NCBI RefSeq assembly: GCF_001884135.1
Contig: NZ_MAOC01000051.1
Span: forward strand, 124,001 to 188,000
Source: Bacillus nitratireducens
Lineage (GTDB): Bacteria; Bacillota; Bacilli; Bacillales; Bacillaceae_G
DNA: 64,000 bases
Direction: 5' to 3'
Positions within the stretch are counted from its first letter, which is position 1; every line of letters begins with the position of its first letter. The position numbers and the translations under genes were made by a program. Positions 1 through 64,000 of the stretch are shown piece after piece. The notes below the pieces were generated by a model, which did no database searches, had not been told where the DNA came from, and worked only from the letters and a program-made list of their open reading frames with translations.

Positions 1-967
1 TAATTACACGAGAGTATTGCATTCTCGTCGGACCTAAAATCGCAATTGTTCCTAGTTGCTCTTCTCCAATCGAATATGTTGCAGAAATTAAACTACAATC
101 TTCCATAGCTATTGAAGAATTTTCCCTACCAATTTTCACTTGAATACCAACTTGTTTATGACGCAAAATATCATAAAACTCAGCTTCGTTATCAATCATC
201 GTCAGCAAGGACCTTACTTTTTGAATGTCATGGAACTCTGGTTGCGAAAGCATATTTGCTTTTCCTCCAAAGTATATCTTTTCCGATAAAGGAACTTGAA
301 ATGTACCATCTAACATTTTTATTGCACTATCGTAATTATGAACATACCCACGCAATACTGTAACAATCTCTTTAAAGATCTTATTATGAAGTTCCAACAT
401 AGGTACACCCGATAGCTTTTCATTTAAAATATTAACCATTTTTTCTAAATCTGATAAATCAACAGATTCCGGAACGGTAATCGTTTTACTTTGTACATGC
501 CCTGTATCCGTTACAATAATAGCGACTGCTGTTTGACGATCAAGCGGTACAATTTGCACGTTTTTAAGTTTATTTGTGCTTAACTTAGGCCCAAGAACAA
601 TAGCCGTATAGTTCGTAAGCTCTGATAAAATTTGAGCAGATTGCTGTGCAACTTTTTCTGCTTCAAAAATTCTTTCAGCAAACAAATCTTTAATTTGTAC
701 AATCTCATCGTTCGGTAAGTTTTGTGGTGCTAAAAGATGGTCTACATAAAATCGGTATCCTTTCTCAGAAGGAACACGTCCAGAAGAACTATGCGTTTTT
801 TCAATAAAACCTAATTCTTCTAAATCAGCCATTTCATTTCGAATAGTAGCTGAACTAAATGTAATTTCCTCTTTTTTAGCCAACGTTCTAGACCCAACGG
901 GCTGCGCTGATCCAATAAAGTCATCAATAATTGTTTGTAAAATTAAGAGCTGACGTTCCGTAAGCAT
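1..967 (-). CDS. hrcA: Heat-inducible transcription repressor HrcA (3' end outside window)
   Basis: HrcA represses class I heat-shock genes (hrcA-grpE-dnaK-dnaJ, groESL) by binding CIRCE operators. It reads on the minus strand from an ATG at 967, preceded by an AGAGGTGATG ribosome binding site, and runs off the left edge after 322 codons. The family is about 340 residues, so only about 16 codons are missing. The N-terminus ([18 protein letters not shown]) is the winged-helix DNA-binding part, followed by the motif [11 protein letters not shown] and then the long GAF-like dimerisation region. A CIRCE element lies just upstream, so it autoregulates. It is not in the supplied ORF list because it has no stop inside the window; I translated it by hand. 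Confidence 0.95.
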
Positions 968-983
968 CTCATCATCACCTCTG

Positions 984-1010
984 TTAGCACTCTTTGTCTT
1001 TGAGTGCTAA
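984..1010. promoter_or_regulatory. CIRCE operator (HrcA binding site)
   Basis: TTAGCACTC, 9 bases, GAGTGCTAA: an exact match to the CIRCE inverted repeat. It sits 17 bases upstream of the hrcA start codon. A TTGACA-like -35 (1045-1050, minus strand) lies above it inside a small palindrome (TTGACA/TGTCAA). The -10 is not obvious. Confidence 0.97.
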
Positions 1011-1100
1011 ATCTATTAATAACTTACCAAAATTGACATTCAATTGTCAACGGAAACGTCACGAAATAATGAAACTTTTTCACGTTTATGGAACATTTAA

Positions 1101-2240
1101 TTAGTCAATCAAAAATGACTGGAACACTTCATTCCCCAATAATTTTCCTTTTCGTGTTAAACGCACATATCCATCTCTCTCTTCAAGCAATCCTTGTTCT
1201 TGATTGCTTTGTAACTGCTTCGCGAAAACTTGATCCATCTCCATATTAAATTTCTTTTGGAACTCTATCTTGGAAACACCTTTTGTTTTTCGAAGCCCTA
1301 AGAACAACTCTTCTTCCATTTTTTCTTTCTCCGTCACTACGTGAACGTCTAAATATGGAAATCCGGTTTCATCAATTTTATTGAAATATTGCTTGAGCGG
1401 CCCTACATTTTGGATACGTTCTCCATTTACATAACTATGCGCGCCAGCTCCAAATCCATAATACTCTTCATTATTCCAGTATGTGAGATTATGTCTACTT
1501 TCATTATCACCTTTTGAGAAATTACTAATTTCATACTGTTTATAGCCATGTTTCTCCATTTCATCCATTACCATTTCATACATTTTCGCTTCATGGTCTT
1601 CACCTGGAAGTCTCAACTTCCCTTTATTCATTAAGTTATAAAATACAGTCTTCGGTTCCACAATTAATGAATATGCTGAAAAATGTTGTACACCAAGCGT
1701 AAAGGCAATGTCTAATGTTTCTTTTACATCTTCTATCGTCTGTCCTGGCAAAGCATAAATAATATCTACATTTATATTTTTAAAGCCCACTTCCTGCGCT
1801 TCTCTAATTGCTAAAAATGCATCTTCCCTCGTATGCTTACGCCCAATCTTCTCAAGTAGCTCATCACGAAACGTTTGCACACCAAAACTAATTCGGTTTA
1901 CTCCACCTTCTAACAATAAGTTTAACTTCTCTTTCGGTAAGTCGCCTGGATTCGCTTCAAACGTTAATTCACAATTCGGCGCAAATGGACGCAAACGACG
2001 GTTAATGATATCGAGTAGTTTTTTTGTCTGTTCCATATTTAATGCTGTCGGCGTTCCTCCACCAACAAAAATCGTTTTCATACTATCAAACGGTACTTTT
2101 TGAACCGTGTTTATTATTTCTTTCTCTAGATACTCTAAGTATTGATCGACCGGCTGGCGTTCAATAAACACTTTATTAAAATCACAATAGTGACAAATAT
2201 GCTGACAAAATGGAATATGAATATATGCAGCTTGTACCAA
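1101..2240 (-). CDS. hemW: HemW, radical SAM heme chaperone (HemN-like)
   Basis: 379 residues, the normal HemW length. The radical-SAM iron-sulfur motif CxxxCxxC is visible at C12, C16 and C19, with the HIPFC context of this family. GGGTPTAL (SAM-binding glycine motif) and a HemN C-terminal domain follow. HemW-type proteins were long annotated as oxygen-independent coproporphyrinogen oxidase but are now regarded as heme-binding chaperones without that activity; HemN proper has an extra N-terminal stretch that is absent here. The start is a TTG at 2240 after GTAGGAG. It lies upstream of hrcA, as in other Bacillus, but is separated from lepA by an inserted regulator gene and its terminator. Confidence 0.92.
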   Translation of the reverse strand: MVQAAYIHIPFCQHICHYCDFNKVFIERQPVDQYLEYLEKEIINTVQKVPFDSMKTIFVGGGTPTALNMEQTKKLLDIINRRLRPFAPNCELTFEANPGDLPKEKLNLLLEGGVNRISFGVQTFRDELLEKIGRKHTREDAFLAIREAQEVGFKNINVDIIYALPGQTIEDVKETLDIAFTLGVQHFSAYSLIVEPKTVFYNLMNKGKLRLPGEDHEAKMYEMVMDEMEKHGYKQYEISNFSKGDNESRHNLTYWNNEEYYGFGAGAHSYVNGERIQNVGPLKQYFNKIDETGFPYLDVHVVTEKEKMEEELFLGLRKTKGVSKIEFQKKFNMEMDQVFAKQLQSNQEQGLLEERDGYVRLTRKGKLLGNEVFQSFLID

Positions 2241-2260
2241 ATATAACTCCTACCTTTCTA

Positions 2261-2286
2261 AAAAGAAAACCTCCGCGCTCCGGAGG
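2261..2286 (-). terminator. Intrinsic terminator after the HxlR regulator gene
   Basis: CCTCCG/CGGAGG stem followed on the minus strand by TTTTCTTTTT. It lies in the 51 bases between the regulator stop and the hemW start, so hemW needs readthrough or a promoter of its own. Confidence 0.8.
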
Positions 2287-2291
2287 ATTCT

Positions 2292-2666
2292 CTACTTCTC
2301 TAATGTATTACGAATTTGTTCCATTCGCATTTTTCCCCAATCATACATCATTTCAACGATTGGTAAAAGTGACATACCTAGTTCTGTCATATAGTACTCA
2401 ACACGCGGAGGAATTTCCGGATATACTGTTCGATCAACAATCCCGTCCTCCATTAATTCTTTTAATTGATTCGACAACACTTTATGAGAAATACTCGGGA
2501 ACAGTCGTTGCAATTCACTAAAACGATGTGGACCTTCCACACCTAAGTGCCACAATATCACAACTTTCCACTTCCCACTAATAATAGAAAGTGTCAATTC
2601 CTTTTCACAATTAAAATTCCCTTTTTCTATTTTATCTTGAATATCTTTTCGAATATTTTCGGACAT
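2292..2666 (-). CDS. HxlR/YodB-family winged-helix regulator
   Basis: 124 residues with the HxlR fold: helix ELTLSIISGKWKVVILWHL, recognition region RFSELQRLFPSISHKVLSNQLKEL, and the wing region DRTVYPEIPPRVEYYMTELG. The single cysteine, C20, sits just before the first helix in the context NCEKEL. That is the neighbourhood of the redox or quinone-sensing cysteine in YodB, CatR and HypR of B. subtilis, so thiol-based sensing is a reasonable inference. It starts at ATG 2666 after TAGGAG. It stands between lepA and hemW, which are adjacent in B. subtilis, and is bracketed by terminators, so it is probably its own transcription unit. The targets are unknown; the window also contains two DoxX genes, a class often controlled by HxlR proteins. 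Confidence 0.85.
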   Translation of the reverse strand: MSENIRKDIQDKIEKGNFNCEKELTLSIISGKWKVVILWHLGVEGPHRFSELQRLFPSISHKVLSNQLKELMEDGIVDRTVYPEIPPRVEYYMTELGMSLLPIVEMMYDWGKMRMEQIRNTLEK

Positions 2667-2700
2667 TAATAGTCTCCTAACTCTAGATCAATCACTAAAA

Positions 2701-2731
2701 AGCTCTCTCATCATTGTAAATGAGAGAAGCT
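2701..2731 (-). terminator. Hairpin with T-run between lepA and the HxlR gene
   Basis: AGCTTCTCTCAT/ATGAGAGAGCT stem, followed on the minus strand by TTTTTAG. It is either a second lepA terminator or a leader hairpin of the HxlR gene, whose start is 35 bases further on. Confidence 0.6.
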
Positions 2732-2762
2732 AAGATGTCTAAAAAGTAATTATACAGAAAAA

Positions 2763-2786
2763 AAGAAGCCGCATAAACGACTCCTT
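2763..2786 (-). terminator. lepA terminator
   Basis: AAGGAGTCG/CGGCTTCTT stem (two G-U pairs) followed by a run of T on the minus strand, 15 bases after the lepA stop. Confidence 0.8.
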
Positions 2787-2800
2787 TTTTATTTTAATTA

Positions 2801-4624
2801 TTAGTTGTCATCCATTTTCAGTACAGCCATGAATGCCTCTTGTGGTACTTCTACAGAACCAACAGACTTCATACGTTTTTTACCTTCTTTTTGCTTATCA
2901 AGAAGTTTACGCTTACGAGAAATGTCACCACCGTAACATTTTGCAAGTACGTTTTTACGCATCGCCTTAATTGTAGAACGCGCTACAACTTTGTTTCCGA
3001 TAGTCGCCTGAATTGGCACTTCAAACTGTTGTCTTGGAATTAATTCTTTTAATTTCTCTACAATTACTTTACCACGGTCATACGCTGAATCACGGTGCAC
3101 GATGAATGATAAAGCATCCACTTGTTCATTATTTAAAAGAATATCCATTTTCACAAGTTTAGATGGTTTATAACCAATTAACTCGTAGTCAAATGATGCA
3201 TATCCTTTCGTATTTGATTTCAATTGATCGAAGAAATCATATACGATTTCTGATAACGGGATATCATATGTCAATGTAACACGTGTTTCATCTAAATATT
3301 GCATATCAATAAACGTTCCACGTTTACCTTGGCAAATTTCCATTACAGCTCCAACATAGTCATTAGGAACCATAATTGCAGCCTTCACAAATGGCTCTTC
3401 TACACGATCGATAGACTGTGGATCTGGCATATTAGATGGATTATCAACAATAACATCTTCACCGTTTGTTAAATAAACTTTATAAATAACGCTTGGCGCT
3501 GTTGTAATTAAGTCAATCTTAAATTCACGTTCAATACGTTCTTGAATAATTTCCATGTGAAGAAGTCCTAAGAAACCACAACGGAAACCAAATCCTAGCG
3601 CTTGAGATGTTTCTGGTTCAAACTCAAGAGCAGAATCATTCAATTCTAGTTTTTCTAATGCATCACGTAGGTCGTTATAACGAGCAGAATCAATCGGATA
3701 TAAACCACAGAATACCATTGGGTTTAGCTTACGATATCCCGCTAACGCCTCTGCAGCTGGACGTTTCGCATGTGTAATCGTATCACCAACGCGTGTATCA
3801 CCAACGTTTTTAATAGATGCTGCTAAGAAACCTACATCACCTACTGTTAACTCGTCACGTTGCGTTGTTTTCGGTGTAAACACGCCTACTTCTGTTACTT
3901 CAAATTCTTTTCCAGTTGCCATCATACGTACTTTATCGCCAACTTTTACCGTTCCATTTACAACACGGATATAAGCAATTACACCACGATACGGATCATA
4001 TAAAGAGTCGAAAATCATACATTGTAACGGCCCTTCTGAATCACCTGTTGGAGCTGGTACTTTTTCAACGATTTGTTCTAAAATTTCTTCAATACCAATT
4101 CCAGCTTTTGCTGAAGCAAGTACTGCTTCTGATGCATCTAAACCAATTACATCTTCTACCTCTTGACGTACACGTTCTGGGTCCGCACTTGGTAAGTCGA
4201 TTTTATTAATAACTGGTAAAATTTCTAAATTGTTATCAAGCGCTAAATATACGTTTGCTAACGTTTGCGCTTCAATACCTTGCGCTGCATCCACAACAAG
4301 AATTGCACCTTCACAAGCCGCTAAACTACGAGATACTTCGTACGTAAAGTCGACGTGTCCTGGTGTATCGATCAAGTGAAGAATATACTCTTCACCGTCT
4401 TTCGCTTTATACGTTAATTGTACTGCATTTAATTTAATTGTAATACCGCGCTCACGCTCTAACTCCATAGAGTCAAGTAATTGCGCCTTCATTTCACGCT
4501 GTGTTAACGCGTTTGTTTTCTCCAAAATACGGTCTGCCAACGTTGATTTCCCGTGGTCAATGTGAGCAATGATGGAGAAGTTACGAATTTTGGACTGTCT
4601 TTTTGCTCTTTCTTCTTTATTCAT
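2801..4624 (-). CDS. lepA: Elongation factor 4 (LepA), ribosome-associated GTPase
   Basis: 607 residues, the normal length. The translation-factor GTPase signatures are complete: P-loop AHIDHGKST (A20-T28), DTPGHVDF and NKIDLP. The EF-Tu domain 2 and EF-G-like domains follow, and the LepA-specific C-terminal domain is present ([15 protein letters not shown]). LepA binds ribosomes, and back-translocation and biogenesis roles have been proposed. It starts at ATG 4624 after TAGGAG, with its own good sigma-A promoter at 4671-4699. Confidence 0.98.
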
Positions 4625-4670
4625 CTATGTTCTCAACTCCTAATAGTCTCGCCAATATACACTAGCACTG

Positions 4671-4699
4671 ATTATATCAATAGAGCAGCAAAGATTCAA
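4671..4699 (-). promoter_or_regulatory. Sigma-A promoter of lepA
   Basis: Minus strand: TTGAAT (4699-4694), 17-base spacer, perfect TATAAT (4676-4671), about 45 bases before the lepA start codon. Confidence 0.75.
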
Positions 4700-4788
4700 T
4701 GAAAACTCGTGCTGCTTACAAGACAAATCATTCTATCTATATCTTATGCGAACAAACCATAAGAGACAAACTTTTTTCAAATTTAAAA

Positions 4789-4820
4789 ACGGTTGTCTTT
4801 CAAATCTAACAGACAACCGT
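4789..4820 (-). terminator. Terminator of the gpr-yqxA unit
   Basis: ACGGTTGTCT/AGACAACCGT stem, 10 bp perfect, followed on the minus strand by TTTTTAAATTT. Confidence 0.85.
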
Positions 4821-4834
4821 CCTTCCCACTCTCC

Positions 4835-5200
4835 TTAACTAAAAATCCCTTTTAGCTTCCCAACAACTATATCCGTTCCGAACTTAGTTATATCGTAAGT
4901 AACACTTGCTATCGCCATACCAATACCTTCTACGACATTGAAACTCCTTAAGTTTTCTAACTGTTTTTGTTTTTCAACAGCTGAAAATGCCTCGCCCAAA
5001 ATTTCCGATTCAACTCCTGCACCTTCTGTTCCTGTCATATGAGCAATTTGTTCATATGACAACTGACGGTATCCCTTCATACTTTTCAAACCATGATTAG
5101 CAAGTCCTACTCCTGCTATCATCATAAGTAAACATACGACTGTACCGCACATACACAAGAGCGCAAATCGACTCCAACTATTGTCATCTCTATCCATCAA
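4835..5200 (-). CDS. yqxA: YqxA family protein (DUF3679), single-pass membrane protein
   Basis: 121 residues. One hydrophobic helix (residues about 10-34, [20 protein letters not shown]) is followed by a short soluble part. I assign it to YqxA/DUF3679 by length, topology and position between gpr and lepA; its function is unknown. The ATG overlaps the gpr stop by 4 bases, so the two genes are translationally coupled and probably expressed late in sporulation. In B. subtilis spoIIP lies between gpr and yqxA; here it is absent from this place. Confidence 0.75.
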
Positions 5201-6300
5201 TGTGTATATGCCCCTGTATTATCCTGATCAATTTGATGATGCAACGCTGCATTTAAACCACTTGCTATTACATTTGCCATATCCTCTATAAAAGCATCTA
5301 CTTCTTTTGGGGTCACCATTAAATTATGACCGAGAGGAGATAACACTTCATAAATTAATTTCCTCTTCTCTTCATCCTCCAACGTACCGACAGCACCTAA
5401 AAACATATTTCGGCTCTTTTCATCCGGCATATCTTCTTCTGTTAACTTTTTCTTTTCTCCAAATGAAAATCCCGCTGGTAATAAAGACCGTGACGGCTTA
5501 TGTCCCTCTTTCATCTCTCTTCCAAAGTGCTTCAAAATAAAATCGATTGTATCACTCGTAATAGAAACTGCGTCTACTACAGTTGGAACACCAATCGCAA
5601 TAACAGGAATCCCTAATGTTTCTTTACTTAGTTCCTTACGTTTATTCCCAACACCTGATCCAGGATGAATTCCTGTATCAGAAATTTGTATCGTGCTATT
5701 TACTCGTTCAATAGAACGGGCGGCTAATGCATCAATTGCAATTACAAAGTCTGGCTTTGTTTTCTCAATGATTCCATAAATCACATCGCTCGTTTCAATT
5801 CCTGTAATTCCCATTACTCCTGGCCGGATTGCACTAACAGGTCTAAATCCTTCTTCTACACTTTCAGGCTGTAATTGAAATAAATGTCTCGTTACCAGTA
5901 CGTTTTCTACAACGATCGGTCCGAGCGCATCTGGCGTTACATTCCAATTCCCAAGACCAACAATTAAACAACTTGCTTCTTTTGAAACTCCAACATCCTC
6001 GAGGAAATAAGAAAATTCCTTCGCAAAAATACGCTCTACTTTTTGTTGAAGTTCCGTATCTTGTTGACGTATACCTTGCACTTCAAGAGTTAAATAATTT
6101 CCAGGTTTTTTCCCCATCGATTCAGATGCAATTTCATCAATAGTTACTTTTGTAATTGTAACTCCCTCTTCTTCCCTCTCTTTTACAATAACTCCTTGTA
6201 TCCCTTTTTGTTCTTCTTGGCGCTCTTGCAGCATTTGATGCGCCTCCACAGCCAGGTCAGTTCTAACACTATATTTACTTAAATCTAATGGTTCTTTCAT
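5197..6300 (-). CDS. gpr: GPR germination protease
   Basis: Spore protease that starts degradation of small acid-soluble proteins at germination. It belongs to peptidase family A25 and is made as a zymogen that removes its own N-terminus. The start is placed at ATG 6300 (367 residues, [17 protein letters not shown]), because GGAGGAG precedes that codon; the longer reading from 6321 would run through the ribosome binding site. Conserved blocks are [35 protein letters not shown] and [15 protein letters not shown]. In the family it is a forespore (sigma-F/G) gene; I could not identify a convincing sigma-G promoter. Confidence 0.95.
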
Positions 6301-6395
6301 CGTATCTCCTCCGTAATTCATAGTAAATATCGTTAGATTTCCCCAAGTTATATTAGGTCATTCTTTCCTTTACGTGAAATTTCATTGATATACTA

Positions 6396-6424
6396 TTGCA
6401 ATTCTCTTCACCGTTTGATAGAAT
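6396..6424 (+). promoter_or_regulatory. Sigma-A promoter of rpsT
   Basis: TTGCAA (6396-6401), 17-base spacer, TAGAAT (6419-6424). The ribosome binding site GGGAGGTGA and ATG 6481 follow after about 45 bases. Confidence 0.7.
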
Positions 6425-6480
6425 ATCACTTGTTCTATGTAAGAATCGAGTCATTCGATTGCACCAGGGAGGTGAAAAGT

Positions 6481-6738
6481 ATGGCAAACATCAAATCTGC
6501 TATCAAACGCGCTAAACTTAGCGAAGAGCGTCGTGCACATAACGCTTCTATCAAGTCTGACATGCGTTCTGCTGTTAAAACTGTAGAAGCTTTAGTTACT
6601 AATAACGATCTTGAAAATGCTAAAGAAGCTTTCAAAACTGCTTCTAAAAAACTTGACAAAGCAGCTCGTAAAGGTCTTATCCACCAAAACGCTGCAGCTC
6701 GTCAAAAATCTCGCTTAGCGAAACAAGTAAACGCGTAA
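6481..6738 (+). CDS. rpsT: 30S ribosomal protein S20
   Basis: 85 residues starting [18 protein letters not shown], lysine/arginine/alanine-rich and helical as expected for S20, which binds the 5' domain of 16S rRNA. The start is ATG 6481 with an ideal GGGAGGTGA 5 bases upstream; the longer in-frame ORF from 6385 has no support. It is monocistronic, between its own promoter and terminator, and divergent from gpr. Confidence 0.98.
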
Positions 6739-6749
6739 GGCGTTTAAAA

Positions 6750-6774
6750 AACGATCCATTCGGATCGTTTTTTT
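6750..6774 (+). terminator. rpsT terminator
   Basis: AACGATCC/GGATCGTT stem with a 4-base loop, followed by TTTTT. Confidence 0.92.
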
Positions 6775-6786
6775 ATATACAAAAAA

Positions 6787-6811
6787 AGCTCACGTAACAA
6801 GTACATGAACT
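6787..6811 (-). terminator. holA terminator
   Basis: AGTTCATGT/ACGTGAGCT stem (two G-U pairs) followed on the minus strand by TTTTTTT. The T-rich flank on the other side could also help stop rpsT readthrough. Confidence 0.75.
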
Positions 6812-6822
6812 TTTTCGTATCA

Positions 6823-7833
6823 TTACAGATGATTTAACCGCATTAAGAAAAACTCGAGCACAAGTTTCTTATCCATTTTTCCAGTCTTCATACTGTAATC
6901 AGCTTCCGCTAATTCTAAAATAACTCTTTTTAATTCTTCAAAAGAGAAAAATTTCGTTTGATTCATCGCCAACTTTACACGATACGGATGTACACCAATA
7001 TGGGAAGCAATTTGATTTTGTCCATAACCGCGTTGTTGTAACTCCTTTACTTGATTCAGCAAACGGAATTGACTTACTAATAATGCGAGTAACTTAATTG
7101 GTTCTTCCTGCTGTGTGAATAATCCATCCAAAATTTGCATCGCACCTGCGATATCTTTTTTTACCACTTTTTCTGTCAAAGCAAACACATTTTGCTCAAC
7201 GGATTTTGGTACAAGTTCCGTCACAAGTTTCGATGTAATTTCCCCGCCCATACCGACGTATAACGTTAGCTTGTCCATTTCCTTCGCTAACATTGTGACA
7301 TTACTTCCCACAAGCTCTAATAACAAACTAACAGCCGGGTTATCAATATATACATGTGCCTCTTCCGCACGAGAAACAACCCACTTCTGAACATCTTGCA
7401 CTTGCATCGCATTCGCTTCTACTACATCCGCTGTTTTCTTTAATAGTTTCGTAATTTTTTTTCGTTCATCTAATTTTTCATAAGGCGCAACGAAAACAAG
7501 AATAGAAAAAGGAGAAGGTTCTCCGATATATTCTTCTAAAATTTTTATATTTTGTTCTAATTTTTCTTTTTGTGCCGTTAAAAATAATGGTGATTTTATT
7601 AATATAACTTTACGATCTCCAAAGAATGGAAGGGTACGTGCATCCTCAACCACGTCTTCTAAATACGCTTCTTCTAAATCATATGTCACAACATTAAACT
7701 CTCGATCTTCCTCTTCAAGTGCTTCCGTTGTAATCAGTTTTATCGTTTCATTTATAAAATACGCTTCCGTTCCATACAGTAAATACAACGGAGCAAACTG
7801 TTTCTTTTTAATTTTCTTATGTATATCACTCAT
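6823..7833 (-). CDS. holA: DNA polymerase III delta subunit (HolA/YqeN)
   Basis: 336 residues. Delta is the clamp-opening wrench of the clamp loader (with DnaX and HolB) at the replication fork. The start MSDIHKKIKKKQFAPLYLLYGTEAYFINE shows the delta-type degenerate Walker A region (LYGTEAYF). The later part is the helical AAA lid and collar domain (LLALLVSQFRLLNQVKEL). It starts at ATG 7833 after TTAGGGAG. The position between rpsT and the comE operon is standard for Bacillus. Confidence 0.93.
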   Translation of the reverse strand: MSDIHKKIKKKQFAPLYLLYGTEAYFINETIKLITTEALEEEDREFNVVTYDLEEAYLEDVVEDARTLPFFGDRKVILIKSPLFLTAQKEKLEQNIKILEEYIGEPSPFSILVFVAPYEKLDERKKITKLLKKTADVVEANAMQVQDVQKWVVSRAEEAHVYIDNPAVSLLLELVGSNVTMLAKEMDKLTLYVGMGGEITSKLVTELVPKSVEQNVFALTEKVVKKDIAGAMQILDGLFTQQEEPIKLLALLVSQFRLLNQVKELQQRGYGQNQIASHIGVHPYRVKLAMNQTKFFSFEELKRVILELAEADYSMKTGKMDKKLVLEFFLMRLNHL

Positions 7834-7905
7834 ACTTTTTCCTACTCCCTAACTTGGCAATATATATTTATACTAATGCCCTAGCTTTTGTTTTACAAGT
7901 ACAAA

Positions 7906-7929
7906 GGAACAGGCTTTATAACCCGTCCC
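7906..7929 (-). terminator. Terminator-like hairpin upstream of holA
   Basis: Minus strand GGGACGGG/CCTGTTCC stem (two G-U pairs) followed by TTTGTACTTGT, a weak T-tract. It implies a short minus-strand transcript ending here, consistent with the small ORF at 7970-8140. Confidence 0.45.
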
Positions 7930-7969
7930 TTTATTTATATAAAACGCCACGCAATAAGTCCCGGGTTTC

Positions 7970-8140
7970 TTATTGGTGTGCGGTAATCACCTTCCCTTTA
8001 TTATTCACAATAAAAATCCAAGTATAAGTGCCAACTGTTAACATGATTGGAAACGAAAAAATCACGTTACTTAACGAGCTCAAAGTAGGAAAAATACTCG
8101 ATTTCTCTTCATATATAAATTGTAGATTTTTTTCTGACAA
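7970..8140 (-). CDS. Possible small membrane protein, 56 residues, unrecognised
   Basis: This minus-strand frame opens with TTG at 8140 and encodes a short polar start (SEKNLQFIYEEKSS), one hydrophobic stretch (about residues 28-44, VIFSFPIMLTVGTYTWIFIV) and a polar tail ending KGKVITAHQ. A terminator-like hairpin follows 40 bases after the stop. Against it: no good ribosome binding site, a non-ATG start, and a stop codon shortly upstream in frame. I do not recognise the product. It may be a real small gene or chance. The rest of the 347-base gap (7834-8179) shows nothing else apart from the yqzM upstream region. Confidence 0.3.
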   Translation of the reverse strand: MSEKNLQFIYEEKSSIFPTLSSLSNVIFSFPIMLTVGTYTWIFIVNNKGKVITAHQ

Positions 8141-8179
8141 TATTTTATACTAAAGTGGAATGTTGGGGAGGGATTCTAA

Positions 8180-8314
8180 ATGAATAATTTTGAACAAAAC
8201 GTTCAAAGTAAACGCAATGACGCTATTGATTCAGGGGTAGGATTTATCGTCTCATTTGGTTTTTTCGCAACACTTTTCATCATTGCAACTGTTATTAAAT
8301 TTATCGGTTCTTAA
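8180..8314 (+). CDS. yqzM: YqzM family small membrane protein
   Basis: 44 residues: MNNFEQNVQSKRNDAIDSG, then one transmembrane helix (VGFIVSFGFFATLFIIATVI) and a short tail. Length, sequence type and location between holA and comEC match the YqzM family, whose function is unknown. It is too short for the ORF list. The start is supported by GGGGAGGG 7 bases upstream of the ATG, and a terminator follows directly. It is convergent with comEC. Confidence 0.85.
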   Translation: MNNFEQNVQSKRNDAIDSGVGFIVSFGFFATLFIIATVIKFIGS

Positions 8315-8345
8315 AGGCTGCCGCTTAATGGCAGTCTTCTTTTTT
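8314..8345 (+). terminator. yqzM terminator (also faces comEC)
   Basis: AAGGCTGCC/GGCAGTCTT stem followed by CTTTTTT. It ends at the comEC stop codon. Confidence 0.85.
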
Positions 8346-10665
8346 ATCTATTATGTGTTTCATCATATGTGATTTTACTGCGAAAGGTTCCTTTTTCCCC
8401 TTTAAAAACATAAGAAATAGCACCTTGCTTATCCGTGCGCCATATTTCAATACCATCCTTCTTAAAACCTTCTATAACTTCCTTATGCGGGTGCCCATAC
8501 CTATTGCGCTCTCCAACTGAAATAATCGCTACACCCGGCTGTACAAGGCTCAAAAAAGGTTCGGTAGATGACGTTTTACTCCCATGATGCGCAACCTTCA
8601 AAATGTCAGCCCGCAACTCCGGATATGTTGATACTACAAGCCGTTCACCTTCTTCTTCTAAGTCACCCGTGAATAACCATGTTAACCCTCCTAATTTCGC
8701 CCATATTACAACCGAAGAATCATTTTCTCCTTTTTCTTTTCCTTTTGGAGCTAATACAAAAAATTCTGCTTCATTTACTCTCCAGCTCTCACTCTCTCCT
8801 ACTACACTTACCTTCACTCCCTTTGCTAACGCTTGTTTCTTTAACGCTTTTTCTAATACAGCATCTTGGTCCTTTCTCCCAAATACAACTTCTTTTATAG
8901 TAATAGATGATAATAAATCCTGTGCAGCACCTATATGATCCGCATCTCCATGCGTTACAATTAATTTATCAATTGTTTTAATACCTTCCTTTTGTAAAAA
9001 AGGAATCAGAATATCATGCCCAACAGAAAATTCATGCTTTTTTTCTTGCCATGCCTCCTTCTTGATATGAAGCGCTCCACCTGTATCAATAAGATAAACC
9101 CCTTTATCGTACGGGAGACGAATTAATATCGCATCTCCCTGTCCAACATCAAGAAATGTAATACTCCCACTTTCGCGAAAATATGGTGATACATAATGAC
9201 ACGTACAAATAAAAAGAAATACGCCTACAACCATGAAAAAAATCCTTTGGGATATTCTCTTTTCCCAAAACACCAATATGCTAATAATGCTAAAACAATA
9301 TATAATCACAAGAATTAAGGGTGTTTGACCGAAAGTAAGGCGGATAAACGGGAAATTTTCACAGTAGCTTAAAAAGTTATTAGAAACTGTTAAACATATC
9401 GATAATACATATGCAATTCCTTTCGCAAGAAATGGAATGATCGGCATACATAGAAGGATAACAATGCTACAGGGTAATACAAGAATAGATAGAAACGGAA
9501 CATACAAAAGATTGAGGAAAATACTATAAGGAGAAAAATAACCAAAATGATATAGCAAAATCGGGGTGCTAACGAGCTGTGAAACAACAGAAATATAAAT
9601 CGTATTTCGGATTGCTCCGTTACTACGCGCTAGTAATATCGGAGCAGATAACAGTAAGGCAAAGCTACCTACAAATGAAAACTGGAATCCAATATTGAAA
9701 ATAAGATACGGATCGTATATAAGCATACATATAGCCGTTATACTTAATGCATCTAAGCTAGATAAGCGAACAGAACATATGAAAGCTACTAGCAACAATA
9801 CTCCTGTTATAGAAGCCCTTACGACAGACGGTGATGCACCTGCTATGATCATATACAGAGGAATACAAACTATAAGACATACTGTTGCTCTCTCCTTCGT
9901 TACACCACTTCTTAGTAAAACAAAATACATTATAACTATCAGCAATACGATATGCGAACCTGAAATTGCCAACAAATGTATAAGACCAAATTGTTGATAT
10001 TGTTCTTCTACTTCAAACGACATTTGTTGTCGATCTCCAAATAATAATGCGTTCATAAAAGCACCTGACTGTCCCGGAAATATTTCTGTAACTTTCGAGA
10101 TTGCTTGTTGCCTAAAAAAGAAAATCCACTGCACGAGAGACAACGATGTTTTATGGCATTCAGAAATATCGCTCACATTGAATATAAAATGTATTTTTTG
10201 CTGGTATAAATAATCACGATAATCAAAAGCATGAAAATTCCTGGCAGTTTGCGGTTCTTGCTTCTCCCCTTTAAATGTACATGCTATTCCTGCAAATAAT
10301 TGGCGCAATTGCTCCTTTCCTGATGCAGATTGAATTTTATAGTTCAATTGCACTATATTCTCATTTTGATCTTTAATTTGAAAAGAAAGGCGATCCCCAT
10401 TAATAAAAGGTGTATTTTGTATAACACCTCGTGTAACTTCGTAGGACTCTCCTAGAGGCTTATTTTGACTTTGAACATACGTGGTATACATAGCGCCACT
10501 AAAACACGCTAACATACAAATGATGAAGGTTATATGAGAGGTACGATACAAATAAAATAAAACATAACTAACGAAACAACAAGCAGTCAACAAATACGAC
10601 GAGGAAAAGGTAATTGCAATCCCCATTATAAACGAGATTGCAACATAGCCCCATTGTCCCTGCAA
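8344..10665 (-). CDS. comEC: ComEC DNA-uptake channel
   Basis: 773 residues, the full family length. ComEC forms the membrane channel through which transforming single-stranded DNA enters. Order: N-terminal helices with a soluble loop (residues about 1-190), the polytopic competence domain with about eight hydrophobic segments (about 200-500, including LLAISGSHIVLL), then a metallo-beta-lactamase-like domain. In the last domain, DVGQGDAILIRLP, DTGG, THGDADHIGAA and VAHHGSKTSS are visible. The start is TTG 10665 with AAGGAGTGG, immediately after the comEB stop. The ORF is intact. Confidence 0.97.
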   Translation of the reverse strand: MQGQWGYVAISFIMGIAITFSSSYLLTACCFVSYVLFYLYRTSHITFIICMLACFSGAMYTTYVQSQNKPLGESYEVTRGVIQNTPFINGDRLSFQIKDQNENIVQLNYKIQSASGKEQLRQLFAGIACTFKGEKQEPQTARNFHAFDYRDYLYQQKIHFIFNVSDISECHKTSLSLVQWIFFFRQQAISKVTEIFPGQSGAFMNALLFGDRQQMSFEVEEQYQQFGLIHLLAISGSHIVLLIVIMYFVLLRSGVTKERATVCLIVCIPLYMIIAGASPSVVRASITGVLLLVAFICSVRLSSLDALSITAICMLIYDPYLIFNIGFQFSFVGSFALLLSAPILLARSNGAIRNTIYISVVSQLVSTPILLYHFGYFSPYSIFLNLLYVPFLSILVLPCSIVILLCMPIIPFLAKGIAYVLSICLTVSNNFLSYCENFPFIRLTFGQTPLILVIIYCFSIISILVFWEKRISQRIFFMVVGVFLFICTCHYVSPYFRESGSITFLDVGQGDAILIRLPYDKGVYLIDTGGALHIKKEAWQEKKHEFSVGHDILIPFLQKEGIKTIDKLIVTHGDADHIGAAQDLLSSITIKEVVFGRKDQDAVLEKALKKQALAKGVKVSVVGESESWRVNEAEFFVLAPKGKEKGENDSSVVIWAKLGGLTWLFTGDLEEEGERLVVSTYPELRADILKVAHHGSKTSSTEPFLSLVQPGVAIISVGERNRYGHPHKEVIEGFKKDGIEIWRTDKQGAISYVFKGEKGTFRSKITYDETHNR

Positions 10666-10679
10666 CTCATATCCACTCC

Positions 10680-11237
10680 TTATAGCATCATTTTTGCTTT
10701 CGTGAATACATGCTGTAATTCTTCCATTGACAAACTATTTTTTTCGAAAGATGAGAATAGTTCTTTTAACTGCAAATGACGCTCTTGCTCCTCTAGCGAG
10801 GCAATATCGTATTCTAGCGGAACGTGTTTCACTGTCACATTTGCTTGTTCAAACAACTCTATGGCATACGGATGGTTTTTATAATCCTGTGCATAATAAA
10901 CTGCTGTAATACCACTTTGAATAATCGCCTTGCAACATTGCAAACAAGGGAAATGCGTAACGTATATTTCCGATTCCTCTGTTTTCACACCAAACTTCGC
11001 ACATTGCAATAAAGCATTCATTTCAGCATGAATTGTACGAACACAATGATTGTCAATGACATAGCAACCATCGTCTATACAATGCACACCACCTTTAATT
11101 GAACCGTTATATCCGCCAGCAATAATTCGTTTATCACGAACGATTGTCGCTCCTACCGCAAGCCTTGTGCATGTACTACGCAAAGATAATAAATGGCTTT
11201 GCGTCATAAAATATTGATCCCATGAAATTCGTTCCAT
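10680..11237 (-). CDS. comEB: ComEB, dCMP deaminase family protein
   Basis: 185 residues. The zinc cytidine/deoxycytidylate deaminase motifs are complete: H70-A-E72 (HAEMNALLQ) and PCLQC with C98 and C101. It deaminates dCMP to dUMP in the family. Its place as the second gene of the comE operon is conserved, although a need for it in transformation is not established. It starts at ATG 11237 after AGGTGAAG. Confidence 0.93.
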   Translation of the reverse strand: MERISWDQYFMTQSHLLSLRSTCTRLAVGATIVRDKRIIAGGYNGSIKGGVHCIDDGCYVIDNHCVRTIHAEMNALLQCAKFGVKTEESEIYVTHFPCLQCCKAIIQSGITAVYYAQDYKNHPYAIELFEQANVTVKHVPLEYDIASLEEQERHLQLKELFSSFEKNSLSMEELQHVFTKAKMML

Positions 11238-11299
11238 ATCTTCACCTACTTTTTTGTCTACTTGTAGTGTAGCGAAAAAAGAAAAACTTCGTCAATCTT

Positions 11300-11899
11300 T
11301 TACGGAATAATTATTTGATCTTTTATTTTCTCAAGTGACTTCGTTCCAATCCCGTCAATCTCCAATAAATCTTCTATTTTCTGAAACGGTCCGTGTTCTT
11401 CTCGATATTTCAAAATACTTTCCGCTTTCCGGGAACCAATACCTGTTATTTTTTCAAGTTGTTCTTTAGAAGCTGTATTTATTTGTACTTTCCCCTCTTT
11501 CTTTGAAGAAGCAGCCCCCTCTTGCACTGGTTCATTTTTGTTAGGAATATAAAGAAGCATTTGATCTTGTACAACTTGTGCCAAATTCACTTTCTTTATC
11601 TCTGCATCCGGTAAAAAACCACCTGCTTTTTCAACCGCATCCTTCACCCGCTCCCCTTCCTTCATTTCATACACACCCTCTTTAAAAACAGCTCCTTTTA
11701 CATCAATTACAATTGTTCTTTTCTGCTCCTTTGTGCCCAATTCTTTCGGTTTCCTTTTCTTCTCCACATCTTTCACTTGAACATCTGTTGTCATAATTGT
11801 TTGCTCTGCATGCTGGTTCGTTTTCCAGAAAAAAAGAAAAATTACAGTTCCAATAATAACCACTAATCCCAACCATTTTTTCGGAAAATCCCACATCAT
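11300..11899 (-). CDS. comEA: ComEA DNA receptor
   Basis: 199 residues. There is an N-terminal membrane anchor (about residues 8-24, WLGLVVIIGTVIFLFFW) and a charged linker. A SLBB-like segment (IDVKGAVFKEGVYEMKEGERV) follows, and then a C-terminal double helix-hairpin-helix (INTASKEQLEKITGIGSRKA and IEDLLEIDGIGTKSLEKI) that binds double-stranded DNA. Two adjacent ATG codons (11899 and 11896) fit the AGAGGTG site; the second has the better spacing. It is the first gene of comEA-comEB-comEC and diverges from comER. Confidence 0.95.
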   Translation of the reverse strand: MMWDFPKKWLGLVVIIGTVIFLFFWKTNQHAEQTIMTTDVQVKDVEKKRKPKELGTKEQKRTIVIDVKGAVFKEGVYEMKEGERVKDAVEKAGGFLPDAEIKKVNLAQVVQDQMLLYIPNKNEPVQEGAASSKKEGKVQINTASKEQLEKITGIGSRKAESILKYREEHGPFQKIEDLLEIDGIGTKSLEKIKDQIIIP

Positions 11900-11976
11900 T
11901 TTACACCTCTAATCATAAATTCATAACATCATTCATATTGTTTAGGAGAAAGCCGTTACGAAGGAGGGATGAAACA

Positions 11977-12804
11977 TTGAACATAGGAATTATAGGGACA
12001 GGGAACATGGGGAATATACTAATCGATGCATTTTTAGAAACCCGTGCTGTCAAACCTTCGTGCCTTACTATTATTAATCGGACGCCTGCCAAAGCATATC
12101 ATATAAAGGAAAAATACCCTTCTGTTCATATAGCCAAAACAATCCAAGAAGTAATCGAACACTCCCAGCTTATTTTCATTTGCGTAAAACCGATAGACAT
12201 ATACCCTATCCTACAAAAATACGCTGAACATTTTTCAGATGAAAAGTGCTTAGTTTCTATTACAAGCCCAATATCTCCATCACAATTAGAAACGCTTATA
12301 CCTTGCCATATCGCACGAATTATTCCAAGTATTACAAACCGTGCTTTATCTGGCGCATCACTATTTACATTTGGAAATAACTGCTCTGAAGAATGGAAAC
12401 AAAAACTACATCATCTATTCAAAAAAATTTCTACTCCCCTTGTTATAGACGAAGATATAACGCGCGTTTCATCTGATATAGCAAGCTGTGGCCCTGCTTT
12501 TTTTAGTTATTTATTACAATGTTTTATTAACGCTGCTGTAGATAAAACGAATATTACACATGAAGAAGCCACTACTTTAGTAAGTGAAATGGTCATTGGA
12601 ATGGGGAAATTACTTGAAAAAGAAATTTTTACATTACCTACTTTACAAGAAAAGGTATGCGTTAAAGGCGGTGTTACAGGAGAAGGTATTCGCATTTTAG
12701 AAGAGCACGTTGGGGATATGTTTCATAAATTAATCGAACGGACACATGAGAAATTTGATGAAGATTTAAAGTGCGTTGAGCAGCAATTCAATAAACACAC
12801 ATAA
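11977..12804 (+). CDS. comER: ComER, pyrroline-5-carboxylate reductase-like protein
   Basis: 275 residues from TTG 11977, chosen because AAGGAGGG lies 8 bases before it and the protein then begins with the NAD(P)-binding motif MNIGIIGTGNMG. It has ProC-like folds: FICVKP, then SITSPIS where ProC has SxxAG, and the C-terminal GGVTGEGIRILEE. It is a ProC homologue next to the comE operon, transcribed away from it; a link to competence or biofilm/sporulation control has been proposed for family members, but the substrate is unproven. Confidence 0.88.
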   Translation: MNIGIIGTGNMGNILIDAFLETRAVKPSCLTIINRTPAKAYHIKEKYPSVHIAKTIQEVIEHSQLIFICVKPIDIYPILQKYAEHFSDEKCLVSITSPISPSQLETLIPCHIARIIPSITNRALSGASLFTFGNNCSEEWKQKLHHLFKKISTPLVIDEDITRVSSDIASCGPAFFSYLLQCFINAAVDKTNITHEEATTLVSEMVIGMGKLLEKEIFTLPTLQEKVCVKGGVTGEGIRILEEHVGDMFHKLIERTHEKFDEDLKCVEQQFNKHT

Positions 12805-12942
12805 TAAATACGCCATCGTCATTCCAAATCCTTTAATTAATACTTATCTTTTTCATGCTACATTTTCACTAAAACTAGCATTTTTACACTTTACACATAT
12901 CACCTTCTCATTATTCTAGAACTAAAATTACATCTTTTTTAC

Positions 12943-12977
12943 AAAACAAAAGCAACCTTCTCGGTTGCTTTTGTTTT
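12943..12977 (-). terminator. Bidirectional terminator of the yqe operon and comER
   Basis: Perfect 15-bp stem AAAACAAAAGCAACC with its complement and a 5-base loop; A/T runs on both sides serve both strands. Confidence 0.92.
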
Positions 12978-13725
12978 ATCTATTTTTCTTCGCCATGAAG
13001 AAAATACGCTCTGTTTGTTCTGTAACTTCAAGTCGCTCAAAGTCACCAGTCACGCGAAGCACTGTAAAACCAGCTTCTTCAAGCCATTTCGTTAGCTCTT
13101 CAACCTGATATGCACGTTGCACGTGACATTCGTCAAAACGATGATACACTTCTTCTTCTGGATCTTGAACAAAGAATGTTAAATCATGTTCCACACTATT
13201 TGATTCTTCTCCAGGGAAGCAGTTCCAAATAAGTGATATTTCTTCGCCATTCACTGTGTACGTTTCATTTTGAAATACATGATGTATTTTATATAAAGAA
13301 TGTACATCGAATAAAAACAAGCCATCTTGACGTAAATGGTGGAAAACTCTTCTAAATGTTTCTTGTACTCCATCTTCTTGCAATACATAATTTAATGAGT
13401 CACAAAAGATTGTCACACAATCGAATTCACCAGGAACATCAAGTTCTCTCATGTCTTGTTGGTAAAAAGGAATAAAGTAACCTTCTCCCCCCAATTTTTG
13501 CTGTGCGACAGTTAACATTTCTTCCGAAAGATCTACACCAATCAAATCATAACCTTTTCGCACAAGCGGAAGTGTTACGTTACCAGTTCCACATGCTACG
13601 TCAAGAATTTTTGCCTCTTTCATAGATGCCTGTTGCAAACTTTCCTCTGTGAATTCCACCCATTTATCATAAGGGACATCATTCATCAGTTCGTCATACA
13701 GCAAAGCAAATTGTTCGTATTTCAT
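12976..13725 (-). CDS. yqeM: YqeM, class I SAM-dependent methyltransferase
   Basis: 249 residues with Rossmann-fold methyltransferase motifs: ILDVACGTGNVTLPL (motif I), DLIGVDLSEEMLTVA, and FDCVTIFCDSLNYV. The substrate is unknown. It is the last gene of the yqeG-yqeM operon, and its ATG overlaps the rsfS stop (ATGA), so it is translationally coupled. Confidence 0.87.
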   Translation of the reverse strand: MKYEQFALLYDELMNDVPYDKWVEFTEESLQQASMKEAKILDVACGTGNVTLPLVRKGYDLIGVDLSEEMLTVAQQKLGGEGYFIPFYQQDMRELDVPGEFDCVTIFCDSLNYVLQEDGVQETFRRVFHHLRQDGLFLFDVHSLYKIHHVFQNETYTVNGEEISLIWNCFPGEESNSVEHDLTFFVQDPEEEVYHRFDECHVQRAYQVEELTKWLEEAGFTVLRVTGDFERLEVTEQTERIFFMAKKNR

Positions 13726-14078
13726 TGATCTAGCTCATCTGCAATATCTTCACGCGGCACATCGCCCCATAGACGCTCTAAATTATAGTGATTACGCTCG
13801 TCTTTATGGAATACATGAGCAACCACATCACCAAGGTCTACTAAAACCCAACGCGCTTCATCAAAGCCTTCCATACGTTGTACGTTAATTTCGAACTCAT
13901 GTGCCTTCGCTTTAATTTCACGTGCAATTGCTTGCACTTGCTTGTCTGAATTTCCGTGACAAATAATAAAATAGTCTGCAATCGGTGAAATACCTTGCAT
14001 ATTTAGTACAACCATATCTTCTGCTCTCTTATCATCAGCTGCTTTTGCCGCTAATACTAATAACTCTTTATCTTTCAT
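13722..14078 (-). CDS. rsfS: Ribosomal silencing factor RsfS
   Basis: 118 residues, the family length. RsfS (YbeB/YqeL) binds uL14 on the 50S subunit and blocks subunit joining in starved cells. Signatures: MQGISPIADYFIICHGNSDKQVQAIA and VLVDLGDVVAHVFHKDERNHYNLERLW. It overlaps its neighbours by 4 bases on both sides (yqeK stop, yqeM start). Confidence 0.95.
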   Translation of the reverse strand: MKDKELLVLAAKAADDKRAEDMVVLNMQGISPIADYFIICHGNSDKQVQAIAREIKAKAHEFEINVQRMEGFDEARWVLVDLGDVVAHVFHKDERNHYNLERLWGDVPREDIADELDQ

Positions 14079-14644
14079 TTATTAATTTCCTCCTTGATAA
14101 CTGCATTGTATGTTTGGAATGTTAATGGATAAATCGTTTGATCTTTTTCCATTAAAAATTGAATTGTCCGCTTTAAAGCAAACAGTAAAGCTTGATTTAT
14201 ATCTTTATATGCGAGTTTCCTCGCTTCTTCCACACCAGGAAACTTACGTCCTGGTTCAATGTAATCTGCTACATAAATAACTTTATCTAACATTGTCATT
14301 TTTTCATGACCACTTGTATGATATGTAATAGCTTGTAGAATTTCAGGATCAGTAATGCCTACTTCTTTTTCTACTAAGTATGCCCCAACAGGTGCATGCC
14401 ATAACTCTTTGTTATAGTGCAGTAGATCCTTCGGCAAATCTTCTCTCTTGATAATCTCTTCCATTTCTGGAATCGCTCTACATTTTGCATAATCGTGAAA
14501 TATAGCAGCCATCTCTGCCTTTTTTTCATCTACATCATATAACCTAGCAAGTTCAATCGCTGTTTCCATTACACCAACCGTGTGTATATAACGTTTTTCA
14601 TGCATTTGTTGTTTGACAATGCTAAGTGCTTCCTCACGATTCAT
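14075..14644 (-). CDS. yqeK: YqeK, HD-domain bis(5'-nucleosyl)-tetraphosphatase
   Basis: 189 residues from ATG 14644 ([11 protein letters not shown]). An upstream ATG at 14653 is too close to the AGAGG site to be used. HD-domain residues are visible: HTVGV, IFHDYAK (the HD pair) and HAPVGAYL. Members of this family hydrolyse Ap4A symmetrically to ADP, acting in stress nucleotide control. It overlaps the end of nadD by 11 bases, as commonly seen for the nadD-yqeK pair. Confidence 0.9.
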
Positions 14645-15203
14645 ACAACCCATTCCTCTCGATATATACCTGTACTTTTTCGGGGAGTAAATATTTGCAC
14701 GTTTTCTTCGTCATATATCTCTCACGTAACAAAGAAGAAGAAACTGCAAACTCCGGAATTTCCACTTTCACGATATCATAAGGCGTATGTAATGTATAAC
14801 CTGGTCTTGCAACTCCAACGAAAGTCACAAGCTTAAGTAACTTTTCAATGTTATACCACTTCGGCAAATACTCAACCATGTCTCCGCCAATAATAAAGTG
14901 AAACTGCACATCCGGATACTTTTCCGTTAATTGTACCATAGTGTCGTACGTATAAGATGGGCCTTCTCTGTCTAGCTCTTCTAAACAAATTGAAAAGTAT
15001 GCTTCTTCCTCAGTCGCTATTTGCAGCATGTTTAATCGACTTTTCATACTCGTAATGTTACGTCCTTGCTTGTGCGGTGGAATTTGATTCGGTAAAAACC
15101 ATACCTCTTCCAACCCTAAAGCATGATACACTTCATTTGCAATTAACAAATGCCCATTATGAGGTGGATCAAACGTGCCACCAATAATGCCAATTTTTCT
15201 CAA
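14634..15203 (-). CDS. nadD: Nicotinate-nucleotide adenylyltransferase
   Basis: 189 residues. It adenylates nicotinate mononucleotide in NAD biosynthesis. The nucleotidyltransferase motif [11 protein letters not shown] is at residues 8-18 and the C-terminal SSSLLRER signature is present. It starts at TTG 15203 after AAGGAAGGAG. The 135-base gap to yhbY holds only a weak hairpin (about 15234-15262) and no gene. Confidence 0.95.
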
Positions 15204-15338
15204 AAGAAACGCTCCTTCCTTTTACATACAGCAACTCTCCCCATAAATTTTCGAAGAGAGTCTACTGTTAATAAAAGTTCAATTGGTTTCACTTTCTACA
15301 TATCAAGCGTCCACTACGAAATAACTCACGTATACCTT

Positions 15339-15632
15339 TTATCGTGGAAGCTTAATTTGCTTATTTTCTCTAGATTCTTTATATAAAACAATTGTGCTTC
15401 CGATTACTTGAACGATTTCAGCTCGCGCACCTTGTGCAAGCTCTTCTGCAACTTCACGACGATCAAATTCACAGTTTTGTAATACGCTCACTTTAAATAG
15501 TTCACGAACTTCTAATGCTTCTCCAATTTGTTTCACCATATTTTCATTTACGCCGCCTTTTCCAACTTGAAAAATCGGTGTTAAATGATGTGCCTTTGCA
15601 CGTAAAAATCTTTTTTGTTTTCCTGTTAACAT
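15339..15632 (-). CDS. yhbY: YhbY/YqeI, CRM-domain RNA-binding protein
   Basis: 97 residues from ATG 15632 (MLTGKQKRFLRAKAHHL), 8 bases after GGAGG; the longer frame would start inside that site. It has a single CRM domain with the GKGGVNENM loop (GxxG-type RNA contact). CRM proteins of this type bind pre-50S particles. It lies 4 bases after the aroE stop. Confidence 0.92.
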   Translation of the reverse strand: MLTGKQKRFLRAKAHHLTPIFQVGKGGVNENMVKQIGEALEVRELFKVSVLQNCEFDRREVAEELAQGARAEIVQVIGSTIVLYKESRENKQIKLPR

Positions 15633-15636
15633 ATAA

Positions 15637-16470
15637 TTAGCCTCCAAGCTCTCTCATTACTAATTGTTTCATTCTATCAATATTCGGCACACACCCTGTC
15701 CACATTTCAAACGCAAGTGCTCCTTGATAAACGAACATATCGATTCCATTTTGAATTATTGCCCCTTGCTCTTTCGCACCGCCTAAAATTTTCGTCTCAA
15801 ATGGATTATAAATAATATCAGAAACAATCGCTCCTTTTTTCAATGAACGAATTTCGAGCGGCGTATGCTCAACATGTGGATGCATACCTATCGTTGTTGT
15901 TTGAATGATAATATCATATTCCCCTTGAGCTTTTGCTGCGTGTTCTAGCGATAGAGCATGTGAATTAACATTTGCCAAACATCCAGCGACAAGATTCTCC
16001 GCCTTATCTCTCGTACGATTAGCAATATCAATTGCTTTCACACCTACATCTGCAAGTGAGAAATAAATAGCTCGACTAGCACCGCCTGCACCGAGCAATA
16101 AAATACGTTTCTCTTGAAGCGGCTCTTTACTAATTGACTGTAAGGCACGAACAAAACCAATTCCATCCGTATTATACCCAATCAATTTTCCATCTCGATG
16201 AACGACCGTATTTACTGCACCGATTTGCTCTGCTAGCGGGGCAACTTCATCTAGATACTCCATAATTGCAACTTTGTGCGGAGTTGTTACATTAAACCCT
16301 GAAATTCCTAATGCTTTTAAACCTTTTACTGCTTCCCCTAACGCCGCTTCTTCTACAAGAAACGCGTGATAGTGGGCATCCATATTCAAGTGTTCAAATG
16401 CATCGTTATGCATAACAGGTGATAATGAATGTCCAATTGGATTTCCGATTACACCATATAATTGTTTCAT
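15637..16470 (-). CDS. aroE: Shikimate dehydrogenase
   Basis: 277 residues. It catalyses NADPH-dependent 3-dehydroshikimate to shikimate, the fourth step of the chorismate pathway. Substrate-binding start [18 protein letters not shown], catalytic lysine in [11 protein letters not shown], and dinucleotide-binding [12 protein letters not shown] are all visible. It starts at ATG 16470 after AGAGGG. It sits in an operon otherwise devoted to ribosome assembly. Confidence 0.96.
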
Positions 16471-16485
16471 AAATCCCTCTCCATA

Positions 16486-17592
16486 TTAAATTAAAGATTT
16501 ACGTAATGAAACACTTACTCCTTTTGGTACATGAGCAACAATTTTCGCTCCTGATTCATTTACAGTAACCCAGCCCAACCCAGAGAATACAACGTCCGTT
16601 TTCGGCTCACGAATATTAAATTCATATTTCACAAACTCAGGCATATTTTCTAATTCTTCTGGTGTCGGTGGATTCAATAATTCTCCAGCGTGTCTTTCGT
16701 ACAATTCATCAGCCTTTTCAAGCTTTGTACGATGGATTGTTAAACGGTTTGAGAAATGACAAGTGAATGCACGACGGCCCCCACTTACATAATCAAATCG
16801 TGCTAATCCACCAAAGAATAATGTTTGCTCTTCATTTAATTGGAATACCATTGGCTTAATTTCTGTAGTCGGTGTAATAAGCTTTAAGCTTTGTTTCCCA
16901 ACATAATGTGCCATTTGATGATGATTAATAATACCTGGCGTATCAAATAAAGAAGATTCTTCGTCTAATGGAATATCAATTAAATCAAGTGTTGTTCCTG
17001 GGAAATGTGATGTTGTAATTACATTCTCAGTCTCATCACTAAACTCTTTAATCATACGATTAATAAATGTTGATTTACCAACATTCGTACATCCAACAAC
17101 ATAAACATCTTTACCTTCGCGGTAATACTCAATTGCATCCGCAAGTTCAGTGATTCCTTGCCCTTTAGCTGCACTGATCAAAAAGACATCTTCTGGTTTT
17201 AAACCAAGTTGCTTTGCACTATAGCGCATCCAATGTTTTACTTTATCATGTTTAACTGACTTTGGAATTAAGTCAGCCTTATTCCCAACAAGTAATACTT
17301 TATTATTCCCTACAAAACGATGTAAGCCCGGTAACCAGCTACCATTGAAATCGAAAATATCTACGATCTTGACCACTAGTGCGTCCGATTGTCCAATTCC
17401 GTTCAAAATACGAAGGAAATCATCATCTGTTAAAGATACATCTTGAATTTCGTTATAATGTTTCAAACGAAAACAGCGTTGGCAAATTACTTGTTCTTTT
17501 TCTAAAGATGATGCAGGAGCGTATCCTACTTCATTTTTATTTTCTGTTTGAATTTCTACACCGCAACCAATACATTTAATTGTTTCAGTCAA
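16486..17592 (-). CDS. yqeH: YqeH, circularly permuted ribosome-assembly GTPase
   Basis: 368 residues. An N-terminal zinc finger (CIGCGVEIQ...CQRCFR) is followed by a permuted GTPase order: G4 NKADLIP, G5 SAAKG, then G1 GCTNVGKST and G3 DTPGI. A C-terminal treble-clef-like region closes the protein. YqeH is required for 30S assembly. The start is TTG 17592 after GGAGG, three bases after the yqeG stop. Confidence 0.95.
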   Translation of the reverse strand: MTETIKCIGCGVEIQTENKNEVGYAPASSLEKEQVICQRCFRLKHYNEIQDVSLTDDDFLRILNGIGQSDALVVKIVDIFDFNGSWLPGLHRFVGNNKVLLVGNKADLIPKSVKHDKVKHWMRYSAKQLGLKPEDVFLISAAKGQGITELADAIEYYREGKDVYVVGCTNVGKSTFINRMIKEFSDETENVITTSHFPGTTLDLIDIPLDEESSLFDTPGIINHHQMAHYVGKQSLKLITPTTEIKPMVFQLNEEQTLFFGGLARFDYVSGGRRAFTCHFSNRLTIHRTKLEKADELYERHAGELLNPPTPEELENMPEFVKYEFNIREPKTDVVFSGLGWVTVNESGAKIVAHVPKGVSVSLRKSLI

Positions 17593-17595
17593 ACT

Positions 17596-18108
17596 TTATT
17601 CCTCCCAATTAATTAAGCCTTTTTTCTTCATGTTTCTCATAATTCTTCGTTCAATTTTTCGATTAAAGCGTGTTACCAATCCGTCTGTTTGCGCTACTGG
17701 TACAACTAAAATTGTATGAAGTCCCACACGATTCCCACCGAGCACATCCGTTAGTAACTGATCTCCAATTACTACAACTTCATCTGGTTGTAAGTGCATC
17801 TCGTTTATTGCGCGCTTAAAGGCACGAACAAACGGTTTACGTGCACTATGAATAAACGGAATACCTAATGGGTCAGCGAAGTCTTTAACGCGTTGCTCGT
17901 TATTATTTGAAACGACCGTTACTTGAATATCATTTTCTTTCATTTTCAAAAACCACTCTTCAAGCTGTGGTGTTGCGTTTGGACGATCCCATTCAATTAA
18001 AGTGTTATCTAAATCAGTGATAACTCCTTTAATTCCACGCTTTTTCAAATCTTCTGGTTGAACATGATATACATTTTTCACATATTCATTTGGTAAAAAT
18101 AACTTCAA
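17596..18108 (-). CDS. yqeG: YqeG, HAD superfamily (subfamily IIIA) phosphatase
   Basis: 170 residues. HAD motif I is DLDNTLIEW and motif III/IV is VVIGDQLLTDVLGG. The physiological substrate is not established. The start is TTG 18108 after AGAGGTGA. It is the first gene of the operon running through yqeM and diverges from sda; the region between them holds DnaA boxes. Confidence 0.9.
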   Translation of the reverse strand: MKLFLPNEYVKNVYHVQPEDLKKRGIKGVITDLDNTLIEWDRPNATPQLEEWFLKMKENDIQVTVVSNNNEQRVKDFADPLGIPFIHSARKPFVRAFKRAINEMHLQPDEVVVIGDQLLTDVLGGNRVGLHTILVVPVAQTDGLVTRFNRKIERRIMRNMKKKGLINWEE

Positions 18109-18171
18109 TTTCTTTCACCTCTTTGAGGATTTTTCATAAAATTTTTCGACAACATTTTTCGATAGATAACC

Positions 18172-18270
18172 TGTGGATAAACTTGTACACACTTTCCACA
18201 TTAATTTTTCAGTTAATTTGGAATTTACTAACAATCTATACACATTTTATCCACTGAGGTATGTGGATAA
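18172..18270. promoter_or_regulatory. Cluster of DnaA boxes upstream of sda
   Basis: Two perfect DnaA boxes on the minus strand (TGTGGATAA at 18172-18180 and 18262-18270) and near matches TTGTACACA (18183-18191), CTATACACA (18236-18244) and TTATCCACT (18247-18255). In B. subtilis the sda promoter is directly activated by DnaA, linking replication status to sporulation, so this cluster is probably functional in the same way. Confidence 0.85.
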
Positions 18271-18354
18271 CCTCTTGTTTGTGACTGTCATATTTTTTTG
18301 GTACATTAAATGCAACAACGAATCAATCCTTATATTATTAGGAGGTGACTCACC

Positions 18355-18510
18355 TTGAAAACAAAACATATGGAACAGTTATCTACTGAGTTACTCACTG
18401 AGTCTTATTATAAAGCAAAAGAACTAAAATTAAATCCCGACTTCATTTTACTTATAAAACAAGAAATTATTCGGCGCTCGTTAGAGGACAAGCTCGTCAG
18501 ATCTTCTTGA
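18355..18510 (+). CDS. sda: Sda sporulation checkpoint protein
   Basis: 51 residues from TTG 18355 (AGGAGGTGA 6 bases upstream), or 46 residues from the internal ATG 18370. The core [19 protein letters not shown] and [14 protein letters not shown] matches the antiparallel-helix hairpin of Sda, which inhibits histidine kinase KinA when replication initiates or DNA is damaged. It is too short for the ORF list. It is next to yqeG, as in B. subtilis, and preceded by DnaA boxes. Confidence 0.92.
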
Positions 18511-18541
18511 GTACATATAGATTGCTGATTGACCTGTAAAA

Positions 18542-18563
18542 AGAGCCATCCTGCGATGGCTCT
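18542..18563 (-). terminator. psd terminator (also at the end of sda)
   Basis: AGAGCCATC/GATGGCTCT stem with a 4-base loop, followed on the minus strand by TTTTTAC. There is no T-run on the plus side. Confidence 0.8.
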
Positions 18564-18662
18564 CGAATAAACAAGTACTCCCATCTAGGGGATTTCTTCA
18601 TTAAGCATCTTTGTCCATATTTCTTAATTAGAGCTTCATAAGTATATTATAAAATCTTTTCT

Positions 18663-19451
18663 TTACTTATGAGATAATCGTGTTGCAATTTTTTCGCCCA
18701 GACGCAACTCTTGTCCACTTGTCAATTCCTGCACTACTTCAATCATATCTTTTTCAAATAATAAAACAACTGTTGAACCAAATGTAAAGTATGCCATCTC
18801 TTCACCTTTTTGAACAGTACTTCTTTCATGAAGGAGCTCAATACTATTAACAAACATGGCACCTACTTTTACAAGCGCCATATGTTCACCTTCACTATTT
18901 ACTTCTGTAACAGAGCGATAATTTTTTGACAATGGTTCTTTCCCATACTCCATACCCGCTGCATTTACCGGATATGATTTTCTGCCAAGTACAAATCTTT
19001 CAGTGACAGAGCCAGAGAGCGGACTATGAATACGATGATAATGACTTGGACTCAAATAAATTACCATGTATGTACCGCCTGCATATCGCTTTGCACGCTC
19101 TTCATTACCTAGCATATCCACAATTGAATAACGCTTTCCTTTTATATCAAATGTTTTTGTATCCTCAATAGGACCTTGATCAGCAAAAACACCATCAACA
19201 GGACTAACGATACTCGATGCATCTGCATCAATACTACGCTTTCCTTCTTTTAACCTACGCGTAAATAAATCATGCAATGTTTGATATTCCTTTAAACCCT
19301 TTTCCATCTCATCTTGATTAATTTGAAAAACTTTCGCATACGATGGAATAATGATAGAGCTCAAACGAGATTGTGCAAATTTACGTAATATATAAGAAGT
19401 AAAACGACCATTTGTAAGTTCAATCATAAGTCGATATAATGTACGTCGCAA
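18663..19451 (-). CDS. psd: Phosphatidylserine decarboxylase proenzyme
   Basis: 262 residues. It converts phosphatidylserine to phosphatidylethanolamine at the membrane. The autocleavage site that makes the pyruvoyl group is visible near the C-terminus ([13 protein letters not shown], cleavage before the serine of GST). HRIHSPLSG and [12 protein letters not shown] are also typical. The start is TTG 19451 after TAGGAGG. No pssA is adjacent in this window. Confidence 0.95.
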
Positions 19452-19703
19452 ATTACGAAACCTCCTAACCAGTCTATAACTTAAGTTTCTCCTTCTTTTC
19501 TCTCTATATCATATGTAGAATTGGTTCTTATTCCCATATATAGCATGGAGCCGTCTCGTTATACATGAAGAAAAACTAAGTATAATTTTTATTCTTAAAT
19601 TGTTTAGCACCTTCTAATATTACAGATAGAACCCGCCATTTTCAACAGTGAACATGTATTTCTTCTTAGAGCAGCTCGTTTTCTTTCCTTTTTACAGAAG
19701 AAA
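19452..19703. other. Intergenic region psd-sigK
   Basis: About 250 bases without a supported ORF. I see AT-rich sequence and the upstream region of psd, but no convincing promoter, operator or RNA. Confidence 0.5.
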
Positions 19704-19733
19704 AGACAGCCGCTTTTGAAATACGGTTGCCTT
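19704..19733 (-). terminator. sigK terminator
   Basis: GGCAACCG/CGGCTGTC stem with one mismatch and a G-U pair, followed on the minus strand by TTTTC. Moderate quality. Confidence 0.6.
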
Positions 19734-19742
19734 TCCTATACT

Positions 19743-20456
19743 CTATTCTTTCGCTTTCTTCTCTTTCTCAGCCCGCACAAATTCATGGAACATTTTCATT
19801 AAAGCACGCTTTTCAATTCGCGATACGTAGCTTCTTGAAATACCGAGTGCCTTCGCAATCTCCCTCTGTGTTTTCTCTTTATCAAGCCCTAGTCCAAAAC
19901 GCTTCACAATTACTTCTTTCTCTCGTTCGTCTAAAATATCGATATACTCTTTAATCTTTTCTAACTCCATACTAAGCTGAATCATATCAATTACATCTTC
20001 AGATTCTGACTTTAATATATCAATAAGCGATATTTCATTGCCCTCTTTATCTTGCCCGATTGGATCATGAAGTGAAACATCTTTTTTCGTCTTCTTCAGC
20101 ACACGTAAATGCATCAAAATTTCATTTTCGATACAGCGTGCTGCATACGTCGCAAGCTTAGTTCCTTTCCCTGCAGAATAACTCTCGATCGCTTTAATGA
20201 GCCCAATTGTACCAATTGAAATTAAATCTTCTGCATCTTCACCGGTGTTTTCAAATTTCTTAACGATATGAGCTACAAGCCGTAAATTATGTTCAATTAA
20301 AAGATTTCTCGCTTGAGCATCACCTTGCTCCATTAACTCTAAGTACTTTCTCTCATCGTCTGATGATAACGGCTGCGGAAACGCATTGTTCTTCACATAA
20401 GAAACAAAGACAAACACTTCTCGAACCATATATCCAATTGCGGCGAATAGACTCAA
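19743..20456 (-). CDS. sigK: Sporulation sigma factor sigma-K (pro-form, uninterrupted)
   Basis: 237 residues from TTG 20456, chosen because GGCGGAGGTGA lies just upstream and the protein then begins [17 protein letters not shown], the hydrophobic pro-sequence removed by SpoIVFB. Region 2 ([40 protein letters not shown]) and region 4 ([20 protein letters not shown]) are complete. Sigma-K is the last mother-cell sigma factor. In B. subtilis this gene is split by the skin element at the region after ENEIL; here [14 protein letters not shown] is continuous. Confidence 0.95.
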
Positions 20457-20769
20457 ACCTTTCACCTCCGCCAAAATAGTGGTCTTTATTATGTGTATGT
20501 GGGCGTGAGGTTGTTTGTGTCTGTACGATATAAATATGGAATCCTTAGCTTTTTGTCGAACGAAATAAATCTTTCATACCTTGAATGACTTTTCCAATGC
20601 ATTACAAATTGTAGCAATAATTTTTATTTACAAAAAAAAGACAAAAAACTGAAACAATTAGTTCATACGAATTTCACATGAATCTATTACTATAGGAATT
20701 GTACATAGTGAACTTACTAACAACTGCGTTTATTAATATATAAAATTTCATTTGAAAGGAGTTGAAAAG
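20457..20769. other. Intergenic region upstream of sigK
   Basis: 313 bases. On the minus strand CATACACA (20499-20492) resembles a sigma-E -10 element upstream of sigK, unverified. The right half should hold the promoter for the plus-strand peptide and alarmone synthetase; TATAAAAT about 30 bases before the peptide's ribosome binding site is the best -10 candidate. Nothing else is recognised. Confidence 0.4.
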
Positions 20770-20841
20770 ATGAAAACTAAATATCGCTTTATGATCTCAT
20801 CATTTGCTGCTTGCGCCTACATGATTTGGTGTTTAGTATAA
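20770..20841 (+). CDS. Possible 23-residue hydrophobic peptide
   Basis: ATG 20770 is preceded by AAAGGAGTTGAAAAG, a strong ribosome binding site at good spacing. The peptide starts MKTKYRF and has a hydrophobic body (MISSFAACAYMIWCLV). It is too short for the ORF list. It lies 40 bases before the small alarmone synthetase and probably on the same transcript. I do not recognise it; it could be a small membrane peptide, a leader peptide or a signal peptide. Confidence 0.5.
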   Translation: MKTKYRFMISSFAACAYMIWCLV

Positions 20842-20881
20842 TAACAACTTCACTTGTAAATAAGAAAAGGTGTGTATAGAA

Positions 20882-21532
20882 ATGGAATATAACCAATCAA
20901 CAGTTAACTACTGGAAAGCTTTTGTATTACCTTATACATTCGCTTTAGAAGAGTTAAAAACTAAATTTGAAATTATGAACCGGGAAGCTCAATTTTTAGA
21001 AGACTACAACCCGTTTGAACATATAAAAACAAGACTTAAACAACCCGAAAGTATCATTAGGAAGCTTGAGCGTAAAAACTTATCACCAACAGTTGAAAAT
21101 GCTCAAACACAATTACAAGATATTATTGGCATCCGTATTACATGTTGCTTTGTAGAAGATATTTACCATTTAAAAGAAGTTATTGAAAATCGTGGAGATA
21201 TGGAAATTGTAGAAGTAAAAGATTATATTGCTAATCCAAAAGGAAATGGCTATAAAAGTTTACACATGATAATAAAATATCCATTGTCACTAAATTCTGG
21301 TACGAAAGATGTCTTTGCAGAAATTCAATTACGTACTCTTGCCATGGACTTTTGGGCAAGTTTAGAACATAAACTTTACTACAAATATGAAGGAAACATA
21401 CCTGACTATTTGAGGGATGAACTACACGATGCTGCTATGAAAGCTGAAGATCTTGATAATAAGATGGCAACAATCCGTCAAGATATTGATGACATTGAAG
21501 CATGTTCAAATCAAATTTTATTACCACTATAA
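20882..21532 (+). CDS. RelP/YwaC-type small alarmone synthetase (GTP pyrophosphokinase)
   Basis: 216 residues from ATG 20882 (AAAAGGTG upstream). A single RelA/SpoT synthetase domain without hydrolase or regulatory domains. Typical motifs: [42 protein letters not shown] and AEIQLRTLAMDFWASLEHKLYYK. The start (YTFALEELKTKFEIMNREAQF) is closer to YwaC/SAS2 than to YjbM/SAS1 as I recall those sequences. It makes (p)ppGpp from ATP and GDP/GTP. Its place beside sigK and after a tiny hydrophobic ORF is noteworthy. Confidence 0.9.
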   Translation: MEYNQSTVNYWKAFVLPYTFALEELKTKFEIMNREAQFLEDYNPFEHIKTRLKQPESIIRKLERKNLSPTVENAQTQLQDIIGIRITCCFVEDIYHLKEVIENRGDMEIVEVKDYIANPKGNGYKSLHMIIKYPLSLNSGTKDVFAEIQLRTLAMDFWASLEHKLYYKYEGNIPDYLRDELHDAAMKAEDLDNKMATIRQDIDDIEACSNQILLPL

Positions 21533-21561
21533 AAAGGTTCTCTTTTATGAGAACCTTTTTT
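21532..21561 (+). terminator. Terminator of the alarmone synthetase gene
   Basis: AAAAGGTTCTC/GAGAACCTTTT stem with a 6-base loop, followed by TT. Confidence 0.9.
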
Positions 21562-21583
21562 ATCCCGATTGGTGAAGGCTAAT

Positions 21584-21617
21584 AATCAGTGGGGTATGGA
21601 CAATTCCCCCACTGATT
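21584..21617 (-). terminator. Inverted repeat after the minus-strand lipoprotein gene
   Basis: AATCAGTGGGG/CCCCACTGATT, 11 bp perfect stem with a 12-base loop, 12 bases past the lipoprotein stop. No T-run follows, so it may be a 3' stabilising hairpin or a weak terminator. Confidence 0.5.
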
Positions 21618-21628
21618 AAAGTTTCACT

Positions 21629-22093
21629 TTATTTCTTCTCTATCGTACGAACCTCTTCAATCTTCCACCCTTCTTCTTCTTTTCCAAGTGCGTACTGTAC
21701 TCTTTTCTGAAGAGTAACTCCTCCATCTACTTCTTTTTCCTCCGTTTCAACAATAACAAGCCCCTCCTTAAGAACTTTCATATTCATATGTTCCAATTCA
21801 ATTTTCTTACTCCCTTTTTGAAAAGCTGCTTCTTTTTGTGTTCTTAAGTCTTCAGCACTAGGCATCTTCTTTGAAAACAACTCCATATGTTCAGCAAGAT
21901 TTTTTTCATTCGTCGTCCGTACAAATGCCTCAATAACATCTTGAATGGATTTCTCTTCTTCTTTCGTTATATGTACCTTTTCCTCAGTTTTTTTAGCAGA
22001 TTTTTGTTCTATATTATTCCCTTGAGATTGACATCCAACTAGCAATAATACGAATACTAGAAGGAATCTTAATTTCCCTAAAAAAATTCTCAT
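21629..22093 (-). CDS. Small lipoprotein of unknown function
   Basis: 154 residues from ATG 22093 (AGGAGATGGAAAG upstream); the longer frame has no site. There is a lipoprotein signal with lipobox LLVGC, lipidated at C21. A charged coiled region and then an NTF2-like segment (IQDVIEAFVRTTNEKNLAEHMELFS ... YALGKEEEGWKIEEVRTIEKK) follow. The last part looks like a SnoaL/DUF4440-type nuclear-transport-factor fold, inferred only from pattern. It lies 55 bases after phoA with a terminator hairpin in between. Confidence 0.75.
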   Translation of the reverse strand: MRIFLGKLRFLLVFVLLLVGCQSQGNNIEQKSAKKTEEKVHITKEEEKSIQDVIEAFVRTTNEKNLAEHMELFSKKMPSAEDLRTQKEAAFQKGSKKIELEHMNMKVLKEGLVIVETEEKEVDGGVTLQKRVQYALGKEEEGWKIEEVRTIEKK

Positions 22094-22113
22094 CTTTCCA
22101 TCTCCTAAAAAGA

Positions 22114-22138
22114 AAAGTGAGGCATTTCGCCTCACTTT
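22114..22138 (-). terminator. phoA terminator
   Basis: AAAGTGAGGC/GCCTCACTTT, 10-bp stem with a 5-base loop, followed on the minus strand by TCTTTTTAGG. The lipoprotein gene's ribosome binding site starts directly after it. Confidence 0.85.
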
Positions 22139-22147
22139 AGTTTATAA

Positions 22148-23533
22148 TTAGCGTCTTCCTTTATTTGGATCGCCGCCGCCAACAATGTCAAAGACACGTT
22201 TCGCTATATTTGTATTCTCTTGAACGCCAGAGAATAAGTATTTACCTGGTCCGAATGCATATACGTTCACATCTTCACCTGTATGTCCACCTGTTGTCCA
22301 ACCTGTAACTGAACGCTTATTGAAGATATCTTCAATTGCATTATCAATCTTTGTTACATCTTTTGATGGAGCGATATCATTTACAGCTTTAATTTCTTCT
22401 GGTGTTAATTGTAGATCAATATACTTTTTCAATGTTTCTTCTACATTTGCACCTTTTACAATCTCATTTGCCATAAAGTCTGGCGTACGTTTCGCAGCTT
22501 TAATCGGATCTACTTTAAAGTTATACTCACCATTCGCACCTAAAGATAATCCGCCAGTAGCATGGTCTGCAGTTGCAACAACTAATGTGTTCTTATCTTT
22601 TTTTGCAAACTCAATTGCTGCTTTAAACGCTTTTTCGAAGTCTTCCATTTCACTCATTGCACCGACAATATCATTATCATGTCCAGCCCAATCAATTTGA
22701 CTACCTTCGACCATTAAGAAGAAACCATTTTTATTTTTGTTCAAGCGTTCAATTGCTGTATTTGTCATCTCTTCTAATGAAGGTGTTTTATCAGTACGGT
22801 CAATCATTTTGTCTAAACCACCTGGTGCAAATAAACCAAGAACTTGATCACTTTTATCATTTAATAATTGATTACGATCTGTTACATAACTATAACCAGA
22901 CTTCTTAAATTCTTCTGTAAGATTGCGGTCTTTTCTAACAAAGTTATTTACGCCACCGCCAAGCATCACATCTATTTTATGCTTACCTTTAATTTTCTCA
23001 TCAAAGTAATCATTTGCAATTGCGTCCATATTTTTACGACTAATATCATGTGCACCGAATGCAGCTGGTGTTGCATGCGTAATTTCAGAAGTTGCAACGA
23101 GTCCCGTTGACTTCCCTTTTTCTTTCGCTTGCTCAAGCACTGTTTTCACTTCAGCTTTATCATTATCTACTGCAATAGCTGCATTATATGTTTTTATACC
23201 TGCTGACATCGCAGTAGCTGCCGATGCAGAGTCTGTAATATTTTCATGTTCATCTTCTGGATATGTTTTTTGTGTTCCTACAAGATGCTTATCGAATTCT
23301 GTAGATTCCATTTCAAATGTTTTTGGATTATCTTTCATATAACGATGAGCTGTCATATATGAAGGCCCCATACCGTCCCCAATTAATACAATGACATTTT
23401 TAATTTTTGCATTGTTTCCGTTCTCATCTGCATTAACCTCACTAGAACGCGTAAAATTCCATGTTGCTACCGAAGTAACTGCTAACGACGCCACAACTGC
23501 AAATGGCCATGCTTTTTTTACAAACTTTTTCAC
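22148..23533 (-). CDS. Secreted alkaline phosphatase
   Basis: 461 residues with an N-terminal signal (MKKFVKKAWPFAVVASLAV, cleavage probably before about residue 36, NADE). Alkaline phosphatase signatures: VIVLIGDGMG-type metal site (VLIGDGMGPSY), nucleophile serine in ITDSASAATAMSAG, HATPAAFGAH, VEGSQIDWAGHDND, TADHATGGL and GGHTGEDV. It resembles PhoA/PhoB of Bacillus. A PhoP-type box lies upstream, so induction by phosphate starvation is expected. Confidence 0.95.
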   Translation of the reverse strand: MKKFVKKAWPFAVVASLAVTSVATWNFTRSSEVNADENGNNAKIKNVIVLIGDGMGPSYMTAHRYMKDNPKTFEMESTEFDKHLVGTQKTYPEDEHENITDSASAATAMSAGIKTYNAAIAVDNDKAEVKTVLEQAKEKGKSTGLVATSEITHATPAAFGAHDISRKNMDAIANDYFDEKIKGKHKIDVMLGGGVNNFVRKDRNLTEEFKKSGYSYVTDRNQLLNDKSDQVLGLFAPGGLDKMIDRTDKTPSLEEMTNTAIERLNKNKNGFFLMVEGSQIDWAGHDNDIVGAMSEMEDFEKAFKAAIEFAKKDKNTLVVATADHATGGLSLGANGEYNFKVDPIKAAKRTPDFMANEIVKGANVEETLKKYIDLQLTPEEIKAVNDIAPSKDVTKIDNAIEDIFNKRSVTGWTTGGHTGEDVNVYAFGPGKYLFSGVQENTNIAKRVFDIVGGGDPNKGRR

Positions 23534-23589
23534 TGTCTTGTCCCCCTAATTAGGTTATTCATTTCCCACTATTAAATTTAATAGAAGAC

Positions 23590-23638
23590 TGTTAAGAGAA
23601 AATGAGTTATATGTAAATTTTTTGTTAACTTATGTAAA
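23590..23638 (-). promoter_or_regulatory. Pho box upstream of the alkaline phosphatase gene
   Basis: On the minus strand hexamers TTTACA (23638-23633), TTAACA (23628-23623), TTTACA (23617-23612) and TTAACA (23595-23590) lie at 10-11 base steps, with one weak position (about 23601). This is the TT(A/T)ACA repeat bound by PhoP. A TATTAA -10 (23583-23578) follows at once. Confidence 0.85.
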
Positions 23639-23802
23639 TTTCAGTTATAATTTGTATAAGTTTGTCTTTTCATATCAAGCATACTCCCCTTTACAAAGAT
23701 AAATATAAACATGTTGGATTTCTTTTAATACGAACCTATTATTTTACATTTCGTAATATTATTCTTATTTTTTCTAATTTAAATAGAAATATGGTGAACT
23801 TT

Positions 23803-24642
23803 ATGAAAACAGTAAAACTAGACGAATCTTTCATTCCATCCTTACTCTCTCTTTGCGAATCAGTTGGGTGGTTACAGCATGCGAGTTTTATGAAAGAGCA
23901 ATTCCATATGTACCTTTCCATTGGCACAGTTTTTGGCTATGTGCATGAGAATAAACTTATTGCAGCGGGCGGGGTCTTTTCATTTGCCCCTGGATTTTCT
24001 TCTATCGGTATGTTAATCGTGCATCCTGATTTTCAAAGAAAAGGAATTGGCCGTATTTTGTTAAACAATAGCTTAAAAGTAATTCACCCATCGCTCCCTA
24101 TTACGCTCATTGCAACAAAAGCTGGCGAACCCTTATATGAATCTTATGGATTTCAATCAATAACAACCATTCATCGTTTCGAAAAACAAGCGACTTACAA
24201 AAATACAAATTTTGTTCCCATAAAACAAATTCAGCAGACTGATGCTCAATCTCTAATTTCTCTTGATCAAACTGCGACTGGTGCAGATCGTTCTAAGCTT
24301 TATTTATCACTACTATCGAGAGCAACTTACTCCTTTAAAATAGAGCGGGATAATCAAATAGATGCTTTTGCTTTATGCATACAAAAAGGAGATGTACTAT
24401 GTATCACTCCACTTATTTCAAAAAAAGAAAAAGACGCTATTCAATTATTAGAAATGATTTGTAAATCCTGGAATGGGACGATACGCATTGATGTTCCCCA
24501 TTCACAATTTATTTTTCGCCAATTTCTTCAAACAGCAAATTTCCATGAAACACTTCTTTCACCTCTTATGATAAAAAATGGGGATCAACTTCCTGGAAAT
24601 CGTAATATGCTATTTGCTATGATAGATGCAGCGTTATGTTAG
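23803..24642 (+). CDS. GNAT family N-acetyltransferase
   Basis: 279 residues from ATG 23803; the upstream extension to 23662 crosses the promoter region and lacks a site, though ATG 23791 is another option. The first half is a GNAT domain with the acetyl-CoA loop HPDFQRKGIGRILLN and LYESYGF. The second half (from about residue 150) is a degenerate second GNAT-like domain, as in two-domain family members. The substrate is unknown. It shares its upstream region with the Pho box and runs into the next gene with a 15-base gap. Confidence 0.85.
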   Translation: MKTVKLDESFIPSLLSLCESVGWLQHASFMKEQFHMYLSIGTVFGYVHENKLIAAGGVFSFAPGFSSIGMLIVHPDFQRKGIGRILLNNSLKVIHPSLPITLIATKAGEPLYESYGFQSITTIHRFEKQATYKNTNFVPIKQIQQTDAQSLISLDQTATGADRSKLYLSLLSRATYSFKIERDNQIDAFALCIQKGDVLCITPLISKKEKDAIQLLEMICKSWNGTIRIDVPHSQFIFRQFLQTANFHETLLSPLMIKNGDQLPGNRNMLFAMIDAALC

Positions 24643-24657
24643 AAAGGGGACACCTAA

Positions 24658-25542
24658 TTGAAGCGATTTAGCTATTTTATGGTAGGTTGTCTTACTCTTA
24701 CACTATTAGTAGGATGTAGTGCAGCAGAAAAGCCAGTAGAACAAGTAAAACAAGTTAAAAATACACTTACAGCGAAACTAGCTACCGAGGAAAAAATGGT
24801 AGAGATAGATGGTCAAACGATTTACTTTAAAAAGATTGGTGATAAAAAACCACCTTTACTTATGATCCATGGATTTGGAGGATCATCCGATGGTTTTCAA
24901 AAAATTTACTCCGATTTAGCAAAAGATCATACGATTATTTCTGTTGATGCTTTAGGATTCGGACGTTCCTCTAAGCCGATGGATTTTTATTATTCTTTCC
25001 CAACTCATGCAAATTTGTATTATAAGCTAATGAAAAAACTAGGATATGAATCATTCGCAATACTGGGACATTCGATGGGGGGAGAAATTTCTCTTAATTT
25101 AACATATTTATACCCTGAAGCGGTTACCCACCTTATTTTAACTGATGCTACAGGCGGCCCTCATACGCTCGTTAATAAACAAGGTTCACAAAAACCAAAG
25201 TTGTCGACTGATTTAAGTACCGTTTCTTCTATTGCAGATTATGATGAGAGCAAAGTTAAATTCAAGCGTAATGATGAAGAGCACTATAATAAAATGAAAT
25301 TATGGCCTAGACGTCTTCAAATCAATGCAAATGAAATTAAACAACCAACTTTAATTATATGGGGAAGAAATGATAGTAGCGTTTCTTGGAAAGAGGGAGA
25401 AACTTATCATCAATTCTTAAAAAATAGTACTTTCCATATTATCGAAAAAGGTTATCACGCACCATTTCGTCAAGAGCCACAAGAATTTGTAGGGTATGTA
25501 AAAGATTTCTTCGAGAAAAATCCTATAAGTGCTGAAAAATAA
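24658..25542 (+). CDS. Alpha/beta hydrolase lipoprotein
   Basis: 294 residues from TTG 24658 (GGGGACAC upstream). The lipoprotein signal ends in LLVGC with C20, so it is tethered outside the membrane. Hydrolase features: oxyanion HGFGGSSDGF, nucleophile elbow GHSMGGE (S139), acid in IIWGRNDSSV and histidine in EKGYHAPFR. This is a complete triad of the alpha/beta hydrolase fold, and the substrate is unknown. It is in an operon with the GNAT gene. Confidence 0.88.
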   Translation: MKRFSYFMVGCLTLTLLVGCSAAEKPVEQVKQVKNTLTAKLATEEKMVEIDGQTIYFKKIGDKKPPLLMIHGFGGSSDGFQKIYSDLAKDHTIISVDALGFGRSSKPMDFYYSFPTHANLYYKLMKKLGYESFAILGHSMGGEISLNLTYLYPEAVTHLILTDATGGPHTLVNKQGSQKPKLSTDLSTVSSIADYDESKVKFKRNDEEHYNKMKLWPRRLQINANEIKQPTLIIWGRNDSSVSWKEGETYHQFLKNSTFHIIEKGYHAPFRQEPQEFVGYVKDFFEKNPISAEK

Positions 25543-25573
25543 ACGGGTATCTCATGTTGAGATACCCGTTTTC
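25542..25573 (+). terminator. Bidirectional terminator
   Basis: AACGGGTATCTCA/TGAGATACCCGTT, 13-bp stem with a 3-base loop, followed by TTT. It also faces the DoxX gene on the minus strand. Confidence 0.9.
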
Positions 25574-25578
25574 ATATA

Positions 25579-26079
25579 TTAAGCAGCTTGCTTTTGGCGT
25601 TTTTGAGTTTTTGATCCTAGTACTTTTGGAATAATGAAGCCATCAACTCCAATTTTCCCAGCATTCATACCAGAAACAAGAACGAACATCGATAAAATAA
25701 CCATTTCAGGGTTCACACCAATTGACCCACTAAACATATAGGAAAAGTTCATTAGAAGGCCGAAAAAGACCGCTGTTTTTGTTAAACAGCCTACAATTAA
25801 ACCAATTCCGACTAAAATTTCTCCCCACGTCACAAGTGTATTAAATAAATCAACGTTTGGAATTGCAAAATCTTGTAAAAATGATGCCCACCAAGATTGA
25901 ACAGCTGGTTGTGCTCCTTTAGATTTTTCAATTGCACCTTGTAAATAACCAGTTGCATCGAATCCTTTTCCTTGTAGTTTACCGATTCCAGCCATTACCC
26001 ATGTGTAACCAAGATACACTCGAACTATCGCTAATACAAAAGAAACTGCTTTGTTTTCTCTTAAAAATTGAATAATCAT
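25579..26079 (-). CDS. DoxX family membrane protein
   Basis: 166 residues with four hydrophobic segments. The DoxX start pattern VLAIVRVYLGYTWVMAGIGKLQGKGFDATGYL is clear, then WGEILVGIGLIVGCLTKTAVFFG and a basic tail. DoxX proteins partner with redox and thiol-stress enzymes; no specific reaction can be assigned. It starts at ATG 26079 after AGGAGG. Its upstream region has repeated GTAACT/AGTTAC-like elements (about 26107-26145) that could be an operator. Confidence 0.85.
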   Translation of the reverse strand: MIIQFLRENKAVSFVLAIVRVYLGYTWVMAGIGKLQGKGFDATGYLQGAIEKSKGAQPAVQSWWASFLQDFAIPNVDLFNTLVTWGEILVGIGLIVGCLTKTAVFFGLLMNFSYMFSGSIGVNPEMVILSMFVLVSGMNAGKIGVDGFIIPKVLGSKTQKRQKQAA

Positions 26080-26252
26080 ATCTTCCTCCTAAAGTTGTAA
26101 TTAAGTCAGTTACAGATAATATAATAACATTAGTTACTTACTTTTGAAATGTTAATTATGAATAATTTGTGACATACATAAAAACATTAAATACTAACGT
26201 TTATATAGTAACTTTTATTACCCGTAAAAACTTGAACATATCATACCACAAG

Positions 26253-26267
26253 TGATAATCATTTTCA
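26253..26267. promoter_or_regulatory. Orphan Fur-box-like site
   Basis: TGATAATCATTTTCA matches the 7-1-7 Fur consensus TGATAATNATTATCA with one mismatch. The nearest start downstream on either strand is the DoxX gene, 174 bases away. Confidence 0.55.
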
Positions 26268-26298
26268 TTGAAGAAAATGTAAAAAAAATGTGAGTTAA

Positions 26299-26342
26299 AT
26301 GTGAAACGCATTCATTCGAATATAGAACAAATGCGTTTCATG
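26299..26342. repeat. Long inverted repeat in the intergenic region
   Basis: TGAAACGCATT and its exact complement AATGCGTTTCA, separated by about 20 bases; no T-run. It could be a protein site or an RNA hairpin. The sequence 26100-26400 holds no supportable gene. Confidence 0.5.
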
Positions 26343-26405
26343 TTGCTTATATACTCGAAATGTACATGTCTCCTCATCGATTAATCTCGCTTCTCGAACA
26401 GCTTC

Positions 26406-26672
26406 TCATAACGTTTTGTTATGGTTAATAAGCCTGTAAAATAAGCGTATTGTAAACATAAGTGCTAAATTTCCACCTACATAATCTATCGATCTAACAT
26501 ACGATTTTGCATCATTATGCAAAATCGATTCTACTAGCTTCAGCTCCCCAAACTTACACCAATCGTTTACAATATGTATAATATGCAATTCTGCATATTA
26601 CTTAATTTTCGCTACGCCAAAGTATACCCTCTGCTCATTTAAGTCGTACACATTTCTCCCTAACTCTTCCAT
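26406..26672 (-). pseudogene. Small gene split by an in-frame stop (possible pseudogene)
   Basis: ATG 26672 has an excellent site (ATAGGAGGGGGG) and encodes 24 residues (MEELGRNVYDLNEQRVYFGV...) up to TAA at 26600-26598. The same frame then stays open for another 63 codons (containing NDWCKFGELKLVESILH) to TGA at 26406. Read through, it would be about 88 codons. I recognise neither part. It follows the histidine phosphatase gene in operon-like spacing. Alternatives: a real 24-residue peptide with a chance ORF behind it. A strong hairpin (26502-26527) lies inside the second part. Confidence 0.4.
26502..26527. repeat. Perfect hairpin inside the split ORF
   Basis: CGATTTTGCAT/ATGCAAAATCG, 11-bp perfect stem with a 4-base loop. 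No T-run on either strand, so not a standard terminator. Confidence 0.6.
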
Positions 26673-26687
26673 TACAAATCCCCCCTC

Positions 26688-27263
26688 CTATAAGTCCATT
26701 TCATATATACCCGTTTCTTGTAAAAAATCAGCTCTAGTTAAAGCGACTTTCTGTAAATATTGCCTATACGCTGTAATTGTTCCATCATGTGAAACGATAC
26801 AAATTTTTTCTGCTTTTAACTGATAGCACCAGTGCAGAAATTCATCTACTATTTGCTGAAATTCCTTCTCCGAGGTGATATTGACCCCCTCATTCCATAA
26901 CAATTCATTTGTACTTTTTTCTAACAAAAAATGCGGAAATAAATTTTTTATTATCTTTCGATCTAACAATTGATCGCATGGCAATGTTTTGGCGGATTCC
27001 CGATAAGGAAAAATACGCGGGGATATATATGGATGAACAATTTTTTGACAAGCAACTTCCGCACTCCATATTGTCGCAGTTTGTAAAGTTCGAAGTGTAG
27101 GACTAACGATTAATATATCCTTTTCTTGTAATGGTACATCGCACTGAAGCAATTTTGCCTGCTTCTTTCCCACACCCGTCAATGACGGATTCACCGCTTG
27201 TAAACTTAATGGTAAATCTTTCGTATGCTCGCCTTCACCATGCCGAACAAAGACAAGTTTCAT
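26688..27263 (-). CDS. Histidine phosphatase (phosphoglycerate-mutase-like) family protein
   Basis: 191 residues from ATG 27263, which follows AGAGGAAGAGGAG and places the catalytic motif at the N-terminus (MKLVFVRHGEGEH, H8 as phospho-acceptor). The 36-codon upstream extension of the ORF crosses the site and is rejected. A second histidine lies in CIVSHDGTITAY. Substrates of this subgroup cannot be inferred. Confidence 0.85.
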   Translation of the reverse strand: MKLVFVRHGEGEHTKDLPLSLQAVNPSLTGVGKKQAKLLQCDVPLQEKDILIVSPTLRTLQTATIWSAEVACQKIVHPYISPRIFPYRESAKTLPCDQLLDRKIIKNLFPHFLLEKSTNELLWNEGVNITSEKEFQQIVDEFLHWCYQLKAEKICIVSHDGTITAYRQYLQKVALTRADFLQETGIYEMDL

Positions 27264-27432
27264 TCTCCTCTTCCTCTCACTAGAAAATGGTCTCACATAT
27301 CTCTTCCCTATTTTTTTCTTTACTCCTGTTATTTTAAAAAGCAGAATGTAAAAAGTATTTGACATCAACATTTGGAAAACATTACAATTATATATGTAAA
27401 AAACTTTTTACAACAAGGGGAGGAATACAAAT

Positions 27433-27771
27433 ATGAAATGGATTATCATCTTTATCGGAATAATCATATGGGGATACATAAATGGCTTTTTTATTAGTGA
27501 TAAGACTGCTAATCCTTGGATTACAGATGATGAACGTAAAACGAAAATTAAGCAAAAAGCAATTATCGCAAGCTGGTCCGGTGTTTTCATATTTTGTATC
27601 ATGAACCTCTTAAACAAATGGTTAGGTTTAGGAACGAGCGATACATCACCTTATTTACCAGATCCTGTCGCAACTATTTTTAAAGAAAATGTAGAGTTAC
27701 AAATTTTACTCATGTTATTCATTACGTATGGACTATTTTACTTATACTACCGAAGAAAACTAAGCGCTTAA
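27433..27771 (+). CDS. Unrecognised membrane protein, 112 residues
   Basis: Three hydrophobic segments: residues about 3-20 (WIIIFIGIIIWGYINGFF), about 45-62 (IIASWSGVFIFCIMNLL) and about 90-106 (ILLMLFITYGLFYLYY). The loop after the first segment is highly charged. AAGGGGAGG precedes the ATG. I do not recognise the family. It is divergent from the histidine phosphatase and followed by a DUF4023 gene. Confidence 0.75.
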   Translation: MKWIIIFIGIIIWGYINGFFISDKTANPWITDDERKTKIKQKAIIASWSGVFIFCIMNLLNKWLGLGTSDTSPYLPDPVATIFKENVELQILLMLFITYGLFYLYYRRKLSA

Positions 27772-27843
27772 CTTTTATCTCATGATTATCCTCCTAAATG
27801 GTTATAGTAATTAGGACGCAATGAAAAAAGGAGAGATATAAAA

Positions 27844-27966
27844 ATGAGTAACTCAAATGACTTTTTAGATACATTACATGAAAAACAAGCAAAAGATGAA
27901 CAAAATAGAAAGCGCCAAGGGAACGGAAACCCTGCGAAAAAAAAGCCAAATAAAACACATAAATAA
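27844..27966 (+). CDS. DUF4023-type small hydrophilic protein
   Basis: 40 residues: MSNSNDFLDTLHEKQAKDEQ, then a basic NRKRQGNGNPAKKKPNKTHK tail. It matches my memory of the DUF4023 family of Bacillus (DFxxxLxExQxKDExNKxRQGxGNP). Its function is unknown. AAAAGGAGAGATATAAAA precedes the ATG and a strong terminator follows. It is too short for the ORF list. Confidence 0.75.
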   Translation: MSNSNDFLDTLHEKQAKDEQNRKRQGNGNPAKKKPNKTHK

Positions 27967-27972
27967 CATTCA

Positions 27973-28008
27973 AAAACCTGCCTAAAAATTATATTTTAGG
28001 CAGGTTTT
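27973..28008 (+). terminator. Bidirectional terminator
   Basis: AAAACCTGCCTAAAA with its perfect 15-base complement, followed by T. The minus-strand propeller gene stops at its edge. Confidence 0.92.
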
Positions 28009-29247
28009 TTACTCATCTTTAACCGAAAGGACATCTTCCCAATTCCATTTCTCATAATACCACTCTGGCACATCTATATTTTCAATCCACTTCTTTTCAT
28101 ATTTCCCATTGCTATGAGCAAGCCATGCATCAGCTTTCTTACGATTCGAACGGATCCACATTAATTGGTTACTCTTCTTAATAAAAATAGGATTATAATC
28201 ACCTTGGCTATTAGGTGGCTTTGTAATTTGATGTTGTTCATCATTTATACTATTTATCTCATATAAAGATGGCAGTGGTCTTTTTTCTAGAGGTAAAGAT
28301 AAATCTGCTTCCTTTACCCTTGAAATGATAATTACATTATCGTTCTTCCATGTGAAATCCCAATCAACATATCCTTTTGGAGTAAATGTGTTCTGCTGTA
28401 ATGCCGGCAGTTCTTTTACTTTTAAATGTTTATTCTCTAATGCAACTCTCCCGCTTCCTTCAATATAGGCTAATATATTTTTTGATGGCGCCCATTTGAA
28501 CCATTGTGTGTTTAACAACATTTGATCTATATTTTCAAAACGACTGCCATCTGCTCGTATTAAACACAGTGTATTACTATCAGCTGACCACGAAGCTGTT
28601 GGCACCGCTAAAAATGAGATCCATTTTTGGTCTGGTGACCACTTAAATCCACTTGCGACTAACGCTAAAAAATCATCGTGCTCATTTGGTAATGCATATA
28701 TATGTTTCATTTTGTGCGGATTCATATTTGCATCCTTTTGTATTTCATATAACTGAGCACCTGTCCATCCTGTTGGAAGCAAGTACGCTTCAGAGGAAAC
28801 AAAAAACCTCTGTCCGTCTGGGTACCAAGCATAATCCCCTACACCATTGGCTACATTTTCAAAATCGGCAATCTTTTTTTCTGCATCAAATGTATTTAAT
28901 GTACCTGTAAATATAAATGCAATTATATTCTCTGTTGGTGACCATTGATAATTCGATGCTTCTGATTGAGATGGTGTAACTTTCTTTCCATCTTTCAGCC
29001 GATACAGTTCAAAATGATTTCGCTTCTTTCCTTTTGCATATGCAAGCCATTCTCCATTATGTGACCATTTCGGCCCTGTTATGTACTCTCCTTTTGTAAT
29101 TTGTTTTTCTTTCTCACCGACTTTAATCCATAGATTATGATTACGAATAAAGGCAACTTTCACTTCATTATTTTCTGCGCCTTTAATCGAACTGGAACAG
29201 AAAAAAAGGCACAAGATCATGATTACACTTACTATAAACCTTTTCAT
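28009..29247 (-). CDS. Exported TolB-like beta-propeller protein
   Basis: 412 residues from ATG 29247, which follows GGGGGTG; the longer frame has no site. There is a signal peptide (MKRFIVSVIMILCLFFCSSS, cleavage near IKGAE). Several WD40/TolB-like repeats follow, with recurring motifs such as GPKWSHNGEWLAYAKG, YQWSPTENIIAFIF, FKWSPDQKWISFLAV and FKWAPSKNILAYIEG. The family binds or scaffolds other exported proteins; no enzyme motif is seen. It is divergent from the subtilase gene. Confidence 0.85.
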   Translation of the reverse strand: MKRFIVSVIMILCLFFCSSSIKGAENNEVKVAFIRNHNLWIKVGEKEKQITKGEYITGPKWSHNGEWLAYAKGKKRNHFELYRLKDGKKVTPSQSEASNYQWSPTENIIAFIFTGTLNTFDAEKKIADFENVANGVGDYAWYPDGQRFFVSSEAYLLPTGWTGAQLYEIQKDANMNPHKMKHIYALPNEHDDFLALVASGFKWSPDQKWISFLAVPTASWSADSNTLCLIRADGSRFENIDQMLLNTQWFKWAPSKNILAYIEGSGRVALENKHLKVKELPALQQNTFTPKGYVDWDFTWKNDNVIIISRVKEADLSLPLEKRPLPSLYEINSINDEQHQITKPPNSQGDYNPIFIKKSNQLMWIRSNRKKADAWLAHSNGKYEKKWIENIDVPEWYYEKWNWEDVLSVKDE

Positions 29248-29477
29248 ATAGCACCCCCATTTTCCATCTTTAGCATTCCTCATATTCCGCTTACTATATA
29301 CAAATTTTACCCATTCGACATAATCCCCAAAAATTTCCCAAGAAATTTTCAATTCAAAGAGGATTGGTATGAATTATGTCGAAAATATAGTTTAGCCAAC
29401 ATTCGTCTTTGTATTTAATGATAAAAATGTAAGATGACTTTTCGGAATATTGGCACTTTTTATCAGGGGGAGTTTCA

Positions 29478-32225
29478 ATGAAAAAAACTACATCTACACT
29501 ATTAAGTATGGCGCTCGTCTTTTCGAGTTTTGGAGCTTTAAGCGCCCATGCTGAGTCACTGCAACAAGAGAAGCAATTTAGTCCACAGTTAAAAGCGAAT
29601 ATTGAACAATGGGGCGAAAATAAAATCGCGCAAAATGTTGAAACAAAAACATCAAAAGAAATTTCAGTCATTGTAGAATTGCAACATGCTCCACTCGCTT
29701 CACAAAGTAACATTCAGCATGCTCCGGACCTAAAAAATAGCAATGTGCAATCATACCATGCACAACTAAAAAAGGCACAAGAGGATACAACAAAAAAAAT
29801 TAAAGAAAAAGCACCGAAGGCAACGATAAAAGAAACATATAGTACATTATTTTCTGGGTTTTCTATTTCTATCCCAGGAGATCAAATTGCTGCTTTAGCT
29901 TCTTTACCTGAAGTAAAAGCAATTTATCCGAACCTAACATATAAATTACATGAGACATCAAAAAGCGCTACTAACGAAGAAGCACCAAATATCGGCGGAC
30001 CGACAATTGGTGCACCTGAAGCATGGAATTTAAAAGATCCAACTGGCAAACCCCTTGATGGAAAAGGAATGAAAGTTGCTATTATCGATTCAGGTGTAGA
30101 CTATACCCATCCTGATTTACAAGCAAATTATATTGGTGGCTACGATACAGTTGATGAAGATAATGATCCGATGGATGGAAACGTCCACGGTACCCATGTT
30201 GCTGGAATTATTGCTGGTAACGGAAAAATAAAGGGAGTTGCTCCTAATGCTTCTATACTCGCTTACCGCGTCATGAATGATGGTGGTACTGGTACGACCG
30301 AAGATATTATTCAAGGTATTGAGCGCGCTATTCAAGATGGTGCCGATGTTTTAAATCTATCTCTCGGTCAAGATTTGAATGTACCTGATCAACCTGTAAC
30401 AATGACGTTAGAGCGCGCAGCAAAACTTGGTGTTACTGCGGTCGTCTCAAATGGAAATGATGGACCAAAACCTTGGTCTGTTGACGCTCCTGGTAACGCA
30501 AGTAGTGTCATCTCTGTTGGAGCATCCACTGTTTCTATTCCATTTCCAACATTCCAAGTAGCTGGTTCCAATAAATCTTACCAAGGATTACCGTTATCAA
30601 AAGCAGACTTCCAAGTAGGAAACGATGCTCAGCTTGTCTATGTTGGCTACGGTAATTCAAGCGATTACGCTAAACAAGATGTGAAAGGGAAGTTTGCCCT
30701 TGTTTTACAAGGAACTTCGAGCGCATTAGTAAAAGCAGAACAAGCGAAACAAGCTGGCGCTCTCGGCGTGCTACTCATTTCTAACGAAAAAGAAATTGAT
30801 CTTATGCCCGAATATTTTGGACGTGCAGATATAGCTCTCCCAGTTATGCAACTATCCAATACAAATGGCGAAGAGTTGAAAAATTTAATTACAAAACGAA
30901 AGAAAAATATAAAAATTGGGCAACCAAAGCAAACAGAACTTATTGGTGACTTTAGTTCAAGAGGACCGTCACAAGGAAGTTGGCTCATAAAACCTGATGT
31001 TGTTGCACCTGGAGTACAAATTACTAGTACTGTACCAAGAGGTGGCTATGAATCTCACAACGGAACAAGTATGGCTGCGCCGCAAGTAGCAGGAGCTGTT
31101 GCCCTGCTACGTCAAATGCATCCTGATTGGACGACAGAACAATTGAAATCTGCTCTTGCCAACACTGCAAAAACATTAAAGGATGTCAATGAAAATACAT
31201 ATCCTGTCATGGCACAAGGATCTGGTTTAATTAACATTCCAAAAGCTGCCCAAACAGATGCATTAGTGAAACCGAACAACGTAAGTTTCGGTCTTATTAA
31301 ACCAAATAGCGGTAAAGTGAAGTTAACACAAAATATTACGTTACAAAATCTTTCTAACAAAAAGAAAAACTTTTCAACTCGTATTGAATTACTAGATACA
31401 AAAACAAAAGTCCAGACTTCTTTCCCTTCTTCGATTAGTATGAAACCTAATAGTAACATCGAAAAACCTTTTACAATTACTGTTGATAGCTCCTTACCAC
31501 AAGGTATATATACAGGAAATCTATATGTAAAAGAGCAAGGGAAGACTGAAGAAATGCGTATTCCATTTACATTTAGCATCGATCCGAAAGAATACAAGCG
31601 TATTGATGGCCTTGAAATCGTTAATTCTACTTTCAGTCCAAATAATGACAAAATACTAGATGACAACCTGATCAATTACTATTTAGTTACACCAGTTGAG
31701 GATGTAACATTTCACGCTAATTTAATTACGAAAGACCGTGTAGCATATCAAGGCATGATACATCAAGGGAAAAATGAAACACCTGGTTATAAATCTTTCA
31801 AATGGAATGGTACGAAAACTGACGGATCTCCTCTACCTGATGGCTTATACCAAATCGAAGCTGTTGCTTCTAACTCTGGTGGAGAAACAAAGCAAACAGG
31901 AGCTGTATTTGTCGATCGCACTGCACCGAAGTTATCGTCTGAAGTAGATCAAGAAAACCTCGTAATTAGAGGGAAAGTAGATGATATACTTTTAGATTGG
32001 ATGACAGAATCCGGATGGGTTGCTCCAGGACATCCAGTAACGATACAATATGAAATTAACGGAAATGGTGTGTGGGAAAGTGCGTTCCTGAACCCTTGGG
32101 AGAAAAGTTACGACATTTATTTCGATCGTAACCAATTACAACAAGGAAAGAATACCATTCATATTGTAGCAACCGATGCAGCTGGAAATACATCTAATTT
32201 AAATGTTGATTTAGAAGTAAAATAA
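29478..32225 (+). CDS. Secreted subtilisin-like serine protease (S8, Vpr-like)
   Basis: 915 residues. Signal peptide 1-25 (LSAHAE), then an inhibitor I9 prodomain (about 60-160, ISVIVELQHAPLAS ... PEVKAIYPN). The S8 catalytic domain has D204 (IIDSGVDYTHPD), H237 (HGTHVAG) and S531 (NGTSMAAP). A protease-associated (PA) domain is inserted at about 370-475 (GKFALVLQGTSSALVKAEQA). C-terminal Fn3/FlgD-like beta domains (FSPNNDKILDD, KWNGTKTDGSPLPDGLYQIE) close the protein. The triad is intact. It resembles Vpr of B. subtilis in domain order. The start has AGGGGGAG upstream. Confidence 0.95.
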   Translation: MKKTTSTLLSMALVFSSFGALSAHAESLQQEKQFSPQLKANIEQWGENKIAQNVETKTSKEISVIVELQHAPLASQSNIQHAPDLKNSNVQSYHAQLKKAQEDTTKKIKEKAPKATIKETYSTLFSGFSISIPGDQIAALASLPEVKAIYPNLTYKLHETSKSATNEEAPNIGGPTIGAPEAWNLKDPTGKPLDGKGMKVAIIDSGVDYTHPDLQANYIGGYDTVDEDNDPMDGNVHGTHVAGIIAGNGKIKGVAPNASILAYRVMNDGGTGTTEDIIQGIERAIQDGADVLNLSLGQDLNVPDQPVTMTLERAAKLGVTAVVSNGNDGPKPWSVDAPGNASSVISVGASTVSIPFPTFQVAGSNKSYQGLPLSKADFQVGNDAQLVYVGYGNSSDYAKQDVKGKFALVLQGTSSALVKAEQAKQAGALGVLLISNEKEIDLMPEYFGRADIALPVMQLSNTNGEELKNLITKRKKNIKIGQPKQTELIGDFSSRGPSQGSWLIKPDVVAPGVQITSTVPRGGYESHNGTSMAAPQVAGAVALLRQMHPDWTTEQLKSALANTAKTLKDVNENTYPVMAQGSGLINIPKAAQTDALVKPNNVSFGLIKPNSGKVKLTQNITLQNLSNKKKNFSTRIELLDTKTKVQTSFPSSISMKPNSNIEKPFTITVDSSLPQGIYTGNLYVKEQGKTEEMRIPFTFSIDPKEYKRIDGLEIVNSTFSPNNDKILDDNLINYYLVTPVEDVTFHANLITKDRVAYQGMIHQGKNETPGYKSFKWNGTKTDGSPLPDGLYQIEAVASNSGGETKQTGAVFVDRTAPKLSSEVDQENLVIRGKVDDILLDWMTESGWVAPGHPVTIQYEINGNGVWESAFLNPWEKSYDIYFDRNQLQQGKNTIHIVATDAAGNTSNLNVDLEVK

Positions 32226-32298
32226 TATTTTTTTGTTGACAAGCTTTCAAATATAGTTTTATAATACAAAACATAGTTTAGTTGAACAAATTATATAT

Positions 32299-32549
32299 CG
32301 GCTTTGAAGGAATACTAGTAGCGACTTATATCCCTGTCTCAGAGAACTGATGGTTGGTGCAAATCAGTACATATACAAGCGTGAATTACAATTCTGGAGC
32401 TTCTTTCCCGTAGTGCACATAATGCATGAAGAGGAAGACGGATCTTTCCGTTATCTTAAAGTGAGTGGTAAACAATTTTTATGTTTACAATTAGGGTGGT
32501 ACCGCGATTTTTATCGTCCCTATCGGATTTTCCGATAGGGACTTTTTTG
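32299..32549 (+). promoter_or_regulatory. T-box riboswitch 1 of phhAB, tyrosine specifier
   Basis: Class: tRNA-sensing T-box leader. An AGTAG motif follows the 5' start. A GGTTGGTG distal loop of stem I, specifier region GAATTACAATTC, T-box AGGGTGGTACCGCG (32493-32506) and a terminator GTCCCTATCGG/CCGATAGGGAC with TTTTTT (32516-32549) come next in order. Alignment with the GAA-N-codon-A layout of other T-boxes (GAAAGGCA in glyQS) puts the specifier at TAC (32387-32389), tyrosine. Uncharged tRNA-Tyr should cause antitermination. Confidence 0.93.
32516..32549 (+). terminator. Terminator of T-box 1
   Basis: 11-bp GC-rich stem with a 5-base loop and T-run; the T-box sequence just upstream can compete with its 5' arm. 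Confidence 0.9.
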
Positions 32550-32580
32550 CGTCCTTCCCTTTTATACAACTTCATATATA

Positions 32581-32827
32581 CGCATTGAAAGAATCGCAGT
32601 AGTATATTATATCCCTGTTACAGAGAGCTAGTGGTCGGTGGAAATTAGCACATATATAAGTATGAATTACAATTCTGGAGCTTCTTTTTCGTAGTGCTTT
32701 TATGCATGAAGGAAAAGACGGAGTTTTTCCGTTATCATGAATTGAGATGTAAGTGTATTTTCACTTACAAATAGGGTGGTACCGCGATTTTTTCGCCCCT
32801 ATCGGATGTTCCGATAGGGGCTTTTTC
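32581..32827 (+). promoter_or_regulatory. T-box riboswitch 2 of phhAB, tyrosine specifier
   Basis: A second complete T-box that closely repeats the first: AGTAG motif, GGTCGGTG, specifier TAC at 32668-32670 in GAATTACAATTC, T-box AGGGTGGTACCGCG at 32773-32786, terminator GCCCCTATCGG/CCGATAGGGGC with TTTTT (32795-32826). No promoter is seen between the two, so they act in series. Confidence 0.93.
32795..32826 (+). terminator. Terminator of T-box 2
   Basis: 11-bp stem, 5-base loop and T-run, homologous to the terminator of T-box 1. Confidence 0.9.
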
Positions 32828-32879
32828 TATTTCTCAAAGAAACAAATGTTAAATAATTCCGAATCTTATGATAAAATTT

Positions 32880-32893
32880 TATAAGCGCTTACA
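32880..32893. promoter_or_regulatory. cre-like CcpA site before phhA
   Basis: TATAAGCGCTTACA matches the catabolite-responsive element TGWAANCGNTNWCA with one mismatch. It lies between the T-boxes and the phhA start. A TATGATAAAAT -10-like sequence lies just upstream of it. Confidence 0.55.
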
Positions 32894-32964
32894 ATTTTAA
32901 GGGAGGTGATATAAGCTATACAAAACTCATATTCAATTTTATAGAAAACAAGGAGGATGTCTAA

Positions 32965-34719
32965 ATGACAAAGAAAACAGAAATCCCATCGCATTTAAAA
33001 CCATTCGTATCCACACAACATTATGATCAATACACACCGGTGAATCACGCTGTGTGGCGTTACATTATGAGACAAAATCATAGCTTCTTAAAAGACGTTG
33101 CCCATCCAGCCTATGTGAATGGACTACAATCATCTGGTATTAATATAGATGCAATTCCAAAGGTAGAAGAAATGAACGACTGTTTAGCACCAAGCGGCTG
33201 GGGAGCCGTAACGATTGACGGACTTATTCCTGGCGTCGCATTCTTCGATTTTCAGGGGCACGGATTACTACCAATTGCAACAGATATTCGTAAAGTAGAA
33301 AATATCGAGTACACACCAGCTCCAGATATTGTACACGAAGCGGCAGGACACGCACCGATTTTACTTGATTCTACATATGCAAAATATGTGAAACGTTTTG
33401 GCCAAATTGGTGCGAAAGCTTTCTCAACAAAAGAAGAACATGATGCATTTGAAGCTGTTCGTACATTAACGATTGTCAAAGAAAGCCCTACTTCTACTCC
33501 TGATGAAGTTAAAGCTGCTGAAAATGCTGTAATTGAAAAACAAAACTTAGTTTCTGGTTTATCAGAAGCTGAACAAATTTCACGTCTTTTCTGGTGGACA
33601 GTGGAGTACGGATTAATTGGAAATATTGAAGATCCAAAAATTTACGGTGCTGGCCTTCTTTCTTCTGTCGGTGAAAGCAAACATTGCTTAACAGATGCTG
33701 TAGAAAAAGTTCCTTTTTCCATCGAAGCATGTACAGGGACAACTTATGATGTAACAAAAATGCAGCCACAGCTATTTGTTTGTGAATCATTTGAAGAGTT
33801 GACTGAGGCACTTGAGCAGTTCTCTACAACGATGGCGTTTAAAACAGGTGGCTCAGAAGGATTAGAAAAAGCAATCCGCTCCGAAAATCATGCTACAACT
33901 GAGCTAAGTAGCGGATTACAAATTACAGGTACCTTTACAGAAACAATTAAAAATGATGCTGGTGAAGTCATTTACATGAGAACAAGCTCTCCAACTGCAT
34001 TAGCAATGCATAATAAACAGTTGGCAAATCATTCTACATCTGTACATAGTGATGGATTCGGGACACCGATCGGATTACTAGATGGAGATATTGCATTAGA
34101 AAATTGTGCAGAAGAACAGTTACAATCTTTAGGTATTACAATTGGAAATAATGTAGAACTTACTTTTGCAAGTGGCATACATGTAAAAGGAACAGTAACA
34201 GACATTATAAAGAATGATAAAAAGATTGCTCTTATCTCCTTTATGGATTGCACAGTTACTCATAAAGATCGCATATTATTTGATGCTTCGTGGGGAGCAT
34301 TTGATATGGCTGTTGGCTCACAGATCACTTCGGTATTCCCAGGAGCAGCAGATGCAGCCGCATTCTTCCCGATGGATGAAGAAGTTCAAGAAACTCCTGG
34401 TCCTCTTGTACTGACTGAGCTTGAACGTATGTATCAAACAGTTCGGGATATTCGTAATGAAAATATTTTACACGATGCTCACACTGATCAATTAGCAGCA
34501 ATTCAAGAGGTATTAAATAAATTTTATCCGAAAGAATGGCTGCTTCGCCTTGAAATATTAGAATTACTTTTAGAGCATAACAAAGGGCACGAAACATCAG
34601 CAGCATTATTACAACAACTTTCTACTTTCACAACTGACGAAGCTGTAACACGCCTTATTAACAATGGTCTTGCGCTACTGCAGGTAAAGGATGTGAAAAA
34701 TGATGCTACGATTAACTGA
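32965..34719 (+). CDS. phhA: Phenylalanine 4-hydroxylase with long C-terminal extension
   Basis: 584 residues. It is a pterin-dependent, non-heme iron enzyme that converts phenylalanine to tyrosine. The iron motif HEAAGH gives H124 and H129, and [11 protein letters not shown] carries the third ligand (the Glu). The catalytic part covers about residues 1-300. The remaining 280 residues are not part of the usual bacterial enzyme and are discussed in findings. The start has AAGGAGG upstream. It overlaps phhB by 20 bases. The tyrosine T-boxes fit an enzyme that supplies tyrosine. Confidence 0.93.
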
Positions 34720-35014
34720 AGAAGAAGTTCAAGGGGAATTATTAAAGGTAGATAAATGGATGGTAAAAGATGAAAAATGGATTGAACGAAAATATATGTT
34801 TTCCGACTACTTAAAAGGAGTCGAATTTGTCTCTGAAGCCGCCAAACTATCAGAAGAACATAATCACCATCCATTTATCCTTATCCAGTATAAAGCAGTC
34901 ATTATTACTTTGTCATCTTGGAATGCAAAAGGTTTAACGAAACTAGATTTTGACCTTGCAAAGCAATTTGACCAACTATTTTTACAAAACGAAAAAGCAA
35001 TTATAAGAAAGTAA
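34700..35014 (+). CDS. phhB: Pterin-4a-carbinolamine dehydratase
   Basis: 104 residues (start ATG 34700 or the next codon, 34703). It recycles the pterin cofactor of phenylalanine hydroxylase. The family signature EEHNHHPFI is present. It is translationally coupled to phhA, and the pair forms a tyrosine-making unit. Confidence 0.95.
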
Positions 35015-35020
35015 AAAAGA

Positions 35021-35043
35021 GAAGCCTTTTTTAGGCTTCTCCT
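35021..35043. terminator. Bidirectional terminator of phhB and catE
   Basis: GAGAAGCC/GGCTTCTC stem with a 7-base loop; T-rich on the plus side and a six-base run on the minus side. The last codons of catE lie within it. Confidence 0.85.
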
Positions 35044-35888
35044 TTTATTTTGAAATATATACAATGTCCAAATGGATCCTTGGCCTGTAATATTCCATCT
35101 TTGTACGTAGCAATTTTGCCAATATTTTTTAAGCTTTCACATACTTGCTCTTTTTGTTTTTCATCCGCTAGTACAATTGTGAAATATTTCAAACCAACGG
35201 AATTTGGCATTTGTGGTGGTATTCCTTCACCTTGCCACGTATTTAAACCGATATGATGATGATAACCACCTGCGGATACGAACAACGCTCCATTGCGAGC
35301 TGGGATTGTTACTTCAAAGCCAAGACCATCAACGTAGAAACGTTTCGCTTCTTCTAAGTCAGCTACATGTAAATGAATATGCCCCATCACAGTACCAGCC
35401 GGGAACCCATTCCATGCACTTCCTTGCTGCAATAATCCTTCGCCGTCTAACGGGTTACTAACAAATGGTAGCTCTCCATTCTCATCACGCCAAACTTCTT
35501 TTTGGCGATCATGATAAATTTCAATCCCGTTTCCATCTGGATCAGCTAAATAAAGAGCTTCACTAAAGTAATGGTCAGCCCCACCATGTAATGGGTGCAC
35601 TCTCTCAACAAAATGGCGAAGAATATTGGCTAAGTCTTGTCTGTTTGGTAATAAAATTGCATAGTGATATAAACCAGTTCGACCTCTTTGCTTCGGAAGA
35701 GCGTCTTCCTTTTCTTCTATTATGAGAAGTGGCTCATTTTCCTCATTACCAAACGTAACGATTGTACTTGTTTCTTCCAATACCTTCATACGCAATACTT
35801 CTGTATAAAACTCTAGCGATTTCTTTAAATTTGATACATATAAATGAACAACCCCAAGTGTTGTTTCGGGATGAAGTTGAAAGCTCAT
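35031..35888 (-). CDS. catE: CatE-type thioquinol/catechol 2,3-dioxygenase
   Basis: 285 residues, two vicinal-oxygen-chelate modules. The N-terminal module (VVHLYVSNLKKSLEFYTEVL ... ALYLADPDGNGIEIY) carries the DPDGNGIE block. The C-terminal module has GHIHLHVADLEEAKRFYVDGLGF and GGYHHHIGLNTW. It matches B. subtilis YfiE/CatE in length and motifs. CatE protects against catechol and quinone stress. It starts at ATG 35888 after GGGGGTAT, 21 bases after catD. Confidence 0.9.
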   Translation of the reverse strand: MSFQLHPETTLGVVHLYVSNLKKSLEFYTEVLRMKVLEETSTIVTFGNEENEPLLIIEEKEDALPKQRGRTGLYHYAILLPNRQDLANILRHFVERVHPLHGGADHYFSEALYLADPDGNGIEIYHDRQKEVWRDENGELPFVSNPLDGEGLLQQGSAWNGFPAGTVMGHIHLHVADLEEAKRFYVDGLGFEVTIPARNGALFVSAGGYHHHIGLNTWQGEGIPPQMPNSVGLKYFTIVLADEKQKEQVCESLKNIGKIATYKDGILQAKDPFGHCIYFKIKGEA

Positions 35889-35909
35889 CTTGTTATACCC
35901 CCATTTAAA

Positions 35910-36314
35910 TTAGTTCTTCTTTGACATTTTCTCTTTTAAGAAATTATCTACAAAACCATCAGCTTTCGCAACAAATAAGTACGCACCCATTGCTAACAAT
36001 GCAAGTTCTAATTCGAAGCCAGGATTTTTTCCATCTCCTAATAAACCAGCTGACCATTTCACTTTTACAATCGCTCCAACCATAACAAGTGCAAATAATA
36101 ATCCAATATATCTTACACCTAAACCTAGAATTAACAATAGACCTCCAACTAATTCAACTGTTGCTACACCGTACGCAAGTCCTCCTGGTAAACCAATGCT
36201 TGTAAACCACCCTGCAATATTGTCAATTCCTGATTGGAATTTTGTTAAACCGTGCATAAAGAACGTTACCCCTAACACGATACGAATAATTAAGTTACCA
36301 ATATGTTGATTCAT
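35910..36314 (-). CDS. catD: CatD, DoxX-like membrane protein
   Basis: 134 residues with four hydrophobic segments and the DoxX start IIRIVLGVTFFMHGLTKFQSGIDNIAGWF. In B. subtilis catD (yfiD) and catE (yfiE) form one operon controlled by the HxlR-family repressors CatR and YodB. The gene order here is the same. It starts at ATG 36314 after AAAGGAGAG. Confidence 0.88.
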   Translation of the reverse strand: MNQHIGNLIIRIVLGVTFFMHGLTKFQSGIDNIAGWFTSIGLPGGLAYGVATVELVGGLLLILGLGVRYIGLLFALVMVGAIVKVKWSAGLLGDGKNPGFELELALLAMGAYLFVAKADGFVDNFLKEKMSKKN

Positions 36315-36366
36315 TTCTTTCTCTCCTTTATAGTTTTCTTATACAAAACTTTTATTCACATTACAA

Positions 36367-36395
36367 AACATACACTAATTATTTTTATTCGTCAA
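36367..36395 (-). promoter_or_regulatory. Sigma-A promoter of catDE
   Basis: Minus strand TTGACG (36395-36390), 17-base spacer, TATGTT (36372-36367). Downstream, TTTTGTA occurs twice within 25 bases, a possible repressor site. Confidence 0.65.
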
Positions 36396-36470
36396 TTCAT
36401 TTTTCATGAGAAAAAATATATTTTTTTTGCTATGATACAAATAGTTGTTTACAAAAAGGAGCTTGATTTT

Positions 36471-37016
36471 ATGAATATTGGTTCTGCAATACGTGAAATT
36501 CGTCAACGTAGAGGCATAACAATTGCACAAATTTGTGAAGGAACAGGGCTTTCTAAAGGCTTTATGAGTCAGGTTGAAAATAATAAAACATCACCGTCTA
36601 TCTCAACTTTAGATACAATCTCCAATTTTTTAAACGTTCCCCTTCCTTATTTATTGTTAGAACAAAAAGATCGATTGAAAATTGTCAAAAAAGACGAACG
36701 GAAATACAGTGTATACGGCAAAGATGAGCAAAGAATTGAACATGTTGCGGAGCAAGGTGGACTTCGCCTAAATCTCGTGGAAATTCCTGCCGGGTTTCCG
36801 AAAGAAAACTCACCAAACGCCCATGAAGGTGAAGAGTGTCATCTTGTATTACGCGGAAAGCTAGAAGTTCAACATGGTGAAGATATTGCAATTGTAGAAG
36901 AAGGTGATTCTTTCTCTTGGAATGCGTGCGTTCCACATATTGTTCGTAATATAGGGGAAGAAACTGCATTATTACTTATCTCTAGCCATGCAGAAAATCG
37001 AAAACGTGTTTACTAA
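36471..37016 (+). CDS. XRE-family regulator with cupin domain
   Basis: 181 residues from ATG 36471 (AAAAAGGAG upstream); the longer frame overlaps the catD promoter. The N-terminal helix-turn-helix is IAQICEGTGLSKGFMSQVENNKTSPSI. The C-terminal cupin is HEGEECHLVLRGKLEVQHG ... EEGDSFSWNACVPH. Such regulators sense small molecules such as amines or amino acids. It is divergent from catDE and may control its neighbours or itself; the ligand is unknown. Confidence 0.87.
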   Translation: MNIGSAIREIRQRRGITIAQICEGTGLSKGFMSQVENNKTSPSISTLDTISNFLNVPLPYLLLEQKDRLKIVKKDERKYSVYGKDEQRIEHVAEQGGLRLNLVEIPAGFPKENSPNAHEGEECHLVLRGKLEVQHGEDIAIVEEGDSFSWNACVPHIVRNIGEETALLLISSHAENRKRVY

Positions 37017-37024
37017 AAAATAAA

Positions 37025-37056
37025 AAGAAGCCTGTCTCATAACAGGCTTCTTTTTT
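37025..37056 (+). terminator. Bidirectional terminator
   Basis: AAGAAGCCTGT/ACAGGCTTCTT, 11-bp stem with a 6-base loop and T-run. It also ends the minus-strand hot-dog gene. Confidence 0.9.
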
Positions 37057-37433
37057 CATTCCCTTATAATTCCATAACTCGTCCCAACTAGCACAGTCTT
37101 TTCATGTTGGTTGCGATAAACTGACTCGATTGAAACTTTTTTATACCCTTCCATTTGCTCAATATTTGTTAAAGTTAATTCACAAGTAATCGTATCCCCT
37201 GTAAAAACTGGTCTAATAAACTCACTTACTAATTCTCTTGCTATGTAATGTAACTCTTCGCCTACTTTCGTTCCAATGCTAGCAGTCAATAAACCATGAA
37301 CCATTAATCGTCCATTCTCATCATATTCCATATGATGTCTCCCTTTATCACCTGTAATATTTGCAAATTCGAAAACTTCTTCCTCAGTAAATCTTCTTTC
37401 GTATTTAAATACTTCCCCAACTTTTATACTCAT
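37056..37433 (-). CDS. MaoC/hot-dog-fold dehydratase-like protein
   Basis: 125 residues, a single hot-dog domain. The hydratase-2 region is FANITGDKGRHHMEYDENGRLMVHGLL: the Asp and His of the active-site motif are present, although NPIH of classic MaoC proteins is replaced. RPVFTGDTITCELTL also fits the family. It may act on an acyl-CoA or acyl-ACP; the substrate is unknown. It starts at ATG 37433 after CGGGGG. Confidence 0.78.
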   Translation of the reverse strand: MSIKVGEVFKYERRFTEEEVFEFANITGDKGRHHMEYDENGRLMVHGLLTASIGTKVGEELHYIARELVSEFIRPVFTGDTITCELTLTNIEQMEGYKKVSIESVYRNQHEKTVLVGTSYGIIRE

Positions 37434-37449
37434 TTTTATCCCCCGTTTA

Positions 37450-37502
37450 ATAAACTGAATTTTCTTTTATTTTATCATAAAATGAGTCTCAATTCAGTTT
37501 AT
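37450..37502. promoter_or_regulatory. Inverted repeats flanking the hot-dog gene promoter
   Basis: ATAAACTGAATT (37450-37461) and AATTCAGTTTAT (37491-37502) are perfect 12-base complements 29 bases apart. On the minus strand a TTGAGA/TAAAAG promoter with 17-base spacer lies between and overlaps the first arm. This is operator-like geometry. Confidence 0.5.
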
Positions 37503-37544
37503 ATTATTAAAATAGCAATCCTTTTTCTTCACTACCTTATAAGT

Positions 37545-38003
37545 TTATCGGTGTCCATCCTTTTTTGCTACTTGATACCCGTAGTACGCACATGTCCCAT
37601 TTCTTGATAACTCTCTTACTTCAAAACCACAACTTCTATAAAAATCAAAATTGGTAGCGGCTGTATGTGCAAACCAATCACCATGAGGAAGCTTTTGCAA
37701 ACAAAGAGCTACCAGTTTCTTACCTAATCCTTTCCCTCTATACTCATACTTCACAACTAAATTTACTATGTTAGCAACCATGATTTGATCAGAAATCACT
37801 CTAACCATCGCGACCATCTCTTCTTCATCCCAAATTGTGAAAGCCCATGTTGAATTTTCAAATGCTATCGAAAATTTTTCAATTTGCCAAGAAGGGATAT
37901 TATCATTACTCCAACCAGCATCTTCAAATAATGTTTTAATTGCATAGGCTGGCACTCCATTCGTTCCTTCACGAATAATTAGTCCATTATGATAAATATA
38001 CAC
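37545..38003 (-). CDS. GNAT family N-acetyltransferase
   Basis: 152 residues from GTG 38003, chosen for the perfect AAAGGAGGG upstream. The acetyl-CoA binding loop YEYRGKGLGKKLVALCLQKLP and the C-terminal FYRSCGFEVR are intact. It belongs to the small free-standing GNAT group; the substrate is unknown. Confidence 0.82.
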   Translation of the reverse strand: MYIYHNGLIIREGTNGVPAYAIKTLFEDAGWSNDNIPSWQIEKFSIAFENSTWAFTIWDEEEMVAMVRVISDQIMVANIVNLVVKYEYRGKGLGKKLVALCLQKLPHGDWFAHTAATNFDFYRSCGFEVRELSRNGTCAYYGYQVAKKDGHR

Positions 38004-38074
38004 GTAATCCCTCCTTTTATTTTTATATACCATTCTTCAAAAAGTATATTTTACCTTTAAAAAATTGAACTTTT

Positions 38075-38581
38075 TCATCCAACTCTCTTAATAGAATAAA
38101 CTAAGACATCAATCCCATGAAATGCAGTTGTTTTTTCATAGCTAAGTCCTGTTTTTCTAGCTACAAATATTGAAGCTGGGTGGTTCGGATTAATAAGTGA
38201 AATTAATTTATTCATTTGTAATGCTTGAAAACCATAGTCTCGAAATGCCGCCGCTGCCTCTTTCGCATACCCTTTCCCCCAGTACTTAGGAAGTAGCCAA
38301 TAGCCAATCTCAATTTCCTCTTTTCCATCTACCTTCTGCTTGACAAGCCCTGCATGACCAATTCGTATCCCTGTTTCCTTTTCAATCATTACAAATAAAC
38401 CAAGACCATTTTTATAATTCGGAAGCACCCACTCCTCCAAACTTTTTTTACATTGCATATATGTTTTTAACGTCCCATTTCCAATATAGCGCATTACCTT
38501 CTCATTCCCCCATAAAGACGCATAAAACGATAAATCATCCCTTGTATATTTACGAAATTGTAAGCGATCTGTATGGAACAC
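38075..38581 (-). CDS. RimJ/RimL-type GNAT acetyltransferase
   Basis: 168 residues from GTG 38581 (GGGAGTGAG upstream), giving the usual start MFHTDRLQFRKYTRDDLSF. The core GYWLLPKYWGKGYAKEAAAAFRDYGF and LINPNHPASIFVARKTGLSY are typical of acetyltransferases of the RimJ/RimL type. The substrate is unknown. It lies 70 bases upstream of the previous GNAT gene on the same strand. Confidence 0.83.
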   Translation of the reverse strand: MFHTDRLQFRKYTRDDLSFYASLWGNEKVMRYIGNGTLKTYMQCKKSLEEWVLPNYKNGLGLFVMIEKETGIRIGHAGLVKQKVDGKEEIEIGYWLLPKYWGKGYAKEAAAAFRDYGFQALQMNKLISLINPNHPASIFVARKTGLSYEKTTAFHGIDVLVYSIKRVG

Positions 38582-38706
38582 TTTTAACTCACTCCCATCA
38601 TTTTGAACCTTATTACATATCAATATATTTCAAACTATATAAATGTTAACTAATTTGTAAAAGAAAGAAAATTCAGTCTTATAAAGGTGTATTATATCAA
38701 AAAAAA

Positions 38707-38732
38707 GCAGTAGACAAAAGAGTGTCTACTGC
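38707..38732 (-). terminator. Terminator of the iron ABC operon
   Basis: GCAGTAGACA/TGTCTACTGC, 10-bp perfect stem with a 6-base loop, followed on the minus strand by TTTTTTTTG. Confidence 0.88.
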
Positions 38733-38821
38733 ATCCATATCATAACTAGCAAAAAGAAAACTACAACTGAGGGGGGTGTAGGATTTTCAAATATACTAGA
38801 TACTTATCCCGTTCTAACGGG

Positions 38822-38866
38822 CGGTAAACTTTCCAATTATATGAAAGTGAAAAGTTTACCGCACAT
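38822..38866. repeat. Long hairpin after the ankyrin gene
   Basis: GCGGTAAACTTT and its exact 12-base complement, separated by about 20 bases. Flanking AACGG/CCGTT repeats extend the structure and reach into the end of the ankyrin gene. No T-run, so it is not a plain terminator. Confidence 0.55.
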
Positions 38867-38883
38867 AAGAACTTTAACGGTTA

Positions 38884-39279
38884 TTAAGAGAGCACCGTTA
38901 AGTACTCAAATACACGCTGTGCTTTTTCTCCACCCATTCGAGCATGTTGAAGAAGGGAAATACCATGTGGGCCAGATGCACGTAATGCTTCTGGTTGTGC
39001 CACTAAAATAGCTTGTACGACTTCTAACTCTCCAAGCATAGCCGCTGCGAAAATATCCATCCGAGCACCCTTTTCTAGTAAATAAAGAGCAATGTCTTTA
39101 CGACCTACATGTGCTGCTGCTCCTAACGCACTTTCCCAATCTGAACCGCCCCAATTATAAGAAGCATGAAGTAAGCTAGGTGATTCGAACAAAAGCTCCT
39201 GTACCCTTTCTAGATCTCCATGAGCTGCCATAACAAATTCTCTTACTAATTCAGTGGTAATACGTTCTTCTGTTTGCAT
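38884..39279 (-). CDS. Ankyrin-repeat protein
   Basis: 131 residues, three to four ankyrin-like repeats (AAHGDLERVQELLFESPSLL, GAAAHVGRKDIALYLLEKGA, AAMLGELEVVQAILVAQPEAL). It overlaps the end of the ABC ATPase gene by 34 bases, so it is translationally linked to an iron transporter; its role is unknown. It starts at ATG 39279 after AAAAGGAG. Confidence 0.85.
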   Translation of the reverse strand: MQTEERITTELVREFVMAAHGDLERVQELLFESPSLLHASYNWGGSDWESALGAAAHVGRKDIALYLLEKGARMDIFAAAMLGELEVVQAILVAQPEALRASGPHGISLLQHARMGGEKAQRVFEYLTVLS

Positions 39280-40064
39280 CGCTCTGCTCCTTTTTTAGAA
39301 ATTCGTTTCGGTGTAAAAAATGGCTTGTCGCTTCCTTGAAAAATATCTACTTCTATGCCAAATACATGTTGGAACATTTCATGACATAACACTTCTTCTG
39401 GTATACCGTCATACTGAAGCTTCCCTCGCTTTAATACGAGTAAACGATCACTATATTGAGCCGCTTGGTTAATGTCATGTAAAACCATTATAATTGTCAT
39501 ACCAAACTCCTCGTTTAATCGTTTCACAAGTTCCATTACTTCCAACTGGTGAACGATATCCAAAAAGGTTGTTGGTTCATCTAATAATAAGACATTTGTA
39601 CGTTGTGCTAGCGTCATCGCAATCCAAGCACGTTGTCTTTCTCCTCCTGATAAAGATTGCAAAAGGCGATATTCATACCCTGCAAGATTTGTAACAGACA
39701 ATGCCCAATCAACAATTTCTTCATCTTCTTCATTTAAGCGACCACTCCATGATTTATGGGGGCCTCTTCCGAACTGTATTAACTCTTTCACTGTTAAATC
39801 TAATTGATGATCATGCATTTGTGGTAACATCGCTAATTGCTTCGCTACATCCACACTCTTCATCGTATGAATATTTTCCCCATCTAAAATGATATCTCCT
39901 TCGCTTTGTTTAAGTAGCCTTGCTATTAAACGAAGCAAAGTAGATTTCCCCGATCCATTCGGACCGATTAAACTAACGATTTCTCCAGCTTTAATATGTA
40001 CATTCATATTTTGCATTTGAAATCTTTCAGAATGTGCGTAAAACACTTTATTAACGGAAATCAC
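39246..40064 (-). CDS. Iron-chelate ABC transporter ATPase
   Basis: 272 residues with Walker A GPNGSGKST, Q-loop, signature LSGGERQRAWIAMTLAQ, Walker B VLLLDEPTTFLD and switch histidine VLHDINQAAQ. It is typical of FecE/FhuC-type ATPases. It starts at GTG 40064 after GAGGAGG and overlaps the permease by 14 bases. Confidence 0.95.
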   Translation of the reverse strand: MISVNKVFYAHSERFQMQNMNVHIKAGEIVSLIGPNGSGKSTLLRLIARLLKQSEGDIILDGENIHTMKSVDVAKQLAMLPQMHDHQLDLTVKELIQFGRGPHKSWSGRLNEEDEEIVDWALSVTNLAGYEYRLLQSLSGGERQRAWIAMTLAQRTNVLLLDEPTTFLDIVHQLEVMELVKRLNEEFGMTIIMVLHDINQAAQYSDRLLVLKRGKLQYDGIPEEVLCHEMFQHVFGIEVDIFQGSDKPFFTPKRISKKGAERCKQKNVLPLN

Positions 40065-41088
40065 GTTGTTTTCCTCCTCTATGAATTAAATATAAGAAGA
40101 ACGGACCACCCAAGAAGGACAATAAAATACCAACAGGCAATTCGATTGGATCGAACCAACTTCGAGCTATCGCATCCGCGAAAACAAGTAATATCCCTCC
40201 GCCAAGGCATGATAATGGCAGTAAATATTTATAGTCATTTCCAACTAATAAACGTAACATATGTGGTACAACAAGACCGACAAATCCAATAAGTCCGGAA
40301 ACACTAACCGCAATTCCAGCTAACAATGTACTTACTACTATTAAATAAAACCGACTTCTCTCCACGTTATGCCCTAATAATTTTGCCATTTCATCTCCTA
40401 GCATTAATACTCGAATATGCTTAATGCCAAAGAGAGCCAATATAATAGCGAATATTGCATAATAAATAATCATGTTTAAATGCGCCCAACTTACACCACC
40501 AATGCCACCAGCTAACCACGGTAACACAGATTGTACTTTATCACTATGTAATAACATTAATGCTGACGTTGCTGCACCAATTAATGCATTGATTGATACA
40601 CCTACTAAGACGATTCTTGAAGGTGGTGCCCCTTTTTGCCATGATAAAGCATAAATAACCATCGCTGTTATGAACGCACCTAAAAATGCTCCTAGCGGTA
40701 AAAAAGCCATATGCTGAGGAAATAGAATCATAATTACAATTGCTACAAGACCTGCTCCGGATGAAACCCCGATAATGCCAGGGTCTGCAAGAGGGTTTCT
40801 CATAACCCCTTGCAGTAATGCTCCCGAGGCTGCTAAACATGTTCCTACAATAAACCCAACGAGCACTCTGGGTATACGAAGATCCCATACAATTCGATGA
40901 ACTGTCGAACCTTCATCTTGTATCCCTGTTAGAATGTCTCCTAAAGAAAAGGATAAACTTCCTGCGAAAAGACCATAAAAAAGACCTAGAATCGTTAATA
41001 CAACTAAAGTAACTGCTGTTACCCATCTTTTTTTCGCAAAAGGATGTTCCTTTTCTCTTACTGCTTCACTACTCTCCATACTCATCAT
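40051..41088 (-). CDS. Iron-chelate ABC transporter permease (FecCD family)
   Basis: 345 residues with about nine to ten hydrophobic helices. Family blocks LRIPRVLVGFIVGTCLAASGALLQGVMRNPLADPGIIGVSSGAG, and GLIGFVGLVVPHMLRLLVGNDY (ATPase-contact loop) are visible. Only one permease gene is present, so it probably works as a homodimer. It overlaps the binding-protein gene by 4 bases. Confidence 0.95.
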   Translation of the reverse strand: MMSMESSEAVREKEHPFAKKRWVTAVTLVVLTILGLFYGLFAGSLSFSLGDILTGIQDEGSTVHRIVWDLRIPRVLVGFIVGTCLAASGALLQGVMRNPLADPGIIGVSSGAGLVAIVIMILFPQHMAFLPLGAFLGAFITAMVIYALSWQKGAPPSRIVLVGVSINALIGAATSALMLLHSDKVQSVLPWLAGGIGGVSWAHLNMIIYYAIFAIILALFGIKHIRVLMLGDEMAKLLGHNVERSRFYLIVVSTLLAGIAVSVSGLIGFVGLVVPHMLRLLVGNDYKYLLPLSCLGGGILLVFADAIARSWFDPIELPVGILLSFLGGPFFLYLIHRGGKQRDFR

Positions 41089-42032
41089 TTCCTTACATCT
41101 TGTATACTTTTATACATAAAGTCCATTGCTTCTGTTACTTTTGTTCCAGGATTTGATCCAAATAAATCTGGCGGCAAAATAACAACACGATTTTGTTTGA
41201 CTGCATCTAAATTTTTCCACGCTTCATTTTTCATCATTTCGCCTTCAAATGCTTTTTTCACACTATTTGGATCTCCATGTGTAATTAAATAAATTACATC
41301 TGGGTTCGCCTCAATAATGCGTTCTACACTTAGCTGTGCATATTGCGGATATTCTTTCATTTCTGGAAAACCAGCTGCAATATTTTTACCGCCCGTTTTT
41401 TCTAAAATATCACCTGACAGAGATGTTGGTAACGCTGCTAAATAAGTGCCTGGTGCTCCATATACCAGCAATGCTTTAACGTCACTCTTTTTCTCATATT
41501 GCTTCATTTGATCATTAATTTTTTGATTAAGTTCTTTTGCTTTATCTTCTTTCTTCATTACTGTTCCATACATTTCAATACTCTTTTGAATATCTTTTAC
41601 AGAATTTGCTGAAGAAATGATTACTTTTGTTCCTTGTCCTTCGACCGTTGGAATGTTCTTTTGGAATCCATTATTAGCAACAAGTACATCCGGTTTTAAA
41701 CTAGCAATTTGCTCAAAATTCGGTTGATGTGCATTTCCGATTACTTGTGCTTTCTTTAATTCCTCTGGGAGAGTTAATTTTGTATCAGGACGACCTACTA
41801 TTTTCCCACCTAAAGCGTGAATAATATCCAAGTCCCCCATACTCAACGTTGCAAAACTTTCAGGAACTTTATTGAATGTTACCTTTCTTTTTGAGAGATC
41901 GGTAATTTCGATTTTGTCTGTTCCTTTTTCTGTTTTTGTTGCAGATGCTTTTTCGTTTTCCTTTGCACTGCAACCTATTAACAAGAAAAAAATAGATAAG
42001 ATCGCTGTGAACAGCGTAATAGATTTTTTCAT
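41085..42032 (-). CDS. Iron-chelate ABC transporter substrate-binding lipoprotein
   Basis: 315 residues with lipobox FLLIGC (C21). Class III periplasmic-binding fold: RKVTFNKVPESFATLSMGDLDIIHALGG, IASLKPDVLVAN, and VERIIEANPDVIYL. The ligand (siderophore, heme or other chelate) cannot be told from sequence alone. Double Fur boxes lie upstream, so iron limitation should induce the operon. Confidence 0.92.
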   Translation of the reverse strand: MKKSITLFTAILSIFFLLIGCSAKENEKASATKTEKGTDKIEITDLSKRKVTFNKVPESFATLSMGDLDIIHALGGKIVGRPDTKLTLPEELKKAQVIGNAHQPNFEQIASLKPDVLVANNGFQKNIPTVEGQGTKVIISSANSVKDIQKSIEMYGTVMKKEDKAKELNQKINDQMKQYEKKSDVKALLVYGAPGTYLAALPTSLSGDILEKTGGKNIAAGFPEMKEYPQYAQLSVERIIEANPDVIYLITHGDPNSVKKAFEGEMMKNEAWKNLDAVKQNRVVILPPDLFGSNPGTKVTEAMDFMYKSIQDVRK

Positions 42033-42048
42033 TCTTCCACCTCTAATT

Positions 42049-42067
42049 GATAATGATAATCATTGAC
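42049..42067. promoter_or_regulatory. Fur box 1 of the iron ABC operon
   Basis: GATAATGATAATCATTGAC, close to the 19-base Fur consensus GATAATGATAATCATTATC (first 16 bases identical), 17 bases before the start codon. Confidence 0.92.
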
Positions 42068-42085
42068 TACTATTCTACTTTAATT

Positions 42086-42104
42086 GATAAGGATTATCAT
42101 TGTC
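42086..42104. promoter_or_regulatory. Fur box 2 of the iron ABC operon
   Basis: GATAAGGATTATCATTGTC contains TGATAAGGATTATCA, one mismatch to the 7-1-7 consensus. It lies 37 bases upstream of box 1. Confidence 0.88.
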
Positions 42105-42143
42105 AACATGAAACGCATACATTTTCTACAAAAAACAAAAAAA

Positions 42144-42174
42144 CGCTACAAAAAGATTTCTTCTTTTCGTAGCG
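42144..42174 (-). terminator. yrhC terminator
   Basis: CGCTACGAAAAGA/TCTTTTTGTAGCG, 13-bp stem with one G-U pair, followed on the minus strand by TTTTTTTG. Confidence 0.88.
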
Positions 42175-42180
42175 CCCTAT

Positions 42181-42417
42181 TTAACAATTTTCTTCATATT
42201 CGCTCTCCTCTAATTGGTCACGCATCGCTTTAACACGCTTAAAGAAGAAAAAAGCAAGAACTAAAAATACAATAATACTTCCCATCATAACAAAAGACTG
42301 TACCATACTTTTAATTCCACTTGGAATTAATAAACCGATCATTAAAAATGTACTTATAGCTAAAAGTACTTGTGCAAACCGGGTATAATCTGCTATTTTT
42401 TCTTGTAATTCTTTCAT
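42181..42417 (-). CDS. yrhC: YrhC family small membrane protein
   Basis: 78 residues with two hydrophobic helices (VLLAISTFLMIGLLIP and FVMMGSIIVFLVLAFFFF) and an acidic tail. The family is the last gene of the mccAB cysteine operon in B. subtilis. Here it is separated from mccB by adhE and two terminators. It starts at ATG 42417 after GGGAGTGAT. Its function is unknown. Confidence 0.8.
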   Translation of the reverse strand: MKELQEKIADYTRFAQVLLAISTFLMIGLLIPSGIKSMVQSFVMMGSIIVFLVLAFFFFKRVKAMRDQLEESEYEENC

Positions 42418-42510
42418 CTGCTTATCACTCCCATCCTCACTTTATCACATTCTATCAAGCTTAAAGACAAGTAAATAGAACCAATCTGGGAGATGTTTTC
42501 CAAAGTAAAA

Positions 42511-42538
42511 AAGAGCCGCTTACTCGCGGCTCTTTTTT
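42511..42538 (-). terminator. adhE terminator
   Basis: AAGAGCCGC/GCGGCTCTT, 9-bp stem, with a T-run on both strands. Confidence 0.9.
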
Positions 42539-42543
42539 ATCTA

Positions 42544-45147
42544 TTATACGCCTTTATATGCTTCCATATAGATTTCTTTCAGCTCTGAAATGAGCGGTAA
42601 TTTTGGATTAGCTGTTGTACATTGATCTTCAAAAGCTCTTTCTGCTAATAATGCAACAACTTCTTCAAATTGGTCTTTAGCAACTCCTTGTCCTGCAATA
42701 CTCATATTTATATTTAAGCTTTTTCCAAGCTCAATAATTGCTTGGACGAGTGATTCCACACCTTCCGCTTTTGAGCTTGCTGGAAGCCCGAGCATTCTCG
42801 CAATATGTGCATAGCGTTCATCAGCCACAAAATGCTCATATTTTGGGAACAATGCGTGTTTTCTTGGCTTAATAGCATTATAACGAACTACATGCGGCAT
42901 AAGAATTGCATTCGCACGCCCATGCGGAATATGGAATTCTGGCCCAATTTTATGTGCTAAACTGTGATTAATACCTAGGAATGCATTTGCAAATGCCATT
43001 CCTGCGATTGCGGAAGCGTTATGCATTTTTTCTCGTGCTTCTGCGTCATTTCCGTCTTTATACGCTCTTGGTAAATATTTAAAGACGAGATCAATTGCTT
43101 TTAATGCTAATCCATCTGTATAGTCATTTGCCAGAACAGACACATACGCCTCGATTGCATGCGTTAATACGTCCATACCAGTGTCTGCTGTTACATGAGG
43201 TGGTACTGTCATTACAAATTGCGGATCAACAATCGCTACATCTGGTGTTAATTCATAATCTGCGAGCGGATACTTTATATTATTTTTCTTATCTGTAATA
43301 ACCGCAAATGGTGTCACTTCTGACCCTGTTCCTGATGTTGTTGGAATAGCAACAAACTGCGCTTTATTTCCTAATTCCGGATATTTACATGTACGTTTTC
43401 TTATATCTAAAAACTTTTGTTTAATGCCATAGAATGTTGTTTCTGGATGCTCATAGAAAAGCCACATCCCTTTCGCTGCATCCATAGCAGAACCACCACC
43501 AAGTGCGATAATTACATCTGGCTTAAAACTTCTCATCATTTCCGCACCTTTAAACACAGTTTCATCTGATGGATCTGGCTCAACTTCAAAGAAAACTTCA
43601 ACTTTCACATCATTTGCATGCTTACGTAAATAGTGTGTAACTGTATCTACATAACCGTGCTCAACCATCCCTGGATCCGTTACAATAAATGCGCGGGAAA
43701 TGTTAGGCATGTTTGCTAAATATGCTGTCGCATGTTTTTCAAAATAAATTTTGGGTGGTAATTTGAACCACTGCATATTCTTTTTTCTATTTGCCAACCT
43801 TTTTATATTTAATAAATGAGTCGCCGTTACGTTTTGGGAAACTGAGTTTTTCCCGTAGGAGCCACAACCAAGCGTAAGTGATGGAATAAATCCATTATAT
43901 ATATCACCGATTCCACCTTGTGATGAAGGTGCATTTACAATGAGACGACAGGCTTTCATACGTAACCCAAATTGTTTTTGTACTTCTTTATTTGTAGAAT
44001 GGATAACCGCTGAATGCCCTAGGCCACCAAGCTCTAACATTTCTTCGCAATATGTAAATCCTTCTTCTAATGAATTTGCTTTTACACAAGCTAACACTGG
44101 GCTCAGTTTCTCACGAGATAGTGGATATGCTGCCCCGATACCTTTAATTTCAGCTACAAGCATTTTTGTATGTTCAGGTACAGTAATTCCTACTAATTCA
44201 GCAATATACTGTGCTGATTTCCCAACAATATCACTATTTACTGCACATGTATTTTCATTAATAACAAGCTTTTCTAATTTCTTTCTCTCTTCCTCTGTTA
44301 CAAAGTAACAATTATTTGCAATCATTTCTATTTTAACATCATCATAAATTTCTTTATCGATAATGATTGCCTGTTCCGATGCACAAATCATACCGTTATC
44401 AAATGTTTTCGATAAAATTAAATCATTAACAGCTCGTTTTACATGTGCTGATTTTTCTATATAACACGGTACATTACCAGGACCTACACCAAGTGCTGGT
44501 TTACCAGTAGAATAAGCCGATTTCACCATACCAGCCCCTCCAGTTGCTAGAACGAGCGCGACACCATCATGGTTCATTAATTGTTTCGTTGCTTCCACAG
44601 AAGGTCTTTCAATCCATTGAATACAATGCTTTGGTGCACCGGCCTTCACTGCTGCATCATATACTGTTTTCGCCGCTGCAACGGAACAATTTTGTGCAGA
44701 AGGATGAAATGCGAAAATAATTGGATTTCTCGTTTTTATCGCGATTAACGCTTTAAACATTGTTGTCGACGTTGGGTTCGTTACAGGCGTTACCCCAGCT
44801 ACTACACCGACAGGTTCTGCAATTTCTATTACTTCTTCATGAGGATCTTCATGAATAATTCCTACCGTTTTATCTTTCTTTATACTATGCCAAATATATT
44901 CAGTGGCAAAAATATTTTTTATACATTTGTCTTCATAGACACCACGGCCCGTTTCTTCAACAGCCAATTTCGCAAGCGGCATATGTTGATCAACACCTGC
45001 TAGTGCCATTTCATGAACAATGTTGTCAATCTGCTCTTGTGTAAAACTTTCTAATGCTTGTAAAGCTTCTTGACCGTTATTTACTAACGTATCAATCATC
45101 TCTTTTACCTCTTGCATTTCATTTACAACTTTCTCTTTGACTACCAT
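42544..45147 (-). CDS. adhE: Bifunctional aldehyde-alcohol dehydrogenase AdhE
   Basis: 867 residues, full length. The N-terminal half is the CoA-dependent acetaldehyde dehydrogenase (AGVTPVTNPTSTTMFKALIA, catalytic Cys in NGMICASEQ). The C-terminal half, after a linker at about 450, is iron-dependent alcohol dehydrogenase (ALGGGSAMDAAKGMW, DTGMDVLTHAIEAYVS, HSLAHKIG). It converts acetyl-CoA to ethanol and regenerates NAD in anaerobic growth. It starts at ATG 45147 after AGGAGG. Two perfect Rex operators lie upstream. Confidence 0.97.
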   Translation of the reverse strand: MVVKEKVVNEMQEVKEMIDTLVNNGQEALQALESFTQEQIDNIVHEMALAGVDQHMPLAKLAVEETGRGVYEDKCIKNIFATEYIWHSIKKDKTVGIIHEDPHEEVIEIAEPVGVVAGVTPVTNPTSTTMFKALIAIKTRNPIIFAFHPSAQNCSVAAAKTVYDAAVKAGAPKHCIQWIERPSVEATKQLMNHDGVALVLATGGAGMVKSAYSTGKPALGVGPGNVPCYIEKSAHVKRAVNDLILSKTFDNGMICASEQAIIIDKEIYDDVKIEMIANNCYFVTEEERKKLEKLVINENTCAVNSDIVGKSAQYIAELVGITVPEHTKMLVAEIKGIGAAYPLSREKLSPVLACVKANSLEEGFTYCEEMLELGGLGHSAVIHSTNKEVQKQFGLRMKACRLIVNAPSSQGGIGDIYNGFIPSLTLGCGSYGKNSVSQNVTATHLLNIKRLANRKKNMQWFKLPPKIYFEKHATAYLANMPNISRAFIVTDPGMVEHGYVDTVTHYLRKHANDVKVEVFFEVEPDPSDETVFKGAEMMRSFKPDVIIALGGGSAMDAAKGMWLFYEHPETTFYGIKQKFLDIRKRTCKYPELGNKAQFVAIPTTSGTGSEVTPFAVITDKKNNIKYPLADYELTPDVAIVDPQFVMTVPPHVTADTGMDVLTHAIEAYVSVLANDYTDGLALKAIDLVFKYLPRAYKDGNDAEAREKMHNASAIAGMAFANAFLGINHSLAHKIGPEFHIPHGRANAILMPHVVRYNAIKPRKHALFPKYEHFVADERYAHIARMLGLPASSKAEGVESLVQAIIELGKSLNINMSIAGQGVAKDQFEEVVALLAERAFEDQCTTANPKLPLISELKEIYMEAYKGV

Positions 45148-45257
45148 GTAAATTTCCTCCTATTCTGTTATCACGGTCTTTATAAGTCCCTATAGGTCAT
45201 AATAAGTCCCGATTAGCGAAAAAAAATAGAGTTACCGTCCTACATGAATCCCATTGT

Positions 45258-45275
45258 TTGTGAAATATTTCACAA
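45258..45275. promoter_or_regulatory. Rex operator 1
   Basis: TTGTGAAATATTTCACAA, a perfect 18-base palindrome identical to the Rex consensus TTGTGAAWWWWTTCACAA, about 110 bases upstream of the adhE start codon. Confidence 0.92.
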
Positions 45276-45342
45276 GTTTGTTCGTGAATAACATTTCATG
45301 AATTCAATATACATGAAATCATTTCATTTGTGTATGTCTAAT

Positions 45343-45360
45343 TTGTGAAATATTTCACAA
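45343..45360. promoter_or_regulatory. Rex operator 2
   Basis: TTGTGAAATATTTCACAA again, 85 bases further from adhE and directly before the mccB terminator. A third, weaker palindrome (ATGAAATCATTTCAT at about 45313-45327) lies between. Confidence 0.88.
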
Positions 45361-45368
45361 ATTAACAT

Positions 45369-45411
45369 AATAAAAATGCACTGCTCTATATTAGCAGTGC
45401 ATTTTTATTAT
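45369..45411 (-). terminator. mccB terminator
   Basis: AATAAAAATGCACTGCT/AGCAGTGCATTTTTATT, 17-bp perfect stem. It overlaps the mccB stop region. Confidence 0.88.
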
Positions 45412-46541
45412 GCTAGTGCTTGTGCCAAATCTTCAATTAAATCTTCTCCATCTTCAATACCAACAGAGATTCGAATTAATGTATCTGTAATTCCTAATTC
45501 TTTACGGCGATCTGCTGGGATTGATGCATGTGTCATTTGAGACGGGATAGAAATTAAACTTTCTACTGCTCCTAAACTTTCAGCAAGTGTGAAATACTGT
45601 AACTTCTCAAGTACTCTATTTAACGTTTCCTCACTGTCTACATCAAATGAGATGATTGCACCAAATCCATTCGCCTGTTCTGTTGCTAATTCGTGATTTT
45701 GATGTGATTCAAGACCTGGATAATATACTTTATTTACTTTTGGATGGTTATTTAAAAACTCAGCAATTGCGCGTGAATTTATTTCATGCTCTTCCATACG
45801 AATCCCTAACGTTTTTAAACCGCGAAGTAGTAGGAAGCTATCTTGTGGTCCAAGAATACCTCCTGTTGAGTTTTGTACGAAATGAAGATCTTCTGCTAGT
45901 TGTGGGCTATTTACAACGACTAGGCCTGCAACTACGTCACTATGACCTCCTAAATATTTCGTTGCACTATGAAGTACAATGTCTGCTCCTAAAGAAATTG
46001 GCGACTGCCAATATGGCGTCATGAATGTGTTATCAATAATTGTTAATAAATCGTTTTCTTTAGCAAGAGTAGATATTTTCTTAATATCAGTAATTTTTAG
46101 TAATGGATTCGTTGGTGTTTCTACATAAATTGCTTTCGTATTTGGGCGAATTGCTTCTACAACTTCCTCTAGGTTTGTTGTATCTACAAATGTATGCTCA
46201 ATGCCGAAACGATTTAGTATTTTTGTAATCACGCGGTATGTTCCGCCATAAACATCATCTGTTAAAATAACGTGGTCACCTTTTGAGAATAGCATAATAG
46301 TTGCTGTAATAGCAGCCATTCCTGAGCCAAATGCAAATCCAGCATGACCGTTTTCTAATACAGCAATCATTTCTTCTAAAGCTGCACGTGTTGGGTTGCC
46401 TGTACGTGAATATTCATATCCTTGATGCTTACCAACTGCTTCTTGTTTGTACGTACTTGTTTGATAGATCGGTACGTTTACAGATCCAGTTGAAGGTTCT
46501 CCTATGCGAATACCATGAATTAACTTTGTCTTTGCTCTCAT
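45408..46541 (-). CDS. mccB: Cystathionine gamma-lyase (MccB)
   Basis: 377 residues. PLP-dependent Cys/Met metabolism family: lysine in LHSATKYLGGHSDV, start TKLIHGIRIGEPSTGSVNVPIYQTSTY. It cleaves cystathionine to cysteine in the reverse transsulfuration route. It follows mccA by 3 bases. It could equally be annotated as a homocysteine gamma-lyase-like enzyme; the context decides. Confidence 0.92.
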   Translation of the reverse strand: MRAKTKLIHGIRIGEPSTGSVNVPIYQTSTYKQEAVGKHQGYEYSRTGNPTRAALEEMIAVLENGHAGFAFGSGMAAITATIMLFSKGDHVILTDDVYGGTYRVITKILNRFGIEHTFVDTTNLEEVVEAIRPNTKAIYVETPTNPLLKITDIKKISTLAKENDLLTIIDNTFMTPYWQSPISLGADIVLHSATKYLGGHSDVVAGLVVVNSPQLAEDLHFVQNSTGGILGPQDSFLLLRGLKTLGIRMEEHEINSRAIAEFLNNHPKVNKVYYPGLESHQNHELATEQANGFGAIISFDVDSEETLNRVLEKLQYFTLAESLGAVESLISIPSQMTHASIPADRRKELGITDTLIRISVGIEDGEDLIEDLAQALA

Positions 46542-46544
46542 TTT

Positions 46545-47468
46545 CTATTCCCATCCTTTGTATATGTCTTTGCTTAAATAGCGCTCACTACTATCAGGAA
46601 AAATCGTTACAATATTTGTACCTGGTGTTGCTTTCTCTGCCTCAAGTAAGCTCGCATGAAATGCTGCTCCTGAAGAGCTTCCAACAAGAAGGCCTTCCTT
46701 TTGCGCCAATTCTTTCACTCGTAAAAATGCATGTCGATCAGAAATCGTATGAATTCCATCAAAATAAGATGTTTTTAAAAATGGTGGAATGAATTCAAGA
46801 CCAATTCCTTCTGTTTCATGTGAACCAGCTTTACCGCCATTTAAAATAGAGCCTTCTGGTTCTACAATAACCGTTTTAATATCAATGTTTTTCTCTTTCA
46901 AATAAGATGCAGTTCCCATAAACGTACCGCCAGTTCCTGCCCCTGCAACAAATATGTTAATCTCTCCATTCAGTGCCGACCAAAGTTCAGGTCCTAGCGT
47001 TTTAAAATAAGCACGAGGGTTTGCTTCATTCGCAAACTGACTTGGAGAGTATGAATTTGGTATTTCCTTTACTAATTCTTTTGCCTTTGCAATTGCGCCG
47101 GTCATTCCTTGCTCAGTCGGTGTATGCACAACCGTTGCACCTAGCGCTTTCATTAATTCTTGCTTTTCAATACTAAATTTCTCTGGTACACAAACGATGA
47201 CACGTAAATCATGTTCTAACGCTGCAAGTGCCAGTCCAATGCCAGTATTTCCAGCCGTCGGTTCAATAATTGTTCCGCCCTGGGTAACAAGCCCCTTTTC
47301 TAACGCATCTTCGATTAATTCTCTTCCTAAACGATCCTTAACGCTTCCGCCTGGGTTGTAAAATTCAAGCTTTGCAAATAAACGGACTCCTTCTGGAAGT
47401 GAAAAACGAGTAATTTCTACAATTGGTGTATGACCAATCAATTCATGAACGCCACGATATACATTCAT
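46545..47468 (-). CDS. mccA: O-acetylserine-dependent cystathionine beta-synthase (MccA)
   Basis: 307 residues from ATG 47468 (GGGGGAGAACACG upstream). PLP lysine in PGGSVKDRLGREL, GNTGIGLALAA phosphate loop, VAGAGTGGTFMG. It condenses O-acetylserine-type substrate with homocysteine to cystathionine. With MccB it makes cysteine from methionine-derived homocysteine. Confidence 0.92.
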   Translation of the reverse strand: MNVYRGVHELIGHTPIVEITRFSLPEGVRLFAKLEFYNPGGSVKDRLGRELIEDALEKGLVTQGGTIIEPTAGNTGIGLALAALEHDLRVIVCVPEKFSIEKQELMKALGATVVHTPTEQGMTGAIAKAKELVKEIPNSYSPSQFANEANPRAYFKTLGPELWSALNGEINIFVAGAGTGGTFMGTASYLKEKNIDIKTVIVEPEGSILNGGKAGSHETEGIGLEFIPPFLKTSYFDGIHTISDRHAFLRVKELAQKEGLLVGSSSGAAFHASLLEAEKATPGTNIVTIFPDSSERYLSKDIYKGWE

Positions 47469-47497
47469 CGTGTTCTCCCCCTTATTTGCCAATAAAG

Positions 47498-47545
47498 AAA
47501 AGGCAACTGTATGTATTTTCTTTATATGAGACAGTTGCCTTTTTG
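47498..47545 (-). terminator. Terminator between mtnN and mccA
   Basis: AAAAGGCAACTGT/ACAGTTGCCTTTT, 13-bp stem with a 20-base loop, then TTTTCTTTATT on the minus strand. mccAB may be expressed partly by readthrough. Confidence 0.7.
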
Positions 47546-47550
47546 TTACA

Positions 47551-48246
47551 TTACTTTAACTCTTCTAGTACTTTTACGATAAAGTTTGTAGAATGAAGAG
47601 CTGCTTGATCTAAAAATTGATCAAATGAAACATTTGATTCTTTACCAGCAATATCAGAAAGTGCACGAATAATAACAAACGGAACTTCATATTGGTGGCA
47701 TACTTGTGCAACAGCTGCTGCTTCCATTTCTACTGCATAAAGATCTTCAAATTTATCACGAATTGCCGCAACGCGGTTCGGATCACTCATAAATGAATCG
47801 CCTGTTGCAATCATACCTTTTACAACTTGAATATTTTCTTCTGCCTGCATACATTTCTCAGCTAATGCAACTAATGCGTCATCAGCTTTAAATCCAGGCG
47901 GCATTCCTGGCACTTGACCATATTCATAGTTAAATGCTGTTACATCTACGTCATGGTGACGAACTTCTGTTGAAATAACCACATCTCCAACATTTAAAGA
48001 GTGATGGAATCCACCAGCTGAACCAGTATTAATTACTTTTTCAGGCTTATATCTTTCTAATAAAATCGTCGTTGACATCGCTGCGTTTACTTTACCAATA
48101 CCAGACTTTAACAAGATTACTTCATGTCCTGCTAATAGCCCTTTCGTAAATTCACAACCTGCAACAGTTTCTGTTTCTGCTTGTTCTAGTTTGTCACGTA
48201 AAATACGTACTTCTTCTTCCATTGCTCCAATTACAGCAATTCTCAA
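47551..48246 (-). CDS. mtnN: 5'-methylthioadenosine/S-adenosylhomocysteine nucleosidase
   Basis: 231 residues. [16 protein letters not shown] and the end [16 protein letters not shown] are standard. It splits MTA and SAH to adenine and thioribose sugars. The start is TTG 48246 after AGAGGG, 15 bases after yrrT. It supplies homocysteine to the mcc pathway through later steps. Confidence 0.95.
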
Positions 48247-48260
48247 TCTAATCCCTCTTT

Positions 48261-48899
48261 CTATTGCTTAGTTGCCTCCATTACCCAAACGAAATGATTT
48301 AATCTCGTGAACGTTACATGGAAGCCATTGTTTTCAAAAATAGATTGCATGATAGGAATACGTGTATAGTATTCTGTTTGCAAATCGTTTGCTAACTGAT
48401 GAAAACCTCTTTGTTTTGCTGTTTCAACAGTTTTATCATATGCATCTTGATCTGCAAATATTGTATCAGCAAACACTATTTTACCACCTTTGTTTAGCAA
48501 TTGACTATACTTCGCAATCGCTACGTCTTTTTCTTCATCTGTTAAATGATGAAATGCATAGGTGCTCACAATGGTATCAATTGAATTTGGAACTTCGAAT
48601 GAAAGAAAATCACCTTCTGTAATTGAAAACTTTTGCGGCAATTTTTCTTTAGCAATCATGCGCATTTCGCGTGACGGTTCTATACCGTAAACTGTACGAC
48701 CAGCAAGTAATAATTTATTTGTTAAATTGCCAGTACCAACACCAAATTCTAATACGTTACCAAATGACTTGTTAACTACATCCTCTAAAATGTCCTCATA
48801 ACGGGCGAAAACTTCTTTATATTGTATATCTTCACCTTGTACGAATGAGTCGTACGTATGAGCCCACTCATCAAATAAACCATTAAATTCTGTCCCCAT
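48261..48899 (-). CDS. yrrT: YrrT, SAM-dependent methyltransferase
   Basis: 212 residues from ATG 48899 (AAAAGGGGAA upstream). Motif I is [16 protein letters not shown], with [10 protein letters not shown] following. It is the first gene of the yrrT-mtnN-mccA-mccB operon in B. subtilis and here. The methyl acceptor is unknown; the product SAH would feed mtnN. Confidence 0.88.
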
Positions 48900-48933
48900 A
48901 AAAATTCCCCTTTTTCTTATCGGTTTTATCAGT

Positions 48934-48962
48934 ATAATATGCCCTCTTTCTAAAAATGTCAA
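48934..48962 (-). promoter_or_regulatory. Sigma-A promoter of the yrrT-mcc operon
   Basis: Minus strand TTGACA (48962-48957), 17-base spacer, TATTAT (48939-48934). The B. subtilis operon is controlled by CymR; I note TGATAAAACCGATAAG after the -10 but cannot confirm a CymR site. Confidence 0.75.
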
Positions 48963-49035
48963 TTGAAATGTACATGGTATTTCCTTCTTTTCTTTGTTAC
49001 ACTATAGGTGATTACATAGGAGAGGGGTCGTCTTC

Positions 49036-49251
49036 GTGTCATTTACCTTTGAAATGTTAGAAGATAAAGTAGAGTTTTTTGAAGCGGGAGACTTAGCTTC
49101 TTTAGAACGAAAAATTAGTGAACAAATCGATAATAATAAAGCACTTATGCTTGAGGTTCATCACATCTCGCATCAAATGGTTATGGATCCGGAAAGCAAA
49201 AGACCATATTATAGCGCGGTTGTTCATTTTAAATTAAAAAAATTACGCTAA
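49036..49251 (+). CDS. YrzA-like small protein (DUF2536)
   Basis: 71 residues from GTG 49036 (AGGAGAGGGG upstream). Sequence MSFTFEMLEDKVEFFEAGDL and HHISHQMVMDPESKRPYYSAVVHF fits the DUF2536 family as I recall it. Soluble, function unknown. Divergent from yrrT, convergent with yrrS. Confidence 0.7.
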   Translation: MSFTFEMLEDKVEFFEAGDLASLERKISEQIDNNKALMLEVHHISHQMVMDPESKRPYYSAVVHFKLKKLR

Positions 49252-49254
49252 CTA

Positions 49255-49287
49255 AAAAAGAGAAGCTCATAAGAGCTTCTCTTTTTT
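49255..49287 (+). terminator. Bidirectional terminator
   Basis: AAAAAGAGAAGCTC/GAGCTTCTCTTTTT, 14-bp stem with a 4-base loop. Confidence 0.92.
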
Positions 49288-49933
49288 AGTTTAGAGTTTG
49301 AACAAGTACTGGTTTCCAGCCTTCATTGTCTACCCAATCAATATTTACATAATATTTTTTACCTGATTGTTTATCTTGTACGTTACCGTAAGCTTTATTC
49401 TTACCGTTATTTCCGATTCTATGAATAACTAATTGCTCTACTGGAACGTCAATTGCAGCGGAAATTGCTTGATTCATCTCATTCCAATCTGCTGTACCTT
49501 TTTTAAACGTCATCGCAGGTGTTGCGCCTTGCTCTGTACCTACTGGCTTCCAAGAAGATTTCGTATAAGCATCGGTTGCCTTTGGCTGTGTTTTTTCAGC
49601 TGGTACTTTCTCGTTAGCTTTCGCTTCTTCTTCAGCTTTTTTCTGTTCTTCTTCAGCCTTTTGCTTCTCTTCTTCCTTCTTCTTAGCTTCTGCCTTCTCT
49701 TGCTCGTTCTTCTTCGTCTCTTCTTTACCTTTAGCTTTCTCAGCTTTATTCTCTTTTGTTGTTTGCTGAGCTACTTTTTTATCACTAGAAGACGCTTGCT
49801 CTTTTGTTTCAGGAACAAACAATTGATATGCCACAATAGCTACTGCTACTAATACAATAGCGATTGCAATATTTAAAACACCGTTTTGACGACGTTTTTG
49901 TTGTTTCTGTTGGAATCTAGATCCTCCTGCCAT
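49286..49933 (-). CDS. yrrS: YrrS family membrane-anchored protein (DUF1510)
   Basis: 215 residues. A basic N-terminus is followed by one helix (about residues 19-37, VLNIAIAIVLVAVAIVAYQL). A long Lys/Glu/Ala linker (about 45-115) is likely helical or disordered. The C-terminal DUF1510 domain (WKPVGTEQGATPAMTFKKGTADWNEM) closes the protein. It is paired with pbpI, as in B. subtilis, so a role with the sporulation penicillin-binding protein is likely. It starts at ATG 49933. Confidence 0.85.
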   Translation of the reverse strand: MAGGSRFQQKQQKRRQNGVLNIAIAIVLVAVAIVAYQLFVPETKEQASSSDKKVAQQTTKENKAEKAKGKEETKKNEQEKAEAKKKEEEKQKAEEEQKKAEEEAKANEKVPAEKTQPKATDAYTKSSWKPVGTEQGATPAMTFKKGTADWNEMNQAISAAIDVPVEQLVIHRIGNNGKNKAYGNVQDKQSGKKYYVNIDWVDNEGWKPVLVQTLN

Positions 49934-50049
49934 TCTTCAAACCTCCATGCAGTTTTTCATACTTGCTATTGTAACATTAAATCTAGAAAGGTTGAACATT
50001 TACAATAATATTTTCACGAAATGAAAACATTTCATAAATAATTGCAAGA

Positions 50050-51804
50050 TTACTTTTCATTTTCTAATCTATGAATTGCTTCTACCAGTTCTGTAAAAAC
50101 GGGTGTAACTACATTTTTGTTACTATCTGTTTCTATATCAACTACAACTAAAGCATACCTTGGATTTTCATATGGAAAATAACCTGCAAACCAGCGATTC
50201 ACCTTTTCTCCTTTTCCTGTTTGTGCCGTTCCAGATTTTCCGGCAACATTTAGTGGTAACGAACGGAACACTGTTCCCGTTCCTTTCTCCGTCGTTACAA
50301 CACCTCTTAATAATTCTTGTAGCTTTTTCACCGTTTCATAAGAAAGCTGTTTCCCAGTTAATTCATGATTTTCAAATGTAAAAAAGTCGGTTCCATTTTT
50401 ATACACTATTTTTTTTACAGCTTTCACTTCCAACTTCTCTCCATCTCTAGCAATTGTCGCCATCATATTCGCTATAGCTAGAGGCGACACGCGTACATCT
50501 TTTTGTCCAATCATCGTTTGAGCAATGGCTTTTCTACTAACTTTATTTTCTTCACTTCTCCAAATTACAGCATTCTTTTCTTCTGGTAATTGCTCAAATT
50601 CCGATGTATGAAATACCGAACCTTTCCACCCTACCTTCTTACTTGCTCCTAAGGCCCCTAAATACGTTTCTAACACATCCCTATCCTTTTGCATTAGTTC
50701 ATCACCTAATACAGCAAACGTTCGATTACAGCTTCTAGCAAAGCTTTCCTTAAAGTTTAATGACCCCATCATAACTTGTGGAAGATTTTCACCGTATAAA
50801 TCCGTATTACAGTTAAATACACGGTTAAATCGCACCAAATTTTGATCAATTGCCGCCGCTGCAACTACTGTTTTAAAAACAGATCCAGGAAAATGAGGAG
50901 TTAACATTTGATTTTCCAGTGTTGCTTTGTATGCGCTCCTATCATTCATCTGTAAAGATGGCTTACTTACCATTGCTAAAACTTCACTATTTTTTATGTC
51001 TAGTAATACTAATCCACCTTTTTTTATTCCGTTTTCATTTATAATCTGTTCAGCTTGCCGTTGCAACGTTTTATGTAACGTTGTTTGAATAGTAACTGGA
51101 TAAAATGGATTTCCTGGTGAAGTGTATTTTGCCTGCTTCCCGAAAATCGGCTCTCCTTGCCGATCCACTTGATATAGTACTTTTGCTTCTCCATCAGTAA
51201 GTAAAAATTCATCAAATGATTGTTGCAATCCGGAAATACCAATTGGCGTTTGTTCCGAAAGTTTTTTCATTTCTCCATAGCGCTTTTGAAATTCCTGTTC
51301 ATTCTCTCCCACATCACCAATTAAATGATTTACCTCTCCCGTTTGCTTCAATCGAGCTTCTGCTGCTACAATGCCTAAAGTATCTAACTGATTTACCTTC
51401 TCCATCTGCTCAACCGTTAATTGAAATGGGATATTCCCCCTTTGTAATATAAATGCTTTATTCTTACTTTTCATTTGCAGTCTTATCTCTTGTCTCGACA
51501 AACCAATGATATGCGAAATTTTCTCTAACATGTCATTTTTTATTTGTAAAAATGGAAAAATAATTAGAACTGGATATTTCTCTTCACCGATTTCCTTACC
51601 ATTTCGATCTGTAAAGTGCCCTCTTCCATTATCTACTGTAAGTGATTGCGTTCGCTGCGTAACACTTTTTTCAATTAAATTGATATTTTGGTCAGTAAAT
51701 GATTCCGTATCTAAAATCTGTATTTGGATTAAGCGACAAAGTAGTAAAAACATTACACTCATAAAACAAATTAAAACAACTGTAATTCTCCGTTTTATTT
51801 TCAT
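50050..51804 (-). CDS. pbpI: Class B penicillin-binding protein PbpI (YrrR)
   Basis: 584 residues from ATG 51804. N-terminal anchor (RITVVLICFMSVMFLLLCRL), class B dimerisation region, then the transpeptidase domain. SxxK is in PGSVFKTV, SxN in RSCNRTF, KTG-type in KSGTAQTG. It cross-links peptidoglycan; in B. subtilis pbpI is a forespore (sigma-F) gene. Its ribosome binding site lies inside a terminator-like hairpin (separate entry). Confidence 0.92.
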   Translation of the reverse strand: MKIKRRITVVLICFMSVMFLLLCRLIQIQILDTESFTDQNINLIEKSVTQRTQSLTVDNGRGHFTDRNGKEIGEEKYPVLIIFPFLQIKNDMLEKISHIIGLSRQEIRLQMKSKNKAFILQRGNIPFQLTVEQMEKVNQLDTLGIVAAEARLKQTGEVNHLIGDVGENEQEFQKRYGEMKKLSEQTPIGISGLQQSFDEFLLTDGEAKVLYQVDRQGEPIFGKQAKYTSPGNPFYPVTIQTTLHKTLQRQAEQIINENGIKKGGLVLLDIKNSEVLAMVSKPSLQMNDRSAYKATLENQMLTPHFPGSVFKTVVAAAAIDQNLVRFNRVFNCNTDLYGENLPQVMMGSLNFKESFARSCNRTFAVLGDELMQKDRDVLETYLGALGASKKVGWKGSVFHTSEFEQLPEEKNAVIWRSEENKVSRKAIAQTMIGQKDVRVSPLAIANMMATIARDGEKLEVKAVKKIVYKNGTDFFTFENHELTGKQLSYETVKKLQELLRGVVTTEKGTGTVFRSLPLNVAGKSGTAQTGKGEKVNRWFAGYFPYENPRYALVVVDIETDSNKNVVTPVFTELVEAIHRLENEK

Positions 51805-51809
51805 AAAAA

Positions 51810-51841
51810 ACACCTCGTCTCATGTAGTTTAGACGAGGTGT
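51810..51841 (-). promoter_or_regulatory. Hairpin containing the pbpI ribosome binding site
   Basis: Minus strand ACACCTCGTCT/AGACGAGGTGT, 11-bp perfect stem with a 10-base loop, then TTTTTT and the ATG. The GAGGTG of the 3' arm is the ribosome binding site. It has terminator form and would also hide the site. Confidence 0.7.
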
Positions 51842-51862
51842 TTCATCTTTTATACAAATAAA

Positions 51863-51895
51863 AAAATCACCCGTTTTTACACGAGTGATTTTTAC
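51863..51895 (-). terminator. greA terminator
   Basis: AAAATCAC/GTGATTTT outer stem with an inner CGT/ACG, followed on the minus strand by a T-run. Confidence 0.75.
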
Positions 51896-51896
51896 G

Positions 51897-52373
51897 TTAT
51901 TTTACAGAGATAATCTCTACTTGCATTTCTCCACCTGGTGTTTGAATTGCTACCTTCTCACCAATTTGCTTACCTAATAAACTTTTTGCGATTGGAGAAT
52001 CGTTAGAAATTCTTCCTTCAAATGGATCTGCTTCTGCGCTACCTACGATTGTGTAAGATTCTTCATCTCCACCTGGTAACTCTTTAAATGTTACTGTTTT
52101 ACCTAATGTAACAACTGTAGATTCTTCACCGTTATCTGTGATGATAACTGCGTTACGAATCATGTTTTCTAATTGTGTAATACGTCCTTCTACGAACGCT
52201 TGCTCATCTTTTGCTGCATCGTACTCAGAGTTCTCAGAAAGATCTCCGAAGCTACGTGCAATCTTAATGCGCTCTACAACCTCTTTACGTTTTACCGTTT
52301 TTAAATCCTCAAGTTCGTTCTCTAGCTTTTGCTTACCCTCTTGCGTCATTGGGTATGTTTTTTCTGTTGCCAT
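51897..52373 (-). CDS. greA: Transcription elongation factor GreA
   Basis: 158 residues from ATG 52373 (AAAGGAGTGG upstream). Coiled-coil N-terminal domain ([28 protein letters not shown] ... with acidic tip [16 protein letters not shown]), then the C-terminal FKBP-like domain ([18 protein letters not shown]). It rescues backtracked RNA polymerase. It has a long, structured leader with a terminator hairpin. Confidence 0.95.
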
Positions 52374-52403
52374 ATTTTCCACTCCTTTTATATACCAATC
52401 CCC

Positions 52404-52435
52404 TGAAAAAAAGAGGAGTTCCATATGAAAACTCC
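52404..52435 (-). terminator. Terminator-like hairpin in the greA leader
   Basis: Minus strand GGAGTT/AACTCC stem with a 9-base loop followed by TCTTTTTTTC, 30 bases upstream of the greA start. It either ends the udk operon transcript or attenuates greA. Confidence 0.65.
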
Positions 52436-52601
52436 CCCACTTATATGTGTAGCGGAGGTTTCTAGTACGCTTGCACTAGCGGAGTTGTCACATACAACCC
52501 CGTATTCCCAATTCTTCTTTATATAAAGAAGATATGTATGGAAAGTTGATATAAATATGCCCTCACCTATATATAGATGAGGTTGCATGTTTCATTGTAT
52601 T
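52436..52601 (-). other. Structured greA leader/intergenic sequence
   Basis: About 165 bases with no ORF. It contains TAGCGGAG twice in direct repeat, CTAGT/ACTAG and TTCTTTATATAAAGAA palindromes, and CCTCA/TGAGG arms. I recognise no known RNA class. Confidence 0.4.
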
Positions 52602-52632
52602 CGATAGGAAGGGAAAAAATCCCTTCCTATCG
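52602..52632 (-). terminator. Perfect hairpin after udk
   Basis: CGATAGGAAGGGA/TCCCTTCCTATCG, 13-bp perfect stem with an A/T-only 5-base loop, 20 bases past the udk stop. No T-run follows, so termination is uncertain; it may protect the 3' end. Confidence 0.6.
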
Positions 52633-52651
52633 TATATCTTTTACTATGCTA

Positions 52652-53290
52652 TTACAAATTTACTTTTTGTTCAAGAATTGTTGCAATTTTTGTCACCATA
52701 ATATCAATTGCAACATGGTTTTGTCCACCTTCAGGGATAATAATATCCGCAAATTTCTTAGAAGGCTCAATAAATTGATTGTGCATTGGACGTACAACAG
52801 TTACGTATTGATCAATAACTGAATCCATCGTACGACCACGCTCTTCAATATCACGCTGCATGCGGCGTAAAATACGAAGATCCGCGTCTGTATCAACGAA
52901 TAGCTTAATGTCCATTAACTCACAAAGACGTGGGTCTTCTAAAATAAGAATTCCTTCTAAAATGATTACATCTTTCGGCTCAACTGGAATAATTTCTTCT
53001 GAACGCGTATGCAATGTATAGTCATATACAGGCTTATCAATTTGCTCATATGCAAGCAACTGCTGCAAATGTTCAATTAACAGATCATTATCAAACGCAA
53101 GCGGATGATCATAATTTGTTTTTAAACGCTCTTCCATTGGTAAATGGCTTTGATCTTTGTAATAATAATCTTGCTCCAAGATTAAAATGGAATGACCTTT
53201 AAAATGGTCAAAAATCGCTTTCGTTACACTTGTTTTTCCTGATCCTGAACCACCAGCGATTCCAATTACAACAGGCTTATTCGTCCCCAT
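52652..53290 (-). CDS. udk: Uridine kinase
   Basis: 212 residues. Walker A GGSGSGKT (13-20), [29 protein letters not shown] substrate region, and [10 protein letters not shown]. It phosphorylates uridine and cytidine in pyrimidine salvage. It starts at ATG 53290, 18 bases after the trhP2 stop. Confidence 0.96.
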
Positions 53291-53307
53291 TCGACTACCA
53301 CTCTTTC

Positions 53308-54588
53308 TTATTGAAGTATGTTTTTGCGCATCATATTATTCACATACACTGGTTGATCCACTTTGAATTTCACGATTTGCAACGGATGTCTCGCTGCATC
53401 TAATTCGTTTCCATCCTCATCCCAAATTTTCTCCACCGTCTGCGTAAAGTTTTCTATTTCTGGTCCAAAGAACTCCACTTCATGTCCTGGTTTGAAGTGA
53501 TTACGTTGCTCAAGCGTTACGATGCCCGTTTCTTCATTATAATCTAACACTAAACCAGCAAAATCATACGTTGTTTTCTTACTATGATTTCCAAACATTT
53601 GCTCTTGATGTCCTGGAACCCCTTCAAAGAATGCAGGAGCTGTGTCACGATTTGCACATTTATCAAGCTCATCTAACCACTCTTGTTTAAACTCAAAGTT
53701 ATCCGGATCCGCACAATACGCATCAATTACTTTACGATATACAGTTGCCACAGTCGCTACGTAATGGATAGATTTCATACGTCCTTCAACTTTTAAGCTA
53801 TCAATTCCAATTTCAATCATTTTCGGAATTGATAAAATTAAATTTAAATCTTTTGGACTCATCGCAAAGTGAGCATCTTCTTCTTGGAATAAAGGAAGCT
53901 CTTTTGCATCTTTATGTTGTGATACCGTTTGAACTAAATCATAGTCCCAGCGACAAGATTGACAACAACCACCACGGTTAGAGTCACGCGCTGTCATATG
54001 GTTACTTAATGTACATCTTCCTGAATATGCGATACACATTGCACCATGGACGAATGCTTCAATTTCAATATCCACTTTGTCCTTAATTTCTTTCATCTCT
54101 TCATAGCTTGCTTCACGAGCTAATACAAGACGATGTAAACCTTCTTCTTTCCAATACTGTGCTGCTTTCCAGTTGGATAGCGATTGTTGTGTACTTAAAT
54201 GCACCTCAACAGAAGGTGCTACACGTTTACATGTCTCAATAATAAGCGGATCAGCAACGATAATTCCCGTTACGCCAGCTTTTTCAATCCCTTTTAAATA
54301 TTCCTCTAGCCCGTCCATATTTTCATTATGTGCAAAAATATTTGTTGTTACATATATTTTCGCTCCATATTTCTTTGCAAATTCAACGCCTTCTGCCATG
54401 TCTTCCAGCGTAAAGTTACCTGCATTCGAACGAAGACCAAATTCTTGTCCACCTAAATATACAGCATCTGCCCCATAATGGATAGCTACTTTTAATTTTT
54501 CTAAGTTACCCGCAGGGATTAACAGTTCAGGTTTCTTCACAATAACGCGTTTGCCATCGATCACTCGTGAAATTTCTTGTACAGTCAT
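53308..54588 (-). CDS. trhP2: TrhP2, U32-family tRNA hydroxylation protein
   Basis: 426 residues, the long U32 form with an extra C-terminal barrel. Signature [27 protein letters not shown] at the start and [32 protein letters not shown] in the middle, with the cysteines ([17 protein letters not shown]) proposed to bind iron-sulfur. Formerly called a collagenase-like peptidase. In B. subtilis yrrO and yrrN are needed for 5-hydroxyuridine at tRNA position 34. Confidence 0.85.
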
Positions 54589-54606
54589 TTCCTACACCCT
54601 CCTCGT

Positions 54607-55536
54607 TTAGTAAACCGTCTCTTTAAAGAAGAATCCTGTATCTAATGGACGATTTACTGGTTGCATTTCTTCTATCTCTTTATATAAATCGTCTTTCACG
54701 TCATAATACGCATCACGATCTTCTACACATAAATCAATTGCTTTACGATATTTCTTTGTTACCTCAATAATGTATTCAGAACTTTTTAGGACACCATCAA
54801 TTTTTAAGCTATCCACTTCAGCGTCGATTAGTTCCTCTAACTCATCAATGAAACAAATATCGTTCGGACTCATAATGTGAGTACCATTTTCATCTTCATA
54901 AATTGGATATTTATTATTACGCTCTGGATCGTACAAGAACATATTCTCTTCATACTTTTTCTTTTCAATGTCGAGATTACGACCTTGATACTCAAAGTAG
55001 TTTCCTACTAATGAACGCTTTGATTGGAACATGCAAGTCATACCGTGAATTTGCACTTCAAGTTCCACTTCCGCATTTTCTTTTAATTCAACAATTTCAT
55101 CTAAGCTAAGTTCACGAGCTAATACAGCGCGTTTCGCCCCTCTTTGCCCCCAATAGTTACAAGTAAACCAGTTTGTTGCTGTCGTTTCTGTATTCCAGTG
55201 CAACTTCATGTTTGGTGCAACTTCACGAACAGCCATTAATACCGCTGGATCTCCGAAAACAATCGCATCTACATTTATCTCATTTAAAAATGCAACGTAG
55301 TCTGTTAATTCTTCTACTTTATCATTGTGGAACATCGCATTCATTGCAACGTATGCTTTCACACCATTTTCATGTGCAATTTTAACAGCTTGTTTTACAT
55401 CTTCACGTGAAAATTCCCCTGCTAAACGTAAACCAAACTTTTGTTCACCGATCATTACTGCATCTGCTCCTGCTTTTGCAAGAGGTTCGATATCCGCCAC
55501 TGCTCTAGGCGTTATTAACAATTCAGGTTTCTTCAT
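54607..55536 (-). CDS. trhP1: TrhP1, U32-family tRNA hydroxylation protein
   Basis: 309 residues, the short U32 form. PELLITPRAVADIEPLAKAGADAVMIG and EVQIHGMTCMFQSKRSLVGNYFE are typical. Homologue of B. subtilis YrrN, the partner of YrrO. 18 bases separate it from trhP2. It starts at ATG 55536. Confidence 0.85.
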   Translation of the reverse strand: MKKPELLITPRAVADIEPLAKAGADAVMIGEQKFGLRLAGEFSREDVKQAVKIAHENGVKAYVAMNAMFHNDKVEELTDYVAFLNEINVDAIVFGDPAVLMAVREVAPNMKLHWNTETTATNWFTCNYWGQRGAKRAVLARELSLDEIVELKENAEVELEVQIHGMTCMFQSKRSLVGNYFEYQGRNLDIEKKKYEENMFLYDPERNNKYPIYEDENGTHIMSPNDICFIDELEELIDAEVDSLKIDGVLKSSEYIIEVTKKYRKAIDLCVEDRDAYYDVKDDLYKEIEEMQPVNRPLDTGFFFKETVY

Positions 55537-55543
55537 ACCTTTG

Positions 55544-56185
55544 TCACCCTTTCTTTTTACTTACAGCCACTCCATCACCAATCGGGAAAATCGTTGTATC
55601 ATATCCTTCATGGTTCATAAGCCATTCATTGTACGTCTTAATACGACGAATCAAACCACGTGTACGTCTATTTTCAATTTTCTCTTTTGTCGTTACAAGA
55701 CCATGATACATAACATTATCTGAAATAATTACGCCACCAGGATTTAATAACGGTTCATATAAGTCAAAAAAGCGACGATATTGCCCTTTCGCTGCATCAA
55801 TAAAAATAACATCAAATGTTCCATGTTCTTTCACTTGTTCGCCTGTTTCTAAAGCATCACCGTAAATAACAGAAATGCGATCTGTTACTGGAGAACGTTC
55901 TATATATTCAAGTGCCTTTTCATATCGTTCACGATTGCGCTCTACTGTCACAATACGTGAATTTGGAATAGCTTCCATCATACGAATACTAGAATAACCG
56001 ATTGCTGTTCCAAGTTCTAAAATGCTTTTCGGCCCAATTAAACGTAAAAATTGCAGCATAAATTCCATTCCAAGTCGATCCATAATCGGCACATGGTTTT
56101 CTGTTGCATACTCTTCCATTTCAAGAATTAATTTATCTTTTGGATCAATAAATGATAATAGGTACTCGTTAACTGCATCCTCCAT
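55544..56185 (-). CDS. trmR: TrmR, tRNA 5-hydroxyuridine methyltransferase
   Basis: 213 residues, O-methyltransferase fold: ILELGTAIGYSSIRMMEAIP (motif I), IFIDAAKGQYRRFFDLYEPLL and ISDNVMYHGLV. In B. subtilis YrrM methylates 5-hydroxyuridine to 5-methoxyuridine at the wobble base. Next to trhP1/trhP2, it completes the pathway. It starts at ATG 56185 after AAGGAGGACC. Confidence 0.87.
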   Translation of the reverse strand: MEDAVNEYLLSFIDPKDKLILEMEEYATENHVPIMDRLGMEFMLQFLRLIGPKSILELGTAIGYSSIRMMEAIPNSRIVTVERNRERYEKALEYIERSPVTDRISVIYGDALETGEQVKEHGTFDVIFIDAAKGQYRRFFDLYEPLLNPGGVIISDNVMYHGLVTTKEKIENRRTRGLIRRIKTYNEWLMNHEGYDTTIFPIGDGVAVSKKKG

Positions 56186-56267
56186 AATTGGTCCTCCTTA
56201 TTTACATGGAGAAGTGCCTCTATGACGCGTCAATCTTTGTCTTTTCACACATAGAATGCAATAAAAA

Positions 56268-56295
56268 TACAAGCCAGCTTCACCCTTAGCTTGTA
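56268..56295 (-). terminator. mltG terminator
   Basis: TACAAGC/GCTTGTA stem with a 14-base loop, then TTTTTATT on the minus strand. It separates mltG from trmR. Confidence 0.75.
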
Positions 56296-56400
56296 CGTCC
56301 CGTTTTGATATTAAAAACGATTCTTCTGCCAGTTTTTAACCCGATATATTTTACCACAAAAAAGAGGGATGTGCGACCTTTTTCGCTATCCCTCCCCGTT

Positions 56401-57471
56401 TCACTGTTTTTTCGTAATATATTTTTGCTTTAATGCATTATGTTCTTCTAATGTTTTCGCATAATACACTTCACCACTTGGTGCAGCTAAGAAATAATAA
56501 TACTCTGTTTGCGCAGGCTCTAACGCCGCTTCCACTGAATGTTTCCCTGAGTTTGCAATCGGCCCAACTGGCAATCCTTTCACAACATACGTATTGTACG
56601 GTGAGTTTACTTTTAAATCCTCATATAATACGCGTTGTTTATGCTTTCCAAGCGCGTATAACACTGTCGGATCTGTTTGAAGTGGCATACCTTTTGCTAA
56701 ACGATTATAGAAAACACTAGAGATCTTTTGACGATCTGTAAAGCCCGTTGCCTCTTCTTCAATAAGTGAAGACAATGTTAAAAGCTGATGAACATCCCAG
56801 TTTTTCGCTTTCATTTTTGCCTCGTTTTGAACAATAATTGCATTCGTTTTCTCAAGCATTGGAATTACGATTTCTTCTAACGTTGTATCTTTTTTATAGA
56901 AAGAATACGTCGCTGGATATAGATAGCCTTCTAATGGATATTTAATATTGCTATCAAAAATTTTATCAGTCAATAACTTCGGATACTTTTGCTGCATTTT
57001 TTGAATAAATGCTTTATCGTTTAATTGACGCACAACATCATCTTTATTCCACTTTAATTCTGCCGCAATCACTTCTGCAATTTCAGTTACTTGCGCCCCT
57101 TCTTTAATCGTTACTTTATAAAGAGCTGGACGATGCACGTTACCGGATGACATTTGTTCGATAACATCTTTAGCATTCATCGAAGGATTTAATAAATATG
57201 TACCTGCTTGTAAACTTTTCGATTTAGCCTTTGTATAAAAACTAAAAACTGTACCGCTTTTCACAGCACCTTTTTCTTCTAAAATTTCACCAATTTTACT
57301 TGTAGATGATCCTTTTGGGATCTCTACTTCAATCTCTTTTTTATTCTCGCTATCAACTGGTCCTAATGCCGATGAAATATATGCATAGACTGAACCACAA
57401 ACTAAGAGCAATGCAATAATCGAAAATAAAAAAATGCGTCTACGCTTCTTTTTCACTTGATTCTCTACCAA
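56401..57471 (-). CDS. mltG: Endolytic transglycosylase MltG
   Basis: 356 residues from TTG 57471 (AAGGAGGAAGAG upstream). One N-terminal helix (IFLFSIIALLLVCGSVYAYISS), a LysM-like segment (IEVEIPKGSSTSKIGEIL), then the YceG domain with catalytic glutamate in LTLSSLIEEEATGF. LPVGPIANSGKHSVEAAL closes the domain. It cuts nascent glycan strands to end their elongation. Confidence 0.94.
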   Translation of the reverse strand: MVENQVKKKRRRIFLFSIIALLLVCGSVYAYISSALGPVDSENKKEIEVEIPKGSSTSKIGEILEEKGAVKSGTVFSFYTKAKSKSLQAGTYLLNPSMNAKDVIEQMSSGNVHRPALYKVTIKEGAQVTEIAEVIAAELKWNKDDVVRQLNDKAFIQKMQQKYPKLLTDKIFDSNIKYPLEGYLYPATYSFYKKDTTLEEIVIPMLEKTNAIIVQNEAKMKAKNWDVHQLLTLSSLIEEEATGFTDRQKISSVFYNRLAKGMPLQTDPTVLYALGKHKQRVLYEDLKVNSPYNTYVVKGLPVGPIANSGKHSVEAALEPAQTEYYYFLAAPSGEVYYAKTLEEHNALKQKYITKKQ

Positions 57472-57650
57472 AACTCTTCCTCCTTATTCAATTGTAGACC
57501 GTATGTACATATTTCTATACAATACGATATAAAAACACAATAAATTTATTTATCTTTTTTAGATAGATATTTTATTTTTCTACAATCCGTCTCATTATAC
57601 TACAAAGACTTACACAGTTTCGACAAAAAATCTTTCATTTTACATATAAA

Positions 57651-57680
57651 AAAAGATGGACTGTATGTCGTCCATCTTTT
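57651..57680 (-). terminator. Terminator of the alaS-yrzB operon
   Basis: AAAAGATGGAC/GTCCATCTTTT, 11-bp stem with an 8-base loop, then TTTTATATG on the minus strand. Confidence 0.88.
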
Positions 57681-57688
57681 CAGTACTA

Positions 57689-57967
57689 TTATTCTGCTTC
57701 TTGCTCATCAGCAAGAGTGTTGAACATTTCTTGTACCATTTCCCACTCTTCTTCAGATTCGATTGGAAGTAAAGTTCCGCCCTCTTCTTCATTTTGCTCA
57801 TAAGCCATTGCATCATAAATTTGGTCTCCATCTTCGTCTACTTCACCGATTGGAGAGAAGACTACGTATGATTTTTTGCCAAACTTTTCAGCATCAAAAG
57901 TGAAAACAATCTCACATAAATGTTCGTTACCTTTTTCGTCTACAATTGTAATTTGATTTTCTTCCAT
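57689..57967 (-). CDS. yrzB: YrzB family protein (DUF1292)
   Basis: 92 residues from ATG 57967 (AGAGGTGACCAAA upstream). A small acidic protein: ITIVDEKGNEHLCEIVFTFD, SYVVFSPIGE, and a Glu-rich tail. Its function is unknown. Always near ruvX and yrzL in Firmicutes. Confidence 0.87.
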   Translation of the reverse strand: MEENQITIVDEKGNEHLCEIVFTFDAEKFGKKSYVVFSPIGEVDEDGDQIYDAMAYEQNEEEGGTLLPIESEEEWEMVQEMFNTLADEQEAE

Positions 57968-57979
57968 TTTGGTCACCTC

Positions 57980-58393
57980 TTATTTACTATCTAAAAATCC
58001 TTGTAAGATTACGACTGCAGCCATCTTATCGATTACTTGCTTTCGCTTCTTACGGCTTACATCAGCTGAAATGAGCAGACGTTCCGCTGCCATCGTCGAC
58101 AAACGCTCGTCCCACATTACAACGTCTAATTGTAACAGCTCTCGTAGGTTTTCTGCAAATTGCTGGCACGCTTCACCACGCGGGCCAATTGTACCATTCA
58201 TATTTTTAGGTAAACCTACTACTATTTTGTCCACACCATACTGTTTTACTAACTCAGAAATACGGTCAAAACCAAAATGACCTCGTTCTTCGTTAATCTT
58301 AATTGTTTCCAGCCCTTGTGCTGTCCAGCCCATTTCATCGCTCATTGCAACTCCGACTGTTTTTGTACCTACATCTAAACCTAATATCCGCAT
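57980..58393 (-). CDS. ruvX: RuvX (YqgF/YrrK), Holliday-junction resolvase-like nuclease
   Basis: 137 residues with an RNase H-like fold: [20 protein letters not shown] (first acidic residue), [29 protein letters not shown] and [13 protein letters not shown]. Family members act in 16S rRNA 5' end processing or resolve DNA junctions. It starts at ATG 58393, 3 bases after yrzL. Confidence 0.93.
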
Positions 58394-58396
58394 AAA

Positions 58397-58663
58397 CTAC
58401 TCCTCACGATGATGTTTCAAGTAAGACTTCACAAGCTCTTCAATTAACTCATCACGTTCAAGCTTGCGAATGATGCTTCGAGCATCTTTATGGCGAGGTA
58501 TGTATGCTGGGTCTCCACTTAATAAATAACCGACGATTTGGTTAATCGGATTATAGCCTTTTTCTTGAAGTGCATCATACACAGTTAAAAGTACATCATT
58601 TACATGGACACTCTGTTTTTCATCTTGAATGCTAAACTTCATTGTTTTATCAAAACCGTCCAT
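58397..58663 (-). CDS. yrzL: IreB family protein (YrzL)
   Basis: 88 residues from ATG 58663 (AGGTGCTTGAA upstream). Helical protein [16 protein letters not shown] ... [35 protein letters not shown]. IreB in Enterococcus is phosphorylated by kinase IreK; a link to cell-wall stress signalling is inferred from homology only. Confidence 0.92.
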
Positions 58664-58741
58664 TTCAAGCACCTCACTTGTAAGTAGTAAGTATAGGGAG
58701 AAGAACTTCTCCTCTCCCTACCATTGTACACTACTATCTCT

Positions 58742-61384
58742 TTATTTTGAAACAGATTTAACGTACTCTTGTACAAACGCTAAAGCTTCCTCAACTTGAG
58801 CTGGGTTTTTACCGCCTGCTTGAGCCATATCAGGACGGCCACCACCACCGCCACCACAACGAGAAGCCACTTCTTTCACAAGCTTACCTGCATGGTAACC
58901 TTGGCTAATTAAATCTTTCGTTACGCCAGCTAAAATGTTTACTTTATCATCACTTACAGACGCTAATACAACAACTGCAGACTCTAATTTATTTTTTAGA
59001 TCATCCATCATTGTACGTAAGTTGTTCATATCTGCAACATTTACTTTTGCCGCTAATACGTTCACGCCATCAACTGTCATTACTGAATCAGTTAAGTTTC
59101 CAGCTTCGATATTGCTTAATTTCGCAGCAAGAGATTCGTTTTCTTTTTGAAGTTGTTTTACTTCAGCAAATAAACCATCAACTCTTGTTAAAATATCTTT
59201 TGGATTTGTTTTCATTTTACCTGCTGCTTCTTTTAATAAACCTACTTGATCGTTCATTAATTCGTATGCAGACTTACCTGTTACTGCTTCAATACGGCGA
59301 GTTCCTGCACCGATACCAGACTCAGCAACAATTTTGAAAATACCGATAGAAGCTGTGTTATCAACGTGACAACCACCGCAAAGCTCTAAGCTGTAACCGC
59401 CAACTTGTACAACGCGTACAACATCTCCGTATTTTTCACCGAATAATGCCATTGCACCCATTTCTTTCGCTTCTTCAATTGCTTTTTGAGAAATCTCAAC
59501 ATCAATACTTTCCCAAATTTTTTCGTTTACGATACGCTCAATTTTTTCTAATTCGTCAGCTTGTACTTGGCCGAAGTGAGAGAAGTCAAAGCGTAAACGT
59601 TCAGAAGTTACAAGAGAACCAGCTTGGTTAACATGCATTCCAAGTACGTCTTTTAATGCTTGGTGCAGTAAGTGAGTTGCTGTATGGTTTTTCACAACGC
59701 TACTACGGTTCTTCGTATCAATAACAGCTTTTACAGCCGCATCTTTCGTTAATGTACCCTCTTCAACAACAACTTTGTGTAAGTTCTGACCATTTGGCGC
59801 TTTTTGTACGTCTTTTACAAGAACTTTCACACCGTCAGTAAGAAGATAACCACGGTCAGCAATTTGTCCACCGCTCTCAGCGTAGAATGGCGTTACATCA
59901 AGCATTAACTGTCCTTCTTCACCAGCTTGTAAGCTATCTGTATACTCACCATTTTTCACAAGTGCAACAACGTTACTTTCTGTTGCAACTGTACCGTAAC
60001 CAACAAACTCGCTCGCTACTTTAACTTCACCAAGTACACCGCCTTGAACTTGCATAGAATCAACGTCTTGACGAGCAGCACGTGCACGCTCACGTTGTTT
60101 TTCCATTTCATTTTCAAAGCCTGCTTGATCAACTGTCATACCAGCTTCTTCTGCGTATTCTTCTGTTAATTCAATTGGGAAACCGTATGTGTCATATAGA
60201 CGGAACGCGTCTACTCCAGAAATAACAGTTGTTTTTTCTTCTTTTGCTTTTGTGATAACTTCAGCTAAAATTGCTTCACCGTCATGAAGTGTTTCATGGA
60301 AACGCTCTTCTTCGTTTTTCACAACTTTCGCAATGAAATCTTTCTTTTCAAGTACTTCTGGATAGAAGTCTTTCATTACTTCTCCAACAACCGGTACTAA
60401 TTCAAACATGAATGGACGGTTAATGTTTAATTTTTTCGAGTAACGAACAGCGCGACGTAATAAACGACGTAATACATAACCACGGCCTTCATTAGAAGGA
60501 AGTGCTCCATCACCAACAGCGAATGTTACTGTACGGATATGGTCAGCAATTACTTTAAATGCCATATCTTTTTCTAAGTCACCATTACGATACTTCTCAC
60601 CAGAAATTGATTCTGTTGCACCAATCATCGGCATGAATAGGTCTGTATCAAAGTTCGTAGGCACATCTTGAACGATAGATGTCATACGCTCTAAACCCAT
60701 CCCTGTATCGATGTTCTTCTTAGGAAGCGGTGTATATGAACCGTCTGGATTATGGTTAAATTGAGAGAATACAAGGTTCCATACTTCTAAGTAACGCTCG
60801 TTTTCTCCGCCTGGATATAATTCTGGGTCACTAAAGTCATTACCGTAAGCTTCACCACGATCATAGAAAATCTCTGTATTCGGCCCACTTGGCCCTTCAC
60901 CGATATCCCAGAAGTTTTCTTCTAAACGGATGATGCGCTCTTTTGGAACACCCATTTTCTCATTCCAAATTGTAAATGCTTCTTCATCTTCCGGATGGAT
61001 TGTAACTGATAGTAATTCTTTATCGAATCCAATCCATTTGTCGCTCGTTAAGAATTCCCAAGCCCAAGTAATTGCTTCTTCTTTGAAGTAATCACCGATT
61101 GAGAAGTTCCCTAACATTTCAAAGAATGTATGGTGACGAGCTGTTTTCCCTACGTTTTCAATATCGTTTGTACGAATTGATTTTTGAGCATTTGTAATAC
61201 GTGGATTTTGCGGGATTACGCGTCCATCAAAATATTTTTTTAATGTTGCTACACCACTGTTAATCCATAGAAGAGATGGATCTTCATGTGGAACTAGTGA
61301 TGCACTAGGTTCTACTGCATGTCCTTTTTCTTGGAAAAAGTCTAAAAACATTTGACGAATTTGTGCGCCTGTTAGTTGTTTCAT
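58742..61384 (-). CDS. alaS: Alanyl-tRNA synthetase
   Basis: 880 residues, complete. Class II core ([38 protein letters not shown]), editing domain with zinc-site [11 protein letters not shown] and CGGCHVDNT, and a C-terminal DHHA1-type domain ending in [17 protein letters not shown]. It starts at ATG 61384 after AAGGAGG. An alanine T-box lies in its leader. yrzL, ruvX and yrzB follow as an operon. Confidence 0.98.
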
Positions 61385-61404
61385 TGTATTTTCCTCCTTA
61401 AATA

Positions 61405-61640
61405 TAAAAAACTCCCGCCCCTATAAAAGGGACGAGAGTTAACTCGCGATACCACCCTAATTATGAATTGATTATTATAACAATCAATTCATCACCTCAT
61501 GGTGCCGTAACGTGGCAAGACGGCAGTGATTAGCTGCTCTCAGGATTAGCTTTCTGTTACCCTTCATTTAAAGCTCCTTTCAGCCAGTGGAAGCTTCTCT
61601 CTACAAATGGACTGTAACGTACTTGTTCCGTCATTGATTT
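61405..61640 (-). promoter_or_regulatory. Alanine T-box riboswitch of alaS
   Basis: Minus strand, T-box AGGGTGGTATCGCG (61458-61445). Specifier region GAAAGCTAATCC gives GCU (61550-61548), alanine. A terminator AACTCTCGTCCC/GGGGCGGGAGTT with T-run (61442-61405) follows. It induces alaS when tRNA-Ala is uncharged. Confidence 0.93.
61411..61442 (-). terminator. T-box terminator of alaS
   Basis: 12-bp stem with G-U pairs and a T-run; competes with the antiterminator formed with the T-box sequence. Confidence 0.88.
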
Positions 61641-61658
61641 AATGTATTATATGACTAA

Positions 61659-61687
61659 ATATAATAGAATTCTCTTAAGTTTGTCAA
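61659..61687 (-). promoter_or_regulatory. Sigma-A promoter of alaS
   Basis: Minus strand TTGACA (61687-61682), 17-base spacer, TTATAT (61664-61659). Beyond it, 61688-61860 holds only AT-rich sequence and the start region of the PH-domain gene. Confidence 0.75.
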
Positions 61688-61879
61688 TGTAGATAATCAT
61701 TTATATTATATCAATTGCTCATTATTCATAGTTATTCTACTATTCATTCTTAACAGCCTTTAAATATATTATGCATTTATTACTAAATAGGAATCTCCTC
61801 ACAAAAATACTTTATACAAATTTCTAAATATTACATCATTTGTTATAATTAAATTATCAACAATAAAGGAGCGACTACA

Positions 61880-62224
61880 ATGACAACTTTATTGAATCAA
61901 GCTAAAGAAATGTTAACAACTGATGAAAAAATCCTTTTTTATGCGGCATGTTCATTAGATATATTTATATATCGTTCCGTCGCAAGGCCAGGACTGTTAA
62001 TCTTAACGAACAAAAAGCTCTTCTTTTATGGACCAGATGTAAGCAAGAACCCAATATTTGAAGAGTACTCTTTCGCAAAAATTTCTAATCTAAAAGAGCA
62101 AAAGCGGCTTTTCAGCAATCAAATTGTATTTATGTATGATACGGAATGGAAAAGAATAAAACATATTCAAACAACTGATATGAGCTCTCTGGTTCAAAAA
62201 ATACAAGATCAACTCCTTAAATAA
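61880..62224 (+). CDS. PH-domain-like protein
   Basis: 114 residues. One bacterial PH-like domain: LTTDEKILFYAACSLDIFIY, RPGLLILTNKKLFFYG, YSFAKISNLKEQKRLFSNQI and FMYDTEWKRIKHIQ. No membrane segment. Members are found in stress-related contexts; function unknown. AAAGGAG precedes the ATG. Confidence 0.82.
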   Translation: MTTLLNQAKEMLTTDEKILFYAACSLDIFIYRSVARPGLLILTNKKLFFYGPDVSKNPIFEEYSFAKISNLKEQKRLFSNQIVFMYDTEWKRIKHIQTTDMSSLVQKIQDQLLK

Positions 62225-62234
62225 TCATATTATT

Positions 62235-62261
62235 AGCCCTCTATTTTTTAAATAGAGGGCT
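62235..62261 (+). terminator. Bidirectional terminator
   Basis: AGCCCTCTATTT/AAATAGAGGGCT, 12-bp stem with a tiny loop; T-rich on both sides. Confidence 0.85.
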
Positions 62262-62266
62262 TCATT

Positions 62267-63334
62267 TTAAACATCTTCTCTTTTCCAAAGAGGTCTCACA
62301 TGAACAATCACTGTACGAATGATTGCTAAAACAGGAACTGATATTAGCAATCCTACAATACCTGCTACTTCTCCTCCAACTAGTAATGCAAGCATAATAA
62401 TAACAGGGTGCATACGAAGCGACTTACCAACGATGTAAGGAGATAAAATGTTACTTTCCAAAAATTGCAAAATGGCAATTGTAATCCCCGCCTTAATGAG
62501 TAAACTCGTTGATACCGTTGCCGCAATCATCAACGTGGGAATCGCCCCTAAAATAGGACCAAAGTACGGGATTATATCCGTTACCCCAATAATAATGCCG
62601 AGTAATAACGGATATTTCATACCGATAAACCAAAAAGAAAGAACAGATACTCCCCCTAATACTAAGCAAACAAATAACTGTCCTCGAATATAACTTCCGA
62701 GTGATTTATCAATTTCTTTCGCAAGCATTTGACCCGTACTACGCCATTTACTCGGGACTAATTTCCAAAAGATATGATAAAACTCACCGTAATCTTTTAA
62801 TATGTAAAATACAATGAATGGAATTAAGAAAATAATGAGTAACGAATCCAGTACACCACGAGCTGTGCTCATGACTTTATTTAAAAGCGCTTGAATCTTC
62901 GTTTCTACACCACCAAAAATTTGTTTCACCTTTTCATGAATAAATGATGGAAAATTCGCTGTTTGTTCCGTTACCCCATCCATCCAAGAATCGTACATTT
63001 TTGTAAACTGCGGAAATTGTTCATTAATCTCTTGCAACTGCTTAATAACAATTGGCGTTCCTTTATAAATCCCATAGCCAATCCCGCCGAAGAAAAGTAC
63101 GTAAATGAGCAAAATGGCAAGTGTACGAGGCATTCCTTCTTTATGGATTTTTTCAATTAAAGGATGCAATAAGTATGCAATGAAACACGCGATAAGAAAC
63201 GGTGTAATTGCCACTTTAAATACAAAAATAATTGGTGCCCACAATGGCTTAATTTTTAAAAAGACAAGCAAACAAAGAAAAATGAGTAACAATAATCCTA
63301 AACGATATATCCAAATGATTTTAAGATTCTTCAC
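62267..63334 (-). CDS. yrrI: AI-2E family transporter (YrrI)
   Basis: 355 residues from GTG 63334 (GGAGGAGG upstream). Seven to eight hydrophobic segments with the typical pattern: PLIEKIHKEGMPRTLAILLIYVLFFGG, a large soluble loop, then IIFLIPFIVFYILKDYGEF and GVTDIIPYFGPILGAIP. The family includes sodium/proton and signal exporters. It lies next to alaS as in B. subtilis. Confidence 0.88.
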   Translation of the reverse strand: MKNLKIIWIYRLGLLLLIFLCLLVFLKIKPLWAPIIFVFKVAITPFLIACFIAYLLHPLIEKIHKEGMPRTLAILLIYVLFFGGIGYGIYKGTPIVIKQLQEINEQFPQFTKMYDSWMDGVTEQTANFPSFIHEKVKQIFGGVETKIQALLNKVMSTARGVLDSLLIIFLIPFIVFYILKDYGEFYHIFWKLVPSKWRSTGQMLAKEIDKSLGSYIRGQLFVCLVLGGVSVLSFWFIGMKYPLLLGIIIGVTDIIPYFGPILGAIPTLMIAATVSTSLLIKAGITIAILQFLESNILSPYIVGKSLRMHPVIIMLALLVGGEVAGIVGLLISVPVLAIIRTVIVHVRPLWKREDV

Positions 63335-63510
63335 ACGAAAAACCTCCTCCACCTTTATTTTGAAAATAAATAGGTTAGGTTATGTGCAAAAGTTTTAAAA
63401 TCTTTTTATACAGACCATACTGTTTTTTAAAGACGTACATATATTTAACATAATAAGGACAACCACCCCTGAAAATACAAAATGTCAAAATATAATCAGG
63501 AGGGCTAATT

Positions 63511-63723
63511 ATGGTTTTATTTATGCTCATATTATCAGCACTTTTTATGATTCTTGAATGGATTTGCATTGGGTTTGGTATTTGGAAAGGTTTCTTTATT
63601 CGTTCCTCGCGAAAAGAACGGGCGAAGCAATTATGGCATTATGGAATGCTTGGCGTTGGATGTTACGGTCTATCTTATCTCTTCTCAGAAATCGGACTTT
63701 TATATTTGCATACAAGTGCATAA
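63511..63723 (+). CDS. Small membrane protein, 70 residues, unrecognised
   Basis: Two hydrophobic stretches (about residues 3-26 LFMLILSALFMILEWICIGFG and about 46-64 GVGCYGLSYLFSEIGLLYL) with a basic loop between. ATCAGGAGGGC precedes the ATG and a terminator follows. I do not recognise the family. Two other frames at this place are shadows. Confidence 0.75.
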   Translation: MVLFMLILSALFMILEWICIGFGIWKGFFIRSSRKERAKQLWHYGMLGVGCYGLSYLFSEIGLLYLHTSA

Positions 63724-63753
63724 AAAAACTCCCTTATCCTGAAGGGAGTTTTT
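63724..63753 (+). terminator. Terminator of the small membrane protein gene
   Basis: AAAAACTCCCTT/AAGGGAGTTTTT, 12-bp stem with a 6-base loop. Confidence 0.9.
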
Positions 63754-63766
63754 CACTTTACCAAAA

Positions 63767-63895
63767 TTATAAATAAGACTTAATCATCTTACGTGCTTTT
63801 TTCATATTGCGTTTAGAAAATACATCTTGCTTACGAGCATATTGATATGCTGCAGCCCCAACACCTAATGCGATTAATGAATTGCGTATATTCAA
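63767..63895 (-). CDS. YrzQ-like small protein (DUF3918)
   Basis: 42 residues from TTG 63895 (AAAGGGGGA upstream): MNIRNSLIALGVGAAAYQYA then a basic tail (RNMKKARKMIKSYL). It fits the DUF3918/YrzQ family as I recall it. Too short for the ORF list. Function unknown. Confidence 0.75.
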   Translation of the reverse strand: MNIRNSLIALGVGAAAYQYARKQDVFSKRNMKKARKMIKSYL

Positions 63896-63913
63896 AGTAA
63901 ATCCCCCTTTTCG

Positions 63914-64000
63914 TTATCCGATCGTTCTTTCATTCTCATCAAATAAATCATCAAGAGAGCTTAATGAACCATCTTCCTCTACTTGATGTGTATGGATTTT
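63914..64000 (-). CDS. C-terminal end of a YrrD-like protein (start outside window)
   Basis: Minus-strand frame open from the right edge to TAA at 63916-63914: 28 residues ending SLDDLFDENERTIG. The position (19 bases before the yrzQ-like gene, near yrrI) suggests YrrD, a PRC-barrel protein, but the visible part is too short to confirm. Confidence 0.5.
   Translation of the reverse strand, partial: KIHTHQVEEDGSLSSLDDLFDENERTIG

What the first reader, a model, noticed from the sequence alone, without database searches (positions are those of the whole stretch)
32299..32964. Two tandem tyrosine T-boxes plus a cre-like site in front of phenylalanine hydroxylase
Two complete T-box leaders in series, each with its own terminator and each with a UAC specifier, precede phhAB. 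The product of PhhA is tyrosine, so low charging of tRNA-Tyr would turn on tyrosine synthesis from phenylalanine. Two serial gates should give a steeper, lower-leak response than one. A cre-like site (32880-32893) after the second terminator may add carbon control. Seen: motifs, specifiers, terminators. Known: T-box mechanism. Inferred: the joint logic.
Basis: partly seen in the sequence, partly recalled or inferred. Interest (0 to 1): 0.75.

Follow-up and report, generated by a model that had tools for sequence, protein, structure and literature searches.

The report
Two serial tyrosine T-boxes before phhA
Two complete tRNA-sensing RNA switches for tyrosine sit one after the other in front of the gene that makes tyrosine from phenylalanine; doubled switches of this sort are a known kind, and related bacteria carry none, one, two or three of them at the same gene.

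Summary
RF00230 finds two complete T-boxes, 32295-32524 (153.2 bits) and 32576-32803 (145.8 bits), each with its own terminator and a UAC specifier, behind one consensus promoter and before phhA-phhB. Eight of 47 base pairs differ between the copies by compensatory change, so both look maintained. T-box control of phhA in the Bacillus cereus group is in print (Wels 2008), and so is the serial, pseudo-cooperative logic of tandem T-boxes (Morales and Merino 2025): a new member of a known kind. Added here: 78 distinct phhA upstream regions carry none (47), one (11), two (15) or three (5) T-boxes; first copies do not form one clade, so tandems arose, or were homogenised, repeatedly. The cre-like site beats chance locally (1 of 2000 shuffles) and recurs in near phhA relatives that lack T-boxes. 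Whether it serves a second promoter or a roadblock is open; the second promoter is not supported by sequence. Outside the window, tyrosine T-boxes without Stem II are widespread in related genomes, although two papers describe that architecture as glycine-specific.

The parts
32236..32265 (+). Promoter P1, TTGACA-18-TATAAT
   Evidence: 12 of 12 consensus matches
32295..32524 (+). T-box 1 (Stem I, II, IIA/B, III, antiterminator); specifier UAC at 32387-32389
   Evidence: RF00230 153.2 bits, full length
32516..32548 (+). Terminator 1 with U-run
   Evidence: 12 pairs, 7 G-C; -21.7 kcal/mol for 32512-32548
32576..32803 (+). T-box 2 (same elements); specifier UAC at 32668-32670
   Evidence: RF00230 145.8 bits, full length; 8 of 47 pairs compensatory against T-box 1
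32795..32827 (+). Terminator 2 with U-run
   Evidence: 12 pairs, 8 G-C; -23.8 kcal/mol for 32791-32827
32880..32893 (.). cre-like palindrome TATAAGCGCTTACA
   Evidence: 1 of 2000 shuffles of 32829-32964; one-mismatch sites also in L001, L002, L025, L031, L080
32899..32910 (+). Strong Shine-Dalgarno-like stretch AAGGGAGGTGAT with no ATG, GTG or TTG start placed behind it
   Evidence: Sequence; no upstream ORF listed for the window
32950..32957 (+). Ribosome binding site of phhA, AAGGAGGA
   Evidence: Sequence; listed before the main start
32965..34719 (+). phhA, aromatic amino acid (phenylalanine) hydroxylase, 584 aa
   Evidence: NF010657 976.1 bits; PF00351
34700..35014 (+). phhB, pterin-4a-carbinolamine dehydratase, overlapping the end of phhA
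   Evidence: PF01329 88.8 bits; NF002017

Best explanation
Transcription starts at P1 and meets two complete class I tyrosine T-boxes in series. At each, uncharged tRNA-Tyr pairs its anticodon with the UAC specifier and its 3' end with the UGGU bulge, stabilises the antiterminator and lets polymerase pass; charged tRNA leaves the terminator. Only transcripts that pass both gates reach phhA-phhB, so phenylalanine is turned into tyrosine when tRNA-Tyr is poorly charged. Shown by computation: promoter, two full structures, specifiers, terminators, genes. Inferred: the tRNA response, the independence of the gates, and a read-through that is the product of two probabilities (lower leak, steeper response). 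The cre-like site is probably a CcpA site that lowers phhA expression on good carbon; on which transcript it acts is not known.
For: Two full-length RF00230 matches; terminators and P1; phhA-phhB identity; 8 of 47 pairs changed on both sides with pairing kept, only 3 non-standard in one copy; UAC in 57 of 58 phhA T-box copies, the other being cut off by a contig end; tandem or triple T-boxes in 20 of 78 distinct phhA upstream regions; T-box control of phenylalanine-4-hydroxylase in the B. cereus group reported by Wels et al. 2008 (passages); serial logic proposed in PMC12452182 (passages).
Against: No expression data. The minimum-energy fold of the whole leader has 50 of 210 pairs across the two units, and terminator arms can cross-pair (T1 5' arm with T2 3' arm -23.2 kcal/mol, against -23.8 and -25.9 for the own pairs). 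Mixed 5' and 3' sides of the copies still give 40 and 44 standard pairs, against 46 and 45 in the real copies, so the covariation is modest. The discriminator base of tRNA-Tyr was not tested: no own genome is held and the window has no tRNA gene. 47 of 78 phhA regions have no T-box.
Confidence: 0.85

Rival explanations
1. Bypass: a second promoter between T-box 2 and phhA (extended -10 TGATAAAAT at about 32868-32876), with cre over its start, drives phhA for phenylalanine catabolism without tyrosine gating. The operon then has two alternative inputs, and the T-box tandem controls only the P1 transcript.
For: The nearest phhA relatives by tree path, L002 and L001, and L025 and L031 have a one-mismatch cre 45-79 nt before phhA and no T-box, so a carbon-controlled phhA without T-boxes exists. 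Sites with at most one mismatch: 4 of these 4 loci against 1 of the 73 others (Fisher p 3.7e-6, a grouping made after the fact, with L025 and L031 nearly alike).
Against: The promoter score is reached by 708 of 2000 shuffles. cre and the phhA start do not align in register across these loci. A single transcript start cannot be read from DNA.
Confidence: 0.35
2. Roadblock: CcpA bound at 32880-32893, about 600 nt after P1, stops polymerase that has passed both T-boxes. Carbon and tyrosine signals then act as AND on one transcript.
For: The cre-like site lies inside the P1 transcript, after both terminators.
Against: A tyrosine shortage would go unanswered on glucose, which suits a biosynthetic gene poorly (argument, not data). 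cre before phhA in relatives without T-boxes points to promoter control there.
Confidence: 0.25
3. The Shine-Dalgarno-like stretch 32899-32910 marks a small upstream ORF with a non-standard AUA start (it would end at the TAA right before phhA), or a ribosome-bound stabiliser of the 5' end, adding a translational or stability layer.
For: Nine contiguous bases GGAGGTGAT match the recalled complement of the 16S end. Upstream ORFs stand between the last T-box and phhA in other tandem lineages: M(K/N)xRIRLPC in L003-L006 and L027, and a tyrosine-containing ORF in L034, L036, L038-L046.
Against: No ATG, GTG or TTG ORF was listed for the window. The two groups of relatives' ORFs are unlike each other, and the frame is broken in L035 and L037. 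The stabiliser idea is recalled, not tested.
Confidence: 0.2
4. The second T-box is a recent, redundant duplicate kept by chance, and the tandem has no regulatory effect beyond that of one gate.
For: Tandem T-boxes are common in related genomes: by my count, 16 of 45 matches in G001 lie in pairs with starts within 400 nt, and 10 of 29 in G002 within 450 nt.
Against: The window copies are only 73% identical, yet both keep every element and 45-46 of 47 pairs. In L034-L045 the first and the second copies are kept across 12 genomes.
Confidence: 0.1

Closest known systems
T-box before phenylalanine-4-hydroxylase in the Bacillus cereus group (Wels et al. 2008, PMC2494555, passages seen)
   Same: Same gene and same kind of control; the window is most likely from this group (my inference, no call names it).
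   Different: The passages seen say T-box regulated, not two in series; no cre and no comparison of copy number.
Tandem T-boxes in Bacillota, such as thrZ/thrS, trpE and ilv-leu (PMC2494555; PMC12452182 Morales and Merino 2025, abstract and passages)
   Same: Two or three complete sensor and terminator units of one specificity in one leader; a digital, pseudo-cooperative response proposed.
   Different: The words phenylalanine, tyrosine and phhA do not occur in the main text of PMC12452182; its supplements were not readable here.
Bacillus subtilis tyrS, the type of class I T-boxes (PMC10482949, passages)
   Same: Long Stem I, Stem II, IIA/B and transcriptional terminator; tyrosine.
   Different: Recalled as a single T-box before a synthetase gene; here two before a hydroxylase gene.
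Tandem riboswitch logic gates (PMC9481103, passages)
   Same: Serial RNA gates in one leader; includes T-boxes.
   Different: The passages seen concern two different ligands; here the ligand is the same twice.

Membership tests
T-box riboswitch, class I (RF00230) | Full-length match above the curated score | tested here: met
   153.2 and 145.8 bits against 93
T-box riboswitch, class I (RF00230) | Specifier triplet in the Stem I loop, followed by a purine | tested here: met
   UAC-A in both copies; UAC in 57 of 58 copies at phhA genes, one cut off
T-box riboswitch, class I (RF00230) | Stem II and Stem IIA/B present | tested here: met
   Both aligned to those model columns in both copies
T-box riboswitch, class I (RF00230) | Antiterminator and competing terminator with U-run | tested here: met
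   GGGUGGUACCGCG and terminators
T-box riboswitch, class I (RF00230) | UGGN bulge matches the discriminator base of the cognate tRNA | not tested
   UGGU seen; A73 of tRNA-Tyr is recalled; no own genome, no tRNA in the window
T-box riboswitch, class I (RF00230) | Read-through in response to uncharged tRNA | not testable with these tools
   Needs transcription assays
Tandemly arranged riboswitches | Two or more complete sensors, each with its own expression platform, in one leader | tested here: met
   no + strand promoter-like site listed between the units
CcpA cre site | Match to the cre consensus better than chance at that place | tested here: met
   1 of 2000 shuffles; not above chance in number over the whole window
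CcpA cre site | Binding of CcpA and carbon-dependent change of phhA | not testable with these tools
   One search found no paper that holds CcpA, Bacillus cereus and phenylalanine-4-hydroxylase together
Second sigma-A promoter before phhA | Hexamer match above chance | tested here: not met
   708 of 2000 shuffles reach the score

The most novel reading that the evidence does not exclude
phhA is a gene at which serial tRNA gating has been built again and again (one, two or three tyrosine T-boxes; tandems formed or homogenised separately at least in the window, Hazenella, Neobacillus, L034-L046 and L076 lineages). In the window lineage the tandem stands upstream of an older carbon-controlled phhA start whose cre remains, giving one enzyme separate biosynthetic (tRNA-gated) and catabolic (CcpA-gated) transcripts. 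The related phhA T-boxes that lack Stem II show that a tyrosine T-box can do without the domain said to be dispensable only for glycine.
Probability: 0.3. Interest if true: 0.6.

Novelty: new member of a known kind. Interest (0 to 1): 0.4.

Why it matters
The copy number of one regulatory RNA at one orthologous gene runs from 0 to 3 across related bacteria. That is natural material to measure what serial gating buys: leak, slope and maximum with one, two or three gates of one specificity. PMC7583486 states that the modes of action of tandem T-boxes remain unknown (passage). If the cre site serves a separate start, the locus would also show how one hydroxylase is shared between making tyrosine and degrading phenylalanine.

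Tried and rejected
Other specifier frames (UUA, ACA): rejected, because the base before UAC varies (U or A at phhA, also G in the Stem II-less set) and the base after it varies, while UAC does not. One ancient tandem inherited by all: rejected; 19 first copies as one clade AU p 6.6e-111, window copy 1 with the first copies of L034-L045 p 3.3e-5; the window pair as a clade is not rejected (p 0.634) but is not resolved either (quick tree). Gene conversion cannot be told from repeated duplication. Tandems as a rarity: rejected (my count). Naming the organism: no whole genome held; no phhA match above 63% identity in genome contigs; none confirmed in viral contigs; plasmid matches cover at most 12% of the query.

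Literature: searches listed no paper on a tandem T-box at phhA in the held open-access library. Two surveys that may list it, looked up by recalled identifiers (Gutierrez-Preciado 2009 and Vitreschak 2008), are not held.

Rows dropped: L027 and L028 (phhA frame broken, longest open stretch 164 and 207 aa) from the protein tree, and 3 identical proteins; the cut first copy of L005 from the T-box tree; the 48-residue fragment in G288 from all counts; 4 of 82 loci as duplicates. L076 was not in the first-copy clade test. One search covered one strand only and was replaced. L030, a duplicate, was searched by word only, not with Rfam. In one search the distance to the T-box was misread for 4 of 22 loci (negative values), so 18 distances are used; for one (L076 copy 2). 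The filter did not list the L026 upstream ORF, which I read by eye. The alignment of the stretches before phhA did not bring cre into register.

Full report
Observation. Rfam finds two full-length T-boxes at 32295-32524 and 32576-32803 on the + strand. Both carry GAA-U-UAC-A in the specifier loop (UAC at 32387-32389 and 32668-32670), the GGGUGGUACCGCG T-box, and a 12-pair terminator followed by U's (32516-32542, 32795-32821). A perfect -35/-10 pair lies about 30 nt upstream of the first T-box, and no + strand promoter-like site was listed between the first terminator and the second T-box. phhA and phhB follow.

Are both copies maintained? Over the 219 model positions the copies agree at 169. 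Of 47 model pairs 31 are the same, 8 differ on both sides with pairing kept, 5 differ on one side with pairing kept, and 3 are not a standard pair in one copy. The copies have 46 and 45 standard pairs; mixing the 5' sides of one with the 3' sides of the other gives 40 and 44. That favours selection on both, modestly. Against clean independence: in the minimum-energy fold of the whole leader 50 of 210 pairs cross the boundary between the units, and terminator arms of the two can cross-pair. Folding during transcription may prevent this; it was not tested.

Comparative evidence. phhA relatives came (28 loci, named; 17 of 19 genomes of one family; 51 of 397 genomes of one order). Of 82 loci including the window, 78 have distinct upstream regions: 47 without a T-box, 11 with one, 15 with two (window included; L005 is cut by its contig end and may have more) and 5 with three (L003, L006, L026, L027, L046). 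Rfam bears this out: above the gathering score in L003-L006, L026, L027, L034-L048, L050 and L051 (one of the two copies of L005), and below it, at 71-89 bits, in L058, L062, L063, L065, L072, L076, L078 and L079. UAC is read in 57 of 58 copies, the other being cut off. Core-to-core spacing is 278-290 nt in 23 of 25 intervals; the others are 473 (L006) and 225 (L076).

History of the tandem. In the T-box tree the three Hazenella copies group together (support 97), L046 copies 2 and 3 group together (99), and the two window copies are nearest to each other (73% identical) without forming a resolved clade. A single clade of 19 first copies is rejected, as is a grouping of window copy 1 with the first copies of L034-L045. 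So tandems were formed, or homogenised, more than once. In L034-L045 the first copies group apart from the second copies, so there the duplicates have been kept. On the protein tree at least 11 changes of copy number and 6 of presence are needed (quick tree of 77 rows).

The cre-like site. TATAAGCGCTTACA differs from the recalled consensus at one place; 1 of 2000 dinucleotide shuffles of the 136-nt stretch matches as well. Sites with at most one mismatch occur in 6 of 78 distinct upstream regions: the window, L001, L002, L025, L031 and L080. The window's nearest phhA relatives by tree path are L002 and L001, though the window's own place in the tree is not firmly resolved. L001, L002, L025 and L031 have cre but no T-box. 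A local promoter in the window is not supported (708 of 2000 shuffles), and the sites do not fall into register in an alignment. I hold the cre site as probable and its wiring as open between a bypass promoter (0.35), a roadblock (0.25) and no function.

Known or new. Wels et al. 2008 (passages) report T-box control of phenylalanine-4-hydroxylase in all B. cereus group members they studied. Tandems of two or three units are mentioned there for thrZ and trpE, and tandem T-boxes are analysed at large by Morales and Merino 2025, who propose a digital, pseudo-cooperative response (abstract, outline and passages). PMC9413887 (passages) also says double T-boxes may give a sharper response, citing earlier work. 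PMC9481103 (passages) lists T-boxes paired with other riboswitches. Tandem T-boxes are common in the genomes looked at here. So this is a new member of a known kind.

Side findings. (a) Nine phhA T-boxes in 8 loci lack Stem II and IIA/B: the specifier lies 63-66 nt before the T-box core, against about 112 in window copy 1. Their alignment gives 38 predicted pairs, 23 with changes on both sides. A model built from them has 96 matches (by my count) in 92 of 397 genomes of the order at E 1e-16 or better; about 80 of these span under 190 nt, the rest are longer and may hold extra elements. I examined 22 new loci (L112-L133), and 22 of 22 have UAC. By my reading of the ORFs they stand before NhaC-like and permease-like genes and one nitroreductase-like gene; Pfam was run only on two proteins, from L093 (amino acid permease) and L094 (nitroreductase). 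The model was built from tyrosine sequences, so it cannot tell how often other specifiers share the architecture; glycine T-boxes without Stem II also appeared, at low score (L101, L104, my reading). PMC10482949 (passages) calls the Stem II-less class glycine-specific, and PMC7583486 (passages) explains it by the strong GGC-GCC pairing. Searches listed nothing on a tyrosine case, but the older surveys are not held. (b) Short upstream ORFs stand between the last T-box and phhA in tandem lineages. (c) Repeats like CTTAAAAGCGTTTAAGCG lie near the start of several relatives' leaders.

Noticed in passing
L058:3272-3447, L062:1888-2065, L063:2043-2217, L065:1738-1917, L072:1746-1922, L076:1522-1696 and 1747-1923, L078:1533-1712, L079:1626-1802; also L093-L095, L112-L133: Tyrosine (UAC) T-boxes without Stem II and IIA/B, upstream of phhA, NhaC-like, permease and nitroreductase-like genes; 23 of 38 predicted pairs covary, and 92 of 397 genomes of the order have a match to the model. 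Two papers describe this architecture as glycine-specific.
   Followed up: partly
L034, L036, L038-L045 (about 220 nt before phhA); L046 (88 nt before phhA): A short ORF with several tyrosine codons near its start and a good ribosome site lies between the last T-box and phhA; in L046 it overlaps the phhA start. The frame is broken in L035 and L037.
   Followed up: partly
L003, L004, L005, L006, L027 (56-91 nt before phhA); L026: A 9-codon upstream ORF M(K/N)xRIRLPC (MKIRIRFPY in Hazenella, read by eye) follows the last T-box; it recalls short Arg-x-Arg arrest peptides (recalled likeness).
   Followed up: partly
L047, L050, L051, L058, L063, L065, L072, L078, near the start of the T-box leader or before phhA: Repeats like CTTAAAAGCGTTTAAGCG that look like an operator of an unknown regulator (L063 and L078).
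   Followed up: no
window 61425-61643 (-): A third T-box (100.3 bits) before an 880-aa ORF at 58742-61384 that looks like alanyl-tRNA synthetase (my reading); its specifier reads as GCU, alanine.
   Followed up: no
L003/L021, L004/L012, L005/L009, L006/L020: Four named Neobacillus species carry two phhA genes, one behind tandem or triple T-boxes and one without T-box, as if biosynthetic and other roles were split.
   Followed up: no
L001, L002, L025, L031, upstream of phhA: A shared AAGAAGG and AGAAT-TATA pair of stretches around or before the cre site that recalls a sigma-H promoter (recalled likeness).
   Followed up: no
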